Of a stretch of 64,000 bases of DNA, positions 1 through 64,000 are shown in pieces; the stretch's first letter is position 1; every line of letters starts with the position of its first letter. The position numbers and the translations under genes are program-made. Under the pieces are notes generated by a model that did not search any database, was not told the origin of the DNA, and saw nothing but the letters and a program-made list of their open reading frames with translations. The DNA lies in contig LT700187.1 in the NCBI GenBank assembly GCA_900155415.1, positions 558,001 to 622,000 on the forward strand. Reading direction: 5' to 3'. The stretch comes from Christensenella massiliensis (GTDB lineage: Bacteria > Bacillota > Clostridia > Christensenellales > Christensenellaceae).

Positions 1-106
1 GGTAGCCTGCATCTAAATATCCCTCTACCAGATAGTGTGCCGGGATACGCGAACACGGGCTTACCTCGCTTGTATGACAATGCGTCTCCGCCTGATAACA
101 TTTCAC
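1..106 (-). CDS. PHP-domain protein, N-terminal fragment cut by window edge
   Basis: A minus-strand reading frame starts at GTG (106-104) and stays open to the window edge, giving 35 codons. An AAAGGA ribosome site lies about 10 bases upstream. The residues include ETHCHTSEVSPC and SRIPAHYL. A His-x-His motif followed by TSEVSPC is typical of the start of PHP-family metal-dependent phosphoesterases, where the two histidines bind metal. The substrate cannot be told from this fragment. The gene is divergent from lplA and shares its 120-bp upstream region. The family call rests only on this short N-terminus. Confidence 0.6.
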   Translation of the reverse strand, partial: MKCYQAETHCHTSEVSPCSRIPAHYLVEGYLDAGY

Positions 107-167
107 GCTGTTTTCCGTCCTTTCTTTCTTATCATAATATAAAGCTGTGCCGGACGCAACGGCAAGC

Positions 168-196
168 TTGCGCGATATTCACTTTTTTTCTATAAT
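168..196 (+). promoter_or_regulatory. Predicted sigma-A promoter of lplA
   Basis: TTGCGC (168-173) and TATAAT (191-196) are separated by 17 bases, about 30 bases upstream of the lplA ribosome site. The region also holds A+T-rich -10-like sequence for the divergent PHP gene. This is a sequence match only. Confidence 0.6.
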
Positions 197-228
197 TATA
201 TTATAGGGAACAAAAAAAGGAGAGCTTT

Positions 229-1221
229 ATGCAAAACAAGCAATATTTTTATGTATCGGACAGCAACGACCCGCACCGCACACTTGCCGTAGAGGAATAT
301 ATCCTTTCGCACATCAAGCCGGAGGAGGTCGTACTTTATTTATATACGCATTCCGACTCCGTCATTATCGGGAAAAACCAAAATGCTTGGGGAGAATGCA
401 GGCATGAAAAGCTGGAGCGGGACGGCGGGAAGCTTGCGCGGCGCATTTCGGGCGGCGGCGCTGTCTTTCACGATCTTGGGAATCTCAATTTTTCATTCAT
501 CGCTTCTAAGGAACGCTATGACCTTCACCGCCAGCTGAAGGTGATGCTGGATGCTGCACGTATGTTCGGTATAGACGCCGCATTTTCCGGCAGGAATGAT
601 ATTCTGGCGGATGGGCGGAAATTTTCGGGCAACGCATTCTGCATGCGCAAAAACGGCGCGTTCCACCATGGAACCATCCTGATCGATTCCGATATGGGAA
701 AGCTTTCGGGATATCTTGCCGTACCTAAGGACAAAATAGAATCCAAGGGCATCGCATCTGTCCGCTCCCGGGTGGTGAATCTTGCGGAGCTGAATCCGGA
801 GATCACACCCGCCAAAATGACGGAGGCCCTGAAAAAAGCCTTTTCCGCCGAATACGGACAAACGCAGGATTATCCGTTTACACAGACGGCATGGAGCGAG
901 ATCGCGGCCATCGAAAAACGCAACGCAAGCTGGGAATGGATCTTTGGGGAATCCCCGAAATTTGACATCACGATCAAAACGCGTTTCCCGTGGGGGGGCG
1001 TCGAACTGCTTCTCTCTACAAAGGACGGCAGGATCACGGACGCAAAGCTCTATTCCGATGCGATGGATGCGGACTTCATCGCAGAGATCGCTCCTGCACT
1101 CCCGGGCTGTATATTCCGCAGCGCAGAGCTTGCAGAGCGGCTGCGTACACTGCCGCAAACAGAAGAGCATCAAAAAATAATCGAAGATATCGCACAATAT
1201 ATCGAACAGCAGGGATATTGA
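229..1221 (+). CDS. lplA: Lipoate-protein ligase A
   Basis: This 330-residue protein has the size and layout of bacterial LplA. It attaches free lipoate, through lipoyl-AMP, to a lysine of E2 or GcvH proteins in the cytoplasm. The N-terminal catalytic domain carries the signature RRISGGGAVFHDLGNLNFS at about residues 71-89. It is followed by the FSGNAF and HHGTIL segments that line the lipoyl-adenylate pocket, and by a smaller C-terminal domain from about residue 240. The start is supported by AAAGGAGAG spaced 6-7 bases from ATG. No lipoate-dependent enzyme lies next to it. It is transcribed alone between its own promoter and a terminator. Confidence 0.93.
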   Translation: MQNKQYFYVSDSNDPHRTLAVEEYILSHIKPEEVVLYLYTHSDSVIIGKNQNAWGECRHEKLERDGGKLARRISGGGAVFHDLGNLNFSFIASKERYDLHRQLKVMLDAARMFGIDAAFSGRNDILADGRKFSGNAFCMRKNGAFHHGTILIDSDMGKLSGYLAVPKDKIESKGIASVRSRVVNLAELNPEITPAKMTEALKKAFSAEYGQTQDYPFTQTAWSEIAAIEKRNASWEWIFGESPKFDITIKTRFPWGGVELLLSTKDGRITDAKLYSDAMDADFIAEIAPALPGCIFRSAELAERLRTLPQTEEHQKIIEDIAQYIEQQGY

Positions 1222-1237
1222 CGGCAGACTATCATCT

Positions 1238-1265
1238 AAAAAAAGAGGCGGCTGCCTCTTTTTTT
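1238..1265. terminator. Bidirectional intrinsic terminator between lplA and the ATPase gene
   Basis: A hairpin with arms AAAGAGGC and GCCTCTTT and a 4-base loop is flanked by A-tracts and T-tracts on both sides. It can therefore end transcription from lplA (plus) and from the converging addBA operon (minus). The stop codon of the minus-strand ATPase gene lies inside the T-tract. Confidence 0.85.
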
Positions 1266-2013
1266 ATTCCGTTTCGTCCGGCCCCAGCAATTCCCCGAGC
1301 ATACGCTGCGGCTGGTCTAAAAAACGTTTGGTGATAAAATAGTGTTCCGTTTGCTCATAGGGCGTTTTATGGACGCCCGATCCGTCGAACACGAAAATGT
1401 CCGCATTCGGGTAGGCCATCAAAATCGGCGAATGTGTTGCGATGATGAACTGAGAGTTTTGCCGTACCAGACTGTGGAGCAGGGAAAGCAGAGCCATCTG
1501 GCGCGCGGGCGAAAGCGCCGCCTCCGGCTCGTCGAGGAGGTAAAGGCCGTTTCCCCAAAACCGGTTTTGTATAAGCGCCATAAAGCTTTCCCCGTGCGAC
1601 TGGGCGTGGAGGGAAGCGCCGCCATAGGAATCATACAGACCCTCGCGCGCCTCTTCCATTTCATCTACATTGGAGGCAACGTTATAAAAGCTCTCCGCGC
1701 GCAGAAAAAAGCCGTCTCGTGCAAAGGGGATCCCGCGGGAGATGCGCAGATATTCGTGCAGCTTCGAATGCGTATCGCGCGACGAAAAATTGAAGTTTTT
1801 CGAGCCGCCCTCCGCATTGAAGCCGCTCGCCACCGCCACTCCTTCCAGAAACGTTGATTTTCCGGAGCCGTTTTCTCCTACCAGGAAAGTGACCGGCTTT
1901 GATAATTCGATCGTTTTTAATCTGCGGATCGCCGGGATAGACCACAGGTAGGAGCGCTTTATTTCTTCTTTTTTATCTGCGCGCAGTGAGACCTGCCTGA
2001 TGTACGCCGTCAT
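1264..2013 (-). CDS. ABC/SMC-like AAA family ATPase, function unknown
   Basis: This 249-residue soluble protein has all the ABC-type ATPase motifs: Walker A GENGSGKST near residue 45, a signature-like SHGESF near 140, Walker B LYLLDEPEAAL near 160, and the switch histidine in ATHSP near 195. It belongs to the small predicted ATP-binding proteins resembling COG3910/COG4637-type overcoming-lysogenization or SMC-like ATPases. It has no transmembrane segment and no partner permease, so transport is unlikely. I chose the ATG at 2013 because it overlaps the previous gene's stop in an ATGA arrangement; the longer frame upstream has no support. It is the last gene of the addB-addA operon, which suggests a link to DNA, but that is inference. 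Confidence 0.75.
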   Translation of the reverse strand: MTAYIRQVSLRADKKEEIKRSYLWSIPAIRRLKTIELSKPVTFLVGENGSGKSTFLEGVAVASGFNAEGGSKNFNFSSRDTHSKLHEYLRISRGIPFARDGFFLRAESFYNVASNVDEMEEAREGLYDSYGGASLHAQSHGESFMALIQNRFWGNGLYLLDEPEAALSPARQMALLSLLHSLVRQNSQFIIATHSPILMAYPNADIFVFDGSGVHKTPYEQTEHYFITKRFLDQPQRMLGELLGPDETE

Positions 2014-2717
2014 AGTCTCATGAACGCTACAATAACAGTCAATGCCCATGAGGCGGCAGAAAGCACGATGGCAATGATCCCAAGAATAAACCCTGCCGTT
2101 GCCATGCCGCCTGCCGGAGAACACCTCCCTTTCATTCCGCTCAGAATCGCGATCACACCGCATACGATGCCGGCGATCGGAATCAATAACCCCAACAAGC
2201 CGACGAGGCCCATAACCAGCGCCAGTACAGCGCTTCCCTGCGTACTATGCACGATGACCGGAACCGGCTGCTGCGGCTCCGGGCCTGCCGCCTGTATCTT
2301 GCCGCAGGAGGGAGCGGCCTGTTCTCCGCATGACATCTGCGGCTGCATGTGCGGAGGCTGCTGCGTACCGTTTACCATTTGCGGCTGCTGAAGCAGACCG
2401 ATAAGCTGCTGTACCGTTCCGCGGAACAGCTCTTTTACCGCAAAGCCCCATGCGCCCGTAAGGTCCATCTCTTTGCCATATACGCCCGGCAGCCAAACGG
2501 TCCGCAGCCATGCTTCGAGATGGACCCTTCCGTCTTTGAATTCCAGCTTCATGAACCGCGGAGCTGCAAGCGCGCCCATTCCTTTTCTCCAGACATTTTC
2601 TCCTTTAAAGCTTACATATTGAAAGCCTTCCTTTTGAAAGAAATCCTGTGCTACAAAAGCAATAAACCGGTCCGCATCCGGACGCGTCACTATAAAATCC
2701 GCTGTAAATCTCGCCAT
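2010..2717 (-). CDS. DUF4190-like membrane protein
   Basis: This 235-residue protein is of unknown function. The N-terminal 100 residues look like a soluble alpha/beta domain (FTADFIVTRPDADRF). A Gln/Pro/Ala-rich linker follows at about 110-160, then two C-terminal membrane helices separated by a short SGMKG loop, as in DUF4190 proteins. The start at 2717 is preferred over the ATG 15 bases upstream because AGGA lies 8 bases before it. The gene begins 28 bases after addA stops, and its stop overlaps the ATG of the downstream ATPase gene, so the three are probably co-transcribed and translationally coupled. Confidence 0.7.
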   Translation of the reverse strand: MARFTADFIVTRPDADRFIAFVAQDFFQKEGFQYVSFKGENVWRKGMGALAAPRFMKLEFKDGRVHLEAWLRTVWLPGVYGKEMDLTGAWGFAVKELFRGTVQQLIGLLQQPQMVNGTQQPPHMQPQMSCGEQAAPSCGKIQAAGPEPQQPVPVIVHSTQGSAVLALVMGLVGLLGLLIPIAGIVCGVIAILSGMKGRCSPAGGMATAGFILGIIAIVLSAASWALTVIVAFMRL

Positions 2718-2745
2718 TTGCTTTTTCCTCATTCCATTGTGCCGA

Positions 2746-5700
2746 TCATACCTTTACGCATTCCTGCATACGCAGAAAATACAAATATCTTTCTTTGACG
2801 GGTATCCCCGTTATTTCAGCAAGAGCGCGCGCATAGAGCGCAAGCTGTACTGCATAACCCTGTGCAGTCTGTGCCAGCGTCTCCTTTGTCACACGGTCTG
2901 TTTTATAGTCCACGAGCACCCACCCGTCCTCCAAAAACGCCAGATCTAAAATCCCCTGTACCAGCATCGTTCCGCTGCCCTCATAGCCGATACTGTCCGC
3001 CTCTACCTCCAAATTGAAGGGCTGCTCGCGCAGCACCCGCTTTGCATTCCGCAGGCGGACATACAACGGCGTTTTCAGAAAGCCATCGATCCATTCCCTG
3101 TTTTTGAGCACAGCGCTGTGCTCCTGCTTTGTAAGAAGCTTGTTCCCAAGCATGCGTTCCGCCGCCTGCACGGCGTCTCCTCCGGTACAGACAACGTGCT
3201 CCATCACGCTGTGTATGAGCGTACCGAGGCGTGCACCTGTGATCTCCTCCCCATCGTCCGGAAGCACGGGCCGCAAAAAGCGCCGTATGTTTTGCGCCTG
3301 CTTTACCGCACTCACCGATACCTTTGCCGGAACGGCAGCCGTCTTTTCCGCGCTCAAAAGCTCCGCACGGGCGGACAGCCCGCGCAGCCGTTCAAGCTCT
3401 TTTTGCATATCGGGCAGAACCTGCTCTTCCGTCTGCTCCGTTCCTCCGCATACTTTCACCGGTATCAGCCCGTCCTGATTGGCGGCGGCGATCCAATCCA
3501 GCATCGACCGCGCCTCCTCATAATTCCCCACATCGTGTATCAGCTGCCACCGCGCACGCGCACGCTCCAGATCGCTTACACTGCCTGCAAGAACCAGCTT
3601 TTCCCGCGCGCGCGTCATTGCCACATAGAGAACACGCAGTTCCTCGGACAGATATTCACGCCGGATCTGCCGTTTTGCGAGTTCCAGCTCCGCAGTCTCT
3701 TTCCGTACGAATGCTTCTTCATCGATATATTGCGTGACCAAGCCAAAATCTGCATGGATGAGCATCCTGTTCCGGAAATCCTGCACGGTAAGCGCGCGTT
3801 CCAGCCCCGCGATATAAACGATTGGATATTCCAGCCCCTTCGACGCGTGTATCGTCGTGATATGCACGCAGTCCGCATCGCCCGTGTGCACCGCTGCTTT
3901 CAGATATGCGCCGTTTTTCCGTTTGATCTCCCGCAGCGCCTGCAGCAACAGGTACAGGCTGTTTTCCTGTGCCGCGAGCTCCGACGCCATTGCGATAAAT
4001 TGTGCGAATACGCCCTGCTTCATGCCTCCGCCCGGCACACAGGCAAGATAGGTCTCAAAATCCGTCTCCTGTACGGCCCGCGCAAGAAATTCCGGCAGAG
4101 AAAGCGCCGCCGCGCAGGTACGCAGAAATTTCATTTTCGCATAGAACGTACGCAGCCTGCGCGCCGTTTCGTCCTTTTCCTCTCTGGCGTAACGGTCCGC
4201 GCTTCGATAGAACGGTTCCCTTTCCTTGCCGCACGCGATCCGTATCCGTGCGAAATCTTCTTCGTCCATCCCTCCGATGTATGAACGCAGAACCGAAAGC
4301 AGGGGAACATCCTGACAGGGATTATCCGTCAGACGAAGCACATTCATAAAAAGCTCTATCTCCCGGATATCCCGCGCCTGTTCCACATCCACCGCGCAGG
4401 GGATCCCCCTCTGGTCGAGCTCGGATTTCAGCTGGTAAATAAGCTCGCTGCGCGAGCGGAGCAGCACCGCGATATCGCCGCAGGCCACGGCCCTTTGTTT
4501 GCCCGTTTGTTTATCTGCGACCGTTCCGGAAAGCTCGCGTGCAATTTCCGCAGCAAGTATCCCTGCCTGTTTGCTATGCCGGTTCCCGGCACGTTCTCCG
4601 TCTGTTCCCGCGCACAGCAAAAGACGCGCCTCCCCGCCTGCCGTACTGCCGCGCAGACGCTCATTCTCATCGTAGCAGACCTCGCCAAGCTCCTCGCACA
4701 TGACCCGCTCCATAATGCCGTTTACCGCGTCGATCACGCCCCTCCGGCTGCGGAAATTATCGTTCATCAGGATAAGCTCGCCGCTCGCCGCGCCCGTACG
4801 GAATTCCTGCGCCTTTTCCCGGAAGATCATAGGATCGGCCAGACGGAATTTATAGATGCTCTGCTTGATATCTCCCACCATGAACAGGCTGCCGCCGCCC
4901 GAGACGGCGCGCACGATCTCTTCCTGAACGGGATTCGTGTCCTGATATTCGTCTACAAAAACATGCCGGTATGTATCCGTATACATGCCCCGTACCGCGC
5001 CGTCGGAAAGCGCGCGGAGGGCAAAATGCTCCATATCAGCATAATCAAGCACATTCGTTTCCTCTTTATTCCGTGCATACCGTTCGTGGAACGCACGAAC
5101 GAGCCTCATCATGGCGCGTACGTCCGGCTGCGTATGCGTGAGCTCCTGCTCTGCCCGCTGCAAAAACGGCTGCCGCGCTTTTTCGAGGGCCTCCTTCAGC
5201 TTTTTTCGCGCTTCCTTATACATGCCTTGAATGCGTTCTTTTCGTTCCTCCGCCATTCCCCGCACGATATTCGGCAGCTTGGCATCTCCGTAGCGCGCAA
5301 AAAAATCCTGCGCGCCGCTTCTCCTTGCATATTCCCGCATTTCCCGCAGCATAGCGGCGCATGCCTCGTCCTGTGCAAACTGTTTTTCTTCCGTGCCGCG
5401 CGAGACTGCCGCTGCGGCCGCGATCCACCGTTCAGCCTGAGCGATACAGTCCGTTATGCTTTCCTTGTGTCTTTCTTCCAGCCATGCAATATAGGCCGGG
5501 CCATTCTTGTTCTCGGACCATTCCGCCCATCCGAACGGATCCGGCCTGCTCATCAGATAATCATAGATGCGGAACAGATAGTCTGCAAGGGTCCGGTCGT
5601 CGCTCCTTCGCGTATACCGCGCGAGCAGCCGCAGAAAATCTGCATTTTCTTCTTCATACAGGTCGTCAAACAGTGCGCGGGCGGCCTCAGACTTCATGCG

Positions 5701-6081
5701 GTTCATCCCGCCCTCATCCAGAATGCGCATACCCGGCGAAAGGCCGAGAAGCGCATAATTCTGCCGCACCACCTTTCCGCAGAAGCTGTGGAATGTGGAA
5801 ATATCCGCCGCCGCGACGAATTCCGCCTGCATGTAAAGCCGTCCGTTCCCTGTCCTGACGGCTTTTCCCCGCAATTCCCGCGCGATGCGCTGGCGCATCT
5901 CCGCCGCTGCCGCATTCGTAAAAGTCATGACGAGCATCGCCCGTATGTCTTCTCCGCTTTCAACAAGGCGCGCCACGCGCTTTGCCAGAACGCTCGTTTT
6001 TCCGCTTCCCGCCGCAGCGGACACCAATACGTTCTCCGTTTGCGTCTCAACGGCCTGCGCCTGTGTTTCCGTCAGCTTCAA
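2746..6081 (-). CDS. addA: AddA, ATP-dependent helicase/nuclease subunit A
   Basis: AddA is the UvrD-type helicase and 5'-strand nuclease half of AddAB, which resects double-strand breaks and loads RecA. Visible motifs are Walker A AAAGSGKTS near residue 22, VFVDEYQDTNPVQ (helicase motif II), GDIKQSIYKFR (motif III), LHAS/HASKGLEYP, VAMTRAREKL (motif VI), and the C-terminal nuclease motif WVLVDYKTD. From the TTG at 6081 it is 1,111 residues, slightly shorter than many homologues. I chose this TTG because AAAGGAGG lies 10 bases before it and the N-terminus then matches the family. An ATG at 6156 would add 25 basic residues with no clear ribosome site. The chosen start overlaps the end of addB by 35 bases. 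Confidence 0.93.
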   Translation of the reverse strand: MKLTETQAQAVETQTENVLVSAAAGSGKTSVLAKRVARLVESGEDIRAMLVMTFTNAAAAEMRQRIARELRGKAVRTGNGRLYMQAEFVAAADISTFHSFCGKVVRQNYALLGLSPGMRILDEGGMNRMKSEAARALFDDLYEEENADFLRLLARYTRRSDDRTLADYLFRIYDYLMSRPDPFGWAEWSENKNGPAYIAWLEERHKESITDCIAQAERWIAAAAAVSRGTEEKQFAQDEACAAMLREMREYARRSGAQDFFARYGDAKLPNIVRGMAEERKERIQGMYKEARKKLKEALEKARQPFLQRAEQELTHTQPDVRAMMRLVRAFHERYARNKEETNVLDYADMEHFALRALSDGAVRGMYTDTYRHVFVDEYQDTNPVQEEIVRAVSGGGSLFMVGDIKQSIYKFRLADPMIFREKAQEFRTGAASGELILMNDNFRSRRGVIDAVNGIMERVMCEELGEVCYDENERLRGSTAGGEARLLLCAGTDGERAGNRHSKQAGILAAEIARELSGTVADKQTGKQRAVACGDIAVLLRSRSELIYQLKSELDQRGIPCAVDVEQARDIREIELFMNVLRLTDNPCQDVPLLSVLRSYIGGMDEEDFARIRIACGKEREPFYRSADRYAREEKDETARRLRTFYAKMKFLRTCAAALSLPEFLARAVQETDFETYLACVPGGGMKQGVFAQFIAMASELAAQENSLYLLLQALREIKRKNGAYLKAAVHTGDADCVHITTIHASKGLEYPIVYIAGLERALTVQDFRNRMLIHADFGLVTQYIDEEAFVRKETAELELAKRQIRREYLSEELRVLYVAMTRAREKLVLAGSVSDLERARARWQLIHDVGNYEEARSMLDWIAAANQDGLIPVKVCGGTEQTEEQVLPDMQKELERLRGLSARAELLSAEKTAAVPAKVSVSAVKQAQNIRRFLRPVLPDDGEEITGARLGTLIHSVMEHVVCTGGDAVQAAERMLGNKLLTKQEHSAVLKNREWIDGFLKTPLYVRLRNAKRVLREQPFNLEVEADSIGYEGSGTMLVQGILDLAFLEDGWVLVDYKTDRVTKETLAQTAQGYAVQLALYARALAEITGIPVKERYLYFLRMQECVKV

Positions 6082-9000
6082 GAGCTCCTGCCCTCCTTTC
6101 CCTTTCTGAAACGGACCCGTCCGTTTTTTCTGTCTGCGGACACCGCGTTTCGCCATTCAACAGCTCTTCCCGCTCTACCGGCTCTATCCCGCGCGGACGG
6201 TTCCCCGGATACGCTTCATCAAACATGCATATCCCCGAAAACTCGCAGTAGTCACAGCCGGTCTTTCCGTCCAGACGGTAGGGGCTGATCTGCGTATTGC
6301 CCGCTTTCATCTCCTGCACGGCCTCCTCGGCCAGCCGTTCCGAAAACGCGAGAAGCTTTTCTATTTCCTCCTGTGAGAACATCCTGTCCTTGCCCGCTCC
6401 CTTGATGCCGCCGTCTTTTTTTCTGGCGAGTGCGATCGTAAGCACGACGTCTCCCGAGCCGCCGTACAGCTTCTGTGCGGTCTCAAAATCCACGCCGCAT
6501 ACGCCCTCCATTTCGAAATCCTCCTCCGGCGTTTTTTCCGCTTCTTCAAAAGCCGGAAGATGAATCCTGAAATAATTGGCTCCGGCGAACTCCGCGTCTG
6601 CGCCGAGCAGCTCTGCCGCCGCCATGATATAGACCATCAGCTGCAGAGACAGGCCGCCAGCAAGCTCCCGCATGGAGAAATGAGGCGTTCCCGTTTTATA
6701 ATCCACGATCTCGTAATATGTCTTGCCATCGAGCTGTGCCGTATCGATCCGGTCGATCTTCCCGGTGAGCGTAAGCCCGTCCGAAAGCTTCTTTTCAAAC
6801 CTGCATTCCGTTTCGTACGGCTGCAGGGCAGACCGGCCCGCCTGCAGGCGGATCGCCCGCGCAGCGAGGCGCGTCTCCCGCTCGATCGCGCGGAGCACAT
6901 TTTCGTTATGCTTGTTCAGCGTATACTTCTCCTGCTCTGCGCGCGCCTGCTTTGTGCTCTGCACGATATATTCCTCAAATCGTTCCTCCGGGAGCTCGTT
7001 CCAGCGCTTTCCGCTCTCTTTGATCCTGTTTGTCAAAAGCTCAAGCAGCCTGTGCGCGTAATTTCCTACGTCAAGCGGATCGATCGTATATTCCCGCGGC
7101 GGCGTCACTCCGAGCCCATAGCCGATAAAATGCTTATATGGGCATTCGTAATACTGCTCCAGCCTGCTGGCGCTTCCTTTGATCTCGCGGTACAGCGCAG
7201 ACGCCGTTTCCGGCGAAAGCCGTTTCGCAGCGTTCGCGTTCTGGGTTCCCCAAAGGATCGCGCGCAGCCGCGCGGGGAATTCTTTGTCGTTCAATACCGT
7301 GGAAACCGTTTCTTCCGGGCAGGAAAGCCCCTGCCCGCTTCCGAGGGAGCGCAGGGCCTGCGCCGTTTTAAGATAAGCATTCTGCTTCAGCCGCAGCGCC
7401 CATCGGCCCGCTTCCGTCTCGCCTATTTCCGCAAACAGACTGTGCAGTTTATCTACGAGCGGCGATGGTTTTTCTTTTCCGTCGTCTACATAGCTTAAAA
7501 AAAGCTTCTCCTCCGGGCGGGTAAAAATTTTCAAAACTGCCAGCTTCTGTTTCTCCACATTGCCTGTAAACAGGAGCCCCGCAGTCTGCGACAGCAAAAG
7601 CTCGCGTTCATGGTCCGCAAGGATATCCGAGCTTTGCCCGTAGTCCGGCAGAATGCCGTCGTTAAGACCGAGGACAAATACGGCCTTGACGTCCCCCAGC
7701 CGGATATAGGAGACCTCCCCTGCCGCGATCTCGTCCGCACCCGGCGGGATCACGCCGATCCTCCGCGCTTTGAGCCCCGTTCTGATCAGTCCTAAAAGCT
7801 GCGTTTTTTTCATGGGGCGTTCCCCCAATATTTCTTTTGCCTGTGCAAGAATGCGCAGCGTTTTTTCCAGCACCTGCGCGCTGTATTCCGCACTTTCCGA
7901 AAGCCCCGCAGCCTCCGCGGCCCTTATCTGCTGCGTCAGCTTTTCCGCCGTGTTCCGTTCTTCCATGTAGGCAAGCAGGCAGTCGATCATGCCGCCCGCT
8001 GTTTCTTCCCTCCGCGCGGCCTCCCTCATTCTCAGAATAGGCTCCATCAGCACGGCGCGTGCGCGCTCCGCGGCCTCATCCCGGAATGGGAATGTGAACG
8101 CAAAGCCGTCCCGCACATTGGAAAATACATAATTTTCAAGAGCGTACATTTCTCGCTCCGCAATGCCGCACAGCCCGGTCTTGGCGTGGGCGAGCAGCGT
8201 GTCTTTTTTCAGCCTGCCCTGCATGAGCTCGATCGCCGTCAGAAGAAAGGTGCTCATCGCGCATTGGTCGAGCGTCCTCCTTTCCCCGGCAAAGCAGGGA
8301 ATCCCCGCCTGACCGAACACTCGTGCCACCGCAGACCTGTAACGCTCCGCGCTTCCATATACGACCGCCATATCACGGTAATCATAACCGCATTTTTGTT
8401 TCATCCATACCGCCTGTGCGCATACCGCGCGCACCTCCTCTTCTATGCCCGGGGCGCGCATCAGGCGCACATCTTTTGCCCGTCCTCTTTTTTCGGCCGG
8501 ATAGGCGTAAAGATTCTTTTCGATGTGCAGGATATCCGGCGATGCCGCTTTGTCCTCCGTCACGATTTCTGTTTCAAGCCCCAGCTTCATCGCATCCACA
8601 AGAAATTTTTCCCGGTTTTCCGTGCAGATATCATACACCTCGCCGTCCGGGCCGCTGGGCGCATAGTAAAAAGACATGACCGTATCCTGCGCCGTGTGCA
8701 TCAGCGCCTTCATGAACCGCACGGTCTGCGCATTATAGATATCAAAGCCGTGTATCACAAGATGCGCGCGCCGGATGAAATCCGCCTGCGGGATATGGCC
8801 GATCACAAGGTCTATCTTATCCTCCGTATCGAAAAGCCCGGCTGCCGCCGCATTGAAGCGTTCATACAAATGTGCGATATCCTGCATCTTTTCCCGCGTG
8901 CCCCGATATTCCGTCTCGATGCCGCGCAGCATCTCCGGCGTGATATCGAGCGTCTTTAATTCTGCAATCAGCTCCGCAAGCTGCATGGGAAAATCACTCT

Positions 9001-9343
9001 TGCCCGCACACCGCGAAAGCGCCGACAGATCGGCCGCCTCCTCATCCAATATCGCGCGCAGCAGCATGCTTTTGCCCGCTGAATCGATCGAAGGCACCGT
9101 TCTTCCATACACGCTTTCGAGGACGCGGTCGCAGAGCTTCGCCGGGCTTTGGACACATACGCCCATCAGCCCCTTGACCCCAAGCGCTTTCATCAGCTGC
9201 TTTTCCGCAATATAGGTAGCCTGCGGCGGCACGACGACAAGCACCTCCGCAAGCGGGTCATTCCCCGCAATATCTTTTATTCTTTCCATCACCCGTTCGT
9301 CCCGCCGCGATGCGGTCCGTCCGAGAATAAAGGTCACGCTCAT
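6047..9343 (-). CDS. addB: AddB, ATP-dependent helicase/nuclease subunit B
   Basis: This 1,098-residue protein is the partner of AddA. It begins FILGRTASRRDE, an N-terminal nucleotide-binding region with the loop degenerate relative to classic Walker A. It ends in a RecB-type nuclease domain with GKIDRID and EIVDYKTGTPHFSM. An Fe-S cluster is supported by one cysteine before the nuclease domain (QYYECPYKHF) and a cluster at the C-terminus (CDYCEFSGIC), the AddB arrangement. It is the first gene of the operon and its end overlaps addA. A TATAAT with an extended TGn lies 34 bases upstream of its ATG. Confidence 0.93.
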   Translation of the reverse strand: MSVTFILGRTASRRDERVMERIKDIAGNDPLAEVLVVVPPQATYIAEKQLMKALGVKGLMGVCVQSPAKLCDRVLESVYGRTVPSIDSAGKSMLLRAILDEEAADLSALSRCAGKSDFPMQLAELIAELKTLDITPEMLRGIETEYRGTREKMQDIAHLYERFNAAAAGLFDTEDKIDLVIGHIPQADFIRRAHLVIHGFDIYNAQTVRFMKALMHTAQDTVMSFYYAPSGPDGEVYDICTENREKFLVDAMKLGLETEIVTEDKAASPDILHIEKNLYAYPAEKRGRAKDVRLMRAPGIEEEVRAVCAQAVWMKQKCGYDYRDMAVVYGSAERYRSAVARVFGQAGIPCFAGERRTLDQCAMSTFLLTAIELMQGRLKKDTLLAHAKTGLCGIAEREMYALENYVFSNVRDGFAFTFPFRDEAAERARAVLMEPILRMREAARREETAGGMIDCLLAYMEERNTAEKLTQQIRAAEAAGLSESAEYSAQVLEKTLRILAQAKEILGERPMKKTQLLGLIRTGLKARRIGVIPPGADEIAAGEVSYIRLGDVKAVFVLGLNDGILPDYGQSSDILADHERELLLSQTAGLLFTGNVEKQKLAVLKIFTRPEEKLFLSYVDDGKEKPSPLVDKLHSLFAEIGETEAGRWALRLKQNAYLKTAQALRSLGSGQGLSCPEETVSTVLNDKEFPARLRAILWGTQNANAAKRLSPETASALYREIKGSASRLEQYYECPYKHFIGYGLGVTPPREYTIDPLDVGNYAHRLLELLTNRIKESGKRWNELPEERFEEYIVQSTKQARAEQEKYTLNKHNENVLRAIERETRLAARAIRLQAGRSALQPYETECRFEKKLSDGLTLTGKIDRIDTAQLDGKTYYEIVDYKTGTPHFSMRELAGGLSLQLMVYIMAAAELLGADAEFAGANYFRIHLPAFEEAEKTPEEDFEMEGVCGVDFETAQKLYGGSGDVVLTIALARKKDGGIKGAGKDRMFSQEEIEKLLAFSERLAEEAVQEMKAGNTQISPYRLDGKTGCDYCEFSGICMFDEAYPGNRPRGIEPVEREELLNGETRCPQTEKTDGSVSERERRAGALEADGNTGAGR

Positions 9344-9376
9344 AAACGGTTTCCCCTGCCGCTGTCTTTTTTCTTT

Positions 9377-9382
9377 ATTATA
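9377..9382 (-). promoter_or_regulatory. Extended -10 promoter of the addBA operon
   Basis: TATAAT on the minus strand is preceded by TGA (an extended -10 TGn) and lies about 34 bases upstream of addB. No good -35 hexamer is seen at 16-18 bases, so only the -10 element is reported. Confidence 0.5.
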
Positions 9383-9430
9383 TCATGCGTCTGCCCCAAA
9401 TTTTGTATGAATCCGAAAAATTCAGGCAAC

Positions 9431-9464
9431 AAAAAAGGCTACCGCCTTTTGAGGCAATAGCCTT
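9431..9464 (-). terminator. Intrinsic terminator after the 77-residue protein gene
   Basis: On the minus strand, AAGGCTA pairs with TAGCCTT around an inner CCT/AGG pairing, followed directly by a T-run. It lies 18 bases beyond the stop of the small gene at 9482-9715. Confidence 0.8.
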
Positions 9465-9481
9465 GATGTTTCGTAAGGGGG

Positions 9482-9715
9482 TTAACCTCTTACCAGATAG
9501 TTCAGCAAGAGATTAAGATCCTCGGGCTCAGATACGATCAGATCCAGTTCGTCGATCTGCGCATCCTTGAACATCTGCGTCAGCGCAATATACTGGCACA
9601 GCGTCGATTTCAGGTTCAGCCTGTCGCCTTCCGACGTAACGAGCTCTACCTTGCCCTTGCAGTCCTTGAGAAGCTCAAAGAATTTCTGCGGTTCACTGAT
9701 GTTTTTGATTTTCAC
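9482..9715 (-). CDS. Small unknown protein, weakly HPr-like
   Basis: This 77-residue acidic protein starts KIKNISEPQKFFELL. Its middle, GDRLNLKSTLCQY, loosely recalls the KSIMGVM strand-helix junction of HPr phosphocarriers, and the spacing of strands and helices would fit a small alpha/beta sandwich. The HPr phosphorylation histidine is not visible, so a phosphotransferase role is not supported. The GTG start at 9715 is chosen because a perfect AGGAGG lies 9 bases upstream (9725-9730). It is monocistronic, with a strong promoter and its own terminator, so it is probably well expressed. The gene is real, but its function is not recognised. Confidence 0.7.
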   Translation of the reverse strand: MKIKNISEPQKFFELLKDCKGKVELVTSEGDRLNLKSTLCQYIALTQMFKDAQIDELDLIVSEPEDLNLLLNYLVRG

Positions 9716-9783
9716 TCCGTTTGTCCTCCTGACACATTTTATTTGTGGGTAACGGGGAGTTTTGGAGCTCACCCTATGTGTTC

Positions 9784-9813
9784 ATATTAACACACAGCCC
9801 TACACACTGTCAA
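9784..9813 (-). promoter_or_regulatory. Strong sigma-A promoter of the 77-residue protein gene
   Basis: On the minus strand, a consensus TTGACA (9813-9808) is followed 18 bases later by TAATAT (9789-9784), or 17 bases later by TTAATA. The leader before the GTG is about 60 bases long. Confidence 0.8.
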
Positions 9814-9865
9814 TATAACCACATGCGGGGCGTGCGAAACATTTTTATAAAAATTTTTTTGTTTT

Positions 9866-10357
9866 TTACAGAAAAAAGCGGAACAAAAGAAGCAGCGCCA
9901 CCGTTACGCCGCCAAAAACAGCGGTGAGCGCAAGCGCCGCGCGCATACCTGAACGGAGCTTTTTCTGTTCCTCCGCCCGTTTCTTTTCAAACCGCTCCCA
10001 AAATGCGTTCCGCTCGCTCTGCTCTTTGCGGACGGCTTCTTCCTGTCCGCGCGCCGCAGAGTCGAGCCGCCGGACGGTCTCTTCCGAATAGAGGTCGAGC
10101 CTCTTTTTCAGTTCGCCTGTTTTTTCAAGCAGAGAATAGCGCATCTGCATCTGCTCCCGCTGCATGGATTCCAGCACAACGACCATGCCGTTTATCAGAC
10201 GCGCAGCGTTTTTCACCGTATCGCGCATCCTGTTCTCCGCCTCCGCCATGTTGACTCCCTGCTGCTCAAGGTCTTTTAAGAGCGCGGGAAGCGCCTCCAG
10301 CTTTTCCGTCTGGCGCCGGAGCTCTTCCAGTTTCCATTCAAAATTTCGTTCTTCCAT
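9866..10357 (-). CDS. Coiled-coil protein with C-terminal membrane anchor, unknown function
   Basis: This 163-residue protein is almost entirely charged helix (many E, K, R, Q) from residue 5 to 135, with heptad-like Leu/Met spacing that indicates a coiled coil. It ends in one hydrophobic segment (ALALTAVFGG then VALLLLFRFFL), making it a likely tail-anchored or single-pass protein with the coil in the cytoplasm. The ATG at 10357 has a GGTGGA ribosome-site-like sequence. The longer frame upstream would run into the preceding solute-binding-protein gene. It is probably co-transcribed with that gene, 25 bases upstream. No family recognised. Confidence 0.65.
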   Translation of the reverse strand: MEERNFEWKLEELRRQTEKLEALPALLKDLEQQGVNMAEAENRMRDTVKNAARLINGMVVVLESMQREQMQMRYSLLEKTGELKKRLDLYSEETVRRLDSAARGQEEAVRKEQSERNAFWERFEKKRAEEQKKLRSGMRAALALTAVFGGVTVALLLLFRFFL

Positions 10358-10382
10358 TGCTTTCCACCCAATCATAATTCCG

Positions 10383-11234
10383 TTACAGTCCCCATTTTTG
10401 TGCCAGCGCAAGCGTAGTCCCATCCGCTTCAAACTGGTCGATCACACGGTTGAATTCCGTTTCCACCGCCCCCTGCCCTGTTGGGAGCATGATGCTATAG
10501 CCTATTTCCCATGCGGGCTCTGCAAGGATCCGGTAGCCTGCGTCTTCGAACTGCCGGGAAAGCGCGCGCGGCATCGCGACTGCAGAAACACGTCCCGCAT
10601 CGAGGTCAAGCGTCGCACTTTCATAATCCGAATAACGCAGCACCTCGAACGTGAGCCCCATGCTTTCCAAATGATCCGCAAAGCCGGAGGATGGAACGGC
10701 GGTCGAAAGCAGGCCGATCTCTTCACTTTCGACATCGGCGAGCCCCTGCGCACGGGAATCCGCCCGTGTCACCACGACTACGTCGTCCACATAATAGGGC
10801 TTTGTGAGCGTAAAGCCCTTTGTTTTATCCGTTCCCTCCGTGAGAAGCCCAAGCGCGATATCCACCGTTCCATATTTGATGGCGCCGCCCGCGTCCTGTG
10901 AGGTGAGCGGATAATATTCATAGATCTTTGTCTGCCCGCCAAGAAGCTCGGTGAGGATCGCGTCGATGTAATCCCGGTCAAAGCCCACGAGGTTTCCTTC
11001 CTCGTCCACGCTGCCAAAGCCTGCCACATCCGTACGCAGGCCGACCTTGACCGTATCCCGCGTCATAAGAAAACTCGATTCAAAGCCCTGCCGCGTTGCA
11101 AGGCCCATAAAAATCACAGCCGCAGCGATCACGCATGCCGCGGCGATAAAAAGCGCCGTAAGCTTCTTTTTATGCTTCCGTATGAAGCTGCGCGCCGGCG
11201 TATCCCGGCGTTTTTCTTTGCTGTATTTTCTCAA
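10383..11234 (-). CDS. Membrane-anchored family 3 solute-binding protein
   Basis: The 283-residue product has a basic N-terminus (residues 1-25), one membrane helix (about 26-46, ALFIAAACVIAAAVIFMGLA) and an extracytoplasmic family 3 solute-binding domain: VKVGLRTDVAGFG, NLVGFDRDYIDAIL, and the lobe motif VDIALGLLTEGTDK. Such domains normally bind amino acids. There is no lipobox and no adjacent ABC permease or ATPase, so it may be a sensor-type or orphan binding protein. The start is TTG at 11234, with GGGAG 7-8 bases upstream. It is paired with the downstream coiled-coil membrane protein. Confidence 0.8.
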   Translation of the reverse strand: MRKYSKEKRRDTPARSFIRKHKKKLTALFIAAACVIAAAVIFMGLATRQGFESSFLMTRDTVKVGLRTDVAGFGSVDEEGNLVGFDRDYIDAILTELLGGQTKIYEYYPLTSQDAGGAIKYGTVDIALGLLTEGTDKTKGFTLTKPYYVDDVVVVTRADSRAQGLADVESEEIGLLSTAVPSSGFADHLESMGLTFEVLRYSDYESATLDLDAGRVSAVAMPRALSRQFEDAGYRILAEPAWEIGYSIMLPTGQGAVETEFNRVIDQFEADGTTLALAQKWGL

Positions 11235-11459
11235 ACTAACTCTCCCGTTTTGCGTACCGGACAGAATGCGTATGCATGCCTTATGGAATGATTATAATGA
11301 TTTCCCGTCTTTTTTTCAACAAATGCGCGTCCGGGAAATTTTAAATTCTTTTTGAACATTCCCGTTTTACAGGGATTTTTTACAGGTTTTCCCTTGTAAA
11401 AATATTTTTAAAATGATACATTTTGATTAGCAGAAACCGATAAACGGCAGGTAAACAGT

Positions 11460-12173
11460 ATGAATCAGAAATTTGTTCAATCAATTCTCGTGATAGGCGA
11501 TTCGGTCGCTAAGGGCGTCGTATTCCAGCCTGAGAAGAAGCGGTATGTTTTTTCTAAAGACGGATTTATCCGAAAGCTGAAATCCATCATCCGCCCGAGC
11601 GTGCACGACTGCTCCAAATTCGGAACAACCTCCGCGCACGGAAGGCAGCTCCTTGCAGAAAAGCTGACCGACGTCAATCCCGATCTCGTCCTCATCGAAT
11701 ACGGCGGGAACGATTGCGACTATAAATGGGACGAGGTGGCGCAGAACCCGACTGCGGTCCATTTGCCCAATACGCCCGTTTCGGCGTTTGAGACCAACAT
11801 GCTGCGTATGGTGGAAGCGTTAAAAAAGCTCGGTAAGATACCTGTGCTGATGAACTTGCCGCCGCTCAACGCGCCCGCCTATTTCCGTTGGTTCACAAAA
11901 AACGACCCGCAGCGCGCCCACAATATTTTAAAGTGGCTGCACGACGTATCCAAAATTTATTGGTGGCAGGAAAAATATTCCTATACCATCGAAAAGGTCG
12001 CGCAGTTCGCGGACGCACACCTTATCAACGTGCGCGGCGCATTCCTGCGCCGGCCGGAATACCGCTCTCTCATCTGCGAGGACGGCATTCACCCGAACGA
12101 AGCGGGACAGGCGCTGATAGAACGCACCTTTGTTGAATATATCGAAAAGTATGCTTCCTATATGATGGCGTAA
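11460..12173 (+). CDS. SGNH/GDSL-family hydrolase
   Basis: This 237-residue protein has the block I motif VIGDSVAKG near the start, block III GGND at about residue 80 (EYGGNDCDYKW), and block V DGIHPNEAG near residue 211, giving the Ser, Gly, Asn and Asp/His set of SGNH esterases. No signal peptide is visible, so it is probably cytoplasmic. The substrate cannot be inferred; relatives act on acyl or acetyl esters of lipids and glycans. The gene stands alone on the plus strand, preceded by an A+T-rich region and followed by a strong terminator. Confidence 0.85.
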   Translation: MNQKFVQSILVIGDSVAKGVVFQPEKKRYVFSKDGFIRKLKSIIRPSVHDCSKFGTTSAHGRQLLAEKLTDVNPDLVLIEYGGNDCDYKWDEVAQNPTAVHLPNTPVSAFETNMLRMVEALKKLGKIPVLMNLPPLNAPAYFRWFTKNDPQRAHNILKWLHDVSKIYWWQEKYSYTIEKVAQFADAHLINVRGAFLRRPEYRSLICEDGIHPNEAGQALIERTFVEYIEKYASYMMA

Positions 12174-12193
12174 GCGCGTGATACACACAAGCC

Positions 12194-12226
12194 AAAAGGG
12201 TGCGGCTGAAGAAGCCGCGCCCTTTT
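12194..12226. terminator. Intrinsic terminator after SGNH hydrolase gene
   Basis: The arms GCGGCT and AGCCGC are extended by AAAGGG/CCCTTT around a GAAGA loop, followed by a T-run on the plus strand. The opposite side has an A-run before the hairpin, so it could also serve the converging minus-strand gene ending at 12230. Confidence 0.85.
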
Positions 12227-12229
12227 TGA

Positions 12230-12922
12230 TCATTTCAGCGGCAATATGGCATACTGCCCCTGCCGTATGGGCTTTCCGAATGTATGCGGCACGGGCGTCT
12301 CATACAGCGGGCCGTCCGAAACGAACGTGTGGTATTCCCCGTTTTCCCCGCAGATGTCCGCACCCTCCGCGCGGATTGCCTCCGCTACCTCCCGTGTGAG
12401 CTTTTCTCCCAAGAAGCGCCCGCTCAGCCGTTCCCTATCGATCACTGTGATGTGTGCAGTAAAGCCGCTGTCGATAAATTCATATACGAGCGATTCCCGC
12501 GTTTCCTGCCACAGGGGAAAAACACCTTCTATCCCTGCGTTTTCGCAGCGCTCCGTGCACCATGCAAGATGCTCTGCAAGATCGATATCCCCAAAAACGC
12601 ATGCTGCGGCACCCTCCGCCCTTTGCAGGCGCAGCTCTTCCTCCAGCCGCTCCGCATACCGCTCCCCCGGCGTACGCAATATCCTCACCGGAATGCCAAG
12701 CGCCTGCTGCGCCCGGCGCACAACATCCTCCGGCACGCCGTGGAACCATGTGCGCCCCGCGTCCTCATTATAGGTCATAAAAACTGCCTGCGGCTCCCCT
12801 CCCGCAAGCACCGCGCGGTAAAGCGCGAGGGTACTGTCTTTGCCGCCGCTGTACGAACAGATGAACCGTTTCCCCGCCAACGCCGCGCGCGTCCGCTCCA
12901 TATTTTCTTCCCGTTTGTTCAT
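12230..12922 (-). CDS. Dph6-like ATP pyrophosphatase
   Basis: This 230-residue PP-loop protein has CSYSGGKDSTLALYR near residue 20 (ATP-binding SGGKDS), CVFGDIDL near 105 and the conserved C-terminal GENGEYHTFV. These are the marks of the diphthine-ammonia-ligase-like family (PF01902). Bacteria lack diphthamide, so the true substrate is unknown. The ATG at 12922 has GGAGGAGA upstream and overlaps the ispE stop by ATGA, so the two genes are translationally coupled. The longer frame starting inside ispE is rejected. Confidence 0.85.
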   Translation of the reverse strand: MNKREENMERTRAALAGKRFICSYSGGKDSTLALYRAVLAGGEPQAVFMTYNEDAGRTWFHGVPEDVVRRAQQALGIPVRILRTPGERYAERLEEELRLQRAEGAAACVFGDIDLAEHLAWCTERCENAGIEGVFPLWQETRESLVYEFIDSGFTAHITVIDRERLSGRFLGEKLTREVAEAIRAEGADICGENGEYHTFVSDGPLYETPVPHTFGKPIRQGQYAILPLK

Positions 12923-13776
12923 TCCGTCTCCTCCATGGATGCCCTGTCCGTATCGGCCGCCCGCGCACAGAACGGATATCGTTCCGCAAACGCTGCGAAC
13001 GCCTTTGCCTCTTTTTCCGCATCGGAGAACACGGCAAATACACAGCTTCCGCTTCCCGTCATCATGGAAAAATCCGCGCCGTATGCTTTCATTTCCCGCA
13101 GGATAGCTCCCACCTGCGGACAAAGAGCCTTTCCGGCGGGCAGCAGCGAATTCCCGGCAGCCGCAAAATAGGCCGCGCGGTCGCCGCGCGCAAGGGCCTT
13201 TGCGGCCTTGCCGACATCGGGCATGATGGCCGGGAGCTCATGATATTTCGCGTATGCCGGGCCTGTGGGGACCCCGCCCTCCGGCTTCACAAGCAGATAG
13301 GAGAATTTGCATTCATTTTGCACCGGGGCAAGGCGTTCGCCGATCCCCTGTGCGCGCATACACCCGCCGTGCAGGAAAAAGGGCACGTCCGCGCCGATTC
13401 GCACGGCAAGCGCCGTCATCGTTTCCATGGAAAGAGGCATGCCGTACAGCCTGTTGAGCGCGGAAAGCACCGCGCCTGCGTCGCTGCTCCCGCCGCCGAG
13501 CCCCGCCTGCGCGGGGATATGCTTTTTCAGCGTGATCTCTGCGCCTCCCTTGCGCCCCGCCGCTTCAAAGAACAGCCGCGCGGCGCGCAGCGCCGTATTG
13601 CTCTCGTCCGCCGCCATTCCGCCGCAGCGGAGAACCGTCCGCTCCGCCGGCCGGATGGTGAGCTCGTCCGCAAGGGAGATGCTCTGCATCAGCATATCGA
13701 GCTCGTGCATGCCGTCCGGTCTCGTTCCAGTGATCGCAAGGGACAGGTTCAGCTTTGCGTATGCTTTCAGTTTCAT
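12919..13776 (-). CDS. ispE: 4-diphosphocytidyl-2-C-methyl-D-erythritol kinase IspE
   Basis: This GHMP-family kinase of 285 residues phosphorylates CDP-methylerythritol in the MEP isoprenoid pathway. It shows the substrate motif AYAKLNLSL at the N-terminus, the ATP loop PAQAGLGGGSSDAGAVL at about 88-104, and the C-terminal GHMP motif MTGSGSCVFAVF. Length matches the family. It is the first gene before the Dph6-like gene and is divergent from the methyltransferase gene. A TATAAT (minus strand, 13814-13809) lies about 30 bases upstream of the ATG. Confidence 0.95.
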   Translation of the reverse strand: MKLKAYAKLNLSLAITGTRPDGMHELDMLMQSISLADELTIRPAERTVLRCGGMAADESNTALRAARLFFEAAGRKGGAEITLKKHIPAQAGLGGGSSDAGAVLSALNRLYGMPLSMETMTALAVRIGADVPFFLHGGCMRAQGIGERLAPVQNECKFSYLLVKPEGGVPTGPAYAKYHELPAIMPDVGKAAKALARGDRAAYFAAAGNSLLPAGKALCPQVGAILREMKAYGADFSMMTGSGSCVFAVFSDAEKEAKAFAAFAERYPFCARAADTDRASMEETE

Positions 13777-13887
13777 GGCTTTCTCCGGTCGTTATTTTCG
13801 TTCCTCCCATTATAGCATACGGGATAGTATCCGCACCTCTGTTTGTGGTAAAATGATAGAGATAAAAAGAGAAACGGAGTAGGAAGC

Positions 13888-14745
13888 ATGTTTTTGACAG
13901 ACGGCTGGCAGGACTATACCATACTCGACGCCGGGGATGGCATGAAGCTCGAAAAATGGGGAGACGTTATCCTCTCCCGCCCCGATCCGCAGGTCATCTG
14001 GGCCAAGCAGGCTCCGGCCCTGTGGAATACGGCGCACGCGGAATATCTGCGCAGCGACCGCGGCGGCGGTTCGTGGAAATTTTTCAAACAGCTTCCCGAA
14101 CGCTGGACCGTCTCTTACGGCGGCCTGAAGTTTTATGTGCGGCCTACCGGCTTCAAGCACACCGGATTATTCCCCGAGCAGGCGGCGAACTGGGATTTTA
14201 TGGCGGACATGATCCGCAGGGCCTCTTTCAAGCCGCGCGTTCTGAACCTGTTTGCCTACACGGGAGGCGCGACGCTTGCCTGTGCGCAGGCGGGCGCGCA
14301 GGTCACGCATATCGACGCGGCGCGCAGTATGAACGGTTGGGCGAAAGAAAACCTGACGCTCTCCGGCCTTGCGGACCGTCCGGTGCGCATCCTTGCGGAC
14401 GACTGCCTGAAATTCGTCCTGCGCGAGCAGCGGCGGGGAAACCGCTACGACGGCATCGTCATGGACCCGCCGAGCTACGGCCGGGGCGCGGACGGAAAAG
14501 TGTTCCGTACGGAGGACGACCTCTTTCATCTGGTCGGCGAGACGGCGAAGCTCCTGTCGGATACGCCGCTTTTCTTCCTCGTCAACTCCTATACCACCGG
14601 CCTTTCCTCCGTCGTATGCCAAAATCTTCTTAGAATATGCCTCGCGGGGCGGGGCGGAACGATCGATGCGGGGGACCTGTGCCTGCCCGTTCAGGGGCAG
14701 GAGGTGCTCCTTCCCTGCGGCACGACGACGAGGTGGCATACATGA
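13888..14745 (+). CDS. Class I SAM-dependent methyltransferase (RlmI-like)
   Basis: This 285-residue protein carries the SAM motif VLNLFAYTGGATLACAQAG at about 118-136 and the catalytic-type motif VMDPPSYGRG near 191. These are the NLFAYTG and DPPSYG signatures of the RlmI/RlmK-type large-subunit rRNA cytosine methyltransferases. It lacks an obvious N-terminal PUA domain and is shorter than E. coli RlmI, so the exact target is uncertain. AGTAGGAAGC precedes the ATG. Its stop overlaps the ATG of the pseudouridine synthase gene (ATGA at 14742-14745), which points to a shared role in RNA modification. Confidence 0.85.
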   Translation: MFLTDGWQDYTILDAGDGMKLEKWGDVILSRPDPQVIWAKQAPALWNTAHAEYLRSDRGGGSWKFFKQLPERWTVSYGGLKFYVRPTGFKHTGLFPEQAANWDFMADMIRRASFKPRVLNLFAYTGGATLACAQAGAQVTHIDAARSMNGWAKENLTLSGLADRPVRILADDCLKFVLREQRRGNRYDGIVMDPPSYGRGADGKVFRTEDDLFHLVGETAKLLSDTPLFFLVNSYTTGLSSVVCQNLLRICLAGRGGTIDAGDLCLPVQGQEVLLPCGTTTRWHT

Positions 14746-15413
14746 CGCCGGATATCCTGTATGAGGATAATCATATCCTCGTTGCGGTGAAGCCGCAGAA
14801 CATGCCTTCACAGGCGGATTCATCGCGCGATTTGGATTTTCTCACCCTTTTGAAGGCGTATATCAAGGAAAAATATCAAAAGCCCGGAGCCGTCTATCTG
14901 GGCCTTGTGCACCGCCTCGACCGTCCGGCGGGCGGCGTGATGGTGTTCGCACGCACCTCCAAGGCGGCTGCACGGCTGTCCGCGCAGGTACAGGACCGTT
15001 CCCTTTCCAAGCGGTATTACGCTGTGACCGCGGGCAGTCTCCCGGACAGCGGCGTGCTTGCGGACGAGCTTCTGAAGGACGGCAGGACGAATATCTCGTG
15101 CGTCGTTCCCGCGGGAACGCCCGGCGCGAAGCATGCGGAGCTTTCCTACCGCGTCGCCGGCCGCTGCGGTGGGTTTTCCCTCGCTGATATTTCCCTGAAA
15201 ACGGGACGGCCGCACCAGATCCGCGTACAGCTTGCCCACGCGGGCGCTCCTCTTGCGGGCGACGTCAAATACGGCGGTGCGCAATCCCCCCGGCTGTGCC
15301 TGTGGGCATACGGCCTTTCCTTTCTTCACCCAACAAAAAAAGAGCGGCTGACGTTTACTTGTCCTCCGCCCCAATGCTTCCCGTGGAGCTTATTTGAAAT
15401 TCCTGCCGAATAA
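14742..15413 (+). CDS. RluA-family pseudouridine synthase
   Basis: This 223-residue protein has the RluA catalytic motif VHRLDRPAGGVMVFAR (catalytic Asp) near residue 60 and the C-terminal KTGRPHQIRVQLAHAGAPLAGD. There is no S4 domain, as in short RluA/TruC-like enzymes. It isomerises uridine to pseudouridine in rRNA or tRNA, with the site undetermined. The ATG at 14742 is chosen because it overlaps the methyltransferase stop by ATGA with GAGGTGG upstream. An earlier in-frame start lies inside the methyltransferase gene and gives an unrelated N-terminus. Confidence 0.9.
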   Translation: MTPDILYEDNHILVAVKPQNMPSQADSSRDLDFLTLLKAYIKEKYQKPGAVYLGLVHRLDRPAGGVMVFARTSKAAARLSAQVQDRSLSKRYYAVTAGSLPDSGVLADELLKDGRTNISCVVPAGTPGAKHAELSYRVAGRCGGFSLADISLKTGRPHQIRVQLAHAGAPLAGDVKYGGAQSPRLCLWAYGLSFLHPTKKERLTFTCPPPQCFPWSLFEIPAE

Positions 15414-15423
15414 CGTTTTCCGC

Positions 15424-16332
15424 TCATTCAAAATTCACGAGCGGAAAATCGATATCCTCCGTTTCTATGGTTTTCCCGTTCAGGTATTCGAGCATATTGT
15501 TCACGCCCGTGTTGAACCGGATCCTGTTCGCCCATAGCGCCTGATATTTGATACCCAGCTTTTTATTGGCCCGTGCGTCTCCGTACAGGCGGTCGCCGAG
15601 GATCGGATAACCGGCCGCTTCCATATGCGCGCGCTCCTGATTTAGGTACTGCGTCACCGGCTCTATTTCCACGACGCTGAATATCCCGTTGCTTTCGAGT
15701 ACCCGGTAGCGCGTGTAGATCGGCACGCTGCCCCGCATCTTTTTTGCGGACACCCGGTATTTGTCGTCCCCGTCCTTCACATAAAAATGCTGGAACTCGC
15801 CCCGCTCATATTCCGGACAGCCCTTGACGATGGCCCGAAACGTCCGCGCGAGCCTGCGCTGGCGCACGGCCTCCCGCAGCGCCTCGAAATATTCCGCGTT
15901 TTTGGCGAACAGCACAAGCCCGCCCGTATAAACGTCAAGCTTAAAGCAGGCGAACGGGATACAGCCCGATTCTTCGGAATATTCCCCCGCATCGCGCATA
16001 TAGTTGATGACCATCGACATCAGCTCAGGCGTATTGCGGTCCACCCGTCCTACCACCACCGTTCCCGGCTGCTTGTTGAGCACAATGAGGTTTTTATCCT
16101 CATACACGATATCGAGCAACGGAAAACGCTGAAATTCTATGGGCACATAGACCTCGATGATATCCCCCGGCTCTACTTCAAAATCTTTTTTGATCAGGCA
16201 GCCGTTCAGCTTGATGTCCCCTGCCTTGATCATCTTTTTCAAATTCAGGGATTGAAGCTCCGGCAAAAACTCCGACACGCACTGTGTGATGCGAAGCCCC
16301 TGATGTTCCTGCGTGATTTCAAGCTTGATCAT
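15424..16332 (-). CDS. Divergent RluA-like protein with S4 domain
   Basis: This 302-residue protein begins with an S4-type RNA-binding region (residues 12-65: LKKMIKAGDIKLNG, VEPGDIIEVY). An RluA-fold domain follows, starting YEDKNLIVLNKQPGTVV. The catalytic motif HRLDxxTSG is altered to FKLDVYTGG; the Asp remains but His-Arg has become Phe-Lys. The usual HQIRVH is replaced by LNQERAHMEAAG, with YPILGDRLYGD after it. It may be an active but divergent pseudouridine synthase, or an RNA-binding relative that lost catalysis. It converges on the regular RluA gene and has a strong promoter upstream. Confidence 0.85.
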   Translation of the reverse strand: MIKLEITQEHQGLRITQCVSEFLPELQSLNLKKMIKAGDIKLNGCLIKKDFEVEPGDIIEVYVPIEFQRFPLLDIVYEDKNLIVLNKQPGTVVVGRVDRNTPELMSMVINYMRDAGEYSEESGCIPFACFKLDVYTGGLVLFAKNAEYFEALREAVRQRRLARTFRAIVKGCPEYERGEFQHFYVKDGDDKYRVSAKKMRGSVPIYTRYRVLESNGIFSVVEIEPVTQYLNQERAHMEAAGYPILGDRLYGDARANKKLGIKYQALWANRIRFNTGVNNMLEYLNGKTIETEDIDFPLVNFE

Positions 16333-16390
16333 GATCGGTTCCCCTTATACTCCTTGTAGTGGAGCATTCTTCTTTTCTACTACATATTGT

Positions 16391-16442
16391 ATTATAGCCT
16401 CCCGGTTTAAAATTTGCAAATCGTGCCTATATAAGATATAGT
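16391..16442. promoter_or_regulatory. Divergent promoter pair sharing one palindromic -35 box
   Basis: TTGCAA at 16414-16419 is its own reverse complement. Seventeen bases to the left is a minus-strand TATAAT (16396-16391), serving the RluA-like gene. Seventeen bases to the right is TATAGT (16437-16442), serving the nitroreductase gene. Both promoters have ideal spacing, so polymerase binding in the two directions should be mutually exclusive. Confidence 0.7.
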
Positions 16443-16486
16443 AAAATTATTCTATCAATTTTGAGCAGGAAGAGGAGGCTGATCGA

Positions 16487-17002
16487 ATGGAACGATTGAC
16501 TTGTGTTTTAGGGCGCAGGAGCGTCCGGAAATATACGGACGAGCCCGTGTCGAAAGAGCAGGAGGAGCTGCTCTTATCAGCAGGGTTCAGCGCCCCCAGC
16601 GCCCGGAATGCCCGGCCGTGGGAATTTATCGTCGTGCGTGACCGCGGGCGCCTTGCGGAGCTTTCCACCGTCCGGCAATATTGGGGCATGCTGAAAAACG
16701 CCGCTCTTTCCATTGTCGTATGCGCGAACCTCCGGGATTATCCCGGTACGCATAAGGACTTTTTTATTCAGGACTGCGCGGCGGCGACCCAGAACATTCT
16801 TGTCGCTGCCGAGGGAATAGGGCTCGGTGCGGTATGGCTCGGCTGCTATCCTACCGAGGAGGGGCCGGCGGGCGTTCGCCGTATCCTCGGTGTTCCGGAG
16901 GATATCATCCCGTTCAGCGTGATCTCGATAGGGCATCCTGCCGAGCATGCGAAGCCGCATCCCGAGATCGCAGTGGACCGCGTTCATCACGAACAATACT
17001 GA
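16487..17002 (+). CDS. Nitroreductase-family FMN oxidoreductase
   Basis: This 171-residue protein fits the small nitroreductase family. It has RRSVRKYTDEPVS at the N-terminus (FMN phosphate contact), APSARNARPWEFIVV at about 36-50, DCAAATQNILVAAEGIGLGAVWLG at about 97-120, and a C-terminal SVISIGHPAE. It likely reduces flavin, quinone or nitro substrates with NAD(P)H in the cytoplasm; the physiological substrate is unknown. GAGGAGG lies 8 bases before the ATG. It is followed by the hairpin at the padR promoter, which would terminate its transcript. Confidence 0.9.
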   Translation: MERLTCVLGRRSVRKYTDEPVSKEQEELLLSAGFSAPSARNARPWEFIVVRDRGRLAELSTVRQYWGMLKNAALSIVVCANLRDYPGTHKDFFIQDCAAATQNILVAAEGIGLGAVWLGCYPTEEGPAGVRRILGVPEDIIPFSVISIGHPAEHAKPHPEIAVDRVHHEQY

Positions 17003-17016
17003 TCGCCTGAAAGCGC

Positions 17017-17074
17017 TTGACATACCTTGGATATCTATGTATAATTCAAGCATAGATATCCAAGGTATTTTTTT
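17017..17074 (+). promoter_or_regulatory. padR promoter inside a perfect 18-bp inverted repeat that is also a terminator
   Basis: A consensus promoter, TTGACA (17017-17022) and TATAAT (17040-17045) with a 17-base spacer, is overlaid by an inverted repeat. The left arm, ATACCTTGGATATCTATG (17022-17039), and the right arm (17051-17068) are perfect complements around an 11-base loop containing the -10 box. The right arm runs into seven T residues (17068-17074). The repeat is a likely PadR operator. In transcripts arriving from the nitroreductase gene it would fold as an intrinsic terminator. Transcripts starting at this promoter lack the left arm and escape. Confidence 0.75.
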
Positions 17075-17103
17075 GTACAAGTCACGGAAAGAAATGATAT
17101 TCG

Positions 17104-17436
17104 ATGAAATTTGATAAAAGTATGACCTCAGTGGGTACATCCCTTCTGATCCTGCATCTGCTGGAAGTCCGGGATATGTATGGATATCAGATCATCAGCG
17201 AGCTTTCGGCCCAGTCGTGCAATGTATTCGAATTTCAGGAGGGCACCCTCTATCCGGTGCTGCATTCCATGCAGAAGGACGGCTATATCGATTCCTATGC
17301 TGTCAAGGCGGAAAACGGCCGCATGCGCAAATATTATAAGATCACGGAGCGCGGCAAAAGGCAGCTGCACACGAAAAAAAAGGAATGGCGGGCCTTTTCC
17401 GCGGCAATGGAACAGATGATAGGAGGCAGGGCGTGA
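17104..17436 (+). CDS. PadR-family transcriptional regulator
   Basis: This 110-residue winged-helix protein is typical of the PadR family. It has the N-terminal TSLLILHLLEVRDMYGYQI, the recognition segment FQEGTLYPVLHSMQKDGYI, and the wing KYYKITERGKRQL. PadR proteins usually repress their own operon and an associated membrane protein or exporter. The promoter directly upstream carries a perfect inverted repeat, supporting autoregulation. The stop overlaps the start of the membrane-protein gene by one base. The ribosome site before the ATG is weak (GGAAAG about 12 bases away). Confidence 0.93.
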   Translation: MKFDKSMTSVGTSLLILHLLEVRDMYGYQIISELSAQSCNVFEFQEGTLYPVLHSMQKDGYIDSYAVKAENGRMRKYYKITERGKRQLHTKKKEWRAFSAAMEQMIGGRA

Positions 17437-17966
17437 TGAAGCTGCAAAAGACCGCCTGCGATTACATCGACTCCGTATGCCGGAATATCCGTTCCCGGCG
17501 GGAACGCGAGCTGTTCCGCGCGGAGCTTTCGGATCACATCGAACAAAAAACGGCGGAGCTTATGCGCGGCGGGCGGGCGCAGGAGGAAGCTGAACGCGCG
17601 GCCGTCGAGAGCCTCGGCCCGGCGAAAACGATCTCGAAGGGCATGAATGCAGTCTACCGGCCGGCAGCGGTAAAGTATATCTTTCTTGCGACCACTCTGT
17701 TTCTCGCCTTTCTGAACGCCGCCCCGTGGCTTGCCTTTCTGTTCAATATCCCGAATATGCCGCTCGCGGTTTTTCCCGCTGAAGGCGATACTGCGGTCAT
17801 CGGCGGTGCGGACGGCCCAACGCGGATTTTCGTTTCCTCCGGAAGCTGGAGCATGATCTCTTTTATTCTTCCGCTCCTACTCGCCGTTTTCGCCTGCATC
17901 ACAGTCTGGCTTTTCCTTCGTCCAAAATTCGGCGGCAAAAACAACGATATGCATCCGCGCACCTGA
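17436..17966 (+). CDS. HAAS-domain membrane protein carrying an IGGADGPT motif
   Basis: This 176-residue protein has an N-terminal soluble helical region (about 1-75: YIDSVCRNI, LSDHIEQKTAEL, AVESLGPAKTIS) like the HAAS/DUF1700-type domains that accompany PadR regulators. A membrane helix follows at about 78-105, then an extracytoplasmic segment with VIGGADGPTRIFVSS and a second helix at about 140-163. The IGGADGPT motif is a hallmark of the beta subunit of Na+-translocating decarboxylases, yet the rest of that protein is absent. The ATG at 17436 has AGGAGG 8 bases upstream and is coupled to padR. Its function with PadR is unknown. Confidence 0.75.
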   Translation: MKLQKTACDYIDSVCRNIRSRRERELFRAELSDHIEQKTAELMRGGRAQEEAERAAVESLGPAKTISKGMNAVYRPAAVKYIFLATTLFLAFLNAAPWLAFLFNIPNMPLAVFPAEGDTAVIGGADGPTRIFVSSGSWSMISFILPLLLAVFACITVWLFLRPKFGGKNNDMHPRT

Positions 17967-17987
17967 CGGAAAGAAAAAAACGATCAT

Positions 17988-18401
17988 ATGAAAAAATTTC
18001 TTTTTCTACTTTGCTGTATCATTTGCGCCGTATTTCTTACAGCCGGCTGCGCGCCGTCTGTTTCCGCGACGCAGGCTTTGCCCGATATCACGCGGGAGAC
18101 AATCGGCGCATGGCCGGAAAACGAATATACGGAAAGTATTCCCCGGCCCGAGTACGGTACGCCTGATTTTATTCTTTCCGGGGAGTCGGACGGCTGCGAT
18201 TACTATTCCGTTTTTCTTTCCGGTATCACGCGGGAACAGGGAGAGCAGTATGTCAGCGCGCTCAAAGAGGCCGGGTTCCGCGAGATCGCGGCAGACAGCA
18301 ATCCCGCTTCGGCCGGTATTGTCTTGCGCAGGGATAACCTCCAGCTCGGCGTATCCATATCAGACGGAACGCTTGGACTTTATTTCGCATTCACATCCTG
18401 A
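17988..18401 (+). CDS. Small lipoprotein, unknown function
   Basis: This 137-residue protein has a lipoprotein signal peptide (MKKFLFLLCC then lipobox LTAGC, Cys near residue 21). The mature part of about 115 residues has alternating strands and a SGITREQGEQYVSALKEAGF segment, resembling small secreted Clostridial proteins that detect or bind at the cell surface. It lies 21 bases after the HAAS-like gene and is followed by a terminator, so it is probably the third gene of the PadR-controlled operon. No enzyme motif is seen. Confidence 0.75.
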   Translation: MKKFLFLLCCIICAVFLTAGCAPSVSATQALPDITRETIGAWPENEYTESIPRPEYGTPDFILSGESDGCDYYSVFLSGITREQGEQYVSALKEAGFREIAADSNPASAGIVLRRDNLQLGVSISDGTLGLYFAFTS

Positions 18402-18441
18402 AGTTTTATGCATGCCGGCATCGGCAAGAATGATGACGGTT

Positions 18442-18479
18442 AAAAAAACCGGGCGCTTCTCTGAACCGTCCGGTTTTTC
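18442..18479. terminator. Intrinsic terminator after the PadR operon
   Basis: AAAAACCGG pairs with CCGGTTTTT around a 20-base loop that can pair further (GG/CC). It is flanked by an A-tract and a T-tract, so it may act in both directions between the plus-strand lipoprotein gene and the minus-strand GNAT gene. Confidence 0.7.
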
Positions 18480-18507
18480 ATTCTTTCTTGTCCGCTTCCG
18501 AACTATT

Positions 18508-18996
18508 TTATCCCTTTTCCGGGAATATTTCCTTGAAATGCATTTCTTTTCCGCAGCCGCTTTTAAAAACGAGCGTCTCCTTTGTGACGCACATGGGGAT
18601 ATGCGGCACGCCATGATCGTCCGTCCGTTCCCCATCCTGCCGGAAACCAAAATTTTCATAGAACGCTTTGGCCTGCTCCTGTGCGTCGATACGCACCTGT
18701 GACGGCTCGAATTCGAACGCCTTGACGAGCAGGACGCGCATCATGAGGTCGCCTATCCCCTGTTTCCGTTCTTCTTTCAGCACACAGATGCGGCCGATGC
18801 GGAACGTCTTTCCGTCGTGATACACGCGCCCCGTTCCGACGGGCTTTTCCCCGTCGTAGATGACGACGTGCATCGATTGACTGTCGAATACGTCAAATTC
18901 GTCCTCCGGCGGAAATCCCTGTTCCTCCACGAACACCTTTTCGCGTATCGTTTTTGCATCGTCCGAAAGCCCGCAAAACCATTGGTTGGTGATCAA
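18508..18996 (-). CDS. GNAT-family N-acetyltransferase (ElaA-like)
   Basis: This 162-residue acetyltransferase begins with IREKVFVEEQGFPPEDEFD, the pattern seen in ElaA/YjcF-type GNATs. It carries the acetyl-CoA motif RIGRICVLKEERKQGIGDLMM at about 67-88 and AFYENFGFRQ near 118. The substrate is unknown. The TTG start at 18996 overlaps the dnaB stop by four bases (TTGA), with GAGGAGG about 10 bases upstream, so translation is coupled to dnaB. It is the last gene of the gdpP-rplI-dnaB operon. Confidence 0.88.
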   Translation of the reverse strand: MITNQWFCGLSDDAKTIREKVFVEEQGFPPEDEFDVFDSQSMHVVIYDGEKPVGTGRVYHDGKTFRIGRICVLKEERKQGIGDLMMRVLLVKAFEFEPSQVRIDAQEQAKAFYENFGFRQDGERTDDHGVPHIPMCVTKETLVFKSGCGKEMHFKEIFPEKG

Positions 18997-20372
18997 TATT
19001 CCGGCGCCTCCTCTTCGTCGTGGACATAATCCACTTCCATATATTTCGTGTATTCACCCTGCCACTGCATAGAGATCGCCCCCGTTGGACCGCTTCTCTG
19101 CTTGGCGATGATGATACGCGCTTTCCCCATATTTTCCGGTATCTTGTCCTCCGGATAATAGTCCTCCCGGTGGAGGAAGATGACCACATCGGCATCCTGT
19201 TCGATCGCACCCGATTCACGCAGGTCGGAAAGCATCGGATAGCGCGACTTTTTATCCCGCTTTTCCGAGGCACGGGAAAGCTGGGACAGCAGCAAAATCG
19301 GAACATTGAGCTCCTTTGCCATGATCTTGAGCGTCCGCGTGATCTGCGCGACCTCCTGCTGACGGCTTTCCGCGCGTCCGCCTGCCTGCATCAGCTGCAG
19401 ATAGTCGATCGCAATGAGGCCGAGCCCTTTGCTCTTCTTGAGGCTCTGCGCCTTGGCGAGCATTTCCGTCGGCGTGATGGACGCGGAATCGTCGATATAG
19501 ATCTCCGTTCCCGAAAGCTCCTTCATTGCCTCCGCAAATTTATTGATCTCTACAGTACCGATCTTTCCGGTGCGCGCGTCCTGACTATCCACCCGCGCCT
19601 GCGAGCAAAGCATACGCGTTGCGAGCTGATCAGCCGACATTTCGAGTGAGAACACAAGACAAACCGCCTTTTGCGTAAGGCCGATATACTCCACCATATT
19701 CATGGCAAAGCTCGTTTTTCCCATGCCCGGGCGTCCGGCGATCACGATGAGCTGCCCGCCCTGCAGACCGGACAGCATCTTATCCATCAGCGGGAAGCCC
19801 GCGGGCAGGCCCATGAGGCCGTCCTTGTTTTTCATCGCCTCGCTGATGATGACATAGCTTTGCTGCAGCGCCGCGGAAAGATGCTGCAGCGAACTGCGCT
19901 CATCCTGAAGTGCGAGCCGCAGGATCGCCGTCGCAGCCGCGTTGGCGATCTCCCGCGCGTCCTGCTCTCCCCGGTAACAATCGTCCGTGATCTTCATGCA
20001 CACGTCGATCATCTCCCGGAGCGACGCCTTTTCCTTTACGATACGAATGTAATGCTTGAGGTTAGCGACCGACGGAACGGTCATCGTGAGCCCGGAAAGA
20101 TATTCCATGCCGCCCATCGGCATATTGCCCTCCTGCTCAAGCTTTTGGCTGACCGTGACCATATCCACAGAAACGCCCGCGCGAACCAGTTCGTCCATTG
20201 CGCGGAAGATATTCCGGTGCTGCTGCTGGTAAAAATCCGTTTCGCGCAGGCTCTCCATTGCCTCAAACACGCACTTTTCGTTCAGGAGCATGCTGCCGAG
20301 GATCGACTGCTCTGCTTCCAGATTATTCGGCGCGATCCGCCCCTGCGGGACGCGCGCGGCTCCGTCAGCCAT
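18993..20372 (-). CDS. dnaB: Replicative DNA helicase DnaB
   Basis: This 459-residue hexameric helicase unwinds DNA at the replication fork. The N-terminal domain begins [14 protein letters not shown] (about 17-30). The RecA-like domain has Walker [15 protein letters not shown] near 208, Walker [14 protein letters not shown] near 316, and the arginine-finger region [16 protein letters not shown] near 385. No intein is present and length is normal. The start overlaps the end of rplI by 8 bases. The order gdpP-rplI-dnaB is a classic Firmicutes cluster. Confidence 0.97.
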
Positions 20373-20808
20373 CTACTACCTCTACCTTGAATGCGGTGCT
20401 CACCTCCGCATAGACCTTGACGCTCACATCATATTCTCCCAGCTCCTTGATGTTCGGAACAGAGAATTTCTTTTTATCGATCATAACGCCCAGCTTTTTT
20501 TCCATTTCGGCGGCGATCTCTTTTGCGGTGATCGCCCCGAACAGCTTACCGTTTTCCCCATGCTTGGCGGGGATCACGAGCGTCATGCCCGAAATGCGGT
20601 CGGCAAGCTCCCGCGCGTCCTGCTTTTCCACATCTTTCCTGTGTTTTTCCGCCGCATGTGCGATCGTCGCAGCGTTCAGATTCTGCGCATTGGCCTGTTT
20701 CGCCAGTTTTTTCGGAAACAGGAAATTGCGCGCATATCCATCGCTCACGTTTACGATATCTCCCGCTTTTCCTTTGCCCTTTACGTCTTCCGTCAAAATT
20801 ACTTTCAT
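20365..20808 (-). CDS. rplI: 50S ribosomal protein L9
   Basis: This 147-residue protein matches L9. The N-terminal rRNA-binding domain contains [19 protein letters not shown] and [17 protein letters not shown] long connecting helix follows (about 41-75), then a C-terminal domain with [13 protein letters not shown] and [13 protein letters not shown]9 binds 23S rRNA near the L1 stalk. Its AAGGAGA ribosome site lies within the last codons of gdpP, 5 bases upstream, consistent with a single operon. Confidence 0.97.
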
Positions 20809-20813
20809 CTGCT

Positions 20814-22769
20814 TTAGCTCTCCTTCTTATATTCTTCAATGGCCCGCCGCAGCTCTTTTTCCGCGGCGTCCCCGTCTATTCCTTTCAGCTGTGCTCCCGC
20901 GATCGTCGCGTGTCCGCCGCCGCCGAGCTTTTCCAGAATACGCTGGACGTTGATGCCGCCGATCGACCGGCCGGACACGATCACCGTATCTCCCTGCCGG
21001 CACAGCACGAACGAGGCCTTTATCCCCCGTATCCCGATCAGCGAATCGGCTGCCTGCGCCGCCAAAAGCTGCGGATTCTTCGCCCCCTCCGGACACCACG
21101 AGACCGCGACGCCGTCCTGTACCTTTGCATTCTGTACGACGCTTGCACGGGTCGAAAACGTCTCAAGATCATCCTGAAACAAATGCCGGATCGTCGTTGT
21201 ATCCGCACCCAGCTTACGCAGGTAGGAGGCCGCTTCAAAGGTACGCACCCCCGTTTTGAACGAGAAGCCCTTGGTGTCGATCGTGATTCCTGCAAGAAGC
21301 GCCTCGACCTCAAGCGGCTTGATATAAATCTTATCCGAAAAATATTCGATGATCTCCGTTACCATTTCGGCCGTGGAGGACGCATACGGCTCATACAGTG
21401 AGAGCGTCGGGGATTCAATGTGCGTCGTTCCCCGCACATGATGGTCGATCACCACCAGCGTGCCCGCCTGCCCCACGAGCTGCGGCGCGATGGTATAATC
21501 CTCCATCTGCGTATCCACGACCACCAGCATCGACTGGCCCTCCAGCAGATGCTCTGCCTCGGCAGGCGTCACCAGAACGTCCCTGTAGTCCGGATCCCGC
21601 TTCATCTCGTCGACGAGGCCCTGAACGGCCGCATTCGGCTTATCGAGGACGATATAGCTCCGCTTGCCCGCCTGCCGGGCGCATGCGTGGATGCCGAGCG
21701 CCGCCCCCATACAGTCGAGGTCCGGAACCGAATGCCCCATAGTCACCACCGTATCGCATTGTTCCATCAGGTTTTTCATCGCGTGCGAGAACATTCTCGC
21801 CTTAACGCGCGTGCGCTTCTCGATCGCCTGCTGGCCGCCGCCGTAAAATTTATAGCCGCCCTCGTCCTTTAAGACCGCCTGATCGCCGCCGCGGCCAAGC
21901 GCCAGCTCCAGCGCCGCGACCGCATTGCGGTTCGCCTCCTCCGGATTGTTCCCTACACCCGCGCCGATACTGAGCGTCGGAACAAACGCGGCGTTTCCCG
22001 TCTCGATCCCCTTTACATCGTTCAATATGGAAAATTTGCTCTGCATCAGCGAGGACAGATATCGCCGTTCAAAGAACATCAGGTATTTATCCCGGTCATA
22101 TTTCTGATAAACGCCCCGCACATTCGCCGTTTGCCTTGCAATGATACGGTCGACCTCTGCGTCGAGCTTAGCGTGCCCCTCCTGCGCCGTTCCGCGCAGG
22201 AGATCGCCGTATGCGTCCACCTGAATATGACAGACCGCCGCTGTTACGATACGGTACAGGTCGGACGCTTCGTAGGTGTTATTGACGTCGATCAGCCGGT
22301 AAATGGTATATTCTTTGCCGCCGAACCGTGCCGGGATCACCTCCTTGACATAGGTGACGTTGCCGATACGTACCTTGCGGTCTTTCGCCGGTTTATGCAG
22401 CTCCGGAAAAATGCGGAAAATATTCCTGCCCTCACAGCGCATGCCAGCCAGCATGGAAAAAGCAGGATTATGCCAGCCGATCACGCCGTTCTTTTTCGTA
22501 ATAGCGGTGGGCATCGTCACCGCGTTCACATATTTGTCGATCTCATCCGAGCAATCTGTAAGGATCTGCCCCGCGATTGCAAACCACCGCTCCTTGCGCA
22601 GCGTGGATACGATAAAATAAATCACGACGACTACAAAGATCGCGCTGATCATCACCGTGCGTATTTCATGGGGCTCCATCAGCATCGTGATCAGGACCGC
22701 CGCTGCAAGAAGCACCAGAATAAGGACCAATTCTGTCGAAATATAAATGCTGCGTTTTTTCTTGTCCAT
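20814..22769 (-). CDS. gdpP: Cyclic-di-AMP phosphodiesterase GdpP
   Basis: This 651-residue membrane enzyme has two N-terminal membrane helices (about 11-55), a PAS-like region, a degenerate GGDEF domain (about 170-300), and DHH-DHHA1 catalytic domains. Visible catalytic motifs are [14 protein letters not shown] near 346, VVVDTQ near 417, IDHHVRG near 440, and the DHHA1 motif [13 protein letters not shown] near 617. It degrades c-di-AMP, which in Firmicutes controls potassium and osmotic balance. It heads the operon with rplI, dnaB and the GNAT gene, and has a promoter about 60 bases upstream. Confidence 0.95.
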
Positions 22770-22828
22770 TTTCCTTACCGGGGCCGCTGCGCGGCGCTAT
22801 TCTCCCATAATAAATCTTCTATTTTACC

Positions 22829-22857
22829 ATCTTATAGCTTTTCCCCGGTTTCGTCAA
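22829..22857 (-). promoter_or_regulatory. Predicted promoter of the gdpP-rplI-dnaB operon
   Basis: On the minus strand, TTGACG (22857-22852) and TAAGAT (22834-22829) are separated by 17 bases, about 60 bases upstream of the gdpP ATG. Just upstream of this promoter a hairpin with AAAACGG/CCGTTTT arms precedes a T-rich run and may be a second terminator for the rpmA transcript. Confidence 0.6.
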
Positions 22858-22917
22858 CTTTTCCATCTGAAAAAATAAAACGGAAACGCTGGCCGTTTTG
22901 GCGGATGCGCCCCGCAT

Positions 22918-22949
22918 AAAAAAGGCATTCCCTCAGGAATGCCTTTTTT
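22918..22949. terminator. Intrinsic terminator after rplU-rpmA
   Basis: The near-perfect hairpin AAAAAAGGCATTCC / GGAATGCCTTTTTT has a 4-base loop. It lies 10 bases beyond the rpmA stop and provides a T-run in the minus-strand direction (also symmetric). Confidence 0.9.
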
Positions 22950-22959
22950 GCATCTTGAT

Positions 22960-23214
22960 TCAGTTCGCGTAAACGCTGACCTGTTTTTTGTCTCTGCCCT
23001 TGCGCTCAAACTTTACGATGCCGCTTTCAAGAGCGAACAGCGTATCGTCGCCGCCGCGGCCGACATTGACGCCGGGATGGATCTTCGTACCCCTCTGGCG
23101 AACCAGAATGTTGCCTGCGAGTACATATTGTCCGTCCGAACGCTTGATGCCGAGGCGTTTGGATTCAGAATCGCGTCCGTTTCTCGAACTGCCTACACCT
23201 TTCTTATGTGCCAT
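22960..23214 (-). CDS. rpmA: 50S ribosomal protein L27
   Basis: The 84-residue product is L27 ([21 protein letters not shown], then [15 protein letters not shown] and [13 protein letters not shown]). L27's N-terminus reaches the peptidyl-transferase centre. In most Firmicutes L27 begins with a short extension ending in Phe-Phe that the protease Prp removes. Here the protein starts directly at MAHKKG, and no in-frame start upstream would encode such an extension. In keeping with this, no prp gene sits between rplU and rpmA. Confidence 0.97.
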
Positions 23215-23249
23215 AGAAATAACACCTCGCTTCTACATAAATTCCGGGA

Positions 23250-23822
23250 TCACTCTGCCGGTTTCTCAGCAGGCTTTTCAGCTGTTTTCTTTGCAGCGGG
23301 CTTCTTTTCCGCAGCAGGCTTTTCAGCTGTTTTCTTTGCAGCGGGCTTCTTCTCCGCAGCAGGCTTTTCAGCCGTCTTTTTTGCAGCGGGCTTCTTCTCC
23401 GCAGCAGGCTTTTCAGCCGTCTTTTTTGCAGCGGGCTTCTTTTCCGCAGCAGATTTTTCAGCCGTCTTTGCAGCGCTGTCTTTTTTCGCAGCGGCCGGCT
23501 TTGCTTTCGCAGTCTCTGTGCCGACCTGTACGATCTCTATTTTTGTATACGGCTGTCTGTGTCCCTGCTTCTTGCGGTAATCCTTCTTCGGCTTATACTT
23601 GAACACGATGACTTTCTTTGCCTTATCCTGTGCAAGCACTTTGCCCTTGACGACCAATTCCGCAAGAACCGGGTCTCCGATCTGGACCGTTTTTCCGTCC
23701 GACGCCATCAGCGCTTCAAACGTGACCTCAGAGCCTACCTCCGCGTCCAGCTTTTCAACCTTGACTACCGTTCCGGGCTCCACTTTATACTGCTTACCGC
23801 CGGATCTGATGATTGCATACAT
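23250..23822 (-). CDS. rplU: 50S ribosomal protein L21 with a repetitive Lys/Ala/Pro C-terminal tail
   Basis: From the ATG at 23822 (GGGAGGT 8 bases upstream) the protein is 190 residues, against about 103 for normal L21. Residues 1-103 are canonical: YAIIRSGGKQYKVEPG, VLAELVVKGKV, and VFKYKPKKDYRKKQGHRQPYT. The remaining 85 or so residues are low-complexity, with a 15-residue unit (TAEKPAAEKKPAAKK) repeated about four times. This is strongly basic and probably disordered, like histone-H1-type or AlgP-type tails. It may bind rRNA or DNA outside the ribosome surface. The gene leads the rplU-rpmA operon. Confidence 0.95.
   Translation of the reverse strand: MYAIIRSGGKQYKVEPGTVVKVEKLDAEVGSEVTFEALMASDGKTVQIGDPVLAELVVKGKVLAQDKAKKVIVFKYKPKKDYRKKQGHRQPYTKIEIVQVGTETAKAKPAAAKKDSAAKTAEKSAAEKKPAAKKTAEKPAAEKKPAAKKTAEKPAAEKKPAAKKTAEKPAAEKKPAAKKTAEKPAEKPAE
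23270..23460 (-). repeat. 45-bp tandem repeats within rplU
   Basis: About four copies of a 45-bp unit encode the 15-residue Lys/Ala/Pro repeat of the L21 tail. Copies differ only by a few synonymous pyrimidine changes (for example ctgttttc versus cgtctttt). The high identity suggests recent expansion by slippage or unequal recombination, and copy number may vary between strains. Confidence 0.9.
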
Positions 23823-23935
23823 GACCTTTACCTCCCTTACCCAGTCTCGCCGCAGTCGGCCCGCACCGCTGTGGTGCGCGTTCATGCCTATGCGAGCGGC
23901 TCAGTTAATTATGATACCATAACGGGGGGCTGCTG

Positions 23936-25465
23936 TCAACAGAAAACCTGTGTGTCGGAAAGAGCATTCTTATCCGTTACCCGCGTAATGATAATCTGTT
24001 CAGGATGCGCATTCCGCGTGCTCCTGATGAAAAAATGCGCGTTTTCAAAATGCGGCAGGATCGCCTGATTTTGGTTGTTGCGTGAAATGATATAATCTGC
24101 AAGCGTATCCGATACATCCACGATGAACATACCCTGTTCGTCCGGCTCGACCGACCGGATGATCTCCCGCCGGACGCGCATCGCCATATTTTCAAGGTTA
24201 TACACACGCCCCGAACCGTTGCAGCACGGGCATACCGCCTGCGTGAGGGCCGAAAGCTTGCGCCGCGTCTTTTTGCGCGTCATCTCCACAAGGCCGAGCT
24301 CGGTCATGCCCAGCACATTGGATTTGGTGCGGTCGTTTTTCAGCGCCTCTTTGAGCGCGTCTACCACCTTGTGCTTATTTTCGTCGGATTCCATATCGAT
24401 GAAATCGATGACGATGATCCCGCTTATATCCCGCAGGCGAAGCTGCCGCGCGATCTCCTGCGCCGCTTCGATGTTCGCGTTCAGGATCGTATCCTGAAGA
24501 TTGTCCTCGCCGATATACTTTCCGGTGTTCACATCCACGACCGTCAGCGCTTCCGTCTCATCGATCACAAGATAGCAGCCGTTTTTCATCCATACCTTGC
24601 GCTGGAGCGCCTTGCCGATCTTATCCTCGATCTCGTAGTAATCGAAAATATTACCCTCGTGCTCAAATAGCTTCAGCCGCTTTTCCATCCCCGGCGAAAC
24701 GATACTCACGACAGCAAGCACTTTTTCATAATAGTCCTTATCGTTGATGATAAATTCGTCCACATCCGGCGTGAACATATCGCGCACGGTACGGAACAAA
24801 AGCGTTTCTTCCGCATGGATCAGGCGCGGCGCAGTCACAAAGTCGGCTTTCTCCTGCACCTTCTGCCACAGGCGCACAAGGAACTTCAGCTCCGCTTCGA
24901 TCTCTTCGTCCGTTGCCTGCTCTGCAAGCGTACGGACGATCACACCCATATTCTTCGGCTTCAGGCGCGTCAAAAGCTCTTTCAGCTCTTCCCGCTTCTT
25001 CTCGTCCTCTATCCTGCGGGAAACGCCCACATGATCTACCGTCGGCATCAGAACGAGCAGCCTGTTCGGCAGGGTGATGTGCGTTGTGACGCGCGCCCCC
25101 TTCGTTCCGCCCGGCTGCTTTAAGACCTGCACCATGATCTCCTGATTCGGCTTCAATAGCTCTTTGATATTGGGAACTTCCAGTTTCTTTTTGATGTGCG
25201 CTTCATCTGCGCCCGCTTCAAAAACAAAATCCGACTCGTCGCACAGGATATCCCCGGCATATAAAAATGCGTTTTTATCGAGGCCTACATCAATGAAAGC
25301 GGCCTGCATCCCCGGAAGGATATTGGCTACCCTCCCTTTGTAAATGTTGCCGACAAGACGCTCTTTTCCGCGCGTTTCGACCTGTATTTCCACCAGTTCC
25401 CTGCCCTCCATAAGGGCTACGCGGGCTTCATGCGCATTGGCGTCGGCGATGATCCTTTTTAACAT
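23936..25465 (-). CDS. rng: Ribonuclease E/G family endoribonuclease
   Basis: This 509-residue protein fits RNase G rather than the longer RNase E. It has an S1-like domain (GNIYKGRVANILPGMQAAFIDVG), the 5'-sensor/RNase H-like region, the DNase I-like catalytic domain with VVDVNTGKYIGEDNLQ and IVIDFIDMESDENK (metal-binding aspartates), the Zn-link cysteines CPCCNGSG, and a small C-terminal domain. It processes rRNA and decays mRNA in the cytoplasm. The ATG at 25465 has AAGGAG 6 bases upstream and is preferred over a TTG 15 bases earlier. It follows the radical-SAM pair and ends just before the rplU promoter region. Confidence 0.93.
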   Translation of the reverse strand: MLKRIIADANAHEARVALMEGRELVEIQVETRGKERLVGNIYKGRVANILPGMQAAFIDVGLDKNAFLYAGDILCDESDFVFEAGADEAHIKKKLEVPNIKELLKPNQEIMVQVLKQPGGTKGARVTTHITLPNRLLVLMPTVDHVGVSRRIEDEKKREELKELLTRLKPKNMGVIVRTLAEQATDEEIEAELKFLVRLWQKVQEKADFVTAPRLIHAEETLLFRTVRDMFTPDVDEFIINDKDYYEKVLAVVSIVSPGMEKRLKLFEHEGNIFDYYEIEDKIGKALQRKVWMKNGCYLVIDETEALTVVDVNTGKYIGEDNLQDTILNANIEAAQEIARQLRLRDISGIIVIDFIDMESDENKHKVVDALKEALKNDRTKSNVLGMTELGLVEMTRKKTRRKLSALTQAVCPCCNGSGRVYNLENMAMRVRREIIRSVEPDEQGMFIVDVSDTLADYIISRNNQNQAILPHFENAHFFIRSTRNAHPEQIIITRVTDKNALSDTQVFC

Positions 25466-25483
25466 CGTTGGCTCCTTCAATTT

Positions 25484-26149
25484 TTAAAAAACATATTCAT
25501 AAAACGGGATCCGCTTCCCGTTCTCCATCGTGTAGCATTCCGTGCGGCATACGCTCCAGCCGGCCTGCAAGCCCGCCTCCTGCAAAAGCGCTTCTGCCAC
25601 GACCGCCGGATTGAGCGCCGCGCCGCTTGCATTTTTCAAAAGCAGACGCACCTCATCCTCCTGCACCTCCGCTTCGAGAAGCAGCGGGCGAATATCGATC
25701 TCCCTGTTTTTCCTATCCCGGGCAATATATCGCTCTGCTGCACAAAGCCGCCCCGCCGCCTCTTTTATTTTATCACAATCCTCATCGTTTTGAAAATGAA
25801 ATTTCACCCTGTAGGCGGCGCTTTCGCTTTGCGCCATCAGTTTTTTGGTCCCGGACACGGCATGCACATGAAGCACCCGAAGCTCAGTTGGCAATACGGC
25901 GTTCAGCGCCCGCTTCACCTCTTCCGGCCTCATATCCTGTGCAAGAGACAGCTCGAGATAGTCTCCCTCCGTCTCGTAGCCTACCGACAGCGGCGCGGCG
26001 AACGACATCACGATGTGGGGATTGAAGCCATGAGAATATTCCGCGGGCAGGTTTGCCCTGCGCACCGCTCGTCCGAATGCGCGCTGCATATCGAGATGGG
26101 ATATGTATTTGACTGCTCCGTGGCGGCTGTATTTGATAATTACTTTCAT
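25484..26149 (-). CDS. TIGR03936-family protein (DUF2344), partner of radical-SAM protein
   Basis: This 221-residue protein is of the DUF2344/TIGR03936 type. It begins with a KYSRHGAVKYISHLDMQRAFGRAVRR stretch (residues 6-31), followed by the LPAEYSHGFNPH and SVGYETEGDYLE motifs of the family. These proteins sit next to, or are fused to, a B12-type radical-SAM protein; their role is not established. The start is the ATG at 26149. This start codon and its first codons are duplicated twice upstream in 164-bp repeats, so the true gene has an unusual leader of about 350 bases after the radical-SAM stop. Confidence 0.88.
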   Translation of the reverse strand: MKVIIKYSRHGAVKYISHLDMQRAFGRAVRRANLPAEYSHGFNPHIVMSFAAPLSVGYETEGDYLELSLAQDMRPEEVKRALNAVLPTELRVLHVHAVSGTKKLMAQSESAAYRVKFHFQNDEDCDKIKEAAGRLCAAERYIARDRKNREIDIRPLLLEAEVQEDEVRLLLKNASGAALNPAVVAEALLQEAGLQAGWSVCRTECYTMENGKRIPFYEYVF

Positions 26150-26256
26150 AGTTCTCTTTTCTTTCGTTTTTAGAGGATGTTCTTTTTCGGTCCCGCTCCG
26201 CTTCACCTGCAAAAGAACCGCTGAACTATCTCTCTTTGCCTGTCGCTTGCGCTCCG

Positions 26257-26313
26257 TCAAATCGGATATTTCATGCGTGCTCCGTGGCGGTTGTATTTGA
26301 TAATTACTTTCAT
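26257..26313 (-). CDS. Duplicated 18-codon truncated copy of the DUF2344 start (inner)
   Basis: The ATG at 26313 is preceded by the same AAGAGAAC stretch as the real start. It reads KVIIKYNRHGARMKYPI and stops at TGA (26257). The first 11 residues match the true gene except Ser to Asn; the rest is junction sequence. It is probably a by-product of duplication, but it could be translated and could affect coupling to the downstream gene. Confidence 0.4.
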   Translation of the reverse strand: MKVIIKYNRHGARMKYPI

Positions 26314-26420
26314 AGTTCTCTTTTCTTTCGTTTTTAGAGGTTGTTCTTTTTCGGTCCCGCTCCGCTTCACCTGCAAAAGAACCGCTGAACTATCTCTCTT
26401 TGCCTGTCGCTTGTGCTCCG

Positions 26421-26477
26421 TCAAATCGGATATTTCATGCGTGCTCCGTGGCGGCTGTATTTGATAATTACTTTCAT
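26421..26477 (-). CDS. Duplicated 18-codon truncated copy of the DUF2344 start (outer)
   Basis: This outer copy lies just after the radical-SAM stop (24 bases), with GAGAGAG before the ATG at 26477. It reads KVIIKYSRHGARMKYPI and then stops. This position is probably where the DUF2344 gene originally started, before the insertion and duplication moved the intact copy downstream. Confidence 0.4.
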   Translation of the reverse strand: MKVIIKYSRHGARMKYPI

Positions 26478-26500
26478 CTCTCTCTTTTCTTTCGTGTTCC

Positions 26501-28378
26501 TCATGCGTCCACATGCCGCTTTTGCTTTGCGAGGGCGCAATATTTCTGTATCCCGCACGCATGGCACTGCTTCCGGCACTCCTGCGTCGTGACGCCTTCA
26601 TAGGCTTTTTCGCGTTCCTGCCATAAAAACGCTTTGCTGATCCGGCAGTCAAGATGCTCGAACGGCATGACCTCATCTGCGTTCCTCTCCCGGTTCGCAT
26701 AAAACGCCGGGTCGATCCCGCAGGCGCGGAATGCTTCCATATAGCGCTCCAAAGAGAAAAATTCGTACCACGCGTCCATGACCGCTCCGCTCCGGTAGGC
26801 CGCAAGCAGCGCGGGCGCAAGCCGCCGGTCGCCGCGCGCGAGCACCGCCTCCAGAAAAGAAGTCGACGCGTCGTGATAATTGAATTTTACGCCCTTCATT
26901 TTCAGCTTCCCGCGCAGATACTGCTGCTTCTGCGCCAGCATTTCAACCGTATCCTGCGCCTCCCACATAAACGGCGTGCACGCCTTGGGTACAAAGCAGG
27001 ACGCAGACACCGTGATATTCAGAAAACCGTTCCGTCTGTCTTTGGGCACGCTGTAAAACGCCTCGCGGATACTCTTCACCATATCCGCGATACCGTCAAG
27101 GTCCTCGGTAGTCTCGGTCGGCAGCCCAATCATAAAATATAACTTAACGGTGGAAACACCGCTTTCAAAGGCCCGTGTGACCGCGCCGATGATCTCCTCC
27201 TGCGTGATATTTTTATTGATGACATCGCGCAGACGCTGTGTACCTGCTTCCGGCGCAAAGGTAAGCCCTGTTTTCCGCACCTGCTGAAGCCCGGAGGCCA
27301 GATCCGCCTCAAAGCTGTCGATGCGCAGGGAGGGCAGAGAGACCGAAACGCGCTTTTCCCGGAATTCCTCCACCAAACCGTTTACCAGACCGTCAATTTC
27401 AGAATAGTCTCCGGAGGAAAGCGAGGAAAGGGATATTTCGTCATAGCCGGTCGCAGCTATCACACTGCGCGCTGTCTCGCGTACTGTTTCCGCCCGGCGT
27501 TCGCGCACCGGGCGCATGGCGAACCCCGCCTGACAAAAGCGGCAGCCGCGCGGACAGCCGCGCATGATCTCGAGCGTGCAGCGGTCGTGCACCGTGCCGA
27601 TATAAGGCAGAACAGGCTTTCTGACCGTTTGCTCCGCATCAAAATTTTCCACAATACGTTTTTTGACGACGGCAGGCGCGCCGTTCTGCTTCACCGCGAT
27701 CTCCCGTATCGTTCCGTTTTCATGATAGACCGGCTCATAAAAGGCGGGAACATAGACTCCCTCCAGCCCTGCCGCATCCCGCAGGAACGCGGCGCGCGAA
27801 AACCCCTCTTTTTTATGCCGCGCATACAGCGCGCAAAGCTCACGAGAGACCTCTTCCCCTTCGCCCAGCACAAAAAGGTCGAAAAACGCCGCGACCGGCT
27901 CCGGATTTACAGTGCACGCACCTCCGCCGACCACGACCGGATCACCGTCGCCCCTGTCTTCAGCAAGCATCGGAAGCTTCCCCATATCCAGCATGGCAAG
28001 CACATTGGAATAGCACATTTCATAGGAAAGGTTGATGCCCACAAGATCAAAATCGCAGAGCGGCATACCGCCCTCAAGTGAACGGAGCGGCTCTCCGCAC
28101 ATGCGCAGCGCCTCCAGCATATCCGTCCACGGGCAGAACACGCGCTGCGCCCATACGTTTGGAAGCGCATTGAGCACTTCATATAAAATATTGATGCCGA
28201 GATGGCTCATGCCTACTTCATAAACGTCTGCAAAACAAAGCGCAAAATTGACCTCTGCTTCCCCCGGCTCTTTTATGACGCTGTTCAGTTCTCCGCCGAC
28301 ATACCGCGCCGGCTTCTCCACGTTTTTCAGCAAGCGCTCAAAACCGGCAGCGCCGCACAACGTTCTGCTCTCTTCCAT
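26501..28378 (-). CDS. TIGR03960-family B12-binding radical-SAM protein
   Basis: This 625-residue protein has an N-terminal cobalamin-binding-like region (FADVYEVGMSHLGINILYEVLN, VGINLSYEMCYSN) and a radical-SAM domain with the cluster motif EIMRGCPRGCRFCQAG near residue 273. The downstream conserved stretch is TFAPEAGTQRLRDVINKNI. A C-terminal cysteine group (CRKQCHACGIQKYC) could bind another cluster. Its reaction is unknown; the protein is conserved across Firmicutes next to DUF2344 and RNase G, suggesting an RNA- or protein-modifying role. GGAG lies 5-6 bases before the ATG, and a good promoter is 60 bases upstream. Confidence 0.92.
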   Translation of the reverse strand: MEESRTLCGAAGFERLLKNVEKPARYVGGELNSVIKEPGEAEVNFALCFADVYEVGMSHLGINILYEVLNALPNVWAQRVFCPWTDMLEALRMCGEPLRSLEGGMPLCDFDLVGINLSYEMCYSNVLAMLDMGKLPMLAEDRGDGDPVVVGGGACTVNPEPVAAFFDLFVLGEGEEVSRELCALYARHKKEGFSRAAFLRDAAGLEGVYVPAFYEPVYHENGTIREIAVKQNGAPAVVKKRIVENFDAEQTVRKPVLPYIGTVHDRCTLEIMRGCPRGCRFCQAGFAMRPVRERRAETVRETARSVIAATGYDEISLSSLSSGDYSEIDGLVNGLVEEFREKRVSVSLPSLRIDSFEADLASGLQQVRKTGLTFAPEAGTQRLRDVINKNITQEEIIGAVTRAFESGVSTVKLYFMIGLPTETTEDLDGIADMVKSIREAFYSVPKDRRNGFLNITVSASCFVPKACTPFMWEAQDTVEMLAQKQQYLRGKLKMKGVKFNYHDASTSFLEAVLARGDRRLAPALLAAYRSGAVMDAWYEFFSLERYMEAFRACGIDPAFYANRERNADEVMPFEHLDCRISKAFLWQEREKAYEGVTTQECRKQCHACGIQKYCALAKQKRHVDA

Positions 28379-28434
28379 CGATTCTCCATATCCCTCACCG
28401 TGCCCGCAGGCACCGAATATCTATAACGCTGCTC

Positions 28435-28463
28435 ATTATAACATATCTTCCCGCATGGCTCAA
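28435..28463 (-). promoter_or_regulatory. Predicted promoter of the radical-SAM/RNase G operon
   Basis: TTGAGC (28463-28458) and TATAAT (28440-28435) on the minus strand have a 17-base spacer, 57 bases before the radical-SAM ATG. Confidence 0.7.
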
Positions 28464-28498
28464 TATGGCAGGAGCGGGCCGGGCACTATGCGAAAACA

Positions 28499-28530
28499 GA
28501 TACGGCGCCGTTTGCAAGCGGCGCCGTATC
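28499..28530 (-). terminator. Terminator hairpin after rodA
   Basis: A perfect 12-bp stem (GATACGGCGCCG / CGGCGCCGTATC) with an 8-base loop lies 36 bases beyond the rodA stop. On the minus strand it is followed by TGTTTTC, a modest T-run, so it should end the mre-min-rodA transcript. Confidence 0.75.
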
Positions 28531-28565
28531 TTCAGCTTTCTTTTGTATTTTAAGCCCTCCGGCCG

Positions 28566-29750
28566 TTATTGGCCCTGCCAGCGCTGGCGGCGCATATCCA
28601 CGCTGATCACCATGCCCATGGCGATACAGTTCATCACCATACTCGAACCGCCGGCCGAAAAAAACGGAAGCGGTATGCCTGTTACGGGCAATATCCCGAC
28701 ATTCATGCCAATATTCTCTACGACATGGAACAGGATCATGGCTGCCACGCCGATGATGATGTATGCGCCGAAATCATCCCGTGCACGCAGAGAAAGCATG
28801 AACGTACGCCCGATCAGCAGGAAATAAAGAATGATCAGGATAATGCCGCCTAAAAAGCCGAATGCCTCCACTGTAACGGCAAAAATAAAGTCGTTCTGAC
28901 TCTCCGGCACATAGCCGAGCTGCGAAAGGGCGCCCGGCGTAAAGAGGCCTTTCCCGAAAAACTGGCCGGAGCCGATCGCCATCTTTGCCTGATCCATCTG
29001 CATGGTCGCGTCCGCCTCCTGCACGACCTCCGCCTCGGGATTGAAAAAGGCAAGGACGCGCCGCCAGACGTAATTGTTCTCCTGCGCGCTGTAAATCAGG
29101 TAGGCCGCAATGATGACGCCTACGATCGCGAGCAGGCAGAGCACTACCTTGAGGCTCGGCTTTGCCATGAACAGTATCACGACAAAAATGACGATGTATA
29201 CGGTCGCTGTTCCGAGATCCGGCTGCGCAGCGATGAGCACGACAGGAATCAGGATGCGCCACAGCAGAGGGAACAGGTCTCCGAGCGTCTGTATGCCGTC
29301 CTCATTGCCCTCTGTTTTATCCGCAAACGTTTTTGCCAATACGATAATGATCAGTATCTTGCACAGCTCTCCCGGCTGAAAGCCCCTGTTCCCGATCATG
29401 AACCAGCCCGACGTTCCGTTTTGGGTGCTTCCGAAAAACAGCACCGCCACCAAAAGAGCGATGGATATCCAGTATATCCAGTCCGTAAAGTGAGCCAAGC
29501 TGTGATAATCGATCAGCATGACGACAAACATGCAGCCAAGACCAATGAGGAAAAAAATGAATTGCATGCCTACCGTCGAAAGGTCGAGATTTGCGATAAA
29601 TTCCGCAAATGTCGTTTCGTCTCCCGTAAACGGGCTCGCCGTGGCGTTCAGTATGGAAAGCAGACTGTAGCCCACCAAGATCACGATGATCACGACGAGG
29701 AACCAGTCCACATACTTCCACATATTCCGATTGATGAGTTTTCCCTTCAT
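28566..29750 (-). CDS. rodA: RodA/FtsW-type SEDS peptidoglycan glycosyltransferase
   Basis: This 394-residue polytopic membrane protein has about ten predicted helices. SEDS hallmarks are visible: GTSGWFMIGNRGFQPGELCKI near 112-132, IAAQPDLGTATVY near 172, and GIPLPFFSAGGSSMV near 358. SEDS proteins polymerise lipid II, RodA working with PBP2 in the elongasome. Its place at the end of mreC-mreD-PBP2-minCDE favours RodA over FtsW. A 182-base gap separates it from minE; I see no clear terminator there, only G+C-rich inverted segments. Confidence 0.93.
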   Translation of the reverse strand: MKGKLINRNMWKYVDWFLVVIIVILVGYSLLSILNATASPFTGDETTFAEFIANLDLSTVGMQFIFFLIGLGCMFVVMLIDYHSLAHFTDWIYWISIALLVAVLFFGSTQNGTSGWFMIGNRGFQPGELCKILIIIVLAKTFADKTEGNEDGIQTLGDLFPLLWRILIPVVLIAAQPDLGTATVYIVIFVVILFMAKPSLKVVLCLLAIVGVIIAAYLIYSAQENNYVWRRVLAFFNPEAEVVQEADATMQMDQAKMAIGSGQFFGKGLFTPGALSQLGYVPESQNDFIFAVTVEAFGFLGGIILIILYFLLIGRTFMLSLRARDDFGAYIIIGVAAMILFHVVENIGMNVGILPVTGIPLPFFSAGGSSMVMNCIAMGMVISVDMRRQRWQGQ

Positions 29751-29932
29751 ATACGCTCCATTCTTACTGATGAAAAAACCATGCGCGCAAGGCTGCCCGT
29801 CCCGCCGTATGGACGCGCAGCACAGCGGACACGCCGCCGTTTCCCCTGTTAGGCATGGTTTATTTCTGTTCCGGTTCCGGTCATTTACGCAGACAGAGCG
29901 GGCTTAAGCTGCAGACAGACGGCCGCCGCGGG

Positions 29933-30220
29933 TCACCGACCCGCATTTTTCACCATCTGCTTGATCTTCTTGATCGGAATGTTCATCGCGATCTGGGAGG
30001 AAACGCCCTCTTCCTCCTGATTCTGCACATTTTTGAAGTCGATCTCAAATTCCGATTCGTCGATCTCTACGTACTTTGAAATGACCGCCATGATATCTTT
30101 TTTGATCATATTGATCATATCATCGTTGGACGTCGTTCCCGCGCGGTCGTAGATCAGTACGAGCTTCAGCCGGTCTTTTGCCACCTGACTGCTCTTCTTC
30201 CTGTTAAAAAACCATCCCAT
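29933..30220 (-). CDS. minE: Cell division topological specificity factor MinE
   Basis: The 95-residue product matches MinE. The N-terminal amphipathic and anti-MinCD part includes SSQVAKDRLKLVLIYDR (residues 10-26), followed by the dimerisation domain (KKDIMAVISKYVEIDESEFEIDF). MinE releases MinD from the membrane and sets pole-to-pole behaviour. It is 15 bases after minD. MinE rather than DivIVA-only topology implies an oscillating Min system in this Firmicute. Confidence 0.95.
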   Translation of the reverse strand: MGWFFNRKKSSQVAKDRLKLVLIYDRAGTTSNDDMINMIKKDIMAVISKYVEIDESEFEIDFKNVQNQEEEGVSSQIAMNIPIKKIKQMVKNAGR

Positions 30221-30235
30221 GTCAATTCCCCCCGC

Positions 30236-31027
30236 TTATTTTGAAAACAGCCGCTTGATGCGCCCAAAGAAGCCCGTTTTCTGCTCAAGGTCAAGCATGG
30301 GAACGTCTTCTCCCATAATGCGCCTCGTAACGTTCCGGTAGGCCTCTCCTGCAAGGGAAGCCTTATCCGTCACGGCCGGTTCTCCCAAATTCGATGAGCG
30401 GAAGATCATCTCGTCCTCCGGAATGACGCCGATGAGGTCTATCCCAAGGATCTCCAGCGTATCGTCGATCGCAAGCATATCCCCTTTACGAACGAGGTCC
30501 GGACGCAGGCGATTGATGAGGAGCCGCACATCCTCGATGCCGCTTGCCGACAGCAGGCCGATGATGCGGTCCGCGTCGCGCACAGACGATACCTCAGGAA
30601 CCGTCACGACGATTGCAGATTTCGCACCCGCCACCGCGTTTTTAAAGCCGCGTTCAATGCCGGCCGGGCAGTCTATCAGCACGTAATCAAATTCCTGCTC
30701 CAGCTCTGCGATCAGCTCTTTCATCTGCTCCGGCGCGACTGCCATTTTATTTCTCGTCTGTGCTGCGGGAAGCAGATACAGTCCCTCATAGCGTTTATCC
30801 TTGATGAGCGCCTGCTTTAATTTACAGGTGCCCTCCACTACGTCTACAAGGTCGTAAACGATGCGGTTTTCAAGCCCAAGCACTACATCCAAATTGCGCA
30901 GTCCGATATCCGTATCGACCAGCACGACCTTTTTGCCCTGCATGGCAAGGCCTGTTCCGAGGTTCGCCGTAGAAGTCGTTTTGCCGACCCCGCCTTTTCC
31001 GGATGTGATCACAATTACATTTTCCAT
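30236..31027 (-). CDS. minD: Septum site-determining ATPase MinD
   Basis: This 263-residue ParA/MinD ATPase has the deviant Walker A VITSGKGGVGKTTSTANLG at residues 6-24, switch I VLVDTDIGLRNLDVVLG, and switch II FDYVLIDCPAGIERGF. A C-terminal amphipathic membrane-targeting helix (FFGRIKRLFSK) is present. It recruits MinC to the membrane to block FtsZ ring assembly away from midcell. GAGAGGAAG precedes the ATG. It lies between minC and minE. Confidence 0.96.
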   Translation of the reverse strand: MENVIVITSGKGGVGKTTSTANLGTGLAMQGKKVVLVDTDIGLRNLDVVLGLENRIVYDLVDVVEGTCKLKQALIKDKRYEGLYLLPAAQTRNKMAVAPEQMKELIAELEQEFDYVLIDCPAGIERGFKNAVAGAKSAIVVTVPEVSSVRDADRIIGLLSASGIEDVRLLINRLRPDLVRKGDMLAIDDTLEILGIDLIGVIPEDEMIFRSSNLGEPAVTDKASLAGEAYRNVTRRIMGEDVPMLDLEQKTGFFGRIKRLFSK

Positions 31028-31098
31028 ATACTCTTCCTCTCACCTATATAAATTACTTCCGCTGCCGGCGCCGCGCAAAATATACGGACGCCGTATCT

Positions 31099-31782
31099 TT
31101 ATTTCACGCTGACCGGCCGTATCACGACTTTTCCGTCCCGCATCTCCGCGACCTCCGGTCCGCCGGTCTCTTCCCGGTCCGGGAACGTCACTACCCGGCC
31201 CGAAAGGCGCAGCTGCTTCGGGCACATATTGACCGCCGCGACGCACACGTCCTTCCGGCCCGAGCAGCCCGCGTGTGCAAGGCCGCGCAGCCGGCCGAAC
31301 ACCGCGATGCTGCCTCCGGCGATGACTTCACCGCCCGGATTGACGTCGCCGAGGACGACGATATCCCCCTCGCACTCGATGCGCTGCCCGCTGCGCACCG
31401 TATGGTTTATAAAAATCGACTGCGCGTCGAAATACGCACCCGACACAAGCTCTACCTCTTCCCTGTACTCATCGGGCTCCGGCTTTTTGACCGGCGGCTT
31501 TTCGATCTTCAGCTCTGCCTCGCGCATGAGGTCCGCTTCGTCTCCATAAATAACGTCGCGGATGCCGAAATCCATAGAAAACACCCGCCGCAGCTCTTTT
31601 CGCTGGGCTTCCGAAAGCTTTTTCCCGCGAATCACCACCCGCGTATCGCTGTCGCGGAAAAAATCCTGATTCTTTTTCAGCTTTTCCATCAATTCTTCAC
31701 GCAGGACGGGATAAGTAGACCGCTCATCCAAATAGATCTCCAGTCCCTTTTCTTTTCCCTTGAACGTAATGATGCCTTGCAT
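31099..31782 (-). CDS. minC: Septum site-determining protein MinC
   Basis: This 227-residue protein has the C-terminal MinC beta-helix motif GDIVVLGDVNPGGEVIAGGSIAVFGRLRG (positions about 145-173; quoted in parts GDVNPGGEV and GSIAVFGRLRG). It also has an N-terminal domain of about 100 residues that inhibits FtsZ. The ATG at 31782 is chosen for its AGGAGGG ribosome site (31789-31795 region). An upstream in-frame start has no such signal. It is the first min gene, under a promoter located in the 107-base gap after PBP2. Confidence 0.9.
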   Translation of the reverse strand: MQGIITFKGKEKGLEIYLDERSTYPVLREELMEKLKKNQDFFRDSDTRVVIRGKKLSEAQRKELRRVFSMDFGIRDVIYGDEADLMREAELKIEKPPVKKPEPDEYREEVELVSGAYFDAQSIFINHTVRSGQRIECEGDIVVLGDVNPGGEVIAGGSIAVFGRLRGLAHAGCSGRKDVCVAAVNMCPKQLRLSGRVVTFPDREETGGPEVAEMRDGKVVIRPVSVK

Positions 31783-31825
31783 GATAAACCCTCCTGCATG
31801 TTCCTTTTCCGTGCGCAAAACTGCA

Positions 31826-31870
31826 TACGGCCACAAAATACATTATACAGGATTCCGTGGCCGTACGCAA
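31826..31870 (-). promoter_or_regulatory. Promoter of minCDE-rodA flanked by an inverted repeat
   Basis: TTGCGT (31870-31865) and TATAAT (31847-31842) are 17 bases apart on the minus strand. The -10 box sits in the middle of an inverted repeat whose inner 9-bp arms are perfect (TACGGCCAC at 31826-31834, GTGGCCGTA at 31857-31865) and extend imperfectly to about 13 bp. The repeat could be a repressor operator or an RNA hairpin for read-through transcripts from PBP2. Confidence 0.55.
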
Positions 31871-31889
31871 ATTCCAATTTACCGCTCCC

Positions 31890-34454
31890 CTACGGGATTA
31901 GCGTATTTGTGGACGGAAGCTCCGTTCCCGTTTCTTCCGTTTTTCCGTCGAGATAATATTCGATGATGTCCTTTGCCGCCGGGATGGCGTGCGAGCCGCC
32001 GATCCCGTTCGGGATATAAATGACCACTGCGATCTCCGGATCATCCTTCGGCGCGCAGGCTACGAACCACGCGTTGTTTTCAAGGTCGATCGCCGAGACG
32101 GTGCCCGTGCCGGTTTTCCCGATGATCTCATCCTGATATTTCCAACCGTCGAATGCCGTGCTCGCCGTGCTCGCTTCCTCCGCGACCACCTTGGTCATGC
32201 CCTCCTTGATCGCGTCGAAATATTCCTGCGGCGCGTCTATGTGGTTGAACACCACCGGTTCCTGCTGTTCGATGATGTTTCCGTCGTTATCCACGATGCT
32301 GTCCACGATGTGCGTTTCATAGACGTCTCCGCCGTTCACCAGCGCCGCGATATAGCGGGCTACCGCAATGGGGGTGACTGCCGTCGTGCCCGAGCCGATA
32401 CCCGTTTCCACCGTACGGCGGGTGTTCCACCGCAGCTCGGAAAGGCGGCTGTTGATATCGATGACCCAACCGTTCCTGTCGGCTACCGCGCTTGTGATCT
32501 GAAGCTCTTCATATAGGATATCTCTTATCTCCGGGCCGATCTCATAGTCCGTCAGGTCCTTGCCCGCCGCCTCGATGAGCCGCTCCGCCGTTTTCCTCAG
32601 CTGCTCGTCCGTATATTCGATATTCATAGACTGCCCATAGCCGCGCAGGTCATTCATCAGGGTATTGCGCACGAGCAAAGGCAGAGACGTTTTCTGCGCC
32701 GTGACCTCCACGCCCTCTGAATTGGTCGTAGAAATAGGCAGGGTCGGGTCGTACAGCACACTCTGGTTCCCGACCTGACCGATCACCTCGCCCGTCAGCT
32801 CGATGCCCGTAGAGGTGGTGAGACCGAACTGCTCGCCCCACTTGGAAAGCGTATCCGTGCTGCCCGTCGTCTGCACAAGCCTGTTCGCCACTTCATAGAA
32901 GAAATAGTTGCAGCTGTTCTCGAGGCCTTCCACGATCGTCTGATCCACGTGGGTCTGCCAGCCGCCGTCCGGGTAGGCCCAGCAGGCCGGGATATGCCCG
33001 ACGATCTGCTCGCCCTCCCGCTTTTTCTCGTCCAGCGGATATTCGCCCTCGTCGTCGATCGTCGTTCCAGTCGTGATCGCCCCTTCCTCAAGGCCCGCCA
33101 TGCCCGTGACCATTTTGAAGATGGAGCCGGGGATCGCCTTGGAGGAGATGGCGTTGTTGAAGAGCGGCCGGGCGGGGTCATCGTTCAGCTTCTGCATATT
33201 TTCCTCCGATATGCCGCCCGTAAAAATGTTCGCGTCATAGGACGGATAGCTCGCCATCGCGAGCACCCGGCCCGTATCCACATCGAGCACCACCGCCGCG
33301 CCGGATTTCGCAAGGTTCATTTTCTCCAGCGTAGAATTCCCTTCGCGGCTCTCGAGCACAGCCTGTACGTCCTCGTTTTGGTCGTAGTCCTCCGGCTTTG
33401 CGGTATTATATTGCTCCACCTGCTCCTGATAGACCTGATCGATATTATTTTTGAGCGCTTCCTCCGCGATCTGCTGAAGCTGCAGATCGATCGTAAGGCG
33501 CACGTTGTAGCCGTCCGTCGGTTCCGTATACGACCGCTCGCTGATGACCTTGCCGCTGCTGTTGACCTCCACCACCCGCTGGCCCTGCTTTTCCGTGGAG
33601 TTGCCCGTGAGGTACTGCTCCATCGTGCTCTCGATGCCGGCTGCGCCGATCAGGTCATCCCGCGAATAGCCCTTGTCTTCATACTCTTCCAGCGTATCTT
33701 CATCGGTCATCTTGCCGAGATAACCGACGATATGCGCCGCCACGTCGTCCTTGGGATAGACGCGCACAGAGCTTTCTCCCACCTGTATACCGTCGAGCGT
33801 ATCCGACTGGCCCTCGATGAGCGCGACCGTATCCATACTCACATCCTCGCTGATTGTGACCGGAACATAGGCAAGATAGGAGGAAAGCTGCACCTCCTGC
33901 CAGATGGAAAGGAGCTTGCGTGCCTGCTCGTAGGTATATTCCTCGGGAATACGGTAACGCGTGCGCAGATCGCGGTACAACACATCCGGCGGCGAAGTCG
34001 CGGACACATACATATTCTTGCGCCAGTTTTCCTCGCGCGCTTTGACTGCCTCCGGATCTGTCACGCCAAAGTCAAACGAAAACGTTCCGTCCTCGTTGCG
34101 CACGATATTAAAGGTATCGATGGTCGTGCCGCCGCTCTCCTCGATGAGCGCGATCGCCCGGGAGAGCACCTCCGTATAATGCGCTTTATCCGTCGTGCTG
34201 TTGCGCGACGGATCGCGCAGAAATTCAATATCATAGCTGCTCTCGTCGTACGCCAGCGGTATCCCCGTCACGTCGGTGATCTGTCCGCGCGTTCCCTTGA
34301 GCGTCAGCTCTCTTACCTTTCTGTCTTCAGACAGAGTGGAAAGCTCGCCGCCCTGCGTCAGCGTAAGGTTTCCAAGCCCCGCTCCAAGCGCGATAAAGGC
34401 GACGAGCACGACCGCCATCAAAACAAAAAATCTGTTTTTTAACTTTTTAAACAT
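31890..34454 (-). CDS. mrdA: Penicillin-binding protein 2 (class B transpeptidase)
   Basis: This 854-residue protein has one N-terminal membrane helix (about 10-30), a PBP dimerisation/pedestal region (GTRGQITDVTGIPLAY, then GAAGIESTMEQYLTG), and a transpeptidase domain. The catalytic motifs are SIFK (in AIPGSIFKMVTG), SCN (in LENSCNYFFYEVAN) and KTGTG (in IIGKTGTGTVSA). It cross-links peptidoglycan during elongation with RodA. It is longer than typical PBP2 (about 650-700) owing to insertions in the pedestal and transpeptidase domains. It lies 16 bases after mreD, in the standard mreC-mreD-mrdA order. Confidence 0.95.
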   Translation of the reverse strand: MFKKLKNRFFVLMAVVLVAFIALGAGLGNLTLTQGGELSTLSEDRKVRELTLKGTRGQITDVTGIPLAYDESSYDIEFLRDPSRNSTTDKAHYTEVLSRAIALIEESGGTTIDTFNIVRNEDGTFSFDFGVTDPEAVKAREENWRKNMYVSATSPPDVLYRDLRTRYRIPEEYTYEQARKLLSIWQEVQLSSYLAYVPVTISEDVSMDTVALIEGQSDTLDGIQVGESSVRVYPKDDVAAHIVGYLGKMTDEDTLEEYEDKGYSRDDLIGAAGIESTMEQYLTGNSTEKQGQRVVEVNSSGKVISERSYTEPTDGYNVRLTIDLQLQQIAEEALKNNIDQVYQEQVEQYNTAKPEDYDQNEDVQAVLESREGNSTLEKMNLAKSGAAVVLDVDTGRVLAMASYPSYDANIFTGGISEENMQKLNDDPARPLFNNAISSKAIPGSIFKMVTGMAGLEEGAITTGTTIDDEGEYPLDEKKREGEQIVGHIPACWAYPDGGWQTHVDQTIVEGLENSCNYFFYEVANRLVQTTGSTDTLSKWGEQFGLTTSTGIELTGEVIGQVGNQSVLYDPTLPISTTNSEGVEVTAQKTSLPLLVRNTLMNDLRGYGQSMNIEYTDEQLRKTAERLIEAAGKDLTDYEIGPEIRDILYEELQITSAVADRNGWVIDINSRLSELRWNTRRTVETGIGSGTTAVTPIAVARYIAALVNGGDVYETHIVDSIVDNDGNIIEQQEPVVFNHIDAPQEYFDAIKEGMTKVVAEEASTASTAFDGWKYQDEIIGKTGTGTVSAIDLENNAWFVACAPKDDPEIAVVIYIPNGIGGSHAIPAAKDIIEYYLDGKTEETGTELPSTNTLIP

Positions 34455-34470
34455 CCTGTCTTTTCCTCAT

Positions 34471-35004
34471 TCAAAGCTCGTCCATAAAATGAGCCGCTGC
34501 GCGCGGACGCATCCACGCGTTCCGATATAGAAGCGAAATCAGTAAATAGACTAAAAGAAGCAGGGCGCCGCATACCGCAGCCGACGGCAACGTATCTTTC
34601 AGGAGGATCGTCCCCATCTCAAACTGCCGCGCCCCCTGCGCGAACACGATCAGCGCCATCATGAGCTCTTTCACAATATATCCACCCATGCCCACTGCAA
34701 AGATATGCAGAAAATTGAATTTTTCAAGCCGGTGCACCGCCACGCTTGCCGCCGCCGCTGCGACCGTATAGGAAAGCGCATAGATCCCGAGCGTCGTAGA
34801 AAACAGGATATCCATCAGCAGCCCGGTGAGCGCGGCAAAAACGATAGGCGCGATATTCTTTTCTACCAGAACGAGCCCGAGCGTAAAGAGCATAACAAGG
34901 TCGATCTGTATGCCGAGCCCCGCGACGTCAAAGGACGTACTGAATGCCGTGCCGGACAAAAGCGCGCTCAATATCCCCATTACGATCAAAACGACATATC
35001 TCAT
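34471..35004 (-). CDS. mreD: Rod shape-determining protein MreD
   Basis: This 177-residue hydrophobic protein has five to six predicted membrane helices. The conserved GLLMDILFSTTLGIYALSY segment lies at about 61-79. MreD links MreC and RodA/PBP2 in the elongasome. It begins 3 bases after the mreC stop and is followed at 16 bases by PBP2. The assignment rests on hydrophobicity, the LMDI-G-YAL pattern and gene order. Confidence 0.9.
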   Translation of the reverse strand: MRYVVLIVMGILSALLSGTAFSTSFDVAGLGIQIDLVMLFTLGLVLVEKNIAPIVFAALTGLLMDILFSTTLGIYALSYTVAAAAASVAVHRLEKFNFLHIFAVGMGGYIVKELMMALIVFAQGARQFEMGTILLKDTLPSAAVCGALLLLVYLLISLLYRNAWMRPRAAAHFMDEL

Positions 35005-35007
35005 GGC

Positions 35008-35943
35008 CTACTCCTGCGTCCCGGCGGGCTGCGAGGACGGCGACGGCTGCGCCGCCTCTCCTACCGTAGCGGAATCCCCGATCACTTCGTTTGCCGCGGA
35101 TACCGTTCCCGTTTCCTCTCCGCCGACGGATTTGACTACAAACACTTCCTCCAGCCTGCGGAAATCGACCGCCGGTTCGATCTGGACATTCTTTCCCTCC
35201 GTCTCCGTATTGGAAGATTCTGCGACCTCCCCGATCAGGAAGCCTTTGGGATAGATGCCGTCGTACCCGGAGGTGATGATCTTATCTCCCACCGTGATAT
35301 CTGCGTTGAGCGGCAGGAAAGAGATATACAGGGAATCGTCCAGTGAATTGCTGGAAACGGCTCCCTTTACGACCGCTTCCTCCCGGGACCGCTCCATGAT
35401 GGACGAAACGCTGCTGCGCGAATCAATGATCGCCATGACCTTCGAGGAATAAAGCCCTACCTCTTCGATGCGACCCACGAGGCCGTCCGCCGTAATGACG
35501 GGCATATTTTCCTTGATCCCGTCCGCGCGGCCGAGATCGATGGTGAACACATCGAACCAGTTCCCCGGATTTTTTCCGGTAATACGCGCAAGGGCGAGCT
35601 CTTGATCTGTATTTTCCTGTTTATACTCCAGAAGCTCTGCAAGCCGTTCATTTTCTTTTTTCAGTTCTTCATATTCACGGGATTTGCTTTTGAACACTTC
35701 CAGCTCGTTCTGGAGCTCCTCATTCTCCTGCGCCCGCTCATCCTGATTTACGAGCCCATCGAAAAAGCCGCCGATGTTCGACGATATCTGATAGAAAAAA
35801 TTCTGCACCGGCGCAAAAACAGTGCCTGCCTGTCCTGCGCTCTGCGAAAGCGTTCCGCTGCCGTTTCCCGCTACGAGCAGGAAAATAAGGACGATGATGA
35901 TGACGACCGTTACGATCAGCGGTTTGTTCCTGAATATGTTCAC
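35008..35943 (-). CDS. mreC: Rod shape-determining protein MreC
   Basis: This 311-residue protein has one N-terminal membrane helix (about 8-26), a coiled coil (about 65-105, ENEELQNELEVF) and a periplasmic-type beta domain (NWFDVFTIDLGRADGIKENMPVI, SGYDGIYPKGFLIGEV). The Ser/Pro/Gln tail is low complexity. GTG at 35943 is chosen because the protein then begins VNIFRNKPLIV like other MreC; a TTG at 36021 would add a Cys/Gly-rich stretch. The start has AAAGG about 10 bases upstream. No mreB is in the window. Confidence 0.92.
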   Translation of the reverse strand: MNIFRNKPLIVTVVIIIVLIFLLVAGNGSGTLSQSAGQAGTVFAPVQNFFYQISSNIGGFFDGLVNQDERAQENEELQNELEVFKSKSREYEELKKENERLAELLEYKQENTDQELALARITGKNPGNWFDVFTIDLGRADGIKENMPVITADGLVGRIEEVGLYSSKVMAIIDSRSSVSSIMERSREEAVVKGAVSSNSLDDSLYISFLPLNADITVGDKIITSGYDGIYPKGFLIGEVAESSNTETEGKNVQIEPAVDFRRLEEVFVVKSVGGEETGTVSAANEVIGDSATVGEAAQPSPSSQPAGTQE

Positions 35944-36020
35944 GACCAGTCTGCCTTTCTCGCTGCCGGGCGCGGCCGCGATTCCGCCGCAGACGCGTCC
36001 GCACACAGATAATTTGTTCA

Positions 36021-36050
36021 ATTATATCATAGATCTGGCCTGTTTGTCAT
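36021..36050 (-). promoter_or_regulatory. Predicted promoter of the mreC operon
   Basis: The minus strand carries TATAAT (36026-36021) with an extended TGA upstream of it, and ATGACA (36050-36045) 18 bases further upstream. It lies about 78 bases before the GTG of mreC. Confidence 0.65.
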
Positions 36051-36100
36051 ATTGGCAGGTAAACTTTTTGTAACAATTCCGAAATATAAGTGCGCGCCGT

Positions 36101-36700
36101 TCAACGCTCCTCCCCGCTTTGCCGCGCCCATTTAAAAAAGGTGTTGTGCGTAACGCCCAGACGCCGTGCGGCTTCCCTGCCGCTGATCTTTTCTTTTCGC
36201 CACAGCATGAATACTTCTCCAAAGCCCTCCGGTATCGCCTTGCTCGGCCGTCCGAACCGTACGCCGCGCAGCTTTGCAGCCGCGATCCCCTCCGCCTGCC
36301 GCTGATGGATGTTCTCACGCTCTTTTTGCGCAACATAGGAAAGAAGCTGCAGGACGATATCCGCGATCAGCGTTCCGGTGAGGTCCCGTCCCTGCCGCGT
36401 ATCGAGAAGCGGCATATCCAGCACAACGACCTGCGCCTTTTTTTCCTTGGTGATGATGCGCCATTGAGCGATGATCTCATCATAATTCCTGCCCAGCCTG
36501 TCGATCGAATGGACGACCAGCAGGTCGCCCTCTTTCAGCCTGCGCAGCATCCGTCTGTATTGCGGGCGATTGAAATCCTTGCCGCTCAGTTTGTCGAGAA
36601 AGATGTTCTTCCTTGCCACCGGGAAACCGGAAAGCGCGATCAGCTGCCTGTCTTCATTCTGCTCGCGCGTCGATACCCGCGCGTATCCATACGTTTTCAT
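36101..36700 (-). CDS. Serine recombinase (resolvase/invertase family)
   Basis: This 199-residue protein has the N-terminal catalytic domain of small serine recombinases: YGYARVSTREQNEDRQ (nucleophile Ser near residue 10), FLDKLSGKDFNRPQY, and DRLGRNYDEI. A C-terminal helix-turn-helix includes ISGREAARRLGVTHNTFFKW. It can act as a resolvase or DNA invertase. No transposase, terminal repeats or obvious inverted recombination sites are seen nearby. The ATG at 36700 has AGGAGG 7 bases upstream; a longer frame is unsupported. It sits alone between mreC and maf, with its own likely promoter, and may be a remnant of a mobile element. Confidence 0.9.
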   Translation of the reverse strand: MKTYGYARVSTREQNEDRQLIALSGFPVARKNIFLDKLSGKDFNRPQYRRMLRRLKEGDLLVVHSIDRLGRNYDEIIAQWRIITKEKKAQVVVLDMPLLDTRQGRDLTGTLIADIVLQLLSYVAQKERENIHQRQAEGIAAAKLRGVRFGRPSKAIPEGFGEVFMLWRKEKISGREAARRLGVTHNTFFKWARQSGEER

Positions 36701-36796
36701 AAACAACCTCCTGTAAGAACTTTTATCTTTGCAGGATATCATTTTTCGGTAAAAAAAGTCATCAAAAGTACAGGCCGGGCCTCGTTCCTGAAAAGA

Positions 36797-36831
36797 AAAA
36801 AGCCGCAGAGCTGTATACACTGCGGCTTTGC
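36797..36831 (-). terminator. Intrinsic terminator of the rnf-maf operon
   Basis: A perfect 10-bp stem, AAAGCCGCAG / CTGCGGCTTT (36799-36808 and 36820-36829), is followed on the minus strand by a T-rich run. It lies about 110 bases after maf. Confidence 0.85.
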
Positions 36832-36943
36832 CGTTCTCTTATTTTTTGACTGCCATTCGCTTTTTCGGCGGCCCGACAAAAACAGGCTGACAGGAAACGC
36901 CTGTGCGCAGCATGCGAACAGACGTTCTATTTCCACTCTTATA

Positions 36944-37492
36944 CTATCCTTCAAGCTCCTGCAGCATTCCATACAGGCCCGATACGGGCAGACCGACCAC
37001 GTTGAAAAAGCAGCCGTCTATCCCCTCCACAAATTTTGCAGCAGGGCCTTGGATCGCATACGCGCCCGCCTTGTCCGTCACGTCTTCCTGCTTCAGGTAC
37101 AAATCGATCTCCCCGTCCGCAAGCTTCCGGAACCGGACCTTTGTCGTAAACGTTTTTGCAAGGTGCTTTTCCCCGCGCACGACGCACACGCCCGTATGTA
37201 CAAAATGTGTGCAGCCTGACAGCCTGCCGAGCATCCGCCGGGCGTCCGCTTCGTCCTTTGGCTTGCCGAACACTTCTCCGTCCGCTTCCACGACCGTATC
37301 CGCACCGATTACTGTTTCTCCGGGATATTTCTCTGCAACGCTGTACGCCTTCCTTTCCGCAAGAAGGCGCACCAGACTGCGCGGGTCCTTTACAGCACAT
37401 GTTTCGTCCGTGCCCGATATCACGACCCGAAAATCCGCAGTGATCAGCGAAAGCAGCTCTTTCCGGCGCGGTGAAGCTGAGGCGAGTATCAT
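36944..37492 (-). CDS. maf: Maf-family nucleotide pyrophosphatase
   Basis: This 182-residue protein shows the Maf signatures: ILASASPRRKELL at the N-terminus, VIGADTVVEADGEVFGKP near 65, and AYAIQGPAAKFVEGIDGCFFNVVGLP near 145. Maf proteins hydrolyse dTTP, UTP or modified nucleotides and are often linked to cell-division or mre genes; here it is coupled to the Rnf operon. The ATG at 37492 overlaps the rnfB stop (ATGA), so the two are translationally coupled. A longer frame starting inside rnfB is rejected. Confidence 0.95.
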   Translation of the reverse strand: MILASASPRRKELLSLITADFRVVISGTDETCAVKDPRSLVRLLAERKAYSVAEKYPGETVIGADTVVEADGEVFGKPKDEADARRMLGRLSGCTHFVHTGVCVVRGEKHLAKTFTTKVRFRKLADGEIDLYLKQEDVTDKAGAYAIQGPAAKFVEGIDGCFFNVVGLPVSGLYGMLQELEG

Positions 37493-38472
37493 GACTTCGG
37501 CACCATCGTGATGGCGCCCAGCTTGCAGGCTTCCTCGCAAAGGCCGCAGCCCCGGCAGATATCTGTGATTTTATGCGTCATCTTGAGTTCGCCCTCAATT
37601 GCCCCGAACGGACATGCCTTTGCGCACAGATGACACCCGACGCATTTCTGCGGGTTGATTTTTGCCCGCATATCGGATTTTGTCGTCAGGATACATTTCC
37701 GCGGGCATTGCTCCACGCACAGCCAACAGCTGCGGCATTTTTCAGGATCGATCACCGGGAGATTGTTTTCCATCGTGATCGCGCCAAACGGGCAGAGATT
37801 CGCACATTTTCCGCACCCGATGCAGCCCGCGCTGCAGTTTTCCATTACTTCCCGGCCGCGCCCCGTATTGGTACAGCCCACATATACATCCACGTTTTTG
37901 GGCAGCACGGCAATAGAGCTTTGCGGACATTGCTCCACACACCGCCCGCAGCCCGTGCATTTATTTTCGTCGATGAAGGCGATGCCGTCCGGCCCCATCG
38001 TGATCGCATCGAATTTACATACCTTCGCGCAGGTGCCGAGCCCGAGGCAGGCAAACTTACAGGCGCGGAAGCCGCCCGCGATCGCGTAGGCTGCGCGGCA
38101 GTCAAGCGCGCCGTCGTATTCAAATTTATTTTTACAGTGCCCCTCGCTTCCAAGGCACATGATGCGCGCTACCTTGGGAACGAGCTCTCCTACCGATATC
38201 CCAAGGATCTCGCCGATCTTTTTCGCATTTTCCTGCGATACGACCGCGCAGGCAGACACCTCCGCTTTTCCCGCCACGAGTGCGTCTGCAAGCCCGTCGC
38301 AGCCGGGATATCCACAGCCGCCGCAGTTCGCACCCGGAAGATTCTCCCGTACCGCGACCGCGCGTTCATCCTTTTTGACTGCAAATTTTTTGGCCGCTAC
38401 GCCCAGCATGACGCCAAACGCCGCTCCAAGACCTCCTAATACGATAACAGACCAGATAATTGGTTCAAACAT
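37489..38472 (-). CDS. rnfB: Rnf complex subunit B, multi-cluster ferredoxin
   Basis: From the ATG at 38472 the protein has 327 residues. An N-terminal membrane helix (residues 3-24) precedes the Fes domain with ANCGGCGYPGCDGLADAL. A series of 4Fe-4S motifs follows: GLGTCAKVC, CTGCGRCVEQC, CIGCGKCANLC, CRSCWLCVEQC, CVGCHLCAKAC and CRGCGLCEEAC, about six sets. RnfB accepts electrons from ferredoxin and passes them to RnfC/D/G/E/A, driving Na+ or H+ export. The high number of clusters is typical of Clostridial RnfB. The start with AGAGGAAA about 10 bases upstream gives a clean membrane anchor. Confidence 0.95.
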   Translation of the reverse strand: MFEPIIWSVIVLGGLGAAFGVMLGVAAKKFAVKKDERAVAVRENLPGANCGGCGYPGCDGLADALVAGKAEVSACAVVSQENAKKIGEILGISVGELVPKVARIMCLGSEGHCKNKFEYDGALDCRAAYAIAGGFRACKFACLGLGTCAKVCKFDAITMGPDGIAFIDENKCTGCGRCVEQCPQSSIAVLPKNVDVYVGCTNTGRGREVMENCSAGCIGCGKCANLCPFGAITMENNLPVIDPEKCRSCWLCVEQCPRKCILTTKSDMRAKINPQKCVGCHLCAKACPFGAIEGELKMTHKITDICRGCGLCEEACKLGAITMVPKS

Positions 38473-38580
38473 AATAGATTTTCCTCTTGATCTTTTATTA
38501 GCGCCGCCGCTGCCTCCGCGCCCGGATACGTCCATACGGCGCACGCAGAGCTCCAAGCCGTTTTACGGCATTCTATATCC

Positions 38581-39165
38581 TTACACCAGCCCGGAAAAGC
38601 CCATGAACGCTACGCTCATCAGCGATGCTGTTATAAGAGCGATCGGGAAGCCCTGAAAGGGCTTTGGGATGGCTGAGAGCTCAAGCCGTTCACGTATGCC
38701 CGCAAACAGCACGATGGCGAGCGTAAAGCCGAGCGCACCGCCTACACCGTTCACGAGGGATTCCACAAGGTTATATTGCTCCGTGATGTTCAGAATGGCA
38801 ACGCCGAGCACCGCGCAGTTTGTGGTGATAAGGGGCAGATAAACGCCAAGGCTCTGATACAGCCCGGGGCTCGTCTTTTGCAGCATCATTTCCACAAGCT
38901 GCACGAGCGCTGCAATCACAAGGATAAAAGCGATCGTCTGCATATATTCCACGCCCAGCGGCACCAGAATAAAATACTGTACCAGCCATGTGATAAGCGA
39001 TGCCATCGCCATGACAAACGTGACCGCCATGCCCATGCCGACGGCCGTTTCCACCTTTTTGGAAACACCGAGGAACGGACAGATGCCGAGTATCCGGGAA
39101 AGTACGAAGTTATTGACCAGAATCGAGCTCAGCAGAATCGTGAGGATGCGAATAAAAGTATCCAT
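38581..39165 (-). CDS. rnfA: Rnf complex subunit A
   Basis: This 194-residue integral membrane protein has six helices. Motifs are [21 protein letters not shown] at about 13-33 and [17 protein letters not shown] at about 111-127; the two cysteines are thought to hold an Fe-S centre at the interface with RnfE. RnfA and RnfE are pseudo-symmetric homologues forming the ion-translocating core. The ATG shares one base with the rnfE stop (TAATG), so translation is coupled. A 108-base gap with small G+C hairpins precedes rnfB. Confidence 0.96.
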
Positions 39166-39824
39166 TATTCATGCACCTCCTCTGCCTGTACAGGCTCTTT
39201 TCTGGCTTTTTCCTCTTTATTCTTTTCCCGCTGCAGCACTATCTTATTGATGAGCGCAAGCAGGAGCGCAAGCACAAGAAAGCCGCCCGGCGCCAGAATG
39301 AACATAAGGGCCGGCGGATAATCCGCGCCAAACACCGGAAGTCCGAACAGTGTACCGTTCCCAAGCAGCTCGCGGACAACAGCGATCATCGTGAGCGCCG
39401 CCGTGAAACCGACGCCGATGCCTATGCCGTCCATCATGGAGGGAAGCACGCTGTTTTTCGCGGCAAACGCCTCCGCGCGCGCTAAAATGATGCAGTTCAC
39501 AACGATCAACGGAAGGAACAATCCCAATGATTCATAGAGGGACGGTATGAACGCCTGAAGCACCATCTGCACCACCGTTACGAACATTGCGATCACTACG
39601 ACATAGCACGGTATCCTCACCTTGTCCGGAATAAAATTCCGCAGCAGGGAAATGAGCACATTCGAGCAGGTCAGCACAAAAATGACCGCCGCGCCCATGC
39701 CGACCGCATTCGTAGCCGAAGTCGTGACCGCGATCGTCGGGCACATGCCGAGCACCAGCCGGAACGTTGGGTTTTCGTTAAAGACGCCGTTCAAAAACAC
39801 GCCTTTCATCATCTTCTTATCCAT
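39165..39824 (-). CDS. rnfE: Rnf complex subunit E
   Basis: The 219-residue product is the paralogue of RnfA, with six membrane helices. It shows [22 protein letters not shown] near 20-41 and [22 protein letters not shown] near 100-121, each with the buried cysteine. The C-terminus is a charged cytoplasmic tail. The ATG at 39824 has AAGGAG 10 bases upstream; a GTG nine bases earlier would be only one base from that site. It lies 5 bases after the rnfG stop. Confidence 0.95.
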
Positions 39825-39829
39825 TCCCG

Positions 39830-40423
39830 TCACGCTCCTTCCCCAAGATATTGTTCGCCGAACGAACGCGCCAGATTCACCGCGTTCGTCACAGCGCGGC
39901 TCGTAATCGTCGCGCCGGTCAGGGCCTGTATTTCATTTTCCGCCCCGGCAGACGATTTGGACACCGTCAGTTCCCCTGTCGTTCCTGCAAACTGGCTCAG
40001 CCACTCCGGATCGTCCGCATTCGCGCCGAGCCCCGGCGTTTCATCGTGCGCGGTGATCTCCACGCCCGTTACGCTGCCATCCGTCGCGATGCCGATCGTG
40101 AGCGTAAGCCCAGCCTTATATCCCTTTGTAACGACGGAATAGGTGTACCCTACCGCTTGTCCGCCGGTGGTCCCTTCATAGACCTCCTGAATATCCGCAT
40201 ATTTTTCACGGTCGTAATCGATGCCGTCGAGCGCTACCTGCGTAAACTCCTCCGCAGCTGCAAGAACGCCCTGCCGCGCCTCCGTCGCTTTTGCGGCTTC
40301 ATTTTCTTCGATTGGCCCTTTTGTGACCGCATAGACCACACCGAGGATCAGCCCCGCACATACGGTGATGATCGCAAGGCGCAGCACAAGATTCAGTATG
40401 CTGTCCTGATTTACCTTATTCAT
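39830..40423 (-). CDS. rnfG: Rnf complex subunit G, FMN-binding
   Basis: The 197-residue protein has one N-terminal membrane helix (about 14-33) and an extracytoplasmic FMN domain. The covalent flavin site motif is ALTGATITSRAVT near 167, where the Thr of TGAT would carry FMN by phosphoester linkage. Flavinylation normally needs ApbE, which is not in this window. The ATG overlaps the rnfD end by 8 bases. Confidence 0.95.
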   Translation of the reverse strand: MNKVNQDSILNLVLRLAIITVCAGLILGVVYAVTKGPIEENEAAKATEARQGVLAAAEEFTQVALDGIDYDREKYADIQEVYEGTTGGQAVGYTYSVVTKGYKAGLTLTIGIATDGSVTGVEITAHDETPGLGANADDPEWLSQFAGTTGELTVSKSSAGAENEIQALTGATITSRAVTNAVNLARSFGEQYLGEGA

Positions 40424-41360
40424 GGGCCTGCTTCACCTCCCCAAACACTTTCGGGCGAAGCGCCTTATCCAGCAGAGGCGTCAACAGATTCATGAAAAGG
40501 ATCGAGAACGATACGCCCTCCGGATAGCCGCCCCATAGGCGTACGACCATCGTGACTACGCCGCAGCCGATGCCGAACACCAGCTGCGCCTTTGGCGCGG
40601 ATGGTGAAGAAACATAATCCGTCGCCATGAAAAACGCGCCGAGCATCAGCCCGCCCGCAAAAAGCTCAAACAAAATCATACCCGGCTGTCCCGTGAGGAG
40701 CGTGATAAGCGCGACCGTTCCAAGATACGCGCACGGGATACGCCACGAGATTACCCGGCGTATGAGCAGATAGGCTCCGCCGATCAAAAGTGCAAGCACG
40801 CTCGTTTCCCCTATACTGCCTCCCACATTGCCGATAAACATGTCCCACAGGCCGGGGAGCGCGTCGCCCCCCTCTTTTAAAACGCCGAGCGGTGTCGCCG
40901 ACGCGACCGCGTCCACGCCCGCGAACGGCGCGACAAACGTCGTCATGGCCACCGGCCATGAAATGAGCAAAAAACACCGCCCTGCAAGCGCCGGATTCAT
41001 GAAATTGTGCCCGAGGCCTCCGAAGCACTGCTTGACGATAATAATAGCGAACGCACTGCCGCACACCGGAAGATACCACGGTACGTTCGGCGGAAGGTTG
41101 AGCGCAAGCAGCAGGCCCGTCACCACGGCGGACAGATCGCTTACCGTAACTTCTTTTTTTGTGAAAAACTGCACCGCAGCTTCACAGCCGACCGCGCTTC
41201 CGATGCACAGCGCGATCGTCATGAGGCAGCCCGCTCCGAAAAAATATACAGCGGCAATACACGCGGGGATCAGTGCGATGATGACATCGAGCATGATGCG
41301 CGAGGTGCTTTGCTGTGATTTTATGTGCGGTGACCCGGACAGAATCAACTCTCGTTGCAT
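40416..41360 (-). CDS. rnfD: Rnf complex subunit D
   Basis: This 314-residue integral membrane protein belongs to the NqrB/RnfD family. Conserved elements are LNLPPNVPWYLPVCGSAFAI near 88-107, KQCFGGLGHNFMNPALAGRCFLL near 110-132, ASATPLGVLKEGG (flavin-site Thr region) near 152-164, and GVSFSILFMNLLTPLLD near the end. It carries FMN and conducts electrons through the membrane. It follows rnfC by 13 bases and overlaps rnfG by 8 bases. Confidence 0.96.
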   Translation of the reverse strand: MQRELILSGSPHIKSQQSTSRIMLDVIIALIPACIAAVYFFGAGCLMTIALCIGSAVGCEAAVQFFTKKEVTVSDLSAVVTGLLLALNLPPNVPWYLPVCGSAFAIIIVKQCFGGLGHNFMNPALAGRCFLLISWPVAMTTFVAPFAGVDAVASATPLGVLKEGGDALPGLWDMFIGNVGGSIGETSVLALLIGGAYLLIRRVISWRIPCAYLGTVALITLLTGQPGMILFELFAGGLMLGAFFMATDYVSSPSAPKAQLVFGIGCGVVTMVVRLWGGYPEGVSFSILFMNLLTPLLDKALRPKVFGEVKQAHE

Positions 41361-41373
41361 AAGCCTTTCCTCT

Positions 41374-42738
41374 CTATTCTTCCTTCTTTTGTTCCGCTTC
41401 CCTTGCGGCCTGCGCCGCCCGTTCGGCCATTCTCTTTGCCGCGATCATATCCTTTGCGAATTTGATATTCTGGGCAATCGGCTTCTTGGCCGGACAGATA
41501 TAACTGCAGCAGCCGCAGCTCATGCAGTCCATGGCATGATATTCCTGTGCGCGTTCAAAATCCTCATGTGCAGCCGATGCCGATATCATCATCGGCATCA
41601 GATGCATGGGACACACCTCCGCGCATTTTCCGCATTTGATGCAATTGGTCTCCTTTTGCTTCTTCGTATACTCGCCGTCCAGAACAATGAGGCCGGAAAA
41701 GCCTTTGGTTACCACGCATTCCAGCGTCGGAAGGGGCAGCCCCATCATCGGTCCGCCGGATATGATCTTAAGAGGCTCTGTCGAAAAGCCTCCCACATAA
41801 TCGAGCACCTCCTGTGCGCTTACGCCAAAGCGGACGAGCAGGTTTTTGGGCTGCGCTACCGCGCCCGAAACAGTAACAACACGCCGGATCAGCGGCTCTC
41901 CCGCAAAGAATGCGTCGGCGATCGCCTTAGCGGACGCGATGTTCACCACGACCACGCCCGCATCCATCGGCAGGCCGCCTGCGGGAACGACGCGCCCTGT
42001 GATCGCGTTGATGAGCTGTTTTTCCGAACCCTGCGGATATTTCGTCTGCACCGGCACTACACGTATGGCATGCGTATCGATCGCTGCCGTCATCTTTTCG
42101 ATCGCCTCCGGCTTGTTATCCTCAATGCCGATGATCGCTTTTTTTACGTCCAGCGCACGCATGAGCAGCTTGACGCCCGCAAGCACACGCTTGGGGCATT
42201 CGACCATCAGCCGATAATCGGACGTTAAAAACGGTTCGCATTCCGCGCCGTTCAGGAGCAGCAAATTGATATTTTTTCCCTCCGGCGGCGAAAGCTTCAC
42301 ATGCGTCGGGAATGTTGCGCCGCCCATGCCTACGTTGCCCGCGTCCCGGATGCATTCGATGATCTCCTCCCGCGAAAGCGCTTCGATATTCTGAGGCGCT
42401 TCATAGGCGCTCTCGTCTTTCCCGTCATTCTCGATCACCACCGCCTGCACCGGATGTCCGCTTATGCCCGGTATTTCAGTGATCGCCGTGACCACACCAG
42501 ATACGCTCGCATGTACGGGAACGCTCACAAAACCCTGTGCTTCCGCGATCTTCTGCCCCATGAGCACACGGTCCCCCGTTTTTACGATCGGCTTCGCGGG
42601 TGCACCGATATGCTGCGAAAGCGGGATCTTCACGACATGCCCTGCCGGCATTTCCTCGATCGCACATTTTTCCGTCAGTTTTTTTCCTTCATATAAATGG
42701 CGGAGCGGGTGGATCCCGCCCGCAAATGTCAGGCTCAT
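41374..42738 (-). CDS. rnfC: Rnf complex subunit C, NADH-reactive
   Basis: The 454-residue soluble subunit binds NADH and FMN. Motifs are GNVGMGGATFPTHVKL near 130 (NADH/FMN site), LLLNGAECEPFLTSDYRLM near 153, and two 4Fe-4S sets near the C-terminus (CIKCGKCAEVCP and CMSCGCCSYICP). It is the first gene of rnfCDGEAB-maf, the usual bacterial order. GGAGGGT precedes the ATG, and the leader has a CGCGG/CCGCG hairpin. Confidence 0.97.
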   Translation of the reverse strand: MSLTFAGGIHPLRHLYEGKKLTEKCAIEEMPAGHVVKIPLSQHIGAPAKPIVKTGDRVLMGQKIAEAQGFVSVPVHASVSGVVTAITEIPGISGHPVQAVVIENDGKDESAYEAPQNIEALSREEIIECIRDAGNVGMGGATFPTHVKLSPPEGKNINLLLLNGAECEPFLTSDYRLMVECPKRVLAGVKLLMRALDVKKAIIGIEDNKPEAIEKMTAAIDTHAIRVVPVQTKYPQGSEKQLINAITGRVVPAGGLPMDAGVVVVNIASAKAIADAFFAGEPLIRRVVTVSGAVAQPKNLLVRFGVSAQEVLDYVGGFSTEPLKIISGGPMMGLPLPTLECVVTKGFSGLIVLDGEYTKKQKETNCIKCGKCAEVCPMHLMPMMISASAAHEDFERAQEYHAMDCMSCGCCSYICPAKKPIAQNIKFAKDMIAAKRMAERAAQAAREAEQKKEE

Positions 42739-42796
42739 AGCTTACCCTCCGAATGCCCTGATACGCGGTTTTTTCCGCGTTTTACCAACAAGCTTT

Positions 42797-42825
42797 ATTA
42801 TAGCACAATGATTTTTTCTGCAAAA
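42797..42825 (-). promoter_or_regulatory. Predicted promoter of the rnf operon
   Basis: TATAAT (42802-42797) lies about 59 bases before rnfC on the minus strand, with TTTTGC or TTTGCA 16-17 bases further upstream as a weak -35. A hairpin (CGCGG AAAAAA CCGCG) in the leader, around 42765-42780, may influence expression. Confidence 0.55.
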
Positions 42826-42909
42826 GCATAAATATTTTTTTCACAAAATTACACATCTGCCGGTCAAAAACGCCGCTTCTTAACATTTTATTACGTTTCA
42901 TCTGCTGAT

Positions 42910-42938
42910 TTGCATTTGTTCTGTTCCACGTCTATAAT
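42910..42938 (+). promoter_or_regulatory. Predicted promoter of the DUF4203-like gene
   Basis: TTGCAT (42910-42915) and TATAAT (42933-42938) have a 17-base spacer, about 26 bases before the TAAGGAGAG ribosome site of the downstream gene. Between this and the rnf promoter lie about 85 A+T-rich bases without other features. Confidence 0.75.
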
Positions 42939-42974
42939 TATAATAATGAGAAAAAATCCTGTAAGGAGAGCGTT

Positions 42975-43640
42975 ATGTCCGGAATCATTCCCATCATCAT
43001 ACTTCTTGTTATGCTCATATTGGGTATCCTGTATTGCTTCTGGGGCTATAAATATCTGAAAGTCATCTTATTTTTGTATGCATTCTTCATGGGCGCATAT
43101 TATTCCTATACCTATCTCGGCACCTACGTTCCTGCAGTCGCGGACTGGCTGTGGCTCGTAAGCCTCATTATCGGCATCGTATTTGCGCTGCTCGCGTTCT
43201 TCTTCGTAAAGTTTGCGATCTTTATCGTGGGCGGCCTCATCGGCCTGATGATCTTCGATTTTCTCAAGGCGGCGTCCCCGGCTACCTTTGCCAGCATGGA
43301 GCCCGTTACTCTGTTTATCATCGGTCTCGGCCTGTTCGTCGTGCTCGGCGTGATCACGCTCGCGTCCCGCAGGCATTTCATCATTATTTTTTCCGCGATT
43401 TACGGCGCATACACCCTTGTGAGCACGGTCGGCATCATCATCGGGCTGCTTTCCAACAGCAGCGTACTTTCCATTGTGACGCTCGGTAATTATAAACAGA
43501 CACTTGATTCAGCGAGCGTATTCCATCAGACTCCGGCATGGGTCATGATCCTGCCCGTAGTCGTCTTTGCGATCGCAGGCATGATCGCACAGTATAAATT
43601 CACCGCACCGGGAACACGGCGGGGAAAGCATACGGCATAA
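42975..43640 (+). CDS. DUF4203-like polytopic membrane protein
   Basis: This 221-residue protein has seven predicted membrane helices: residues about 4-24, 27-45, 57-76, 79-96, 110-128, 132-152 and 185-205. Only short loops and a basic C-terminus (GTRRGKHTA) separate or follow them. The pattern resembles DUF4203/TMEM198-like proteins, which have no established function in bacteria. No catalytic motif is seen. AAGGAG lies before the ATG. It is monocistronic with a strong promoter and terminator. Confidence 0.7.
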   Translation: MSGIIPIIILLVMLILGILYCFWGYKYLKVILFLYAFFMGAYYSYTYLGTYVPAVADWLWLVSLIIGIVFALLAFFFVKFAIFIVGGLIGLMIFDFLKAASPATFASMEPVTLFIIGLGLFVVLGVITLASRRHFIIIFSAIYGAYTLVSTVGIIIGLLSNSSVLSIVTLGNYKQTLDSASVFHQTPAWVMILPVVVFAIAGMIAQYKFTAPGTRRGKHTA

Positions 43641-43653
43641 AAAACAGCAGCAG

Positions 43654-43686
43654 GCTGCTCCTGAAACCGGAGCAGCTTTTTATTTT
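43654..43686 (+). terminator. Intrinsic terminator after the DUF4203-like gene
   Basis: An 8-bp stem, GCTGCTCC / GGAGCAGC, with a 7-base loop is followed by TTTTTATTTT. Confidence 0.9.
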
Positions 43687-43714
43687 ACAGACAAAGAGGC
43701 CCCGGCAGCATGAT

Positions 43715-43748
43715 CAAAAAAAGCCGCCCCGGGTACTCCCGGCGGCAG
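43715..43748 (-). terminator. Intrinsic terminator after the phospholipase C-like gene
   Basis: On the minus strand GCCGCCGGG pairs with the CCCGGGGCGGC side, followed by seven T residues. It lies directly beyond the stop at 43753. Confidence 0.8.
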
Positions 43749-43752
43749 CTCT

Positions 43753-44709
43753 TTAAATTCTGCAGTTCGCGTCGCGCATGTCCGCTTCCTCTTTTGGCCG
43801 CTCTTTCCTGTGCACGAGAGGCGCTTTTTTATACAGCCGCTTGAAAGGCTTGCGCTCCTCCTGCGGCACGATGGCCTTTCCATGAAAGGAAACGTTATAA
43901 AATTCGCTCTGAAGCTGAGTGATATCCGCGCGGCCTTCGAAAAAAGCCTCCACGAGCTCGATGCGGCGCACCGCCCATTCCACCGCCGTATCGATGAGGC
44001 CGAAATAAAAATCGTAATCGTAAAGCCCCTCATAGGTTTCGATCGGCTGATACAGCATTGTTTTGAGCTTCAGCTGGGAAATCACGTTGAGCAGCCTGAG
44101 CTTCCAAAGCTCCGCCCGTCCCGGCTGCGACACAAGGCCGTTATAATATACATAATAGTTTGCCGCCTTGGTATACGGCGCGTCGTCCACCTTAAGGCCG
44201 GGGAACAGGTAAGACATCTTTTTATAGAAAACATCTATTTCCCCGCCGGGTACGACCGTATCGCGCGCAAAGCCCTGCTTATCGAACGTGTAAGCGTCGA
44301 GCCCGTTTTTCTTTGCGTAAAGGATATCGAGCGCGCACTCAAGCGTATTATGACTGGACATTGGCTTTGTTTCCGCGTTGATGTGCGGATGCAGGAACAT
44401 ATCGAGGCAATAGTGCGTGATATAGCCGTAAAAATAACTTTTCAGCGTATCGCTCCCCTGTTCCTTGATATATTCCGCGCCCTCGCAGAAAAAGCGCTGC
44501 GGCCGCGTATAGTGCAAAGCCCAGCCGAGCATCTTCATTTTCGCGCCGCACAGGAAGAAATAGAATTTATAGAGCAGAAAAATATCCCCGCCCTGCGAGC
44601 CAGAATAGTACGCGGGCAGGTTTTCCGTAATGATCTTTTTTGCCTGCGGATCCGTGAGCTTTTCAAGGATATTGTCCGCGGCGATCTTGTGCGTCAGCGT
44701 TGTAGGCAT
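43753..44709 (-). CDS. Zinc-dependent phospholipase C family protein
   Basis: This 318-residue protein matches the PF00882-type zinc phospholipase C/S1-P1 fold. It has an early THKIAADNIL, GSQGGDIFLLYKF near 37-49, and the metal-ligand stretch YGYITHYCLDMFLHPHIN near 94-111 with several His and Asp. No signal peptide is found, so it may act inside the cell, unlike the secreted toxins. The physiological substrate is unknown. It begins 7 bases after tag and ends in a terminator, forming a two-gene operon. Confidence 0.85.
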   Translation of the reverse strand: MPTTLTHKIAADNILEKLTDPQAKKIITENLPAYYSGSQGGDIFLLYKFYFFLCGAKMKMLGWALHYTRPQRFFCEGAEYIKEQGSDTLKSYFYGYITHYCLDMFLHPHINAETKPMSSHNTLECALDILYAKKNGLDAYTFDKQGFARDTVVPGGEIDVFYKKMSYLFPGLKVDDAPYTKAANYYVYYNGLVSQPGRAELWKLRLLNVISQLKLKTMLYQPIETYEGLYDYDFYFGLIDTAVEWAVRRIELVEAFFEGRADITQLQSEFYNVSFHGKAIVPQEERKPFKRLYKKAPLVHRKERPKEEADMRDANCRI

Positions 44710-44716
44710 ATTTTAG

Positions 44717-45250
44717 CTATCCTTCCAGAGGCGAGGTATATAAAAAACACCCCGGCTCGTGCGCTTCCAGTATTCCGACGCTCTGCATAAAGGCCTCCGT
44801 CATCGTAGGGCCTACAAAGACGTAGCCGTAGCTTTTGAGTGACCGGAGCAATGCTTCCGGTTTTTTGAAGGAATAAATATATTTAAAGAAGCTTCCAAAT
44901 TCTTCTATTACCCGCAGCGTTGCTTTCGCGTTTTCCCGCACCGCGAAAATCTTCCTGCGGTTGCGGATGATCCGCTCGTCGTTCATAAGGGTTTCGAGAT
45001 ACGCATCCTCAAGCGCCGCGCATTGTTCAATATCAAAGCCGGAAAACGCTTCGCGGAAAGCCTCCCGCTTCGCAAGCACCGTGCGCCACGATAAACCGGC
45101 CTGAAAGCTTTCGAGGCACAGCTTTTCAAACAGAGCGGCGTCATCTGTTTTCAGCCTGCCGTATTCATTATCATGATAATCCTGCAGCAGCCGATCCACT
45201 GCCCAGCTGCACCGTCTTTTTTCCTCTTCAACGCTTGTTCGTTTTTCCAT
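44717..45250 (-). CDS. tag: DNA-3-methyladenine glycosylase I
   Basis: This 177-residue Tag protein removes 3-methyladenine from alkylated DNA. The zinc ligands are present: Cys and His in CSWAVDRLLQDYHDNEYG near 14-31, and His and Cys in EAHEPGC near 162-168. The helix-hairpin-helix region FQAGLSWRTVLAKREAFREAF and the YGYVFVGPTM motif are conserved. Length is close to E. coli Tag (187). It is divergent from the aminotransferase gene. Confidence 0.96.
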   Translation of the reverse strand: MEKRTSVEEEKRRCSWAVDRLLQDYHDNEYGRLKTDDAALFEKLCLESFQAGLSWRTVLAKREAFREAFSGFDIEQCAALEDAYLETLMNDERIIRNRRKIFAVRENAKATLRVIEEFGSFFKYIYSFKKPEALLRSLKSYGYVFVGPTMTEAFMQSVGILEAHEPGCFLYTSPLEG

Positions 45251-45332
45251 AGAACATATATTAACACATTTTGCGGCGGTTATGGTAGAATTATATTGAA
45301 TTTACATAAATTTAAGAAAAGGTCGTTTTGCA

Positions 45333-46418
45333 ATGAAAGAATTTTGGAGTAAAAAGGCGAAGAGCCTTACGCCCTATACTGCGGGCGAGCAGCCGAAAGA
45401 GCGGCTCGTCAAGCTGAACACGAACGAGAACGCTTATCCGCCGAGCCCGGCGGTGGCTGCGGCCGTCTCGCAGGCCGCCGGACGTCTGCGCCTGTATCCG
45501 GATCCGGACGCTTCCCGCCTGTGTGAGGCGATCGCGGAGTATCACGGCGTTCGGCCGCAGCAGGTATTCTGTGCGAACGGGTCCGACGAGGCGCTTGCGC
45601 TTTGCTTCTCCGCATTTTTCCAAAACGGAGCGGAGGAGGCAGGAAGCTGGTTCCCGGGCGTTTCCGCTTCCCGCAGGGTAAAGACGCCGGATGTGGGCTA
45701 CAGCTTTTATCCCGTATGGGCGGAGCTTTTCGACGTTCCGCTCGAGATGGTCCCGCTGAAAGAGGATTATTCTGTGGATGCAGAAAAAATGTGCGGCGGA
45801 AGCGGCGCCGTTTTTGCGAACCCCAATGCTCCCACCGGGATCGCGCTGCCCCTTTCCGGCGTTGAAGAAATCATCCGGGAAACAAACGGCGTCACCGTGG
45901 TCGACGAGGCATACGCCGCTTTCGGGAATGTGACCGCCATCCCTCTTGTGGACCGGTATCCTAACCTTGCGGTCGTGCGGACGTTTTCCAAATCCCACAG
46001 TCTTGCGGGTCTGCGCGTGGGCTATGTGATCGCAGACGAAAACCTGACCGCCGCGCTGCGGACGGTAAAGGACAGCTTCAACTCCTATCCGCTCGACGCG
46101 CTTGCACAGGCAGGCGCCGCTGCGGCGATCCGCGACGTGGAATATTGCCGCGAGGTGACCGGAAAAATCATAGAAACGCGCGCCTATACGGCGGACAAGC
46201 TGCAAAAGCTCGGCGTCGCCGTGCTGCCCTCCTCCGCGAATTTCCTCTTTGCGCGGTTTGATTCCCCCTCTGCTGAAGATGTCTTCGCGGCCTTGCGCAA
46301 ACGCGGCGTGCTCGTCCGCTGGTTCTCCGGGAAGCGCACCCGTGATTTTCTGCGTATCACCATCGGCACACGGGAAGAAATGGATACGCTTCTTTCTGCT
46401 TTGGAGGATATTTTATGA
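45333..46418 (+). CDS. HisC-like class II aminotransferase, probably aromatic
   Basis: This 361-residue PLP enzyme resembles histidinol-phosphate aminotransferase. It has KLNTNENAYPPSPAV near 27, CANGSDEALAL near 78, VVDEAYAAFG near 190, and the PLP lysine in RTFSKSHSLAGLRVGY near 215-230. It overlaps tyrA by ATGA, with no his genes nearby, so I infer a role in tyrosine/phenylalanine transamination. An unusual insertion of about 17 residues (including EEAGSWFPGVSASRR) falls between FFQNG and TPDVGYSFYPVW, relative to what I expect of the family. AAAAGG lies about 10 bases before the ATG. Confidence 0.88.
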   Translation: MKEFWSKKAKSLTPYTAGEQPKERLVKLNTNENAYPPSPAVAAAVSQAAGRLRLYPDPDASRLCEAIAEYHGVRPQQVFCANGSDEALALCFSAFFQNGAEEAGSWFPGVSASRRVKTPDVGYSFYPVWAELFDVPLEMVPLKEDYSVDAEKMCGGSGAVFANPNAPTGIALPLSGVEEIIRETNGVTVVDEAYAAFGNVTAIPLVDRYPNLAVVRTFSKSHSLAGLRVGYVIADENLTAALRTVKDSFNSYPLDALAQAGAAAAIRDVEYCREVTGKIIETRAYTADKLQKLGVAVLPSSANFLFARFDSPSAEDVFAALRKRGVLVRWFSGKRTRDFLRITIGTREEMDTLLSALEDIL

Positions 46419-47266
46419 AGATCGGCATCGCGGGCCTTGGGCTCATCGGCGGTTCTCTCGCCCGGTCCATTAAAAAATATACGGCGCACTCCGTTTGCGG
46501 CATGGACCGCAATCAGGAAGTCCTTGCGGCGGCATACGCCGCAGGCGCCATCGACAGCGACACCGACGTTTCGGACTGCGATGTCGTTTTCGTATGTCTT
46601 TATCCGCGGGATTGCGTCTCCTTCATGCTGAATACGGATTTTAAGAGCCATGCAGTGATCGCGGATATTTCGGGCGTCAAGCGTTTCATCGCACGCAAGG
46701 TCTCCGCGCCCCTTAAGGAACGCGGACTGCGCTATGTGGGAACGCACCCCATGGCCGGAAAGGAAACGAGCGGCTTTTCGAGCAGCGACGCCGATCTTTT
46801 CTGCGGCGCGAGCTTCATTATCACGGAGGACGAGACGACGGATATGGACGCCGTGCGCCTGCTGTCCGGGCTCGCAAAGGAGCTTGGGTTTGCGCGCGTC
46901 ACCCGGTGCAGCGCAAAGAAGCACGACGAGGTGATCGCCTATACGTCGCAGCTTGCCCACGTAGTTTCCAACGCATACGTCAAAAGCGAAGCTTCCCAGA
47001 ATTTCAGCGGATTTTCAGCCGGGAGCTTTATGGACCTTACGCGCGTGGCGAGGCTCGACGCCAACATGTGGGCGGAGCTTTTCGTCCTCAACGGCGACGA
47101 GCTCGTAAAGGAGATCGACGAGCTTCAGCGCAACATCGGCGCGCTGCGGGAGGCGATCGCAGCAAAAGACGAAGCCGCTTTGCGCAGTCTGCTGCGGGAG
47201 GGCAGCGAGAAAAAGAAACGGCTGAACCGTGAATATCATTCAGGGAGCGACAAAAATGAAAAATAA
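46415..47266 (+). CDS. tyrA: Prephenate dehydrogenase
   Basis: This 283-residue protein has the NAD-binding GIAGLGLIGGSLARSI at residues 3-18. The prephenate dehydrogenase motifs DISGVK and VGTHPMAGKETSGF (catalytic His region) lie near 86 and 108, and SFMDLTRVA is near 206. It makes 4-hydroxyphenylpyruvate for tyrosine. The ATG overlaps the aminotransferase stop (ATGA), so the two enzymes catalyse consecutive steps and are co-translated. There is no ACT domain, so regulation by tyrosine is less likely. Confidence 0.95.
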   Translation: MKIGIAGLGLIGGSLARSIKKYTAHSVCGMDRNQEVLAAAYAAGAIDSDTDVSDCDVVFVCLYPRDCVSFMLNTDFKSHAVIADISGVKRFIARKVSAPLKERGLRYVGTHPMAGKETSGFSSSDADLFCGASFIITEDETTDMDAVRLLSGLAKELGFARVTRCSAKKHDEVIAYTSQLAHVVSNAYVKSEASQNFSGFSAGSFMDLTRVARLDANMWAELFVLNGDELVKEIDELQRNIGALREAIAAKDEAALRSLLREGSEKKKRLNREYHSGSDKNEK

Positions 47267-48587
47267 AAAATGGCTGGCCGCGGTGCTCGCGGCCGTTTTC
47301 TGCCTGTCGGGCTGCGGCGCAGCCGTCCATTTCGACGAGCAGGCCCTAATGGAAAAAAGCGAGGCTTATACGCAGGCGCTCATAGACGGCGACTATGCCT
47401 CGGCAGCGTCCGGCATTTCCCCCTCTGTGGCTTCCGTGCTGAATGCCGACGTTCTGAAGCAGGGCTGGGAAAGCACCGCGCCTTCGCTCGGCGCATTTGA
47501 AAGCATGGAAGCGTCTTCCTTTTCGGCAAGCGGCGCCGCTGCCCTCGTGGACGTTTCGTGTAGCTTTGAGAACAGGGGGCTTCTCCTGCGCTATACCTAT
47601 AATGGAAAAAATGAGCTGACCGGGTTATGGATGACGTATGTTCCCAAAAAAGCACAGCCCCAGAATACGGACGCTTATGAGGAGCGCGTCGTATCGGTCG
47701 GCAGTGAGGACGCTCCTCTCGAAGGGATCCTAACGCTGCCCAAAGGTGCGGAAAAATCACCTGCCGTCCTTCTCATCGCGGGCTCCGGGCAGCAGGATAT
47801 GGACGAAACGACAGGAGCAGCCGCAAACAAGCCGCTTGCGGACATCGCGCGCGGCCTTGCACAGCAGGGTGTCGCTTCCCTGCGCTATAACAAACGGACG
47901 GCGCAGTACCCGGACCAGCCCGCCGACCTTGCGCAGCTTACCATACAATACGAGGTGCTGGATGACGCTGCTGCTGCGGCAGAGCTTTTGAAGCAAACAG
48001 CGGAGATCGATACGGAGCATATCTATGTGCTTGGACACAGCCTCGGCGGTATGCTTGCTCCTAAGATCGTACAGGATTCCGGCCTTGCCGGGCTGATTTC
48101 ACTCGCAGGCTCGCCGCGCAGCCTCGAAGACATCATGCTCGATCAAAACAAGGCGGCTCTCGCTTCTCTTGACGGCGTATCGGAAGAGGATAAGCAGGCT
48201 TCCCTTGAAAACGTTGAAAAGCTGATCGATCAGGCGCGCAGCGCAAAAGAGGGCGGAACGGATATCGTGCTCAATGCGACGGAAAATTATTGGTATACAC
48301 TGAACCAGATCGACACGCCCGGTATCGCTCAGGCTCTTGATGTTCCTATGCTTTTCCTGCAGGGAGAAGAGGATTTTCAGGTGTTCCCGGAGAAGGACTT
48401 CACAGCATGGCGGGAGCTGCTGGGCGGACGTGAAAACGTACAGTTCAGGCTCTATCCCGGCCTGAACCATCTGTTTATGCCGGCAGGCGGAACGGGTACG
48501 GCCGGGGACTATGACGCGCCCGCTTCCGTAGACTCTCAGGTGATCGGCGATATCGCCTCTTGGATCCACGGGCAGGCGCACGCTTAA
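47256..48587 (+). CDS. Alpha/beta-hydrolase lipoprotein with DUF3887-like domain
   Basis: The 443-residue product has a lipoprotein signal (KKWLAAVLAAVFCLSGC, Cys near residue 20) and a DUF3887-like N-terminal domain (about 30-130). An alpha/beta hydrolase domain follows, with LLIAGSGQQDMDET near 170, nucleophile motif VLGHSLGGMLAP near 255, acid GEEDFQVF near 355, and His in LYPGLNHLFMP near 396. It is likely a surface esterase or peptidase-like hydrolase; the substrate is unknown. The ATG at 47256 has GGGAGC upstream and overlaps tyrA by 11 bases; an ATG 27 bases earlier would spoil the signal peptide. Confidence 0.88.
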   Translation: MKNKKWLAAVLAAVFCLSGCGAAVHFDEQALMEKSEAYTQALIDGDYASAASGISPSVASVLNADVLKQGWESTAPSLGAFESMEASSFSASGAAALVDVSCSFENRGLLLRYTYNGKNELTGLWMTYVPKKAQPQNTDAYEERVVSVGSEDAPLEGILTLPKGAEKSPAVLLIAGSGQQDMDETTGAAANKPLADIARGLAQQGVASLRYNKRTAQYPDQPADLAQLTIQYEVLDDAAAAAELLKQTAEIDTEHIYVLGHSLGGMLAPKIVQDSGLAGLISLAGSPRSLEDIMLDQNKAALASLDGVSEEDKQASLENVEKLIDQARSAKEGGTDIVLNATENYWYTLNQIDTPGIAQALDVPMLFLQGEEDFQVFPEKDFTAWRELLGGRENVQFRLYPGLNHLFMPAGGTGTAGDYDAPASVDSQVIGDIASWIHGQAHA

Positions 48588-48630
48588 CCGCTTGCGGTGG
48601 AAAACGTAATTTGGAAAAGGAGGTTTTGTG

Positions 48631-48948
48631 ATGACGGAAAAATCAACGATGGAGAAATTCGGAGGATTTCTCGGCAAGGCCAAGGACAGCATCGTGTCTT
48701 TCGGCGAAACGGTGGCGTCGAAATCAAAGGAAATGGTGGATGTGACCAAATTGAGCGCGAAGAGGACGCAGGTCAGCAATGAGCTTGACGGATATTACCG
48801 CGAGCTGGGTATGGTCATATATCAAAAGCGCGCGATCGACGCAGATATAGAAGCGCTGTTTGCCCGTATCGCGGAAGCGCAGCAAACGGTGCGTGAGCTT
48901 GCGGAACAGATCGAAGCCGCAAAAGCGGAAAAGCCGGAGCACGAATAA
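48631..48948 (+). CDS. Small coiled-coil protein, unknown function
   Basis: This 105-residue soluble helical protein has an N-terminal Gly/Ser-containing segment (GGFLGKAKDSIVSFGETV) and a coiled coil to the end (about 45-100). It resembles small Clostridial proteins annotated only as hypothetical, often with a zinc ribbon, which is absent here. AAAAGGAGG lies 7 bases before the ATG at 48631; a GTG immediately before it is possible. It follows the hydrolase by 43 bases and is closed by a terminator. Confidence 0.75.
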   Translation: MTEKSTMEKFGGFLGKAKDSIVSFGETVASKSKEMVDVTKLSAKRTQVSNELDGYYRELGMVIYQKRAIDADIEALFARIAEAQQTVRELAEQIEAAKAEKPEHE

Positions 48949-48960
48949 CGCACAGCGGCA

Positions 48961-48997
48961 ACGGGCCGTGCCTCAGGAGGGCGCGGCCCGTTTTTTT
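48961..48997 (+). terminator. Intrinsic terminator between the coiled-coil gene and the ClC gene
   Basis: ACGGGCCG and the CGGCCCGT side form a G+C-rich stem followed by seven T residues. The minus-strand ClC gene ends inside this T-tract, so the stop codon TAA comes from the terminator itself. Confidence 0.88.
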
Positions 48998-50555
48998 ATA
49001 CGGTCTGACACAGCTTCACGAGCTTCTCGTGAATGCGGAAGGAATCCTCTTCATTGCACAGTACGATCAGGAGATCGCCCGGGCGAACCCGTACCGTCCC
49101 CTTGGGGATGATCTCCCGGTTGCCCCGGCGCACCGCTACGATCAGGCTTCTTTCCGGCCACTCGATCTGACTGATCTTCTTCATGCAGATCGGCGTACCG
49201 AAATGGACCGGTATCTCGAGCAATATTTTCGTATCCGTCTCCGCTGTTTCCTCTTGTTTCCTGCCCGCGGTCATCCGTTCCAAAAGCTGTTCATAGACCG
49301 GCTTCGATCTCATAAGGTCCGCAACGACATAGGCGGTCAGCGAAACGAGCGTAAGCGATAAAAACTGTGTGAAGGAGCCCGTCATCTCGCAGATGAGAAT
49401 GATACCCGTGACCGGAGCGCGGACGATCGCCGCAAAAAAACCCGCCATTGCCAAAACGATAAAATTCTGCAAAAGCGCCTGCGGTACGCCGAGCCCCTGC
49501 ACAAGCAGCGTGCCCACCGCGCCGCCGAGCAGCGCGCCCAGCACTAAGAGCGGCAGGAAGATGCCTCCCGGCGCGCCCGAACCAAAGCTCACCATGGAAA
49601 AAACAAATTTGAGCGCGAATACTGCCGCGATCATTGCGAGTGCAAATTCACCGCCCGCAAGCATGGGGATCAGCTTATGCCCGCCGCCGAGCACAGACGG
49701 GAATGTAAAACCTAAAAAACCGGCGCACAGAAACGGTATCAGCAGACGAACCTCTTTCCGCCTGACCTTTCCATACAATTCCTGTGACTTTCTGATGCAA
49801 AAATTATAAAACACGCCCGCTGCACCGAGTATGAGTCCGAGCAGGAGCACCGCCCAATACAGCTCGAGCGGGATATTCATCGAAATATCAAAGCTGAATA
49901 CCGGCGCGAGCCCGAATACATTTCGTGAAATAAAGTCCGCAGTCACAGAGGCTGCCATCGTAGACAGCAGCACCTCTACGGAAAAGTTTTTATGCAGCTC
50001 CTCCAGAGAAAACAGGACGCCCGCAAACGGCGCGTTGAACGCCGCGGCAAGCCCTGCGGATGCGCCGCAGGTCATGAGCAGCTTCTCCTCCACCTTAATA
50101 CGCTTCAGGATACGGGAAAAGCCTTTTCCCGCCATAGCGCCCAGCTGTACCGAGGGGCCTTCTCTTCCGAGCGAGAGGCCCGCGCCGATGGAGAGCACGC
50201 CGCCCGCGAATTTTGCAAGCAGCACCCGCCACCATTTCTGGCTGAACACTCCGTGCAGCTCTCCCTCCACCTGCGGGATACCGCTCCCGCTGATCATAGG
50301 CTCCCATTTTACTAACCGTGCCACAAGGAGCGCGAGGACTGCAAGCGCGGCAAACCACGCTGCTTTGAAAACGGCCTGCCTGTTGCCCGCGTCCAGTATG
50401 AAAACCAAAAACTCATCCGCATACTCGATCGCAAGGCGAAACAGCACAGAGACCAGCCCCGCCGCAGCACCGACGGCCACCCCCTGCAAAATCAGGCCGT
50501 ATCTGAAATTTTGAAACCGTCTGAGGACGGTATGCGTGTCGTTATGCGGCTCCAT
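48996..50555 (-). CDS. ClC-family chloride channel/transporter with C-terminal RCK-type domain
   Basis: This 519-residue membrane protein shows the ClC filter sequences GSGIPQVEG near 89, GREGPSVQLG near 129 (gating Glu), and FGSGAPGGIFLPLL near 323. FSLEELH near 182 lies in the region of the proton glutamate. About 12-14 helices are expected, forming a homodimer. Residues 420-519 form a TrkA-C/RCK_C-like cytoplasmic domain (RGNREIIPKGTVRVRPGDLLIVL). It is probably a Cl-/H+ antiporter. GGGGGAG lies before the ATG. It is monocistronic. Confidence 0.94.
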   Translation of the reverse strand: MEPHNDTHTVLRRFQNFRYGLILQGVAVGAAAGLVSVLFRLAIEYADEFLVFILDAGNRQAVFKAAWFAALAVLALLVARLVKWEPMISGSGIPQVEGELHGVFSQKWWRVLLAKFAGGVLSIGAGLSLGREGPSVQLGAMAGKGFSRILKRIKVEEKLLMTCGASAGLAAAFNAPFAGVLFSLEELHKNFSVEVLLSTMAASVTADFISRNVFGLAPVFSFDISMNIPLELYWAVLLLGLILGAAGVFYNFCIRKSQELYGKVRRKEVRLLIPFLCAGFLGFTFPSVLGGGHKLIPMLAGGEFALAMIAAVFALKFVFSMVSFGSGAPGGIFLPLLVLGALLGGAVGTLLVQGLGVPQALLQNFIVLAMAGFFAAIVRAPVTGIILICEMTGSFTQFLSLTLVSLTAYVVADLMRSKPVYEQLLERMTAGRKQEETAETDTKILLEIPVHFGTPICMKKISQIEWPERSLIVAVRRGNREIIPKGTVRVRPGDLLIVLCNEEDSFRIHEKLVKLCQTV

Positions 50556-50660
50556 GCGCTCCCCCGTCTGTGCTGCCTCCCGGAATCGATGCGTTCTTCC
50601 TTTTTATTGTAGCAAAAAATCGCCTCCTGTCCAGTTTTCGTTCGAAGCGCTGTTTTTTTC

Positions 50661-50691
50661 TTGACTTGGAGTATACTCTAAGTGGTACTAT
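50661..50691 (+). promoter_or_regulatory. MerR-type promoter with 19-base spacer and operator palindrome
   Basis: TTGACT (50661-50666) and TACTAT (50686-50691) are separated by 19 bases, the lengthened spacer typical of MerR-activated promoters. The spacer region carries a dyad, ACTTGGAGTA / TACTCTAAGT (50664-50683), with one mismatch. It lies about 95 bases upstream of the MerR gene, consistent with autoregulation. Confidence 0.8.
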
Positions 50692-50785
50692 GAAAGAGCC
50701 GGAAGCGTACAGCGGCAGATAGGGCTGTATGCGCTGTTTTTCGGAAATAAAATATTATGGTGAAAAGGCAAAGGAGATTTTTACG

Positions 50786-51172
50786 ATGACGATCGCGGAA
50801 GTCAGCAAAAAATATGAAATATCCGCCGATACGCTGCGCTATTATGAACGCATCGGCCTCATTCCCAGCGTGCGCCGGAAAGAAAATGGTATTCGGGATT
50901 ATTCCGATACGGACTGCGGCTGGGTGGAATTTATCAAATGCATGCGCGGCGCGGGCATACAGGTCGAGGCTCTGATCGAGTATGTTTCCCTGTTCCAGCA
51001 GGGCGACGGCACGCAGGAGGCCCGCAAGCAGATCCTCCTCGAGCAGCGCGAACAACTCGCCGCCCGCATGGAGGACATGAAACAAACGCTCGCGCGGCTG
51101 GATAAAAAAATCGCTCATTATGACGAATGCCTGCGTTTCGCGGAAAACAAGCTGCGCGGCGGCAGGGAATAA
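50786..51172 (+). CDS. MerR-family transcriptional regulator
   Basis: This 128-residue regulator has the N-terminal winged helix-turn-helix TIAEVSKKYEISADTLRYYERIGLI (residues 2-26) and RDYSDTDCGWVEFIKCMRGAG, followed by a long dimerisation helix. It is of the NmlR/AdhR type; only one internal cysteine (ECLRF) lies near the C-terminus. The effector is unknown. The ATG at 50786 has AAAGGAG 9 bases upstream; an earlier in-frame start adds unrelated residues. No target gene follows on the same strand: the next 200 bases (51173-51372) hold no gene that I can support. Confidence 0.93.
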   Translation: MTIAEVSKKYEISADTLRYYERIGLIPSVRRKENGIRDYSDTDCGWVEFIKCMRGAGIQVEALIEYVSLFQQGDGTQEARKQILLEQREQLAARMEDMKQTLARLDKKIAHYDECLRFAENKLRGGRE

Positions 51173-51372
51173 AAGATACCTTATGAATGACGCGCTGTTT
51201 CTTCCTGTCAAATGGCGCGGCGGCAGGCCTTGGATGTATTGCGGCAGGGTACGTCCGGAGCGTTCTGTTTGTTTTGCCGTCGATTCACCGTACAAGGCCG
51301 GAAAACCAAAAGAATATCCCTCACTGCTGCATCATAAAAGACCCGCCATTATAAGCAAGCCTTTTTTTGTTC

Positions 51373-52035
51373 TTATAAATGATATACTGCGTGCTTTGTT
51401 TTCACATACGGCTTCAAACGCTTTACCAGCTTCCTGCTGCAGGCTGCGTTCGTTTTCCTGTCTGATAACACGATATAAGCAAGCCCGGCCGCCGCGTCTA
51501 TATCTTCATAGCCGATGACCGCCCCGCGCAGCACCTGCGTTTCTATGCGTTTTCTCGGCGCCGACCCGATCACCGCCCCGGCAAGCCCAAATAATGCTCC
51601 TCCTATCAGGCCGCCCGTAAGGCTTCCCTCGCTGTATACCCGGCGGTCGATATCCTTGCTCAATTCTATACTGCGCAGCTTCGAGGCATCAGGATGATAC
51701 TGCGCCCCGCCCGCGGCGATCACAAGGGTGATCCCGTCAAAAGAAGCAATGCACGACGCTCCCTCCGGAACCGGCAGGCCGCCCACCACCTTGAGCCCTC
51801 TGTATGTCTTGCGCCTGCGGCGCTTTCCCGCCTGTTCCGCCTTTTTCTTTGGCGGCATTTTTATCTTTGCCATCATCCATGCGCCCAAAGCAGCAAAAAG
51901 AACCGCCGGGAGCAGCGAATACGCGATGCTGTAATGTTCAGCGTTCCTCATCGACTCAGCTGCCATACCGGCCAGCATGACCCCTGCGAGCGCAAAGAAA
52001 ACGATCCCTAAAATCAAAAATTTATTCTTTTTCAT
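51373..52035 (-). CDS. Two-helix membrane protein with glycine-rich segment, unknown function
   Basis: This 220-residue protein has two N-terminal membrane helices (about 6-25 and 38-56), a basic linker (GKRRRRKTYRG) and a soluble domain. That domain carries a short Gly/Ala-rich membrane-like stretch, GGLIGGALFGLAGAVIGSA, near 142-160. Such glycine-zipper segments occur in bacterial proteins of unknown role that may insert in membranes. The start region overlaps a hairpin, noted separately. It lies downstream of leuD but is functionally unrelated. Confidence 0.7.
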   Translation of the reverse strand: MKKNKFLILGIVFFALAGVMLAGMAAESMRNAEHYSIAYSLLPAVLFAALGAWMMAKIKMPPKKKAEQAGKRRRRKTYRGLKVVGGLPVPEGASCIASFDGITLVIAAGGAQYHPDASKLRSIELSKDIDRRVYSEGSLTGGLIGGALFGLAGAVIGSAPRKRIETQVLRGAVIGYEDIDAAAGLAYIVLSDRKTNAACSRKLVKRLKPYVKTKHAVYHL

Positions 52036-52036
52036 G

Positions 52037-52090
52037 TCAAAGCCGCCCCCGTCATGATGATTTCATTCTATCAAACGGGAGCGGCTTTTT
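52037..52090. terminator. Hairpin between leuD and the membrane-protein gene
   Basis: AAGCCGC-CCCGT and ACGGG-GCGGCTT form an interrupted 12-bp stem around a loop of about 20 bases. It lies about 50 bases after leuD. On the plus strand the stem is followed by TTTTTCC; on the minus strand only by TTTG, just before the next ATG. It may attenuate read-through from the leu operon, and it hides the G-rich ribosome site of the next gene. Confidence 0.45.
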
Positions 52091-52140
52091 CCACCTTCTT
52101 CTATTTCCGGAGCCTTTTTATTCTGTTCTTCGCATTCGCC

Positions 52141-52632
52141 TCACAGCTTGTCCTGCCGGACTGCCTCAATGAGTCCGCCGGACGCAATGATGTCCTGAAT
52201 GAATTCCGGAAAAGGCTGCGCCTTGAAGCTTTTTCCGGTCGTGAGATCGTGGATATCGCCCGTGGAAAAATCCACCTCGACCTCATCCCCGTTCGAGATC
52301 GCTTCCGCCGCGTCCGCGCATTCAAGGATGGGCAGGCCGATGTTGATGGCGTTGCGGTAAAAGATACGCGCAAAGCTCGACGCGATCACACAGCTGATGC
52401 CCGACGCTTTGATGGCGATGGGTGCGTGCTCGCGCGAGGAACCGCATCCAAAATTCTTCGTGCCCACCATGATGTCGCCCTTTTTCACGTTTTTGACAAA
52501 CTCCGTATCGATATCCTCCATACAATGGGCCGCGAGCTCACCCGGGTCCGATGTATTGAGGTAACGCGCCGGTATGATCACATCCGTATCGATATTATCT
52601 CCGTATTTAAACACTCTGCCTTTTGCTTTCAT
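52141..52632 (-). CDS. leuD: 3-isopropylmalate dehydratase small subunit
   Basis: This 163-residue protein is the swivel subunit of isopropylmalate isomerase, short archaeal/Clostridial type. Motifs are [15 protein letters not shown] at 11-25, [21 protein letters not shown] near 58-78, and [20 protein letters not shown]. With LeuC it isomerises isopropylmalate, and probably citramalate to erythro-3-methylmalate. AAGGAGG precedes the ATG; it lies 12 bases after leuC and ends the operon. Confidence 0.96.
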
Positions 52633-52644
52633 ATCCTATCCTCC

Positions 52645-53901
52645 TTAAATATCCATCGGCGATGCGATCTTTCCCGCGACCGCGCTTGCGGCGGCGACCT
52701 CCGGGCTTGCCAGATAGACCTCCGACTTCACATGGCCCATCCGCCCTACGAAATTCCGGTTCGTGGTTGCAACGGCGCGCTCTCCCTCCGCGAGGATCCC
52801 GCAATGTCCGCCGAGGCATGGTCCGCACGTCGGCGTGGATACCGCGCACCCCGCCTCAATGAATATTTTCAGGAGGCCCTCCTGCATGGCCTGCAGATAG
52901 ACCGCCTGCGTCGCCGGGAAAATGATTGCGCGGACATTCGGCGCGACCTTGCGCCCCACAAGGATCTCCGCGGCGGCACGCAGGTCGCTGATGCGTCCGT
53001 TCGTGCACGAGCCGATCACGACCTGATCGATTTTTACATCGCCGACTTCGTCGATCGTTTTCGTATTCTCCGGGAGGTGCGGGAACGCGACCGTCGATTT
53101 GATTTCCGAAAGATCGATGTCGATGACACGTTCATAGGCCGCATCCGGGTCAGGTGCGTAAACCTGAAACTCACGCTCGGAATGGGAGCGGATATATTCT
53201 ATCGTTTGGTCGTCCACCTCGAATATCCCGTTCTTTCCGCCCGCCTCGATCGCCATATTCGCAATGCACAAACGGTCGTCCATGGAAAGGGACGCGAGCC
53301 CCTCCCCGCCGAACTCCATCGACCGGTAGAGCGCGCCGTCAACACCGATCATGCCGATGATGTGCAAAATCACGTCCTTACCGCTGACATACTTTTTCAG
53401 TTCGCCGCGCAGATTGAAGCGGATTGTTCCCGGAACCTTGAGCCATACCTTGCCCGTCGCCATAGCAGCCGCCATATCCGTCGAACCGACGCCCGTCGAG
53501 AACGCGCCGAGCGCGCCGTAGGTGCAGGTGTGGGAATCCGCGCCGATCACCGCATCGCCTGCGACAACGAGTCCTTTTTCCGGCAGCAGGGCGTGTTCGA
53601 TGCCCATCTGTCCCACATCATAGAAATTCACGATGCCGTGCTTGTGTGCAAATTCGCGCACCAGCTTGCACTGCTCCGCCGCCTTGATGTCCTTATTCGG
53701 TGTAAAGTGGTCCATCACAAGGGCGATCTTGTTTTGATCGAAAACCTCTTTTCCGGTTTTGTTAAATTCCCGGATCGCGACCGGGGAGGTGATATCGTTC
53801 CCGAGCACCATGTCGAGGTTCACGGAAATGAGCTGCCCTGTCACGACGCTCGGGAGCCCCGCATGCGCCGCCAATATCTTCTGCGTCATTGTCATGCCCA
53901 T
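52645..53901 (-). CDS. leuC: 3-isopropylmalate dehydratase large subunit
   Basis: This 418-residue aconitase-family protein is of the shorter LeuC/HacA type. It has [16 protein letters not shown] near 63, [23 protein letters not shown] near 123 and [20 protein letters not shown] near 293. The cluster cysteines are in SCTNG and [15 protein letters not shown] near 353. It needs a 4Fe-4S cluster and LeuD. AAGGAG lies 10 bases before the ATG. It serves leucine synthesis and, given CimA, isoleucine synthesis. Confidence 0.96.
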
Positions 53902-53943
53902 AAATACTGATCTCCTTCTATAGATAAAATATTGATTTCTTTT

Positions 53944-55536
53944 CTATGGCCGAGAGGGTGCCTGCGCCTCATCCAGCGTGAGCTTATATTCAATGGAATC
54001 CGTAAGGGCAAGAAAGCTTGCCTCAATGATATCGGTCGATACGCCTACCGTATTCCATGTGTGCTTCCCGTCCGTGGATTCGATAAGCACGCGCACCTTT
54101 GCCGCTGTCGTCGCCGAGCTTTCAAGCACGCGCACCTTATAATCGGCGAGGCTCATGTCCTCCAGCGACGGATAGAAGCCCTTAAGGGCGTTCCGCAGCG
54201 CGAGGTCGAGCGCGTGTACCGGGCCGTCGCCCTCCGCGCCTGTGATGCGCGACTCATCACCCACCCTGACCTTAATGATGGCAGAGGACGGGTATTCCTG
54301 TGCGCGGAGCGGCTGTTCACCGATGATCTTGAAATACTCCAGCTCGAAATATTCCTTGTATTTTCCAAGCAAGCGCCGGATGACCAGCTCGAAGCTCTGC
54401 TCCGCCGCCTCGAATTGATAGCCCTCGAATTCAAGCTGCTTGAGCTTATCCACAAGCTGCCCTACCACCGGATCCTTTACCGTCACAGCAGGGTCGACCT
54501 TTTGTATTTTTTTGATCAGTGTCGCTTTCCCAGACACCTCGCTCATCAGGAACCGGCGGTCGTTCCCAACTTTATGCGGGTCCACATGCTCGAAACTCTC
54601 CCGCACCTTTTTTACGCCGTCGATATGCATGCCGCCCTTATGCGCGAACGCGCTGCCGCCGACATACGGGCTTGAGGAAGGCAGCCAAATGTTCGAAATA
54701 TCGGCGATACGCCGCGCCGTTGCCGTCAGGTCTTTCAGCTTTTCCTTTCCCAGCACCTCATAGCCGCGCTTCAGCTCCAGATCAGGAATGACTGTGGAAA
54801 GATTCGCGTTCCCGCACCGCTCCCCATAGCCGATGAATGTTCCCTGCACCTGCCGCGCACCAGCATCTACCGCGAACAGCGTTTGCGCCACCGCCATGCC
54901 CGTATCATTGTGGCAATGGACGCCCACTTTTTTCCCGGGAAACTGCTGCACGGCACGCTGTGTCATTTTATGGATGTCCGTCGGATATGTTCCGCCATTC
55001 GTATCGCACAGGCAAAGCACGTCCGCACCGCCGCGTTCCGCTGCGCCAAGCGCTTCCATCGCATAATCTTCATTCGCCCGGCAGCCGTCGAAAAAGTGCT
55101 CCGCGTCGAACACGACATATTTTCCGCGCTCCTTCAGGTATGCGACCGTGCTTTCGATCATTTCCAGATTTTCCCGCAAGGTCGTTCCCAATACTTTCAG
55201 CACATGCAGGTCCCAGCATTTCCCGAAAATGGAAACGGCCGGAGTCTCTGCTTCGAGCAGGCTCTCCACATTGGCGTCCTCGTCCGGACGGATGTTTTTC
55301 CGCCGCGTGCTCCCGAATGCGCACAGCTTTGCGTGCTTTGGCTGCTCGTCGCGTATTCTTCGGAAAAATTCCAGATCCTTTGGATTCGAGGCCGGATTCC
55401 CCGCCTCAATGAAATCGATCCCAATATCATCGAGTGCACGCACGATATTCAGCTTGTCTTCCACCGAGAACGCGATACCCTCTCCCTGCATACCGTCGCG
55501 CAGGGTGGAATCGAAAATACTTATTTTCTGCTTCAT
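53944..55536 (-). CDS. cimA: Citramalate synthase
   Basis: This 530-residue protein belongs to the DRE-TIM metallolyases. It begins with FDSTLRDGMQGEGIAFSVEDK (the GMQGEGI variant is typical of citramalate synthase, TIGR00977). The metal-binding HCHNDTGMAVAQ is near 208 and YGERCGNANLSTVI near 237. A C-terminal allosteric LeuA-dimer domain (about 400-520) has NTVGVSTDIIEASFLAL. It condenses pyruvate and acetyl-CoA, bypassing threonine deaminase for isoleucine. Its C-terminal domain implies feedback control by isoleucine. It lies between leuA and leuC. Confidence 0.93.
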   Translation of the reverse strand: MKQKISIFDSTLRDGMQGEGIAFSVEDKLNIVRALDDIGIDFIEAGNPASNPKDLEFFRRIRDEQPKHAKLCAFGSTRRKNIRPDEDANVESLLEAETPAVSIFGKCWDLHVLKVLGTTLRENLEMIESTVAYLKERGKYVVFDAEHFFDGCRANEDYAMEALGAAERGGADVLCLCDTNGGTYPTDIHKMTQRAVQQFPGKKVGVHCHNDTGMAVAQTLFAVDAGARQVQGTFIGYGERCGNANLSTVIPDLELKRGYEVLGKEKLKDLTATARRIADISNIWLPSSSPYVGGSAFAHKGGMHIDGVKKVRESFEHVDPHKVGNDRRFLMSEVSGKATLIKKIQKVDPAVTVKDPVVGQLVDKLKQLEFEGYQFEAAEQSFELVIRRLLGKYKEYFELEYFKIIGEQPLRAQEYPSSAIIKVRVGDESRITGAEGDGPVHALDLALRNALKGFYPSLEDMSLADYKVRVLESSATTAAKVRVLIESTDGKHTWNTVGVSTDIIEASFLALTDSIEYKLTLDEAQAPSRP

Positions 55537-55573
55537 AATCCTCCATTCCCGCGGCCTGCCGGGCGCGCTTCCA

Positions 55574-57079
55574 TCAGGCTCCCAGCAGCTTATTGACTGC
55601 GTTGATATAAGCCAGCATCGAGGCCTCTATGATGTCTGTAGAAAGCCCGCGGCCCGTGACCGTCCTGTTCTCGGACGACACCTTGACCACGACCTCGCCC
55701 AGAGCGTCCTCGCCGTGCGACACTGCATTGATCTTATAGTTGTTGAGGTGCAGCGGCATCTGCACGATCTTCTCGATCGCCTGATAGGCTGCGTCGATCG
55801 GGCCGTCGCCCAGCGCGACCTGCTCCTGTGTGGCCCCGCTCATATCCTCGAGCGTAACGTTTGCCGTCGCCTGAATGGTATTGCCGCTGTTCACGACAAA
55901 CTGCTTCAGCCGGAAATGCTCCACGACCTTTGCCGCTTTCTGAGCGACCAGCGCTTCCACGTCATATTCGGTCACTTCCTTCTTTTTATCGCACAATTCC
56001 TTGAACTGTGCGAATGCCGCATCAAGCTCCTCCGGCATCAGTTGATAGCCGAGCTCCTTCAGAAAATCATCGAATGCATGGCGGCCGGAATGTTTTCCGA
56101 GCACCATTTTATTCGTCGTGAGCCCAATCGATTCCGGCGTCATGATCTCGTAGGTCTCGCGCTTTGCCAGTACGCCGTGCTGATGGATGCCGCTTTCGTG
56201 CGCGAATGCATTCGCGCCGACGACCGCCTTATTCGGCGGGATCGATACGCCGATAATCTTGGACAGCAGCCTCGACGTACGGTACAGTTGCTTTGTGTTG
56301 ATATTCGTATCCGCGTCCATCAGCGCCCGGCGCGTGTGGATCGCCATGACGATCTCCTCCAGCGACGCGTTGCCCGCGCGCTCGCCGATACCGTTCACCG
56401 TACATTCCACCTGCGTCGCTCCCGCGCCCACGGATGCCAGAGAATTCGCAACCGCCATGCCGAGGTCGTTATGGCAATGAACGGAGATATCTACAGTTTC
56501 GATTCCGTCCACATGCTGCCGGACGTATTCGATCATAGCCTGCATCTCCTGCGGCAGTACATAGCCGACCGTATCGGGCAGGTTGATGGTCCCGGCCCCT
56601 GCATCCACCGCTGTCTGCACCGCCCGTGCGAGGAATGCGTAGTCGCTTCTCGACGCATCCTCCGCGGAAAATTCCACATCGGGCACCAAGCTCCGCGCGT
56701 ATGCTACCGATTCCCTGATGTGCTCCAGAACCTGCTCTTCCGTCATTTTCAGTTTATACTGCATGTGCAGCGGCGAGGTCGCCAAAAACACATGGATACG
56801 CGGCGCGGCTGCCTGCCGGAGCGCCTCGTAGGAAGCGTCGATGTCTTTTTTCACCGACCGGGAAAGGGAAGCGACGCTGCAGTCCTTGATTGCCTTTGCA
56901 ATCGTCTCCACGCTTTTGAAATCTCCGGGAGAGGAAACGGCAAAGCCCGCCTCGATCACGTCCACCTTCAGCAGCTCCAGCTGCTTTGCGACCTCGATTT
57001 TTTCCGATAAATTCATACTGCACCCGGGAGACTGCTCTCCGTCGCGCAACGTCGTATCAAATATTTTGATGGTTTTCAT
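55574..57079 (-). CDS. leuA: 2-isopropylmalate synthase
   Basis: This 501-residue protein has FDTTLRDGEQSPGCSMNLSEK at 7-27 (the classic LeuA DGEQSPG), HCHNDLGMAVANSLASVGAG near 203, and NGIGERAGNASLEEIVMA near 231. The C-terminal regulatory domain ends in GRGLSTDIIEASMLAYINAVN. It forms 2-isopropylmalate from 2-oxoisovalerate and acetyl-CoA. The ATG at 57079 has AAAGGAG 8 bases upstream; a longer frame of 46 extra residues starts in the ilvD intergenic region and is unsupported. Confidence 0.96.
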   Translation of the reverse strand: MKTIKIFDTTLRDGEQSPGCSMNLSEKIEVAKQLELLKVDVIEAGFAVSSPGDFKSVETIAKAIKDCSVASLSRSVKKDIDASYEALRQAAAPRIHVFLATSPLHMQYKLKMTEEQVLEHIRESVAYARSLVPDVEFSAEDASRSDYAFLARAVQTAVDAGAGTINLPDTVGYVLPQEMQAMIEYVRQHVDGIETVDISVHCHNDLGMAVANSLASVGAGATQVECTVNGIGERAGNASLEEIVMAIHTRRALMDADTNINTKQLYRTSRLLSKIIGVSIPPNKAVVGANAFAHESGIHQHGVLAKRETYEIMTPESIGLTTNKMVLGKHSGRHAFDDFLKELGYQLMPEELDAAFAQFKELCDKKKEVTEYDVEALVAQKAAKVVEHFRLKQFVVNSGNTIQATANVTLEDMSGATQEQVALGDGPIDAAYQAIEKIVQMPLHLNNYKINAVSHGEDALGEVVVKVSSENRTVTGRGLSTDIIEASMLAYINAVNKLLGA

Positions 57080-57156
57080 AGCAAATGCTCCTTTTCGTCT
57101 CAACATTCTTTTCACAGGGCTCCGCCGGGGCGGGGCCTGCGGGGCATGCCGCCCGC

Positions 57157-58806
57157 TTACTTCAGCACAGCGCCCGTATCTGCGCTCTGCACCATTCTTG
57201 CATATCTCGCAAGCCATCCCGTCTGTACCTTCGGCGGCATAAGCTGCGAGCCCGTAAGTCGTCTGTTAAGTTCATTCTCATCTACTTTGAGATGGATGGA
57301 GTATTTGTCGATGTCTATCTCGATGATATCGCCGTCCTGAACATAGGCGATCGGTCCGCCCGCCGCCGCTTCAGGGGAGACATGCCCTACCGCTGCCCCG
57401 CGTGACGCGCCCGAAAAACGTCCGTCTGTGATCAGCGCGACTTCCTTATCCAGCCCCATTCCGGCCAGATTGGAGGTCGGCGCCAGCATCTCGCGCATGC
57501 CCGGACCGCCCTTCGGGCCCTCGTAGCGAATGACGACGACGTCCCCTTTTTTAATCTTTCCGCCGAGGATCGCGTCGTTCGCCTCTTCCTCGCTGTCAAA
57601 TACCCGGGCAGTACATGTGCTCTTCATCATTTCCGGCGCGACTGCCGCACGTTTTACCACGCAGCCATCCGGCGCAAGGTTCCCATACAGGACTGCAATA
57701 CCGCCGGTTTTGGAATATGGATCGTCTATCGGCCGTATCACATCGCCTGTGCGTTTGGCGTTCCGTATTCTGTCCATGACCGTTCCGTCTATAGTCCTGT
57801 TGTCTTCGAGCAGTCCTTTTTTGCTGATCTCCGCCATGACCGCCGGAATCCCGCCGCATTCGTTCAGTTCTTCAATATAGTGCCGTCCCGCCGGAGCCAA
57901 ATGGCAGAGATTCGGCGTTCTTTCGCTGATTCGATTGACCTCGTGCAGATCGATCCTGATGCCGCACTCGTGCGCGATCGCCGGAAGATGCAGCATGCTG
58001 TTTGTGCTGCAGCCGAGCGCCATATCCATCGTGATCGCATTGCGGAACGCCTTTTCGTTCATGATATCACGCGGGCGGATGTTTTCCTCCACCAGCTTCA
58101 TGACCTGTATGCCCGCATGCTTCGCAAGCGCCGTCCGTGCCGAATAGACCGCCGGGATCGTTCCGTTCCCGGGAAGCGCCATGCCCAGCACCTCCGCAAG
58201 ACAATTCATGGAATTCGCCGTATACATACCGGAGCAGCTTCCGCAGCCCGGACATGCCTTTTGCTCGAAAGTCTCCAGCTCCTCATCCGTCATCGTTCCT
58301 TTTGCATGCTGTCCGACCGCCTCAAACAGGCTCGACAGGCTCGTCCGTTTCTCATGGAACCGCCCTGCCAGCATGGGGCCGCCCGAGCATACGACCGCCG
58401 GGATATCCACCCGCGCCGCTGCCATCAGCATGCCGGGAACGATCTTATCGCAGTTCGGCACCAGTACCGCTCCGTCGAACGCATGCGCGATCAGCAGCGT
58501 TTCCACGCTGTCTGCGATCAGCTCGCGCGAGGGCAAGGAATAATGCATGCCCGTGTGGTTCATTGCGATGCCGTCGCAAACGCCGATAGCCGGTACCTTG
58601 ATGGGCGTTCCGCCCGCCATGCGCACGCCGTCGCATACAGCCTGCGCCACCTTGTCGAGATGCAGATGGCCCGGTATCACTTCGCTTTGCGCGCTTACCA
58701 CCGCGATCAGCGGGCGTTCCAATTCTTCCTTCGTCAGCCCCAGCGCGTAAAGCAGGGAACGGTGCGGCGCGCGCTGCGCGCCCTTTTTGATATTATCACT
58801 GTTCAC
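57157..58806 (-). CDS. ilvD: Dihydroxy-acid dehydratase
   Basis: This 549-residue IlvD/Edd enzyme dehydrates dihydroxy acids in valine and isoleucine synthesis. It contains [19 protein letters not shown] near 115, [26 protein letters not shown] near 185 (Fe-S cysteines at C-P-G-C-G-S-C), and the C-terminal [22 protein letters not shown] near 466. The start is GTG at 58806 with AGGAAAGG about 8-9 bases upstream, and the N-terminus then matches the family. Confidence 0.97.
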
Positions 58807-58904
58807 TTCTGTGCCCTTTCCTGTTCCAATGTCTTATCCTACCTGCGCGGACAGACGCCGGAGCCTGTTCCGCTCCGGCGCCGATGCCGTTTCGCGCACC
58901 CATC

Positions 58905-59948
<1,044 letters not shown>

Positions 59949-60461
59949 TCACTTTTCACACGTATCTTCGTGGATCGATACCGCGCCCCGCTGCAGGGCT
60001 GTGATACCCGTGCGGGACAGCTCGATGATCCCATACTCGTCGAGCAGCTTTAAAAGCGCGTCGTTTTTTTCAGGCGTGCCTGCCATTTCTATGATCATCG
60101 ATTCCGCGCAGATATCTACGATCTTCGTGCGGAAGATATCACACAGCTCTATGATACTGGCACGTTTTTTTGCGTTCGATTTCACTTTCACGAGCACAAG
60201 CTCTTTATAGACCGAGCTTTTGGAGCGCAGGCCCGTGATCTTGATCACTTCGATCAGCTTGCCGAGCTGCTTTTGGATCTGCTCTAAAACCGCCTCGTCG
60301 CCCACCAGCTCGATCGTGATGCGGGAAATCTTCGGGTCGTGCGTTTCCCCCACGGACAGGGAACGGATATTATATCCTCTCCGGGAAAACAGTCCTGTTA
60401 CTTTGGAAAGGACGCCGGATGTATTTTTGACCAGTATGGACAGTACATATCTTCTAATCAT
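59949..60461 (-). CDS. ilvN: Acetolactate synthase small (regulatory) subunit
   Basis: This 170-residue protein has an N-terminal ACT domain (YVLSILVKNTSGVLSKVTGLFSRRGYNI) that binds valine for feedback inhibition, and a C-terminal ACT-like domain (FRTKIVDICAESMIIEMAG). It activates and regulates IlvB. GGAGAAAA precedes the ATG at 60461. It follows ilvB by 60 bases, where I see no other gene. Confidence 0.96.
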   Translation of the reverse strand: MIRRYVLSILVKNTSGVLSKVTGLFSRRGYNIRSLSVGETHDPKISRITIELVGDEAVLEQIQKQLGKLIEVIKITGLRSKSSVYKELVLVKVKSNAKKRASIIELCDIFRTKIVDICAESMIIEMAGTPEKNDALLKLLDEYGIIELSRTGITALQRGAVSIHEDTCEK

Positions 60462-60521
60462 CGCTTTTTCTCCTTCGCTCCTGTTTCCCGCCTGCATGAT
60501 AAAGCGGCGTTGTTTTCAGGA

Positions 60522-62186
60522 TCATTTTTCGAGGTCCAGTATAATATCGTCAAGCGGTTTCCCGCCCGGCACCATCGGGAGCACCGTCTCGTCCTCGTGG
60601 ATATCGCATTTCACGATCACCGGCCCTTTGTGGGCGAATGCTTTTTTAAAGGCTGCGCGCAGATCCCGTTCGTTTGAGATATCCATCCCATACGCACCGA
60701 ACGCCTCCGCGAGCTTCACATAATCCGTCGGATTGTTGAGCGTCGTTTGGGAATACCGCTTATCATAAAACAGCTTCTGCCATTGACGCACCATGCCGAG
60801 CACATTATTGTTCAGGACCAATATCATGACGGGCAGCTTATGCTTGACCGCCGTTACGATCTCCTGCAGGTTCATGTGGAAGCTGCCGTCGCCCGCGATA
60901 TTGACGACCTGCTTTCCGGTACCGACCGCCGCGCCGATCGCCGCGCCCATGCCGAACCCCATCGTGCCGAGACCGCCCGAAGAAATGAACTGGCGGGGAT
61001 GCTCGATACGCAGGAACTGCGCGGACCACATCTGGTGCTGCCCTACCTCCGTCGTAAACACAGTTCCCTCCGGCGCTTCCTCCTGCATCGCCTGAAGCAC
61101 CTTCTTCGGGAAACGCGCGTTCCGCGTTGCCCGGTCGAGCGGATAGCTGCGCTTCCAATGCCTGATCTGTTCCATCCATTCGCCGCTTTCTTTCCGCTTG
61201 ATGCCGGGCAGCATCGCTTTCAGGACATCCTTTGCATTTCCCATCACCTCGTGGTCCGCACGGATGTTTTTATTGATCTCCGCAGGATCGACGTCGATAT
61301 GCAGCACCTTTGCCTGCTTCGCGAACTGGGTCCTGTCTGACGTCACGCGTTCTGAAAAGCGTGCGCCTACCGCGATCAGCAAATCACAGTGGCTTGTGCA
61401 CAGGGCGGAAGTCTTCGTTCCGTGCATACCGATCATACCCGTATAGCGTTCCTCGCTTGCCGGAAACGCCCCGAGCCCCATCAGCGTCATGGTGACGGGC
61501 GCGTTCAGCTTGCCCGCCAGCTCGCGCAGTTCCTTTTCCGCTCCTGCCGCGATCACGCCGCCGCCCGCAACAATAAAGGGCTTTTTACTTTCGTTGACCG
61601 CGCGGACCGCTGCGGCGATCTCGTCTTTCCCGAACGCATTTTTATGCGCGATCTCCCGCGGTTTCTGAGGCTCGTAATCCCACTCCATCATGGTGATATC
61701 TTTCGGCACGTCCACCAGCACCGGGCCCGGGCGGCCGCTCTGTGCGATATAGAATGCGTCGCGCACCGCATCTGCCAGCTCGGATATTTCTTTTACGATC
61801 ACATTGTGCTTCGTGATCGGGATCGTTACGCCGGTGATGTCGATTTCCTGAAAGCTGTCTTTCCCGAGATTTTTCTTTTCCACGTTTCCGGTGATTGCTA
61901 CCATCGGTATCGAGTCCATATACGCCGTCGCGATCCCCGTCACAAGATTCGTCGCGCCCGGGCCGCTCGTCGCAAATACGACGCCCGGTTTTCCCGTCGC
62001 CCGTGCGTAGCCGTCCGCCGCATGTGCGGCGTGCTGCTCGTGGCAGGTCAGGACATGGTTGATTTCGGGGTAATCATAAAGCGCGTTGTAAAGAGCGATG
62101 ACCGTTCCGCCCGGAAATCCGAATACGGTGTCGACATCCTGCTCCTTGAGGCACTCCATGATGATCTGCGCTCCTGTTAATTTCAC
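60522..62186 (-). CDS. ilvB: Acetolactate synthase large subunit
   Basis: This 554-residue thiamin-diphosphate enzyme catalyses the first common step of branched-chain synthesis. It has VFGFPGGTVIALYNAL near 20, CHEQHAAHAADGYARATG near 48 (catalytic Glu), TSGPGATNLVTGIATAYMDS, and the ThDP/Mg motif VNIAGDGSFHMNLQEIVTAVKH near 425 with NNNVLGMVRQWQ. The GTG start has AGAGGG about 10 bases upstream. It heads the operon behind an attenuator. Confidence 0.97.
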   Translation of the reverse strand: MKLTGAQIIMECLKEQDVDTVFGFPGGTVIALYNALYDYPEINHVLTCHEQHAAHAADGYARATGKPGVVFATSGPGATNLVTGIATAYMDSIPMVAITGNVEKKNLGKDSFQEIDITGVTIPITKHNVIVKEISELADAVRDAFYIAQSGRPGPVLVDVPKDITMMEWDYEPQKPREIAHKNAFGKDEIAAAVRAVNESKKPFIVAGGGVIAAGAEKELRELAGKLNAPVTMTLMGLGAFPASEERYTGMIGMHGTKTSALCTSHCDLLIAVGARFSERVTSDRTQFAKQAKVLHIDVDPAEINKNIRADHEVMGNAKDVLKAMLPGIKRKESGEWMEQIRHWKRSYPLDRATRNARFPKKVLQAMQEEAPEGTVFTTEVGQHQMWSAQFLRIEHPRQFISSGGLGTMGFGMGAAIGAAVGTGKQVVNIAGDGSFHMNLQEIVTAVKHKLPVMILVLNNNVLGMVRQWQKLFYDKRYSQTTLNNPTDYVKLAEAFGAYGMDISNERDLRAAFKKAFAHKGPVIVKCDIHEDETVLPMVPGGKPLDDIILDLEK

Positions 62187-62228
62187 TGTTTTTTCCCTCT
62201 TTCTTCCAGCTTTTCCCCGTTCCCTAAC

Positions 62229-62257
62229 AAAAAAGGCCTGCGCTTATCGCGCAGGCC
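62229..62257 (-). terminator. Attenuator terminator of the ilv-leu operon
   Basis: On the minus strand a 9-bp stem, GGCCTGCGC / GCGCAGGCC, with a 5-base loop is followed by TTTTTT, 43 bases before ilvB. A segment of its stem-loop, CGCGATAAGC (62251-62242), can instead pair over 10 bases (one G-U) with GCTTATTGCG (62317-62308) in the last codons of the leader peptide, giving an antiterminator. Confidence 0.88.
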
Positions 62258-62287
62258 CTCAAATCACTTCCTGATCTCAAGTCCTTA

Positions 62288-62398
62288 TCATGCCCTTTCG
62301 GCACAACCGCAATAAGCCTTATTCGCTTCGCCAATAATGACTAGGCTAATAAGGTTAATAAGGACTACGATAAAGTTGTGGGAATACTGCTTACTCAT
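62288..62398 (-). CDS. ilvL: ilv-leu operon leader peptide
   Basis: This 36-codon frame begins MSKQYSHNF. It contains the run IVVLINLISLVII, in which 11 of 13 residues are Ile, Val or Leu, and ends in CGCAERA. Stalling at these codons when charged branched-chain tRNAs are scarce would control folding of the downstream attenuator. GAAGGAAAC lies before the ATG, and a consensus promoter is about 35 bases upstream. The stop is 31 bases before the terminator stem. Confidence 0.9.
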   Translation of the reverse strand: MSKQYSHNFIVVLINLISLVIIGEANKAYCGCAERA

Positions 62399-62429
62399 CT
62401 TTTCCGTTTCCTTCACTTTACTGGTATTT

Positions 62430-62458
62430 ATCATAATGCCATTTTTCTGCGATGTCAA
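62430..62458 (-). promoter_or_regulatory. Promoter of the ilv-leu operon
   Basis: TTGACA (62458-62453) and TATGAT (62435-62430) have a 17-base spacer on the minus strand, directly upstream of the leader peptide. An A/T-tract (AAAAAATTTT region) upstream may act as an UP element. Confidence 0.88.
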
Positions 62459-62489
62459 TCTTTTTTTAAAAAATTTTCGCGGCATTTTA

Positions 62490-63072
62490 TCCTCGGCGGA
62501 GCTCTCCCGGTCTGTAAGAACGTCTTATTTCATTCCTGCTGCACAGCGCTGTGCGGGATTTTCCATGCGAACAGTCTGTTGGCCGTGAGCATAAAACGGC
62601 CCAAAGCCTTTTGGTAAATGTGCATTGGTACCATTTGGAATTTGAGCGAATGTTTTTGTCTTTCCAATACGCCGCGCAGCGGCATAAACCCGCAAAAAGC
62701 CAGCGACCGAATCAGCGTTGAGAGGATACTGCAAGCCTTTAACCGATGGAAGCGTGTTTTTTTGCAGAAGAGGAACGAATTTCAAAGCCTTCGGCAAAAT
62801 GCCGGGGGCTTTGTGCTCAGACGTGTTTACCATTGACGATATAGATATCGCTTGCTGTATGAACGTGCTACAGGTGCAGTCCCGAAAAAAGTTGGCAGCG
62901 ACAGCGAACCGTCGCGAGGGTGTTTACAACCGAACAGATGAGCCGAGCGTGACTTTTCGGAAGAGGAGCAGCAGCGTTATAAAGCAATGGGACCACGCTT
63001 TTGCGTGGTCTCTGCTAATGTCGCTTGCTGCGGCGTGGTGAAGTCTGCCAAAATGAATATTTATTTGCGGGT
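62490..63072. other. Stretch without a supported gene, possibly degenerate sequence
   Basis: About 580 bases lie between the ilv promoter and the tRNA-Arg terminator. The longest frame is 102 codons on the minus strand (62525-62833), with no ribosome site and no recognisable motif. On the plus strand, two frames interrupted by a TGA run through 62850-63050. There is a perfect 8-bp hairpin, GACCACGC / GCGTGGTC, near 62992-63011. Base composition is less G+C-rich than the neighbouring genes. It could be a decayed insertion next to a tRNA, or hold an RNA that I do not recognise. Confidence 0.4.
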
Positions 63073-63111
63073 AATAAAAATATCGCAACCCGCCAAGGTG
63101 AATTGCGATAT
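63073..63111 (-). terminator. Intrinsic terminator after tRNA-Arg
   Basis: On the minus strand ATATCGCAA pairs with TTGCGATAT around a 14-base loop, followed by TTTTATT. It lies 20 bases beyond the encoded CCA of the tRNA. A smaller hairpin (GCGGCAA/TTGCCGC) lies between them. Confidence 0.8.
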
Positions 63112-63131
63112 CGAGTGCGGCAACTTGCCGC

Positions 63132-63208
63132 TGGCGTTCCCGGCGCGATTCGAACGCGCGGCCTTTCGCTTAGGAGGCGAACGCTCTATCCTGCTGAGCT
63201 ACGGGAAC
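63132..63208 (-). tRNA. tRNA-Arg (anticodon CCT)
   Basis: This is a 77-base cloverleaf on the minus strand. The acceptor stem is GTTCCCG/CGGGAAC, the D-arm GCTC...GAGC, the anticodon arm TTCGC-CTCCTAA-GCGAA with anticodon CCT, and the T-arm GCGCG-TTCGAAT-CGCGC. The discriminator is G and the 3' CCA is encoded. It reads AGG codons. It is transcribed alone from a promoter about 90 bases upstream. Confidence 0.96.
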
Positions 63209-63299
63209 ATGCACAATATTGACCGCGCGCCTATTCAAGATAGAGTGGGCGCCGTACGGCTGCGCCGCCCTTCTGTACGATAGGCGCATCATGCATTTT

Positions 63300-63328
63300 A
63301 TTCTAATATAAACGCCCCTGTTTTGCAA
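63300..63328 (-). promoter_or_regulatory. Predicted promoter of tRNA-Arg
   Basis: TTGCAA (63328-63323) and TAGAAT (63305-63300) are 17 bases apart on the minus strand, giving a leader of about 85 bases before the tRNA. The leader has G+C-rich inverted segments (GGGCG and CGCCC) that may help 5' processing. Confidence 0.6.
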
Positions 63329-63406
63329 TTACTTTTATGAGAAAACCAAAAATTTCCGGAACAGATATCCTCACTCTTTCTGCCGTTTGCGCCTTACCGC
63401 GCTTAT

Positions 63407-64000
63407 TCAGGGCAGATACCGCGCCATCACAGCCCGCATTTCATTGAGATCGACCGGCTTTGCGATGTGTTCGTTCATTCCTGCGTCTTTCGCACGCCCG
63501 ACATCCTCAGCGAATGCGTTCGCCGTCATCGCGACGATTGGCATATCCCTGACGTCTTTCCGTTCGAGCTTTCTTATTTCTCTTGCAGCGTCATAACCAT
63601 TCAGGACCGGCATCTGGATATCCATAAAGACCATATCGTAGTATCCCTCCGGCGAATCTTCCACCATACGGACAGCCTCTTTTCCGTTCCCGGCCCATTC
63701 CGTCCGTACGCCCTCCATGCGCAGAAGCTCACACGCTATTTCCGCATTCAAATCATTGTCTTCCACCAGCAAAACACGTTTGTCGGAATAATCCGGCGGG
63801 TCTGCCGGTCCGGCTGCTTCTTTTTCCCGTTCCGTTCTGCGCATAATCTCCCGGAGGCACTGGACGAGCCTGCTTTTTGGCAGCGGCTTTGCAATAAAAT
63901 ATTCTATGTCGAGAGCGCGCGCTTCCTCTTCGATCTTAGACCAATCATAAGCCGATACGATGATGACAGGAAGGTCCTTTCCAAGCTGTCTGCACATTTC
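63407..64000 (-). CDS. Hybrid histidine kinase C-terminal receiver domains, cut by window edge
   Basis: The frame is open to the window edge, so the gene starts outside; 197 codons are seen. They contain the end of one receiver domain (LPVIIVSAYDWSKIEEEA with the FIAKPL lysine) and one complete receiver domain. The complete domain has RVLLVEDNDLNAEIA, the phospho-acceptor Asp in MVFMDIQMPVLNGYDA, the switch Thr in MTANAFAEDV, and the Lys in IAKPVDLNEM. Two tandem receivers at the C-terminus are typical of hybrid sensor kinases. The sensed signal cannot be told here. Confidence 0.88.
   Translation of the reverse strand, partial: EMCRQLGKDLPVIIVSAYDWSKIEEEARALDIEYFIAKPLPKSRLVQCLREIMRRTEREKEAAGPADPPDYSDKRVLLVEDNDLNAEIACELLRMEGVRTEWAGNGKEAVRMVEDSPEGYYDMVFMDIQMPVLNGYDAAREIRKLERKDVRDMPIVAMTANAFAEDVGRAKDAGMNEHIAKPVDLNEMRAVMARYLP

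Follow-up and report, generated by a model that had tools for sequence, protein, structure and literature searches.

In the gut bacterium Christensenella massiliensis, the DNA that separates a nitroreductase-family gene from the padR gene behind it is probably an autoregulated promoter of a padR-HAAS-lipoprotein operon, in which two operators for the PadR repressor would double as the terminator stem for nitroreductase RNA. We hold this reading, which is drawn from comparison of sequences, with moderate confidence. Two operators of about 21 bp would flank the −10 box, O1 lying in the promoter spacer and O2 over the start site, and PadR dimers on both would shut the promoter. RNA reading through from the nitroreductase gene would contain both arms of an inverted repeat, fold into an 18-bp hairpin and terminate at about 17068-17074, whereas RNA begun at about 17052 would start inside the right arm, could not form the hairpin because the left arm is missing, and should escape into padR. 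Whether the same DNA is read as a stop or not would therefore be set by where the RNA began. Moreover, since an upstream polymerase has to cross both operators and the promoter before the full hairpin has been made, it should disturb bound PadR or a bound polymerase, so that nitroreductase transcription would transiently clear the site before stopping. This consequence, which we infer from the geometry, was missing from the original prediction.

Architecture of the Promoter and Its Surroundings

The window, i.e., the whole stretch of 64,000 nucleotides that was analyzed and to which all positions refer unless a genome coordinate is given, belongs to a genome of 2.56 Mb in a single contig. From this genome 400 kb of stretches were taken as a sample, and the counts of repeats and gene ends given below cover 464 kb; the relatives compared at the padR locus are Christensenella species. 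The features of the site and of the neighboring genes are collected in Table 1.

Table 1. Features of the padR promoter region and the genes around it (positions in the window).
Feature	Position	Strand	Evidence or remark
Weak promoter candidate of the nitroreductase gene	16414-16442		
Nitroreductase-family gene, upstream transcription unit	16487..17002	+	PF00881, E 1.4e-27
−35 box TTGACA of the padR promoter	17017-17022	+	invariant in 4 Christensenella
Left arm of the inverted repeat	17022-17039		
Putative operator O1, ATACCTTGGATATCTATGTAT	17022..17042	+	fills the spacer; first 18 bases form the left arm; spacer palindromy in 46 relatives
−10 box TATAAT	17040-17045	+	within the loop of the inverted repeat
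Putative operator O2, inverted copy of O1	17048..17068	−	outer 18 bases form the right arm; 2 mismatches to the operator pattern
Right arm of the inverted repeat	17051-17068		
T run (seven T's)	17068-17074		first T belongs to the right arm; completes a terminator-like hairpin on the plus strand
padR gene, PadR-family repressor	17104..17436	+	PF03551, E 1.1e-24
HAAS/permease-prefix membrane protein gene, partner of PadR	17436..17966	+	NF038403, 48 bits, cut-off 30
Predicted lipoprotein gene, last in the operon	17988..18401	+	signal peptide and lipobox (LTAGC) recognized by reading
G+C-rich terminator hairpin of the ordinary type, after the padR operon	18449..18473	+	d = +21.7

The consensus promoter reported by the original prediction is present as TTGACA and TATAAT separated by 17 bp, with 12 of 12 bases agreeing with the consensus. 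Likewise, the inverted repeat is a perfect one, its two 18-bp arms being 100% complementary and 11 nt apart, with the −10 box filling the first six of the 11 loop bases and seven T's at the end of the repeat. The statement that the promoter is nested in this repeat applies in part: the spacer, which is the left arm, and the −10 box lie inside, but the −35 box lies just outside and has only its last base in common with the left arm. Putative terminator and promoter DNA are shared between two genes of the same direction, with 17002 as the last position of the nitroreductase stop codon. The repeat is not a product of chance, since only 51 perfect repeats with arms of at least 12 bp (loop 3-20) occur in 464 kb of the genome and only four with arms of at least 18 bp. 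Perfect consensus promoters number 28 in the genome vs. 0-2 in a reversed control, and the padR promoter is the only one of the 28 that is overlapped by a terminator-scoring hairpin. Two of the consensus promoters (G000:C1:238491-238519, minus strand, and 2040868-2040896, plus strand) are the same as each other, flanking sequence included, and probably belong to a repeated or mobile element.

The padR product carries the PadR winged-helix domain (PF03551, 86.6 bits, cut-off 27) and also matches the PadR and LmrR structures. Subfamily 2 of the PadR proteins is marked by the motifs YGYE(I/L), EGTLYPxLxRLE, and G(P/R)RKYYx(L/I)TxxG and by a central Trp in the last helix (PMC3506622); their counterparts found here by reading are YGYQII, EGTLYPVLHSM, RMRKYYKITERG, and W95. 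The RLE part of the second motif is lost, and RKYY and W95 are invariant across the four species. The ATG of the HAAS gene overlaps the padR stop codon, and its product reaches 20 bits against PF22564, below the cut-off of 27; the predicted lipoprotein gave no family match in profile searches. Two of the five congeners searched (G001, G004) yielded no nitroreductase match at the cut-off used and no close padR match, and in both the flanking acetyltransferase and pseudouridine-synthase genes lie approximately 130-150 bp apart. The block from the nitroreductase gene to the lipoprotein gene (16487-18401) thus seems to come or go as one unit.

Two Probable Operators for a Likely Autoregulatory PadR

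PadR relatives across Clostridia show the same layout, namely a consensus promoter with a palindrome of approximately 21 bp as its spacer and a second copy straddling the start site. In 46 of these loci, aligned on the −35 box, spacer palindromy is highest around a single centre, at base 15 counted from the −35 box (mean of 5.4 of 9 pairs vs. 2.2-3.9 at neighboring centres), and each arm is therefore most likely one operator. The 18-bp repeat would accordingly be most likely composed of two operators, each with its own dyad and each taken by its own PadR dimer, and the long repeat between the arms most likely arises from two slightly asymmetric operator copies in inverted orientation (outer half ATACCTTG, inner half CTATGTAT). 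O2 overlaps the predicted start site at about 17052. Thus, the conserved layout upholds a PadR operator as originally proposed, and the single dimer on the long repeat probably gives way to two.

The arms have the form ATAC...GTAT, centred on 17032, and the operators of the family in the relatives are also mostly ATAC/ATAT...GTAT/ATAT. The ATGT-N8-10-ACAT operator of PadR subfamily 2 is absent from the site, which concerns the type of operator and not the membership of the protein in this subfamily. Genome-wide, O1 with no mismatch and O2 with two are among the best matches to the operator pattern, and only two other sites, one near a second padR gene (444117) and one at 2322950, reach two mismatches. 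No further operator for this PadR as good as O1 was found in the genome, and weak matches were no commoner than in the reversed control. Because O1 and O2 stand out in this way, PadR is likely a dedicated autoregulator. A palindrome of the same kind, TACATCGCCTGTCAATGTAT, also lies approximately 90 bp upstream of the start of the second padR gene (G000:C1:443743-444136, minus strand). The comparison across Clostridia supports the promoter and autoregulatory operator roles well.

Proposed Termination of Read-Through RNA

The hairpin of the read-through RNA scores d = +41.4 (d'Aubenton-Carafa formula) with dG −26.2 and is followed by seven U's. This places it within the top 20% of native gene ends, as 21 of 106 positive-scoring ends in 464 kb exceed this value. 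It agrees with an intrinsic (Rho-independent) terminator in being a stable hairpin directly followed by a U tract, but it does not have the G+C-rich stem typical of the genome, its stem being 33% G+C (6 of 18 pairs G-C) compared with a native 5th percentile of 48% and a median of 75%; at 18 pairs it is also long, the native median being 9. The hairpin scores on the plus strand only. All four Christensenella genomes carrying the locus score positive (d 41.4, 9.8, 28.2, and 19.0), and between the nitroreductase stop codon and padR none of the four contains another terminator candidate. Outside of the genus, nine of ten nitroreductase relatives checked have no terminator right after the stop codon, and often the next gene follows immediately, so that these loci say little about the padR site. 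The proposed asymmetry between the two kinds of RNA is borne out by sequence and folding: RNA with both arms folds at z = −7.3, whereas RNA from 17052 gives z −1.1 and does not contain the 18-bp hairpin.

Between the −35 box and the end of the right arm, an alignment of the four species shows 44 invariant columns out of 52. Four further columns, every one of them T, come directly after and are likewise fixed, so that the first five T's of the run do not vary, and of the 14 leader columns that follow none is invariant. This contrast has a probability of 1/3060 by arrangement, neighboring columns not being independent. Variation in the arms is confined to pairs 9 and 11-13 and consists of one compensated G-C/A-T change, one G-U, and three mismatches. 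Two of the four species have mismatches in the middle of the hairpin arms, so strict pairing is not maintained, and the pattern of variation is more like that of operator half-sites whose centre is free than that of a hairpin strictly constrained by pairing.

An association with the neighboring gene was seen among 47 loci with a clear operator repeat, in which an upstream gene was counted as close if a co-directional open frame ended at most 60 nt from the −35 box. Where such a close gene lies upstream, 12 of 15 operator hairpins score as terminators, vs. 8 of 32 elsewhere (Fisher p = 0.0006; thresholds picked after the data were seen, genes called as simple open frames). Collapsed to clusters at 65% PadR identity, the counts are 5/8 vs. 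2/17 (p = 0.017), and without Christensenella the p-values are 0.0095 and, collapsed, 0.038; the collapsed significance vanishes at stricter d cut-offs. Where a close co-directional gene has no separate terminator, the operator is positive in 10 of 11 loci, two of the ten positives being marginal (L068, d = 2.4; L045, d = 1.2), and the one exception, L015, has no terminator of either kind. The upstream genes are unrelated to one another and include those for the nitroreductase, an FkbM methyltransferase, a sodium:alanine symporter, and a possible DNA methylase.

In the rumen Clostridia L069, L073, L074, and L087, the operator repeat lies just downstream of the −10 box, approximately 80 bp before padR. 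Here, directly after an FkbM methyltransferase gene, a T run is found between ribosome site and start codon. We had considered this clade as independent proof and downgraded it, since its T run also serves as a translation spacer and persists where a terminator is not needed: L088, for which no close co-directional gene was called, and L081, which has a terminator of its own, still keep it. The T's of the clade may simply be a ribosome-site spacer.

Regarding the dual role put forward originally, the terminator half draws on the d score, the strand specificity, the conservation of the T run, and the association across species. These give the terminator role moderate support, short of proof.

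Alternative Explanations

The site might serve as operator and promoter only, in which case the hairpin would be an inevitable by-product of two adjacent palindromic operators, the T run would be incidental, and the nitroreductase gene and padR would form one operon. We regard this as a possible but rather unlikely explanation. It would account for the fact that most operators of the family have no T run, for the position of the variation in the middle of the arms, which is that of protein half-sites with a free centre, and for the apparent gain or loss of the block from nitroreductase to lipoprotein gene as one unit. It leaves unexplained why the T's beyond the operator are invariant in four species next to a variable leader, why the d score is in the range of real terminators, and why operators resembling terminators tend to be found where a co-directional gene ends close upstream.

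The high terminator score would suit a true terminator that the promoter merely overlaps, PadR being bound elsewhere and the repeat being no operator. The same palindromes, however, surround PadR promoters that have no T runs and those with divergent upstream genes, and 44 of 52 columns are invariant at this site, whereas the arms of ordinary terminators show no base-for-base conservation; we therefore rate this explanation as highly improbable. Slighter still is the chance that the perfect repeat works by forming a cruciform in the DNA or, at the RNA level, as an attenuator in the padR leader. Extrusion is conceivable for a perfect repeat of such length whose loop is rich in A+T, but no cruciform-specific feature is present; the padR RNA has no left arm with which to attenuate, and an Rfam search returned only weak sub-threshold microRNA matches such as any perfect hairpin gives.

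Relation to Known Systems and Implications

The preferred reading of paired operators doubling as a terminator stem has precedents for its parts. In Salmonella, the terminator of one operon overlaps the promoter of the next at tufB-secE and related sites (Brandis, Cao and Hughes 2019, via PMC7055797), and here, too, a terminator of the upstream unit would overlap the promoter of a co-directional unit behind it. In contrast to that system, as described in the citing paper, detailed geometry aside, the terminator stem here would be the operator pair of a repressor, with the −10 box in the hairpin loop. LmrR of Lactococcus lactis, a small repressor of the PadR family, acts on its own promoter, and two dimers were suggested for it (PMC4534193), which provides a precedent for both features; its operator motif is ATGT/ACAT (PMC3506622) rather than ATAC...GTAT, and the passages concerned in the LmrR account contain no terminator role. 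The Listeria PadR repressors LftR, LltR, and LstR repress their own genes (PMC6624303), and as in these systems and in the HAAS-PadR dyad (PMC11237479), padR adjoins a gene for a HAAS-type membrane protein, although the partner here consists of a short membrane protein and a lipoprotein. The word terminator does not occur in the Listeria paper (PMC6624303). Thus, terminator-promoter overlap, autoregulation by two PadR dimers, and the HAAS-PadR pair are already known. In the openly licensed literature we found no description of the same two arms as both operators and terminator stem around a −10 box in the loop, nor, the tufB-secE overlap excepted, of a promoter inside its own operator/terminator hairpin. 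Overall, the sequence makes a solid case for the promoter and the operator and a moderate one for the terminator.

Tentatively, and with more doubt than confidence, PadR-HAAS cassettes in general may use such a recurrent self-insulating promoter, whose operators would act as a terminator stem against incoming transcription only. Gain or loss of the T run would then tune it to the neighbor, and an incoming polymerase would sweep PadR off, coupling the neighbor to the regulator. If the proposed mechanism is true, a single pair of DNA arms has three functions, and one and the same sequence would or would not terminate according solely to the place where RNA synthesis started. It would represent a compact, testable design to insulate a regulated promoter from its upstream neighbor, and it would provide a rule open to checking in many genomes, namely that a PadR operator is followed by a T run where the end of a co-directional gene lies immediately before it.
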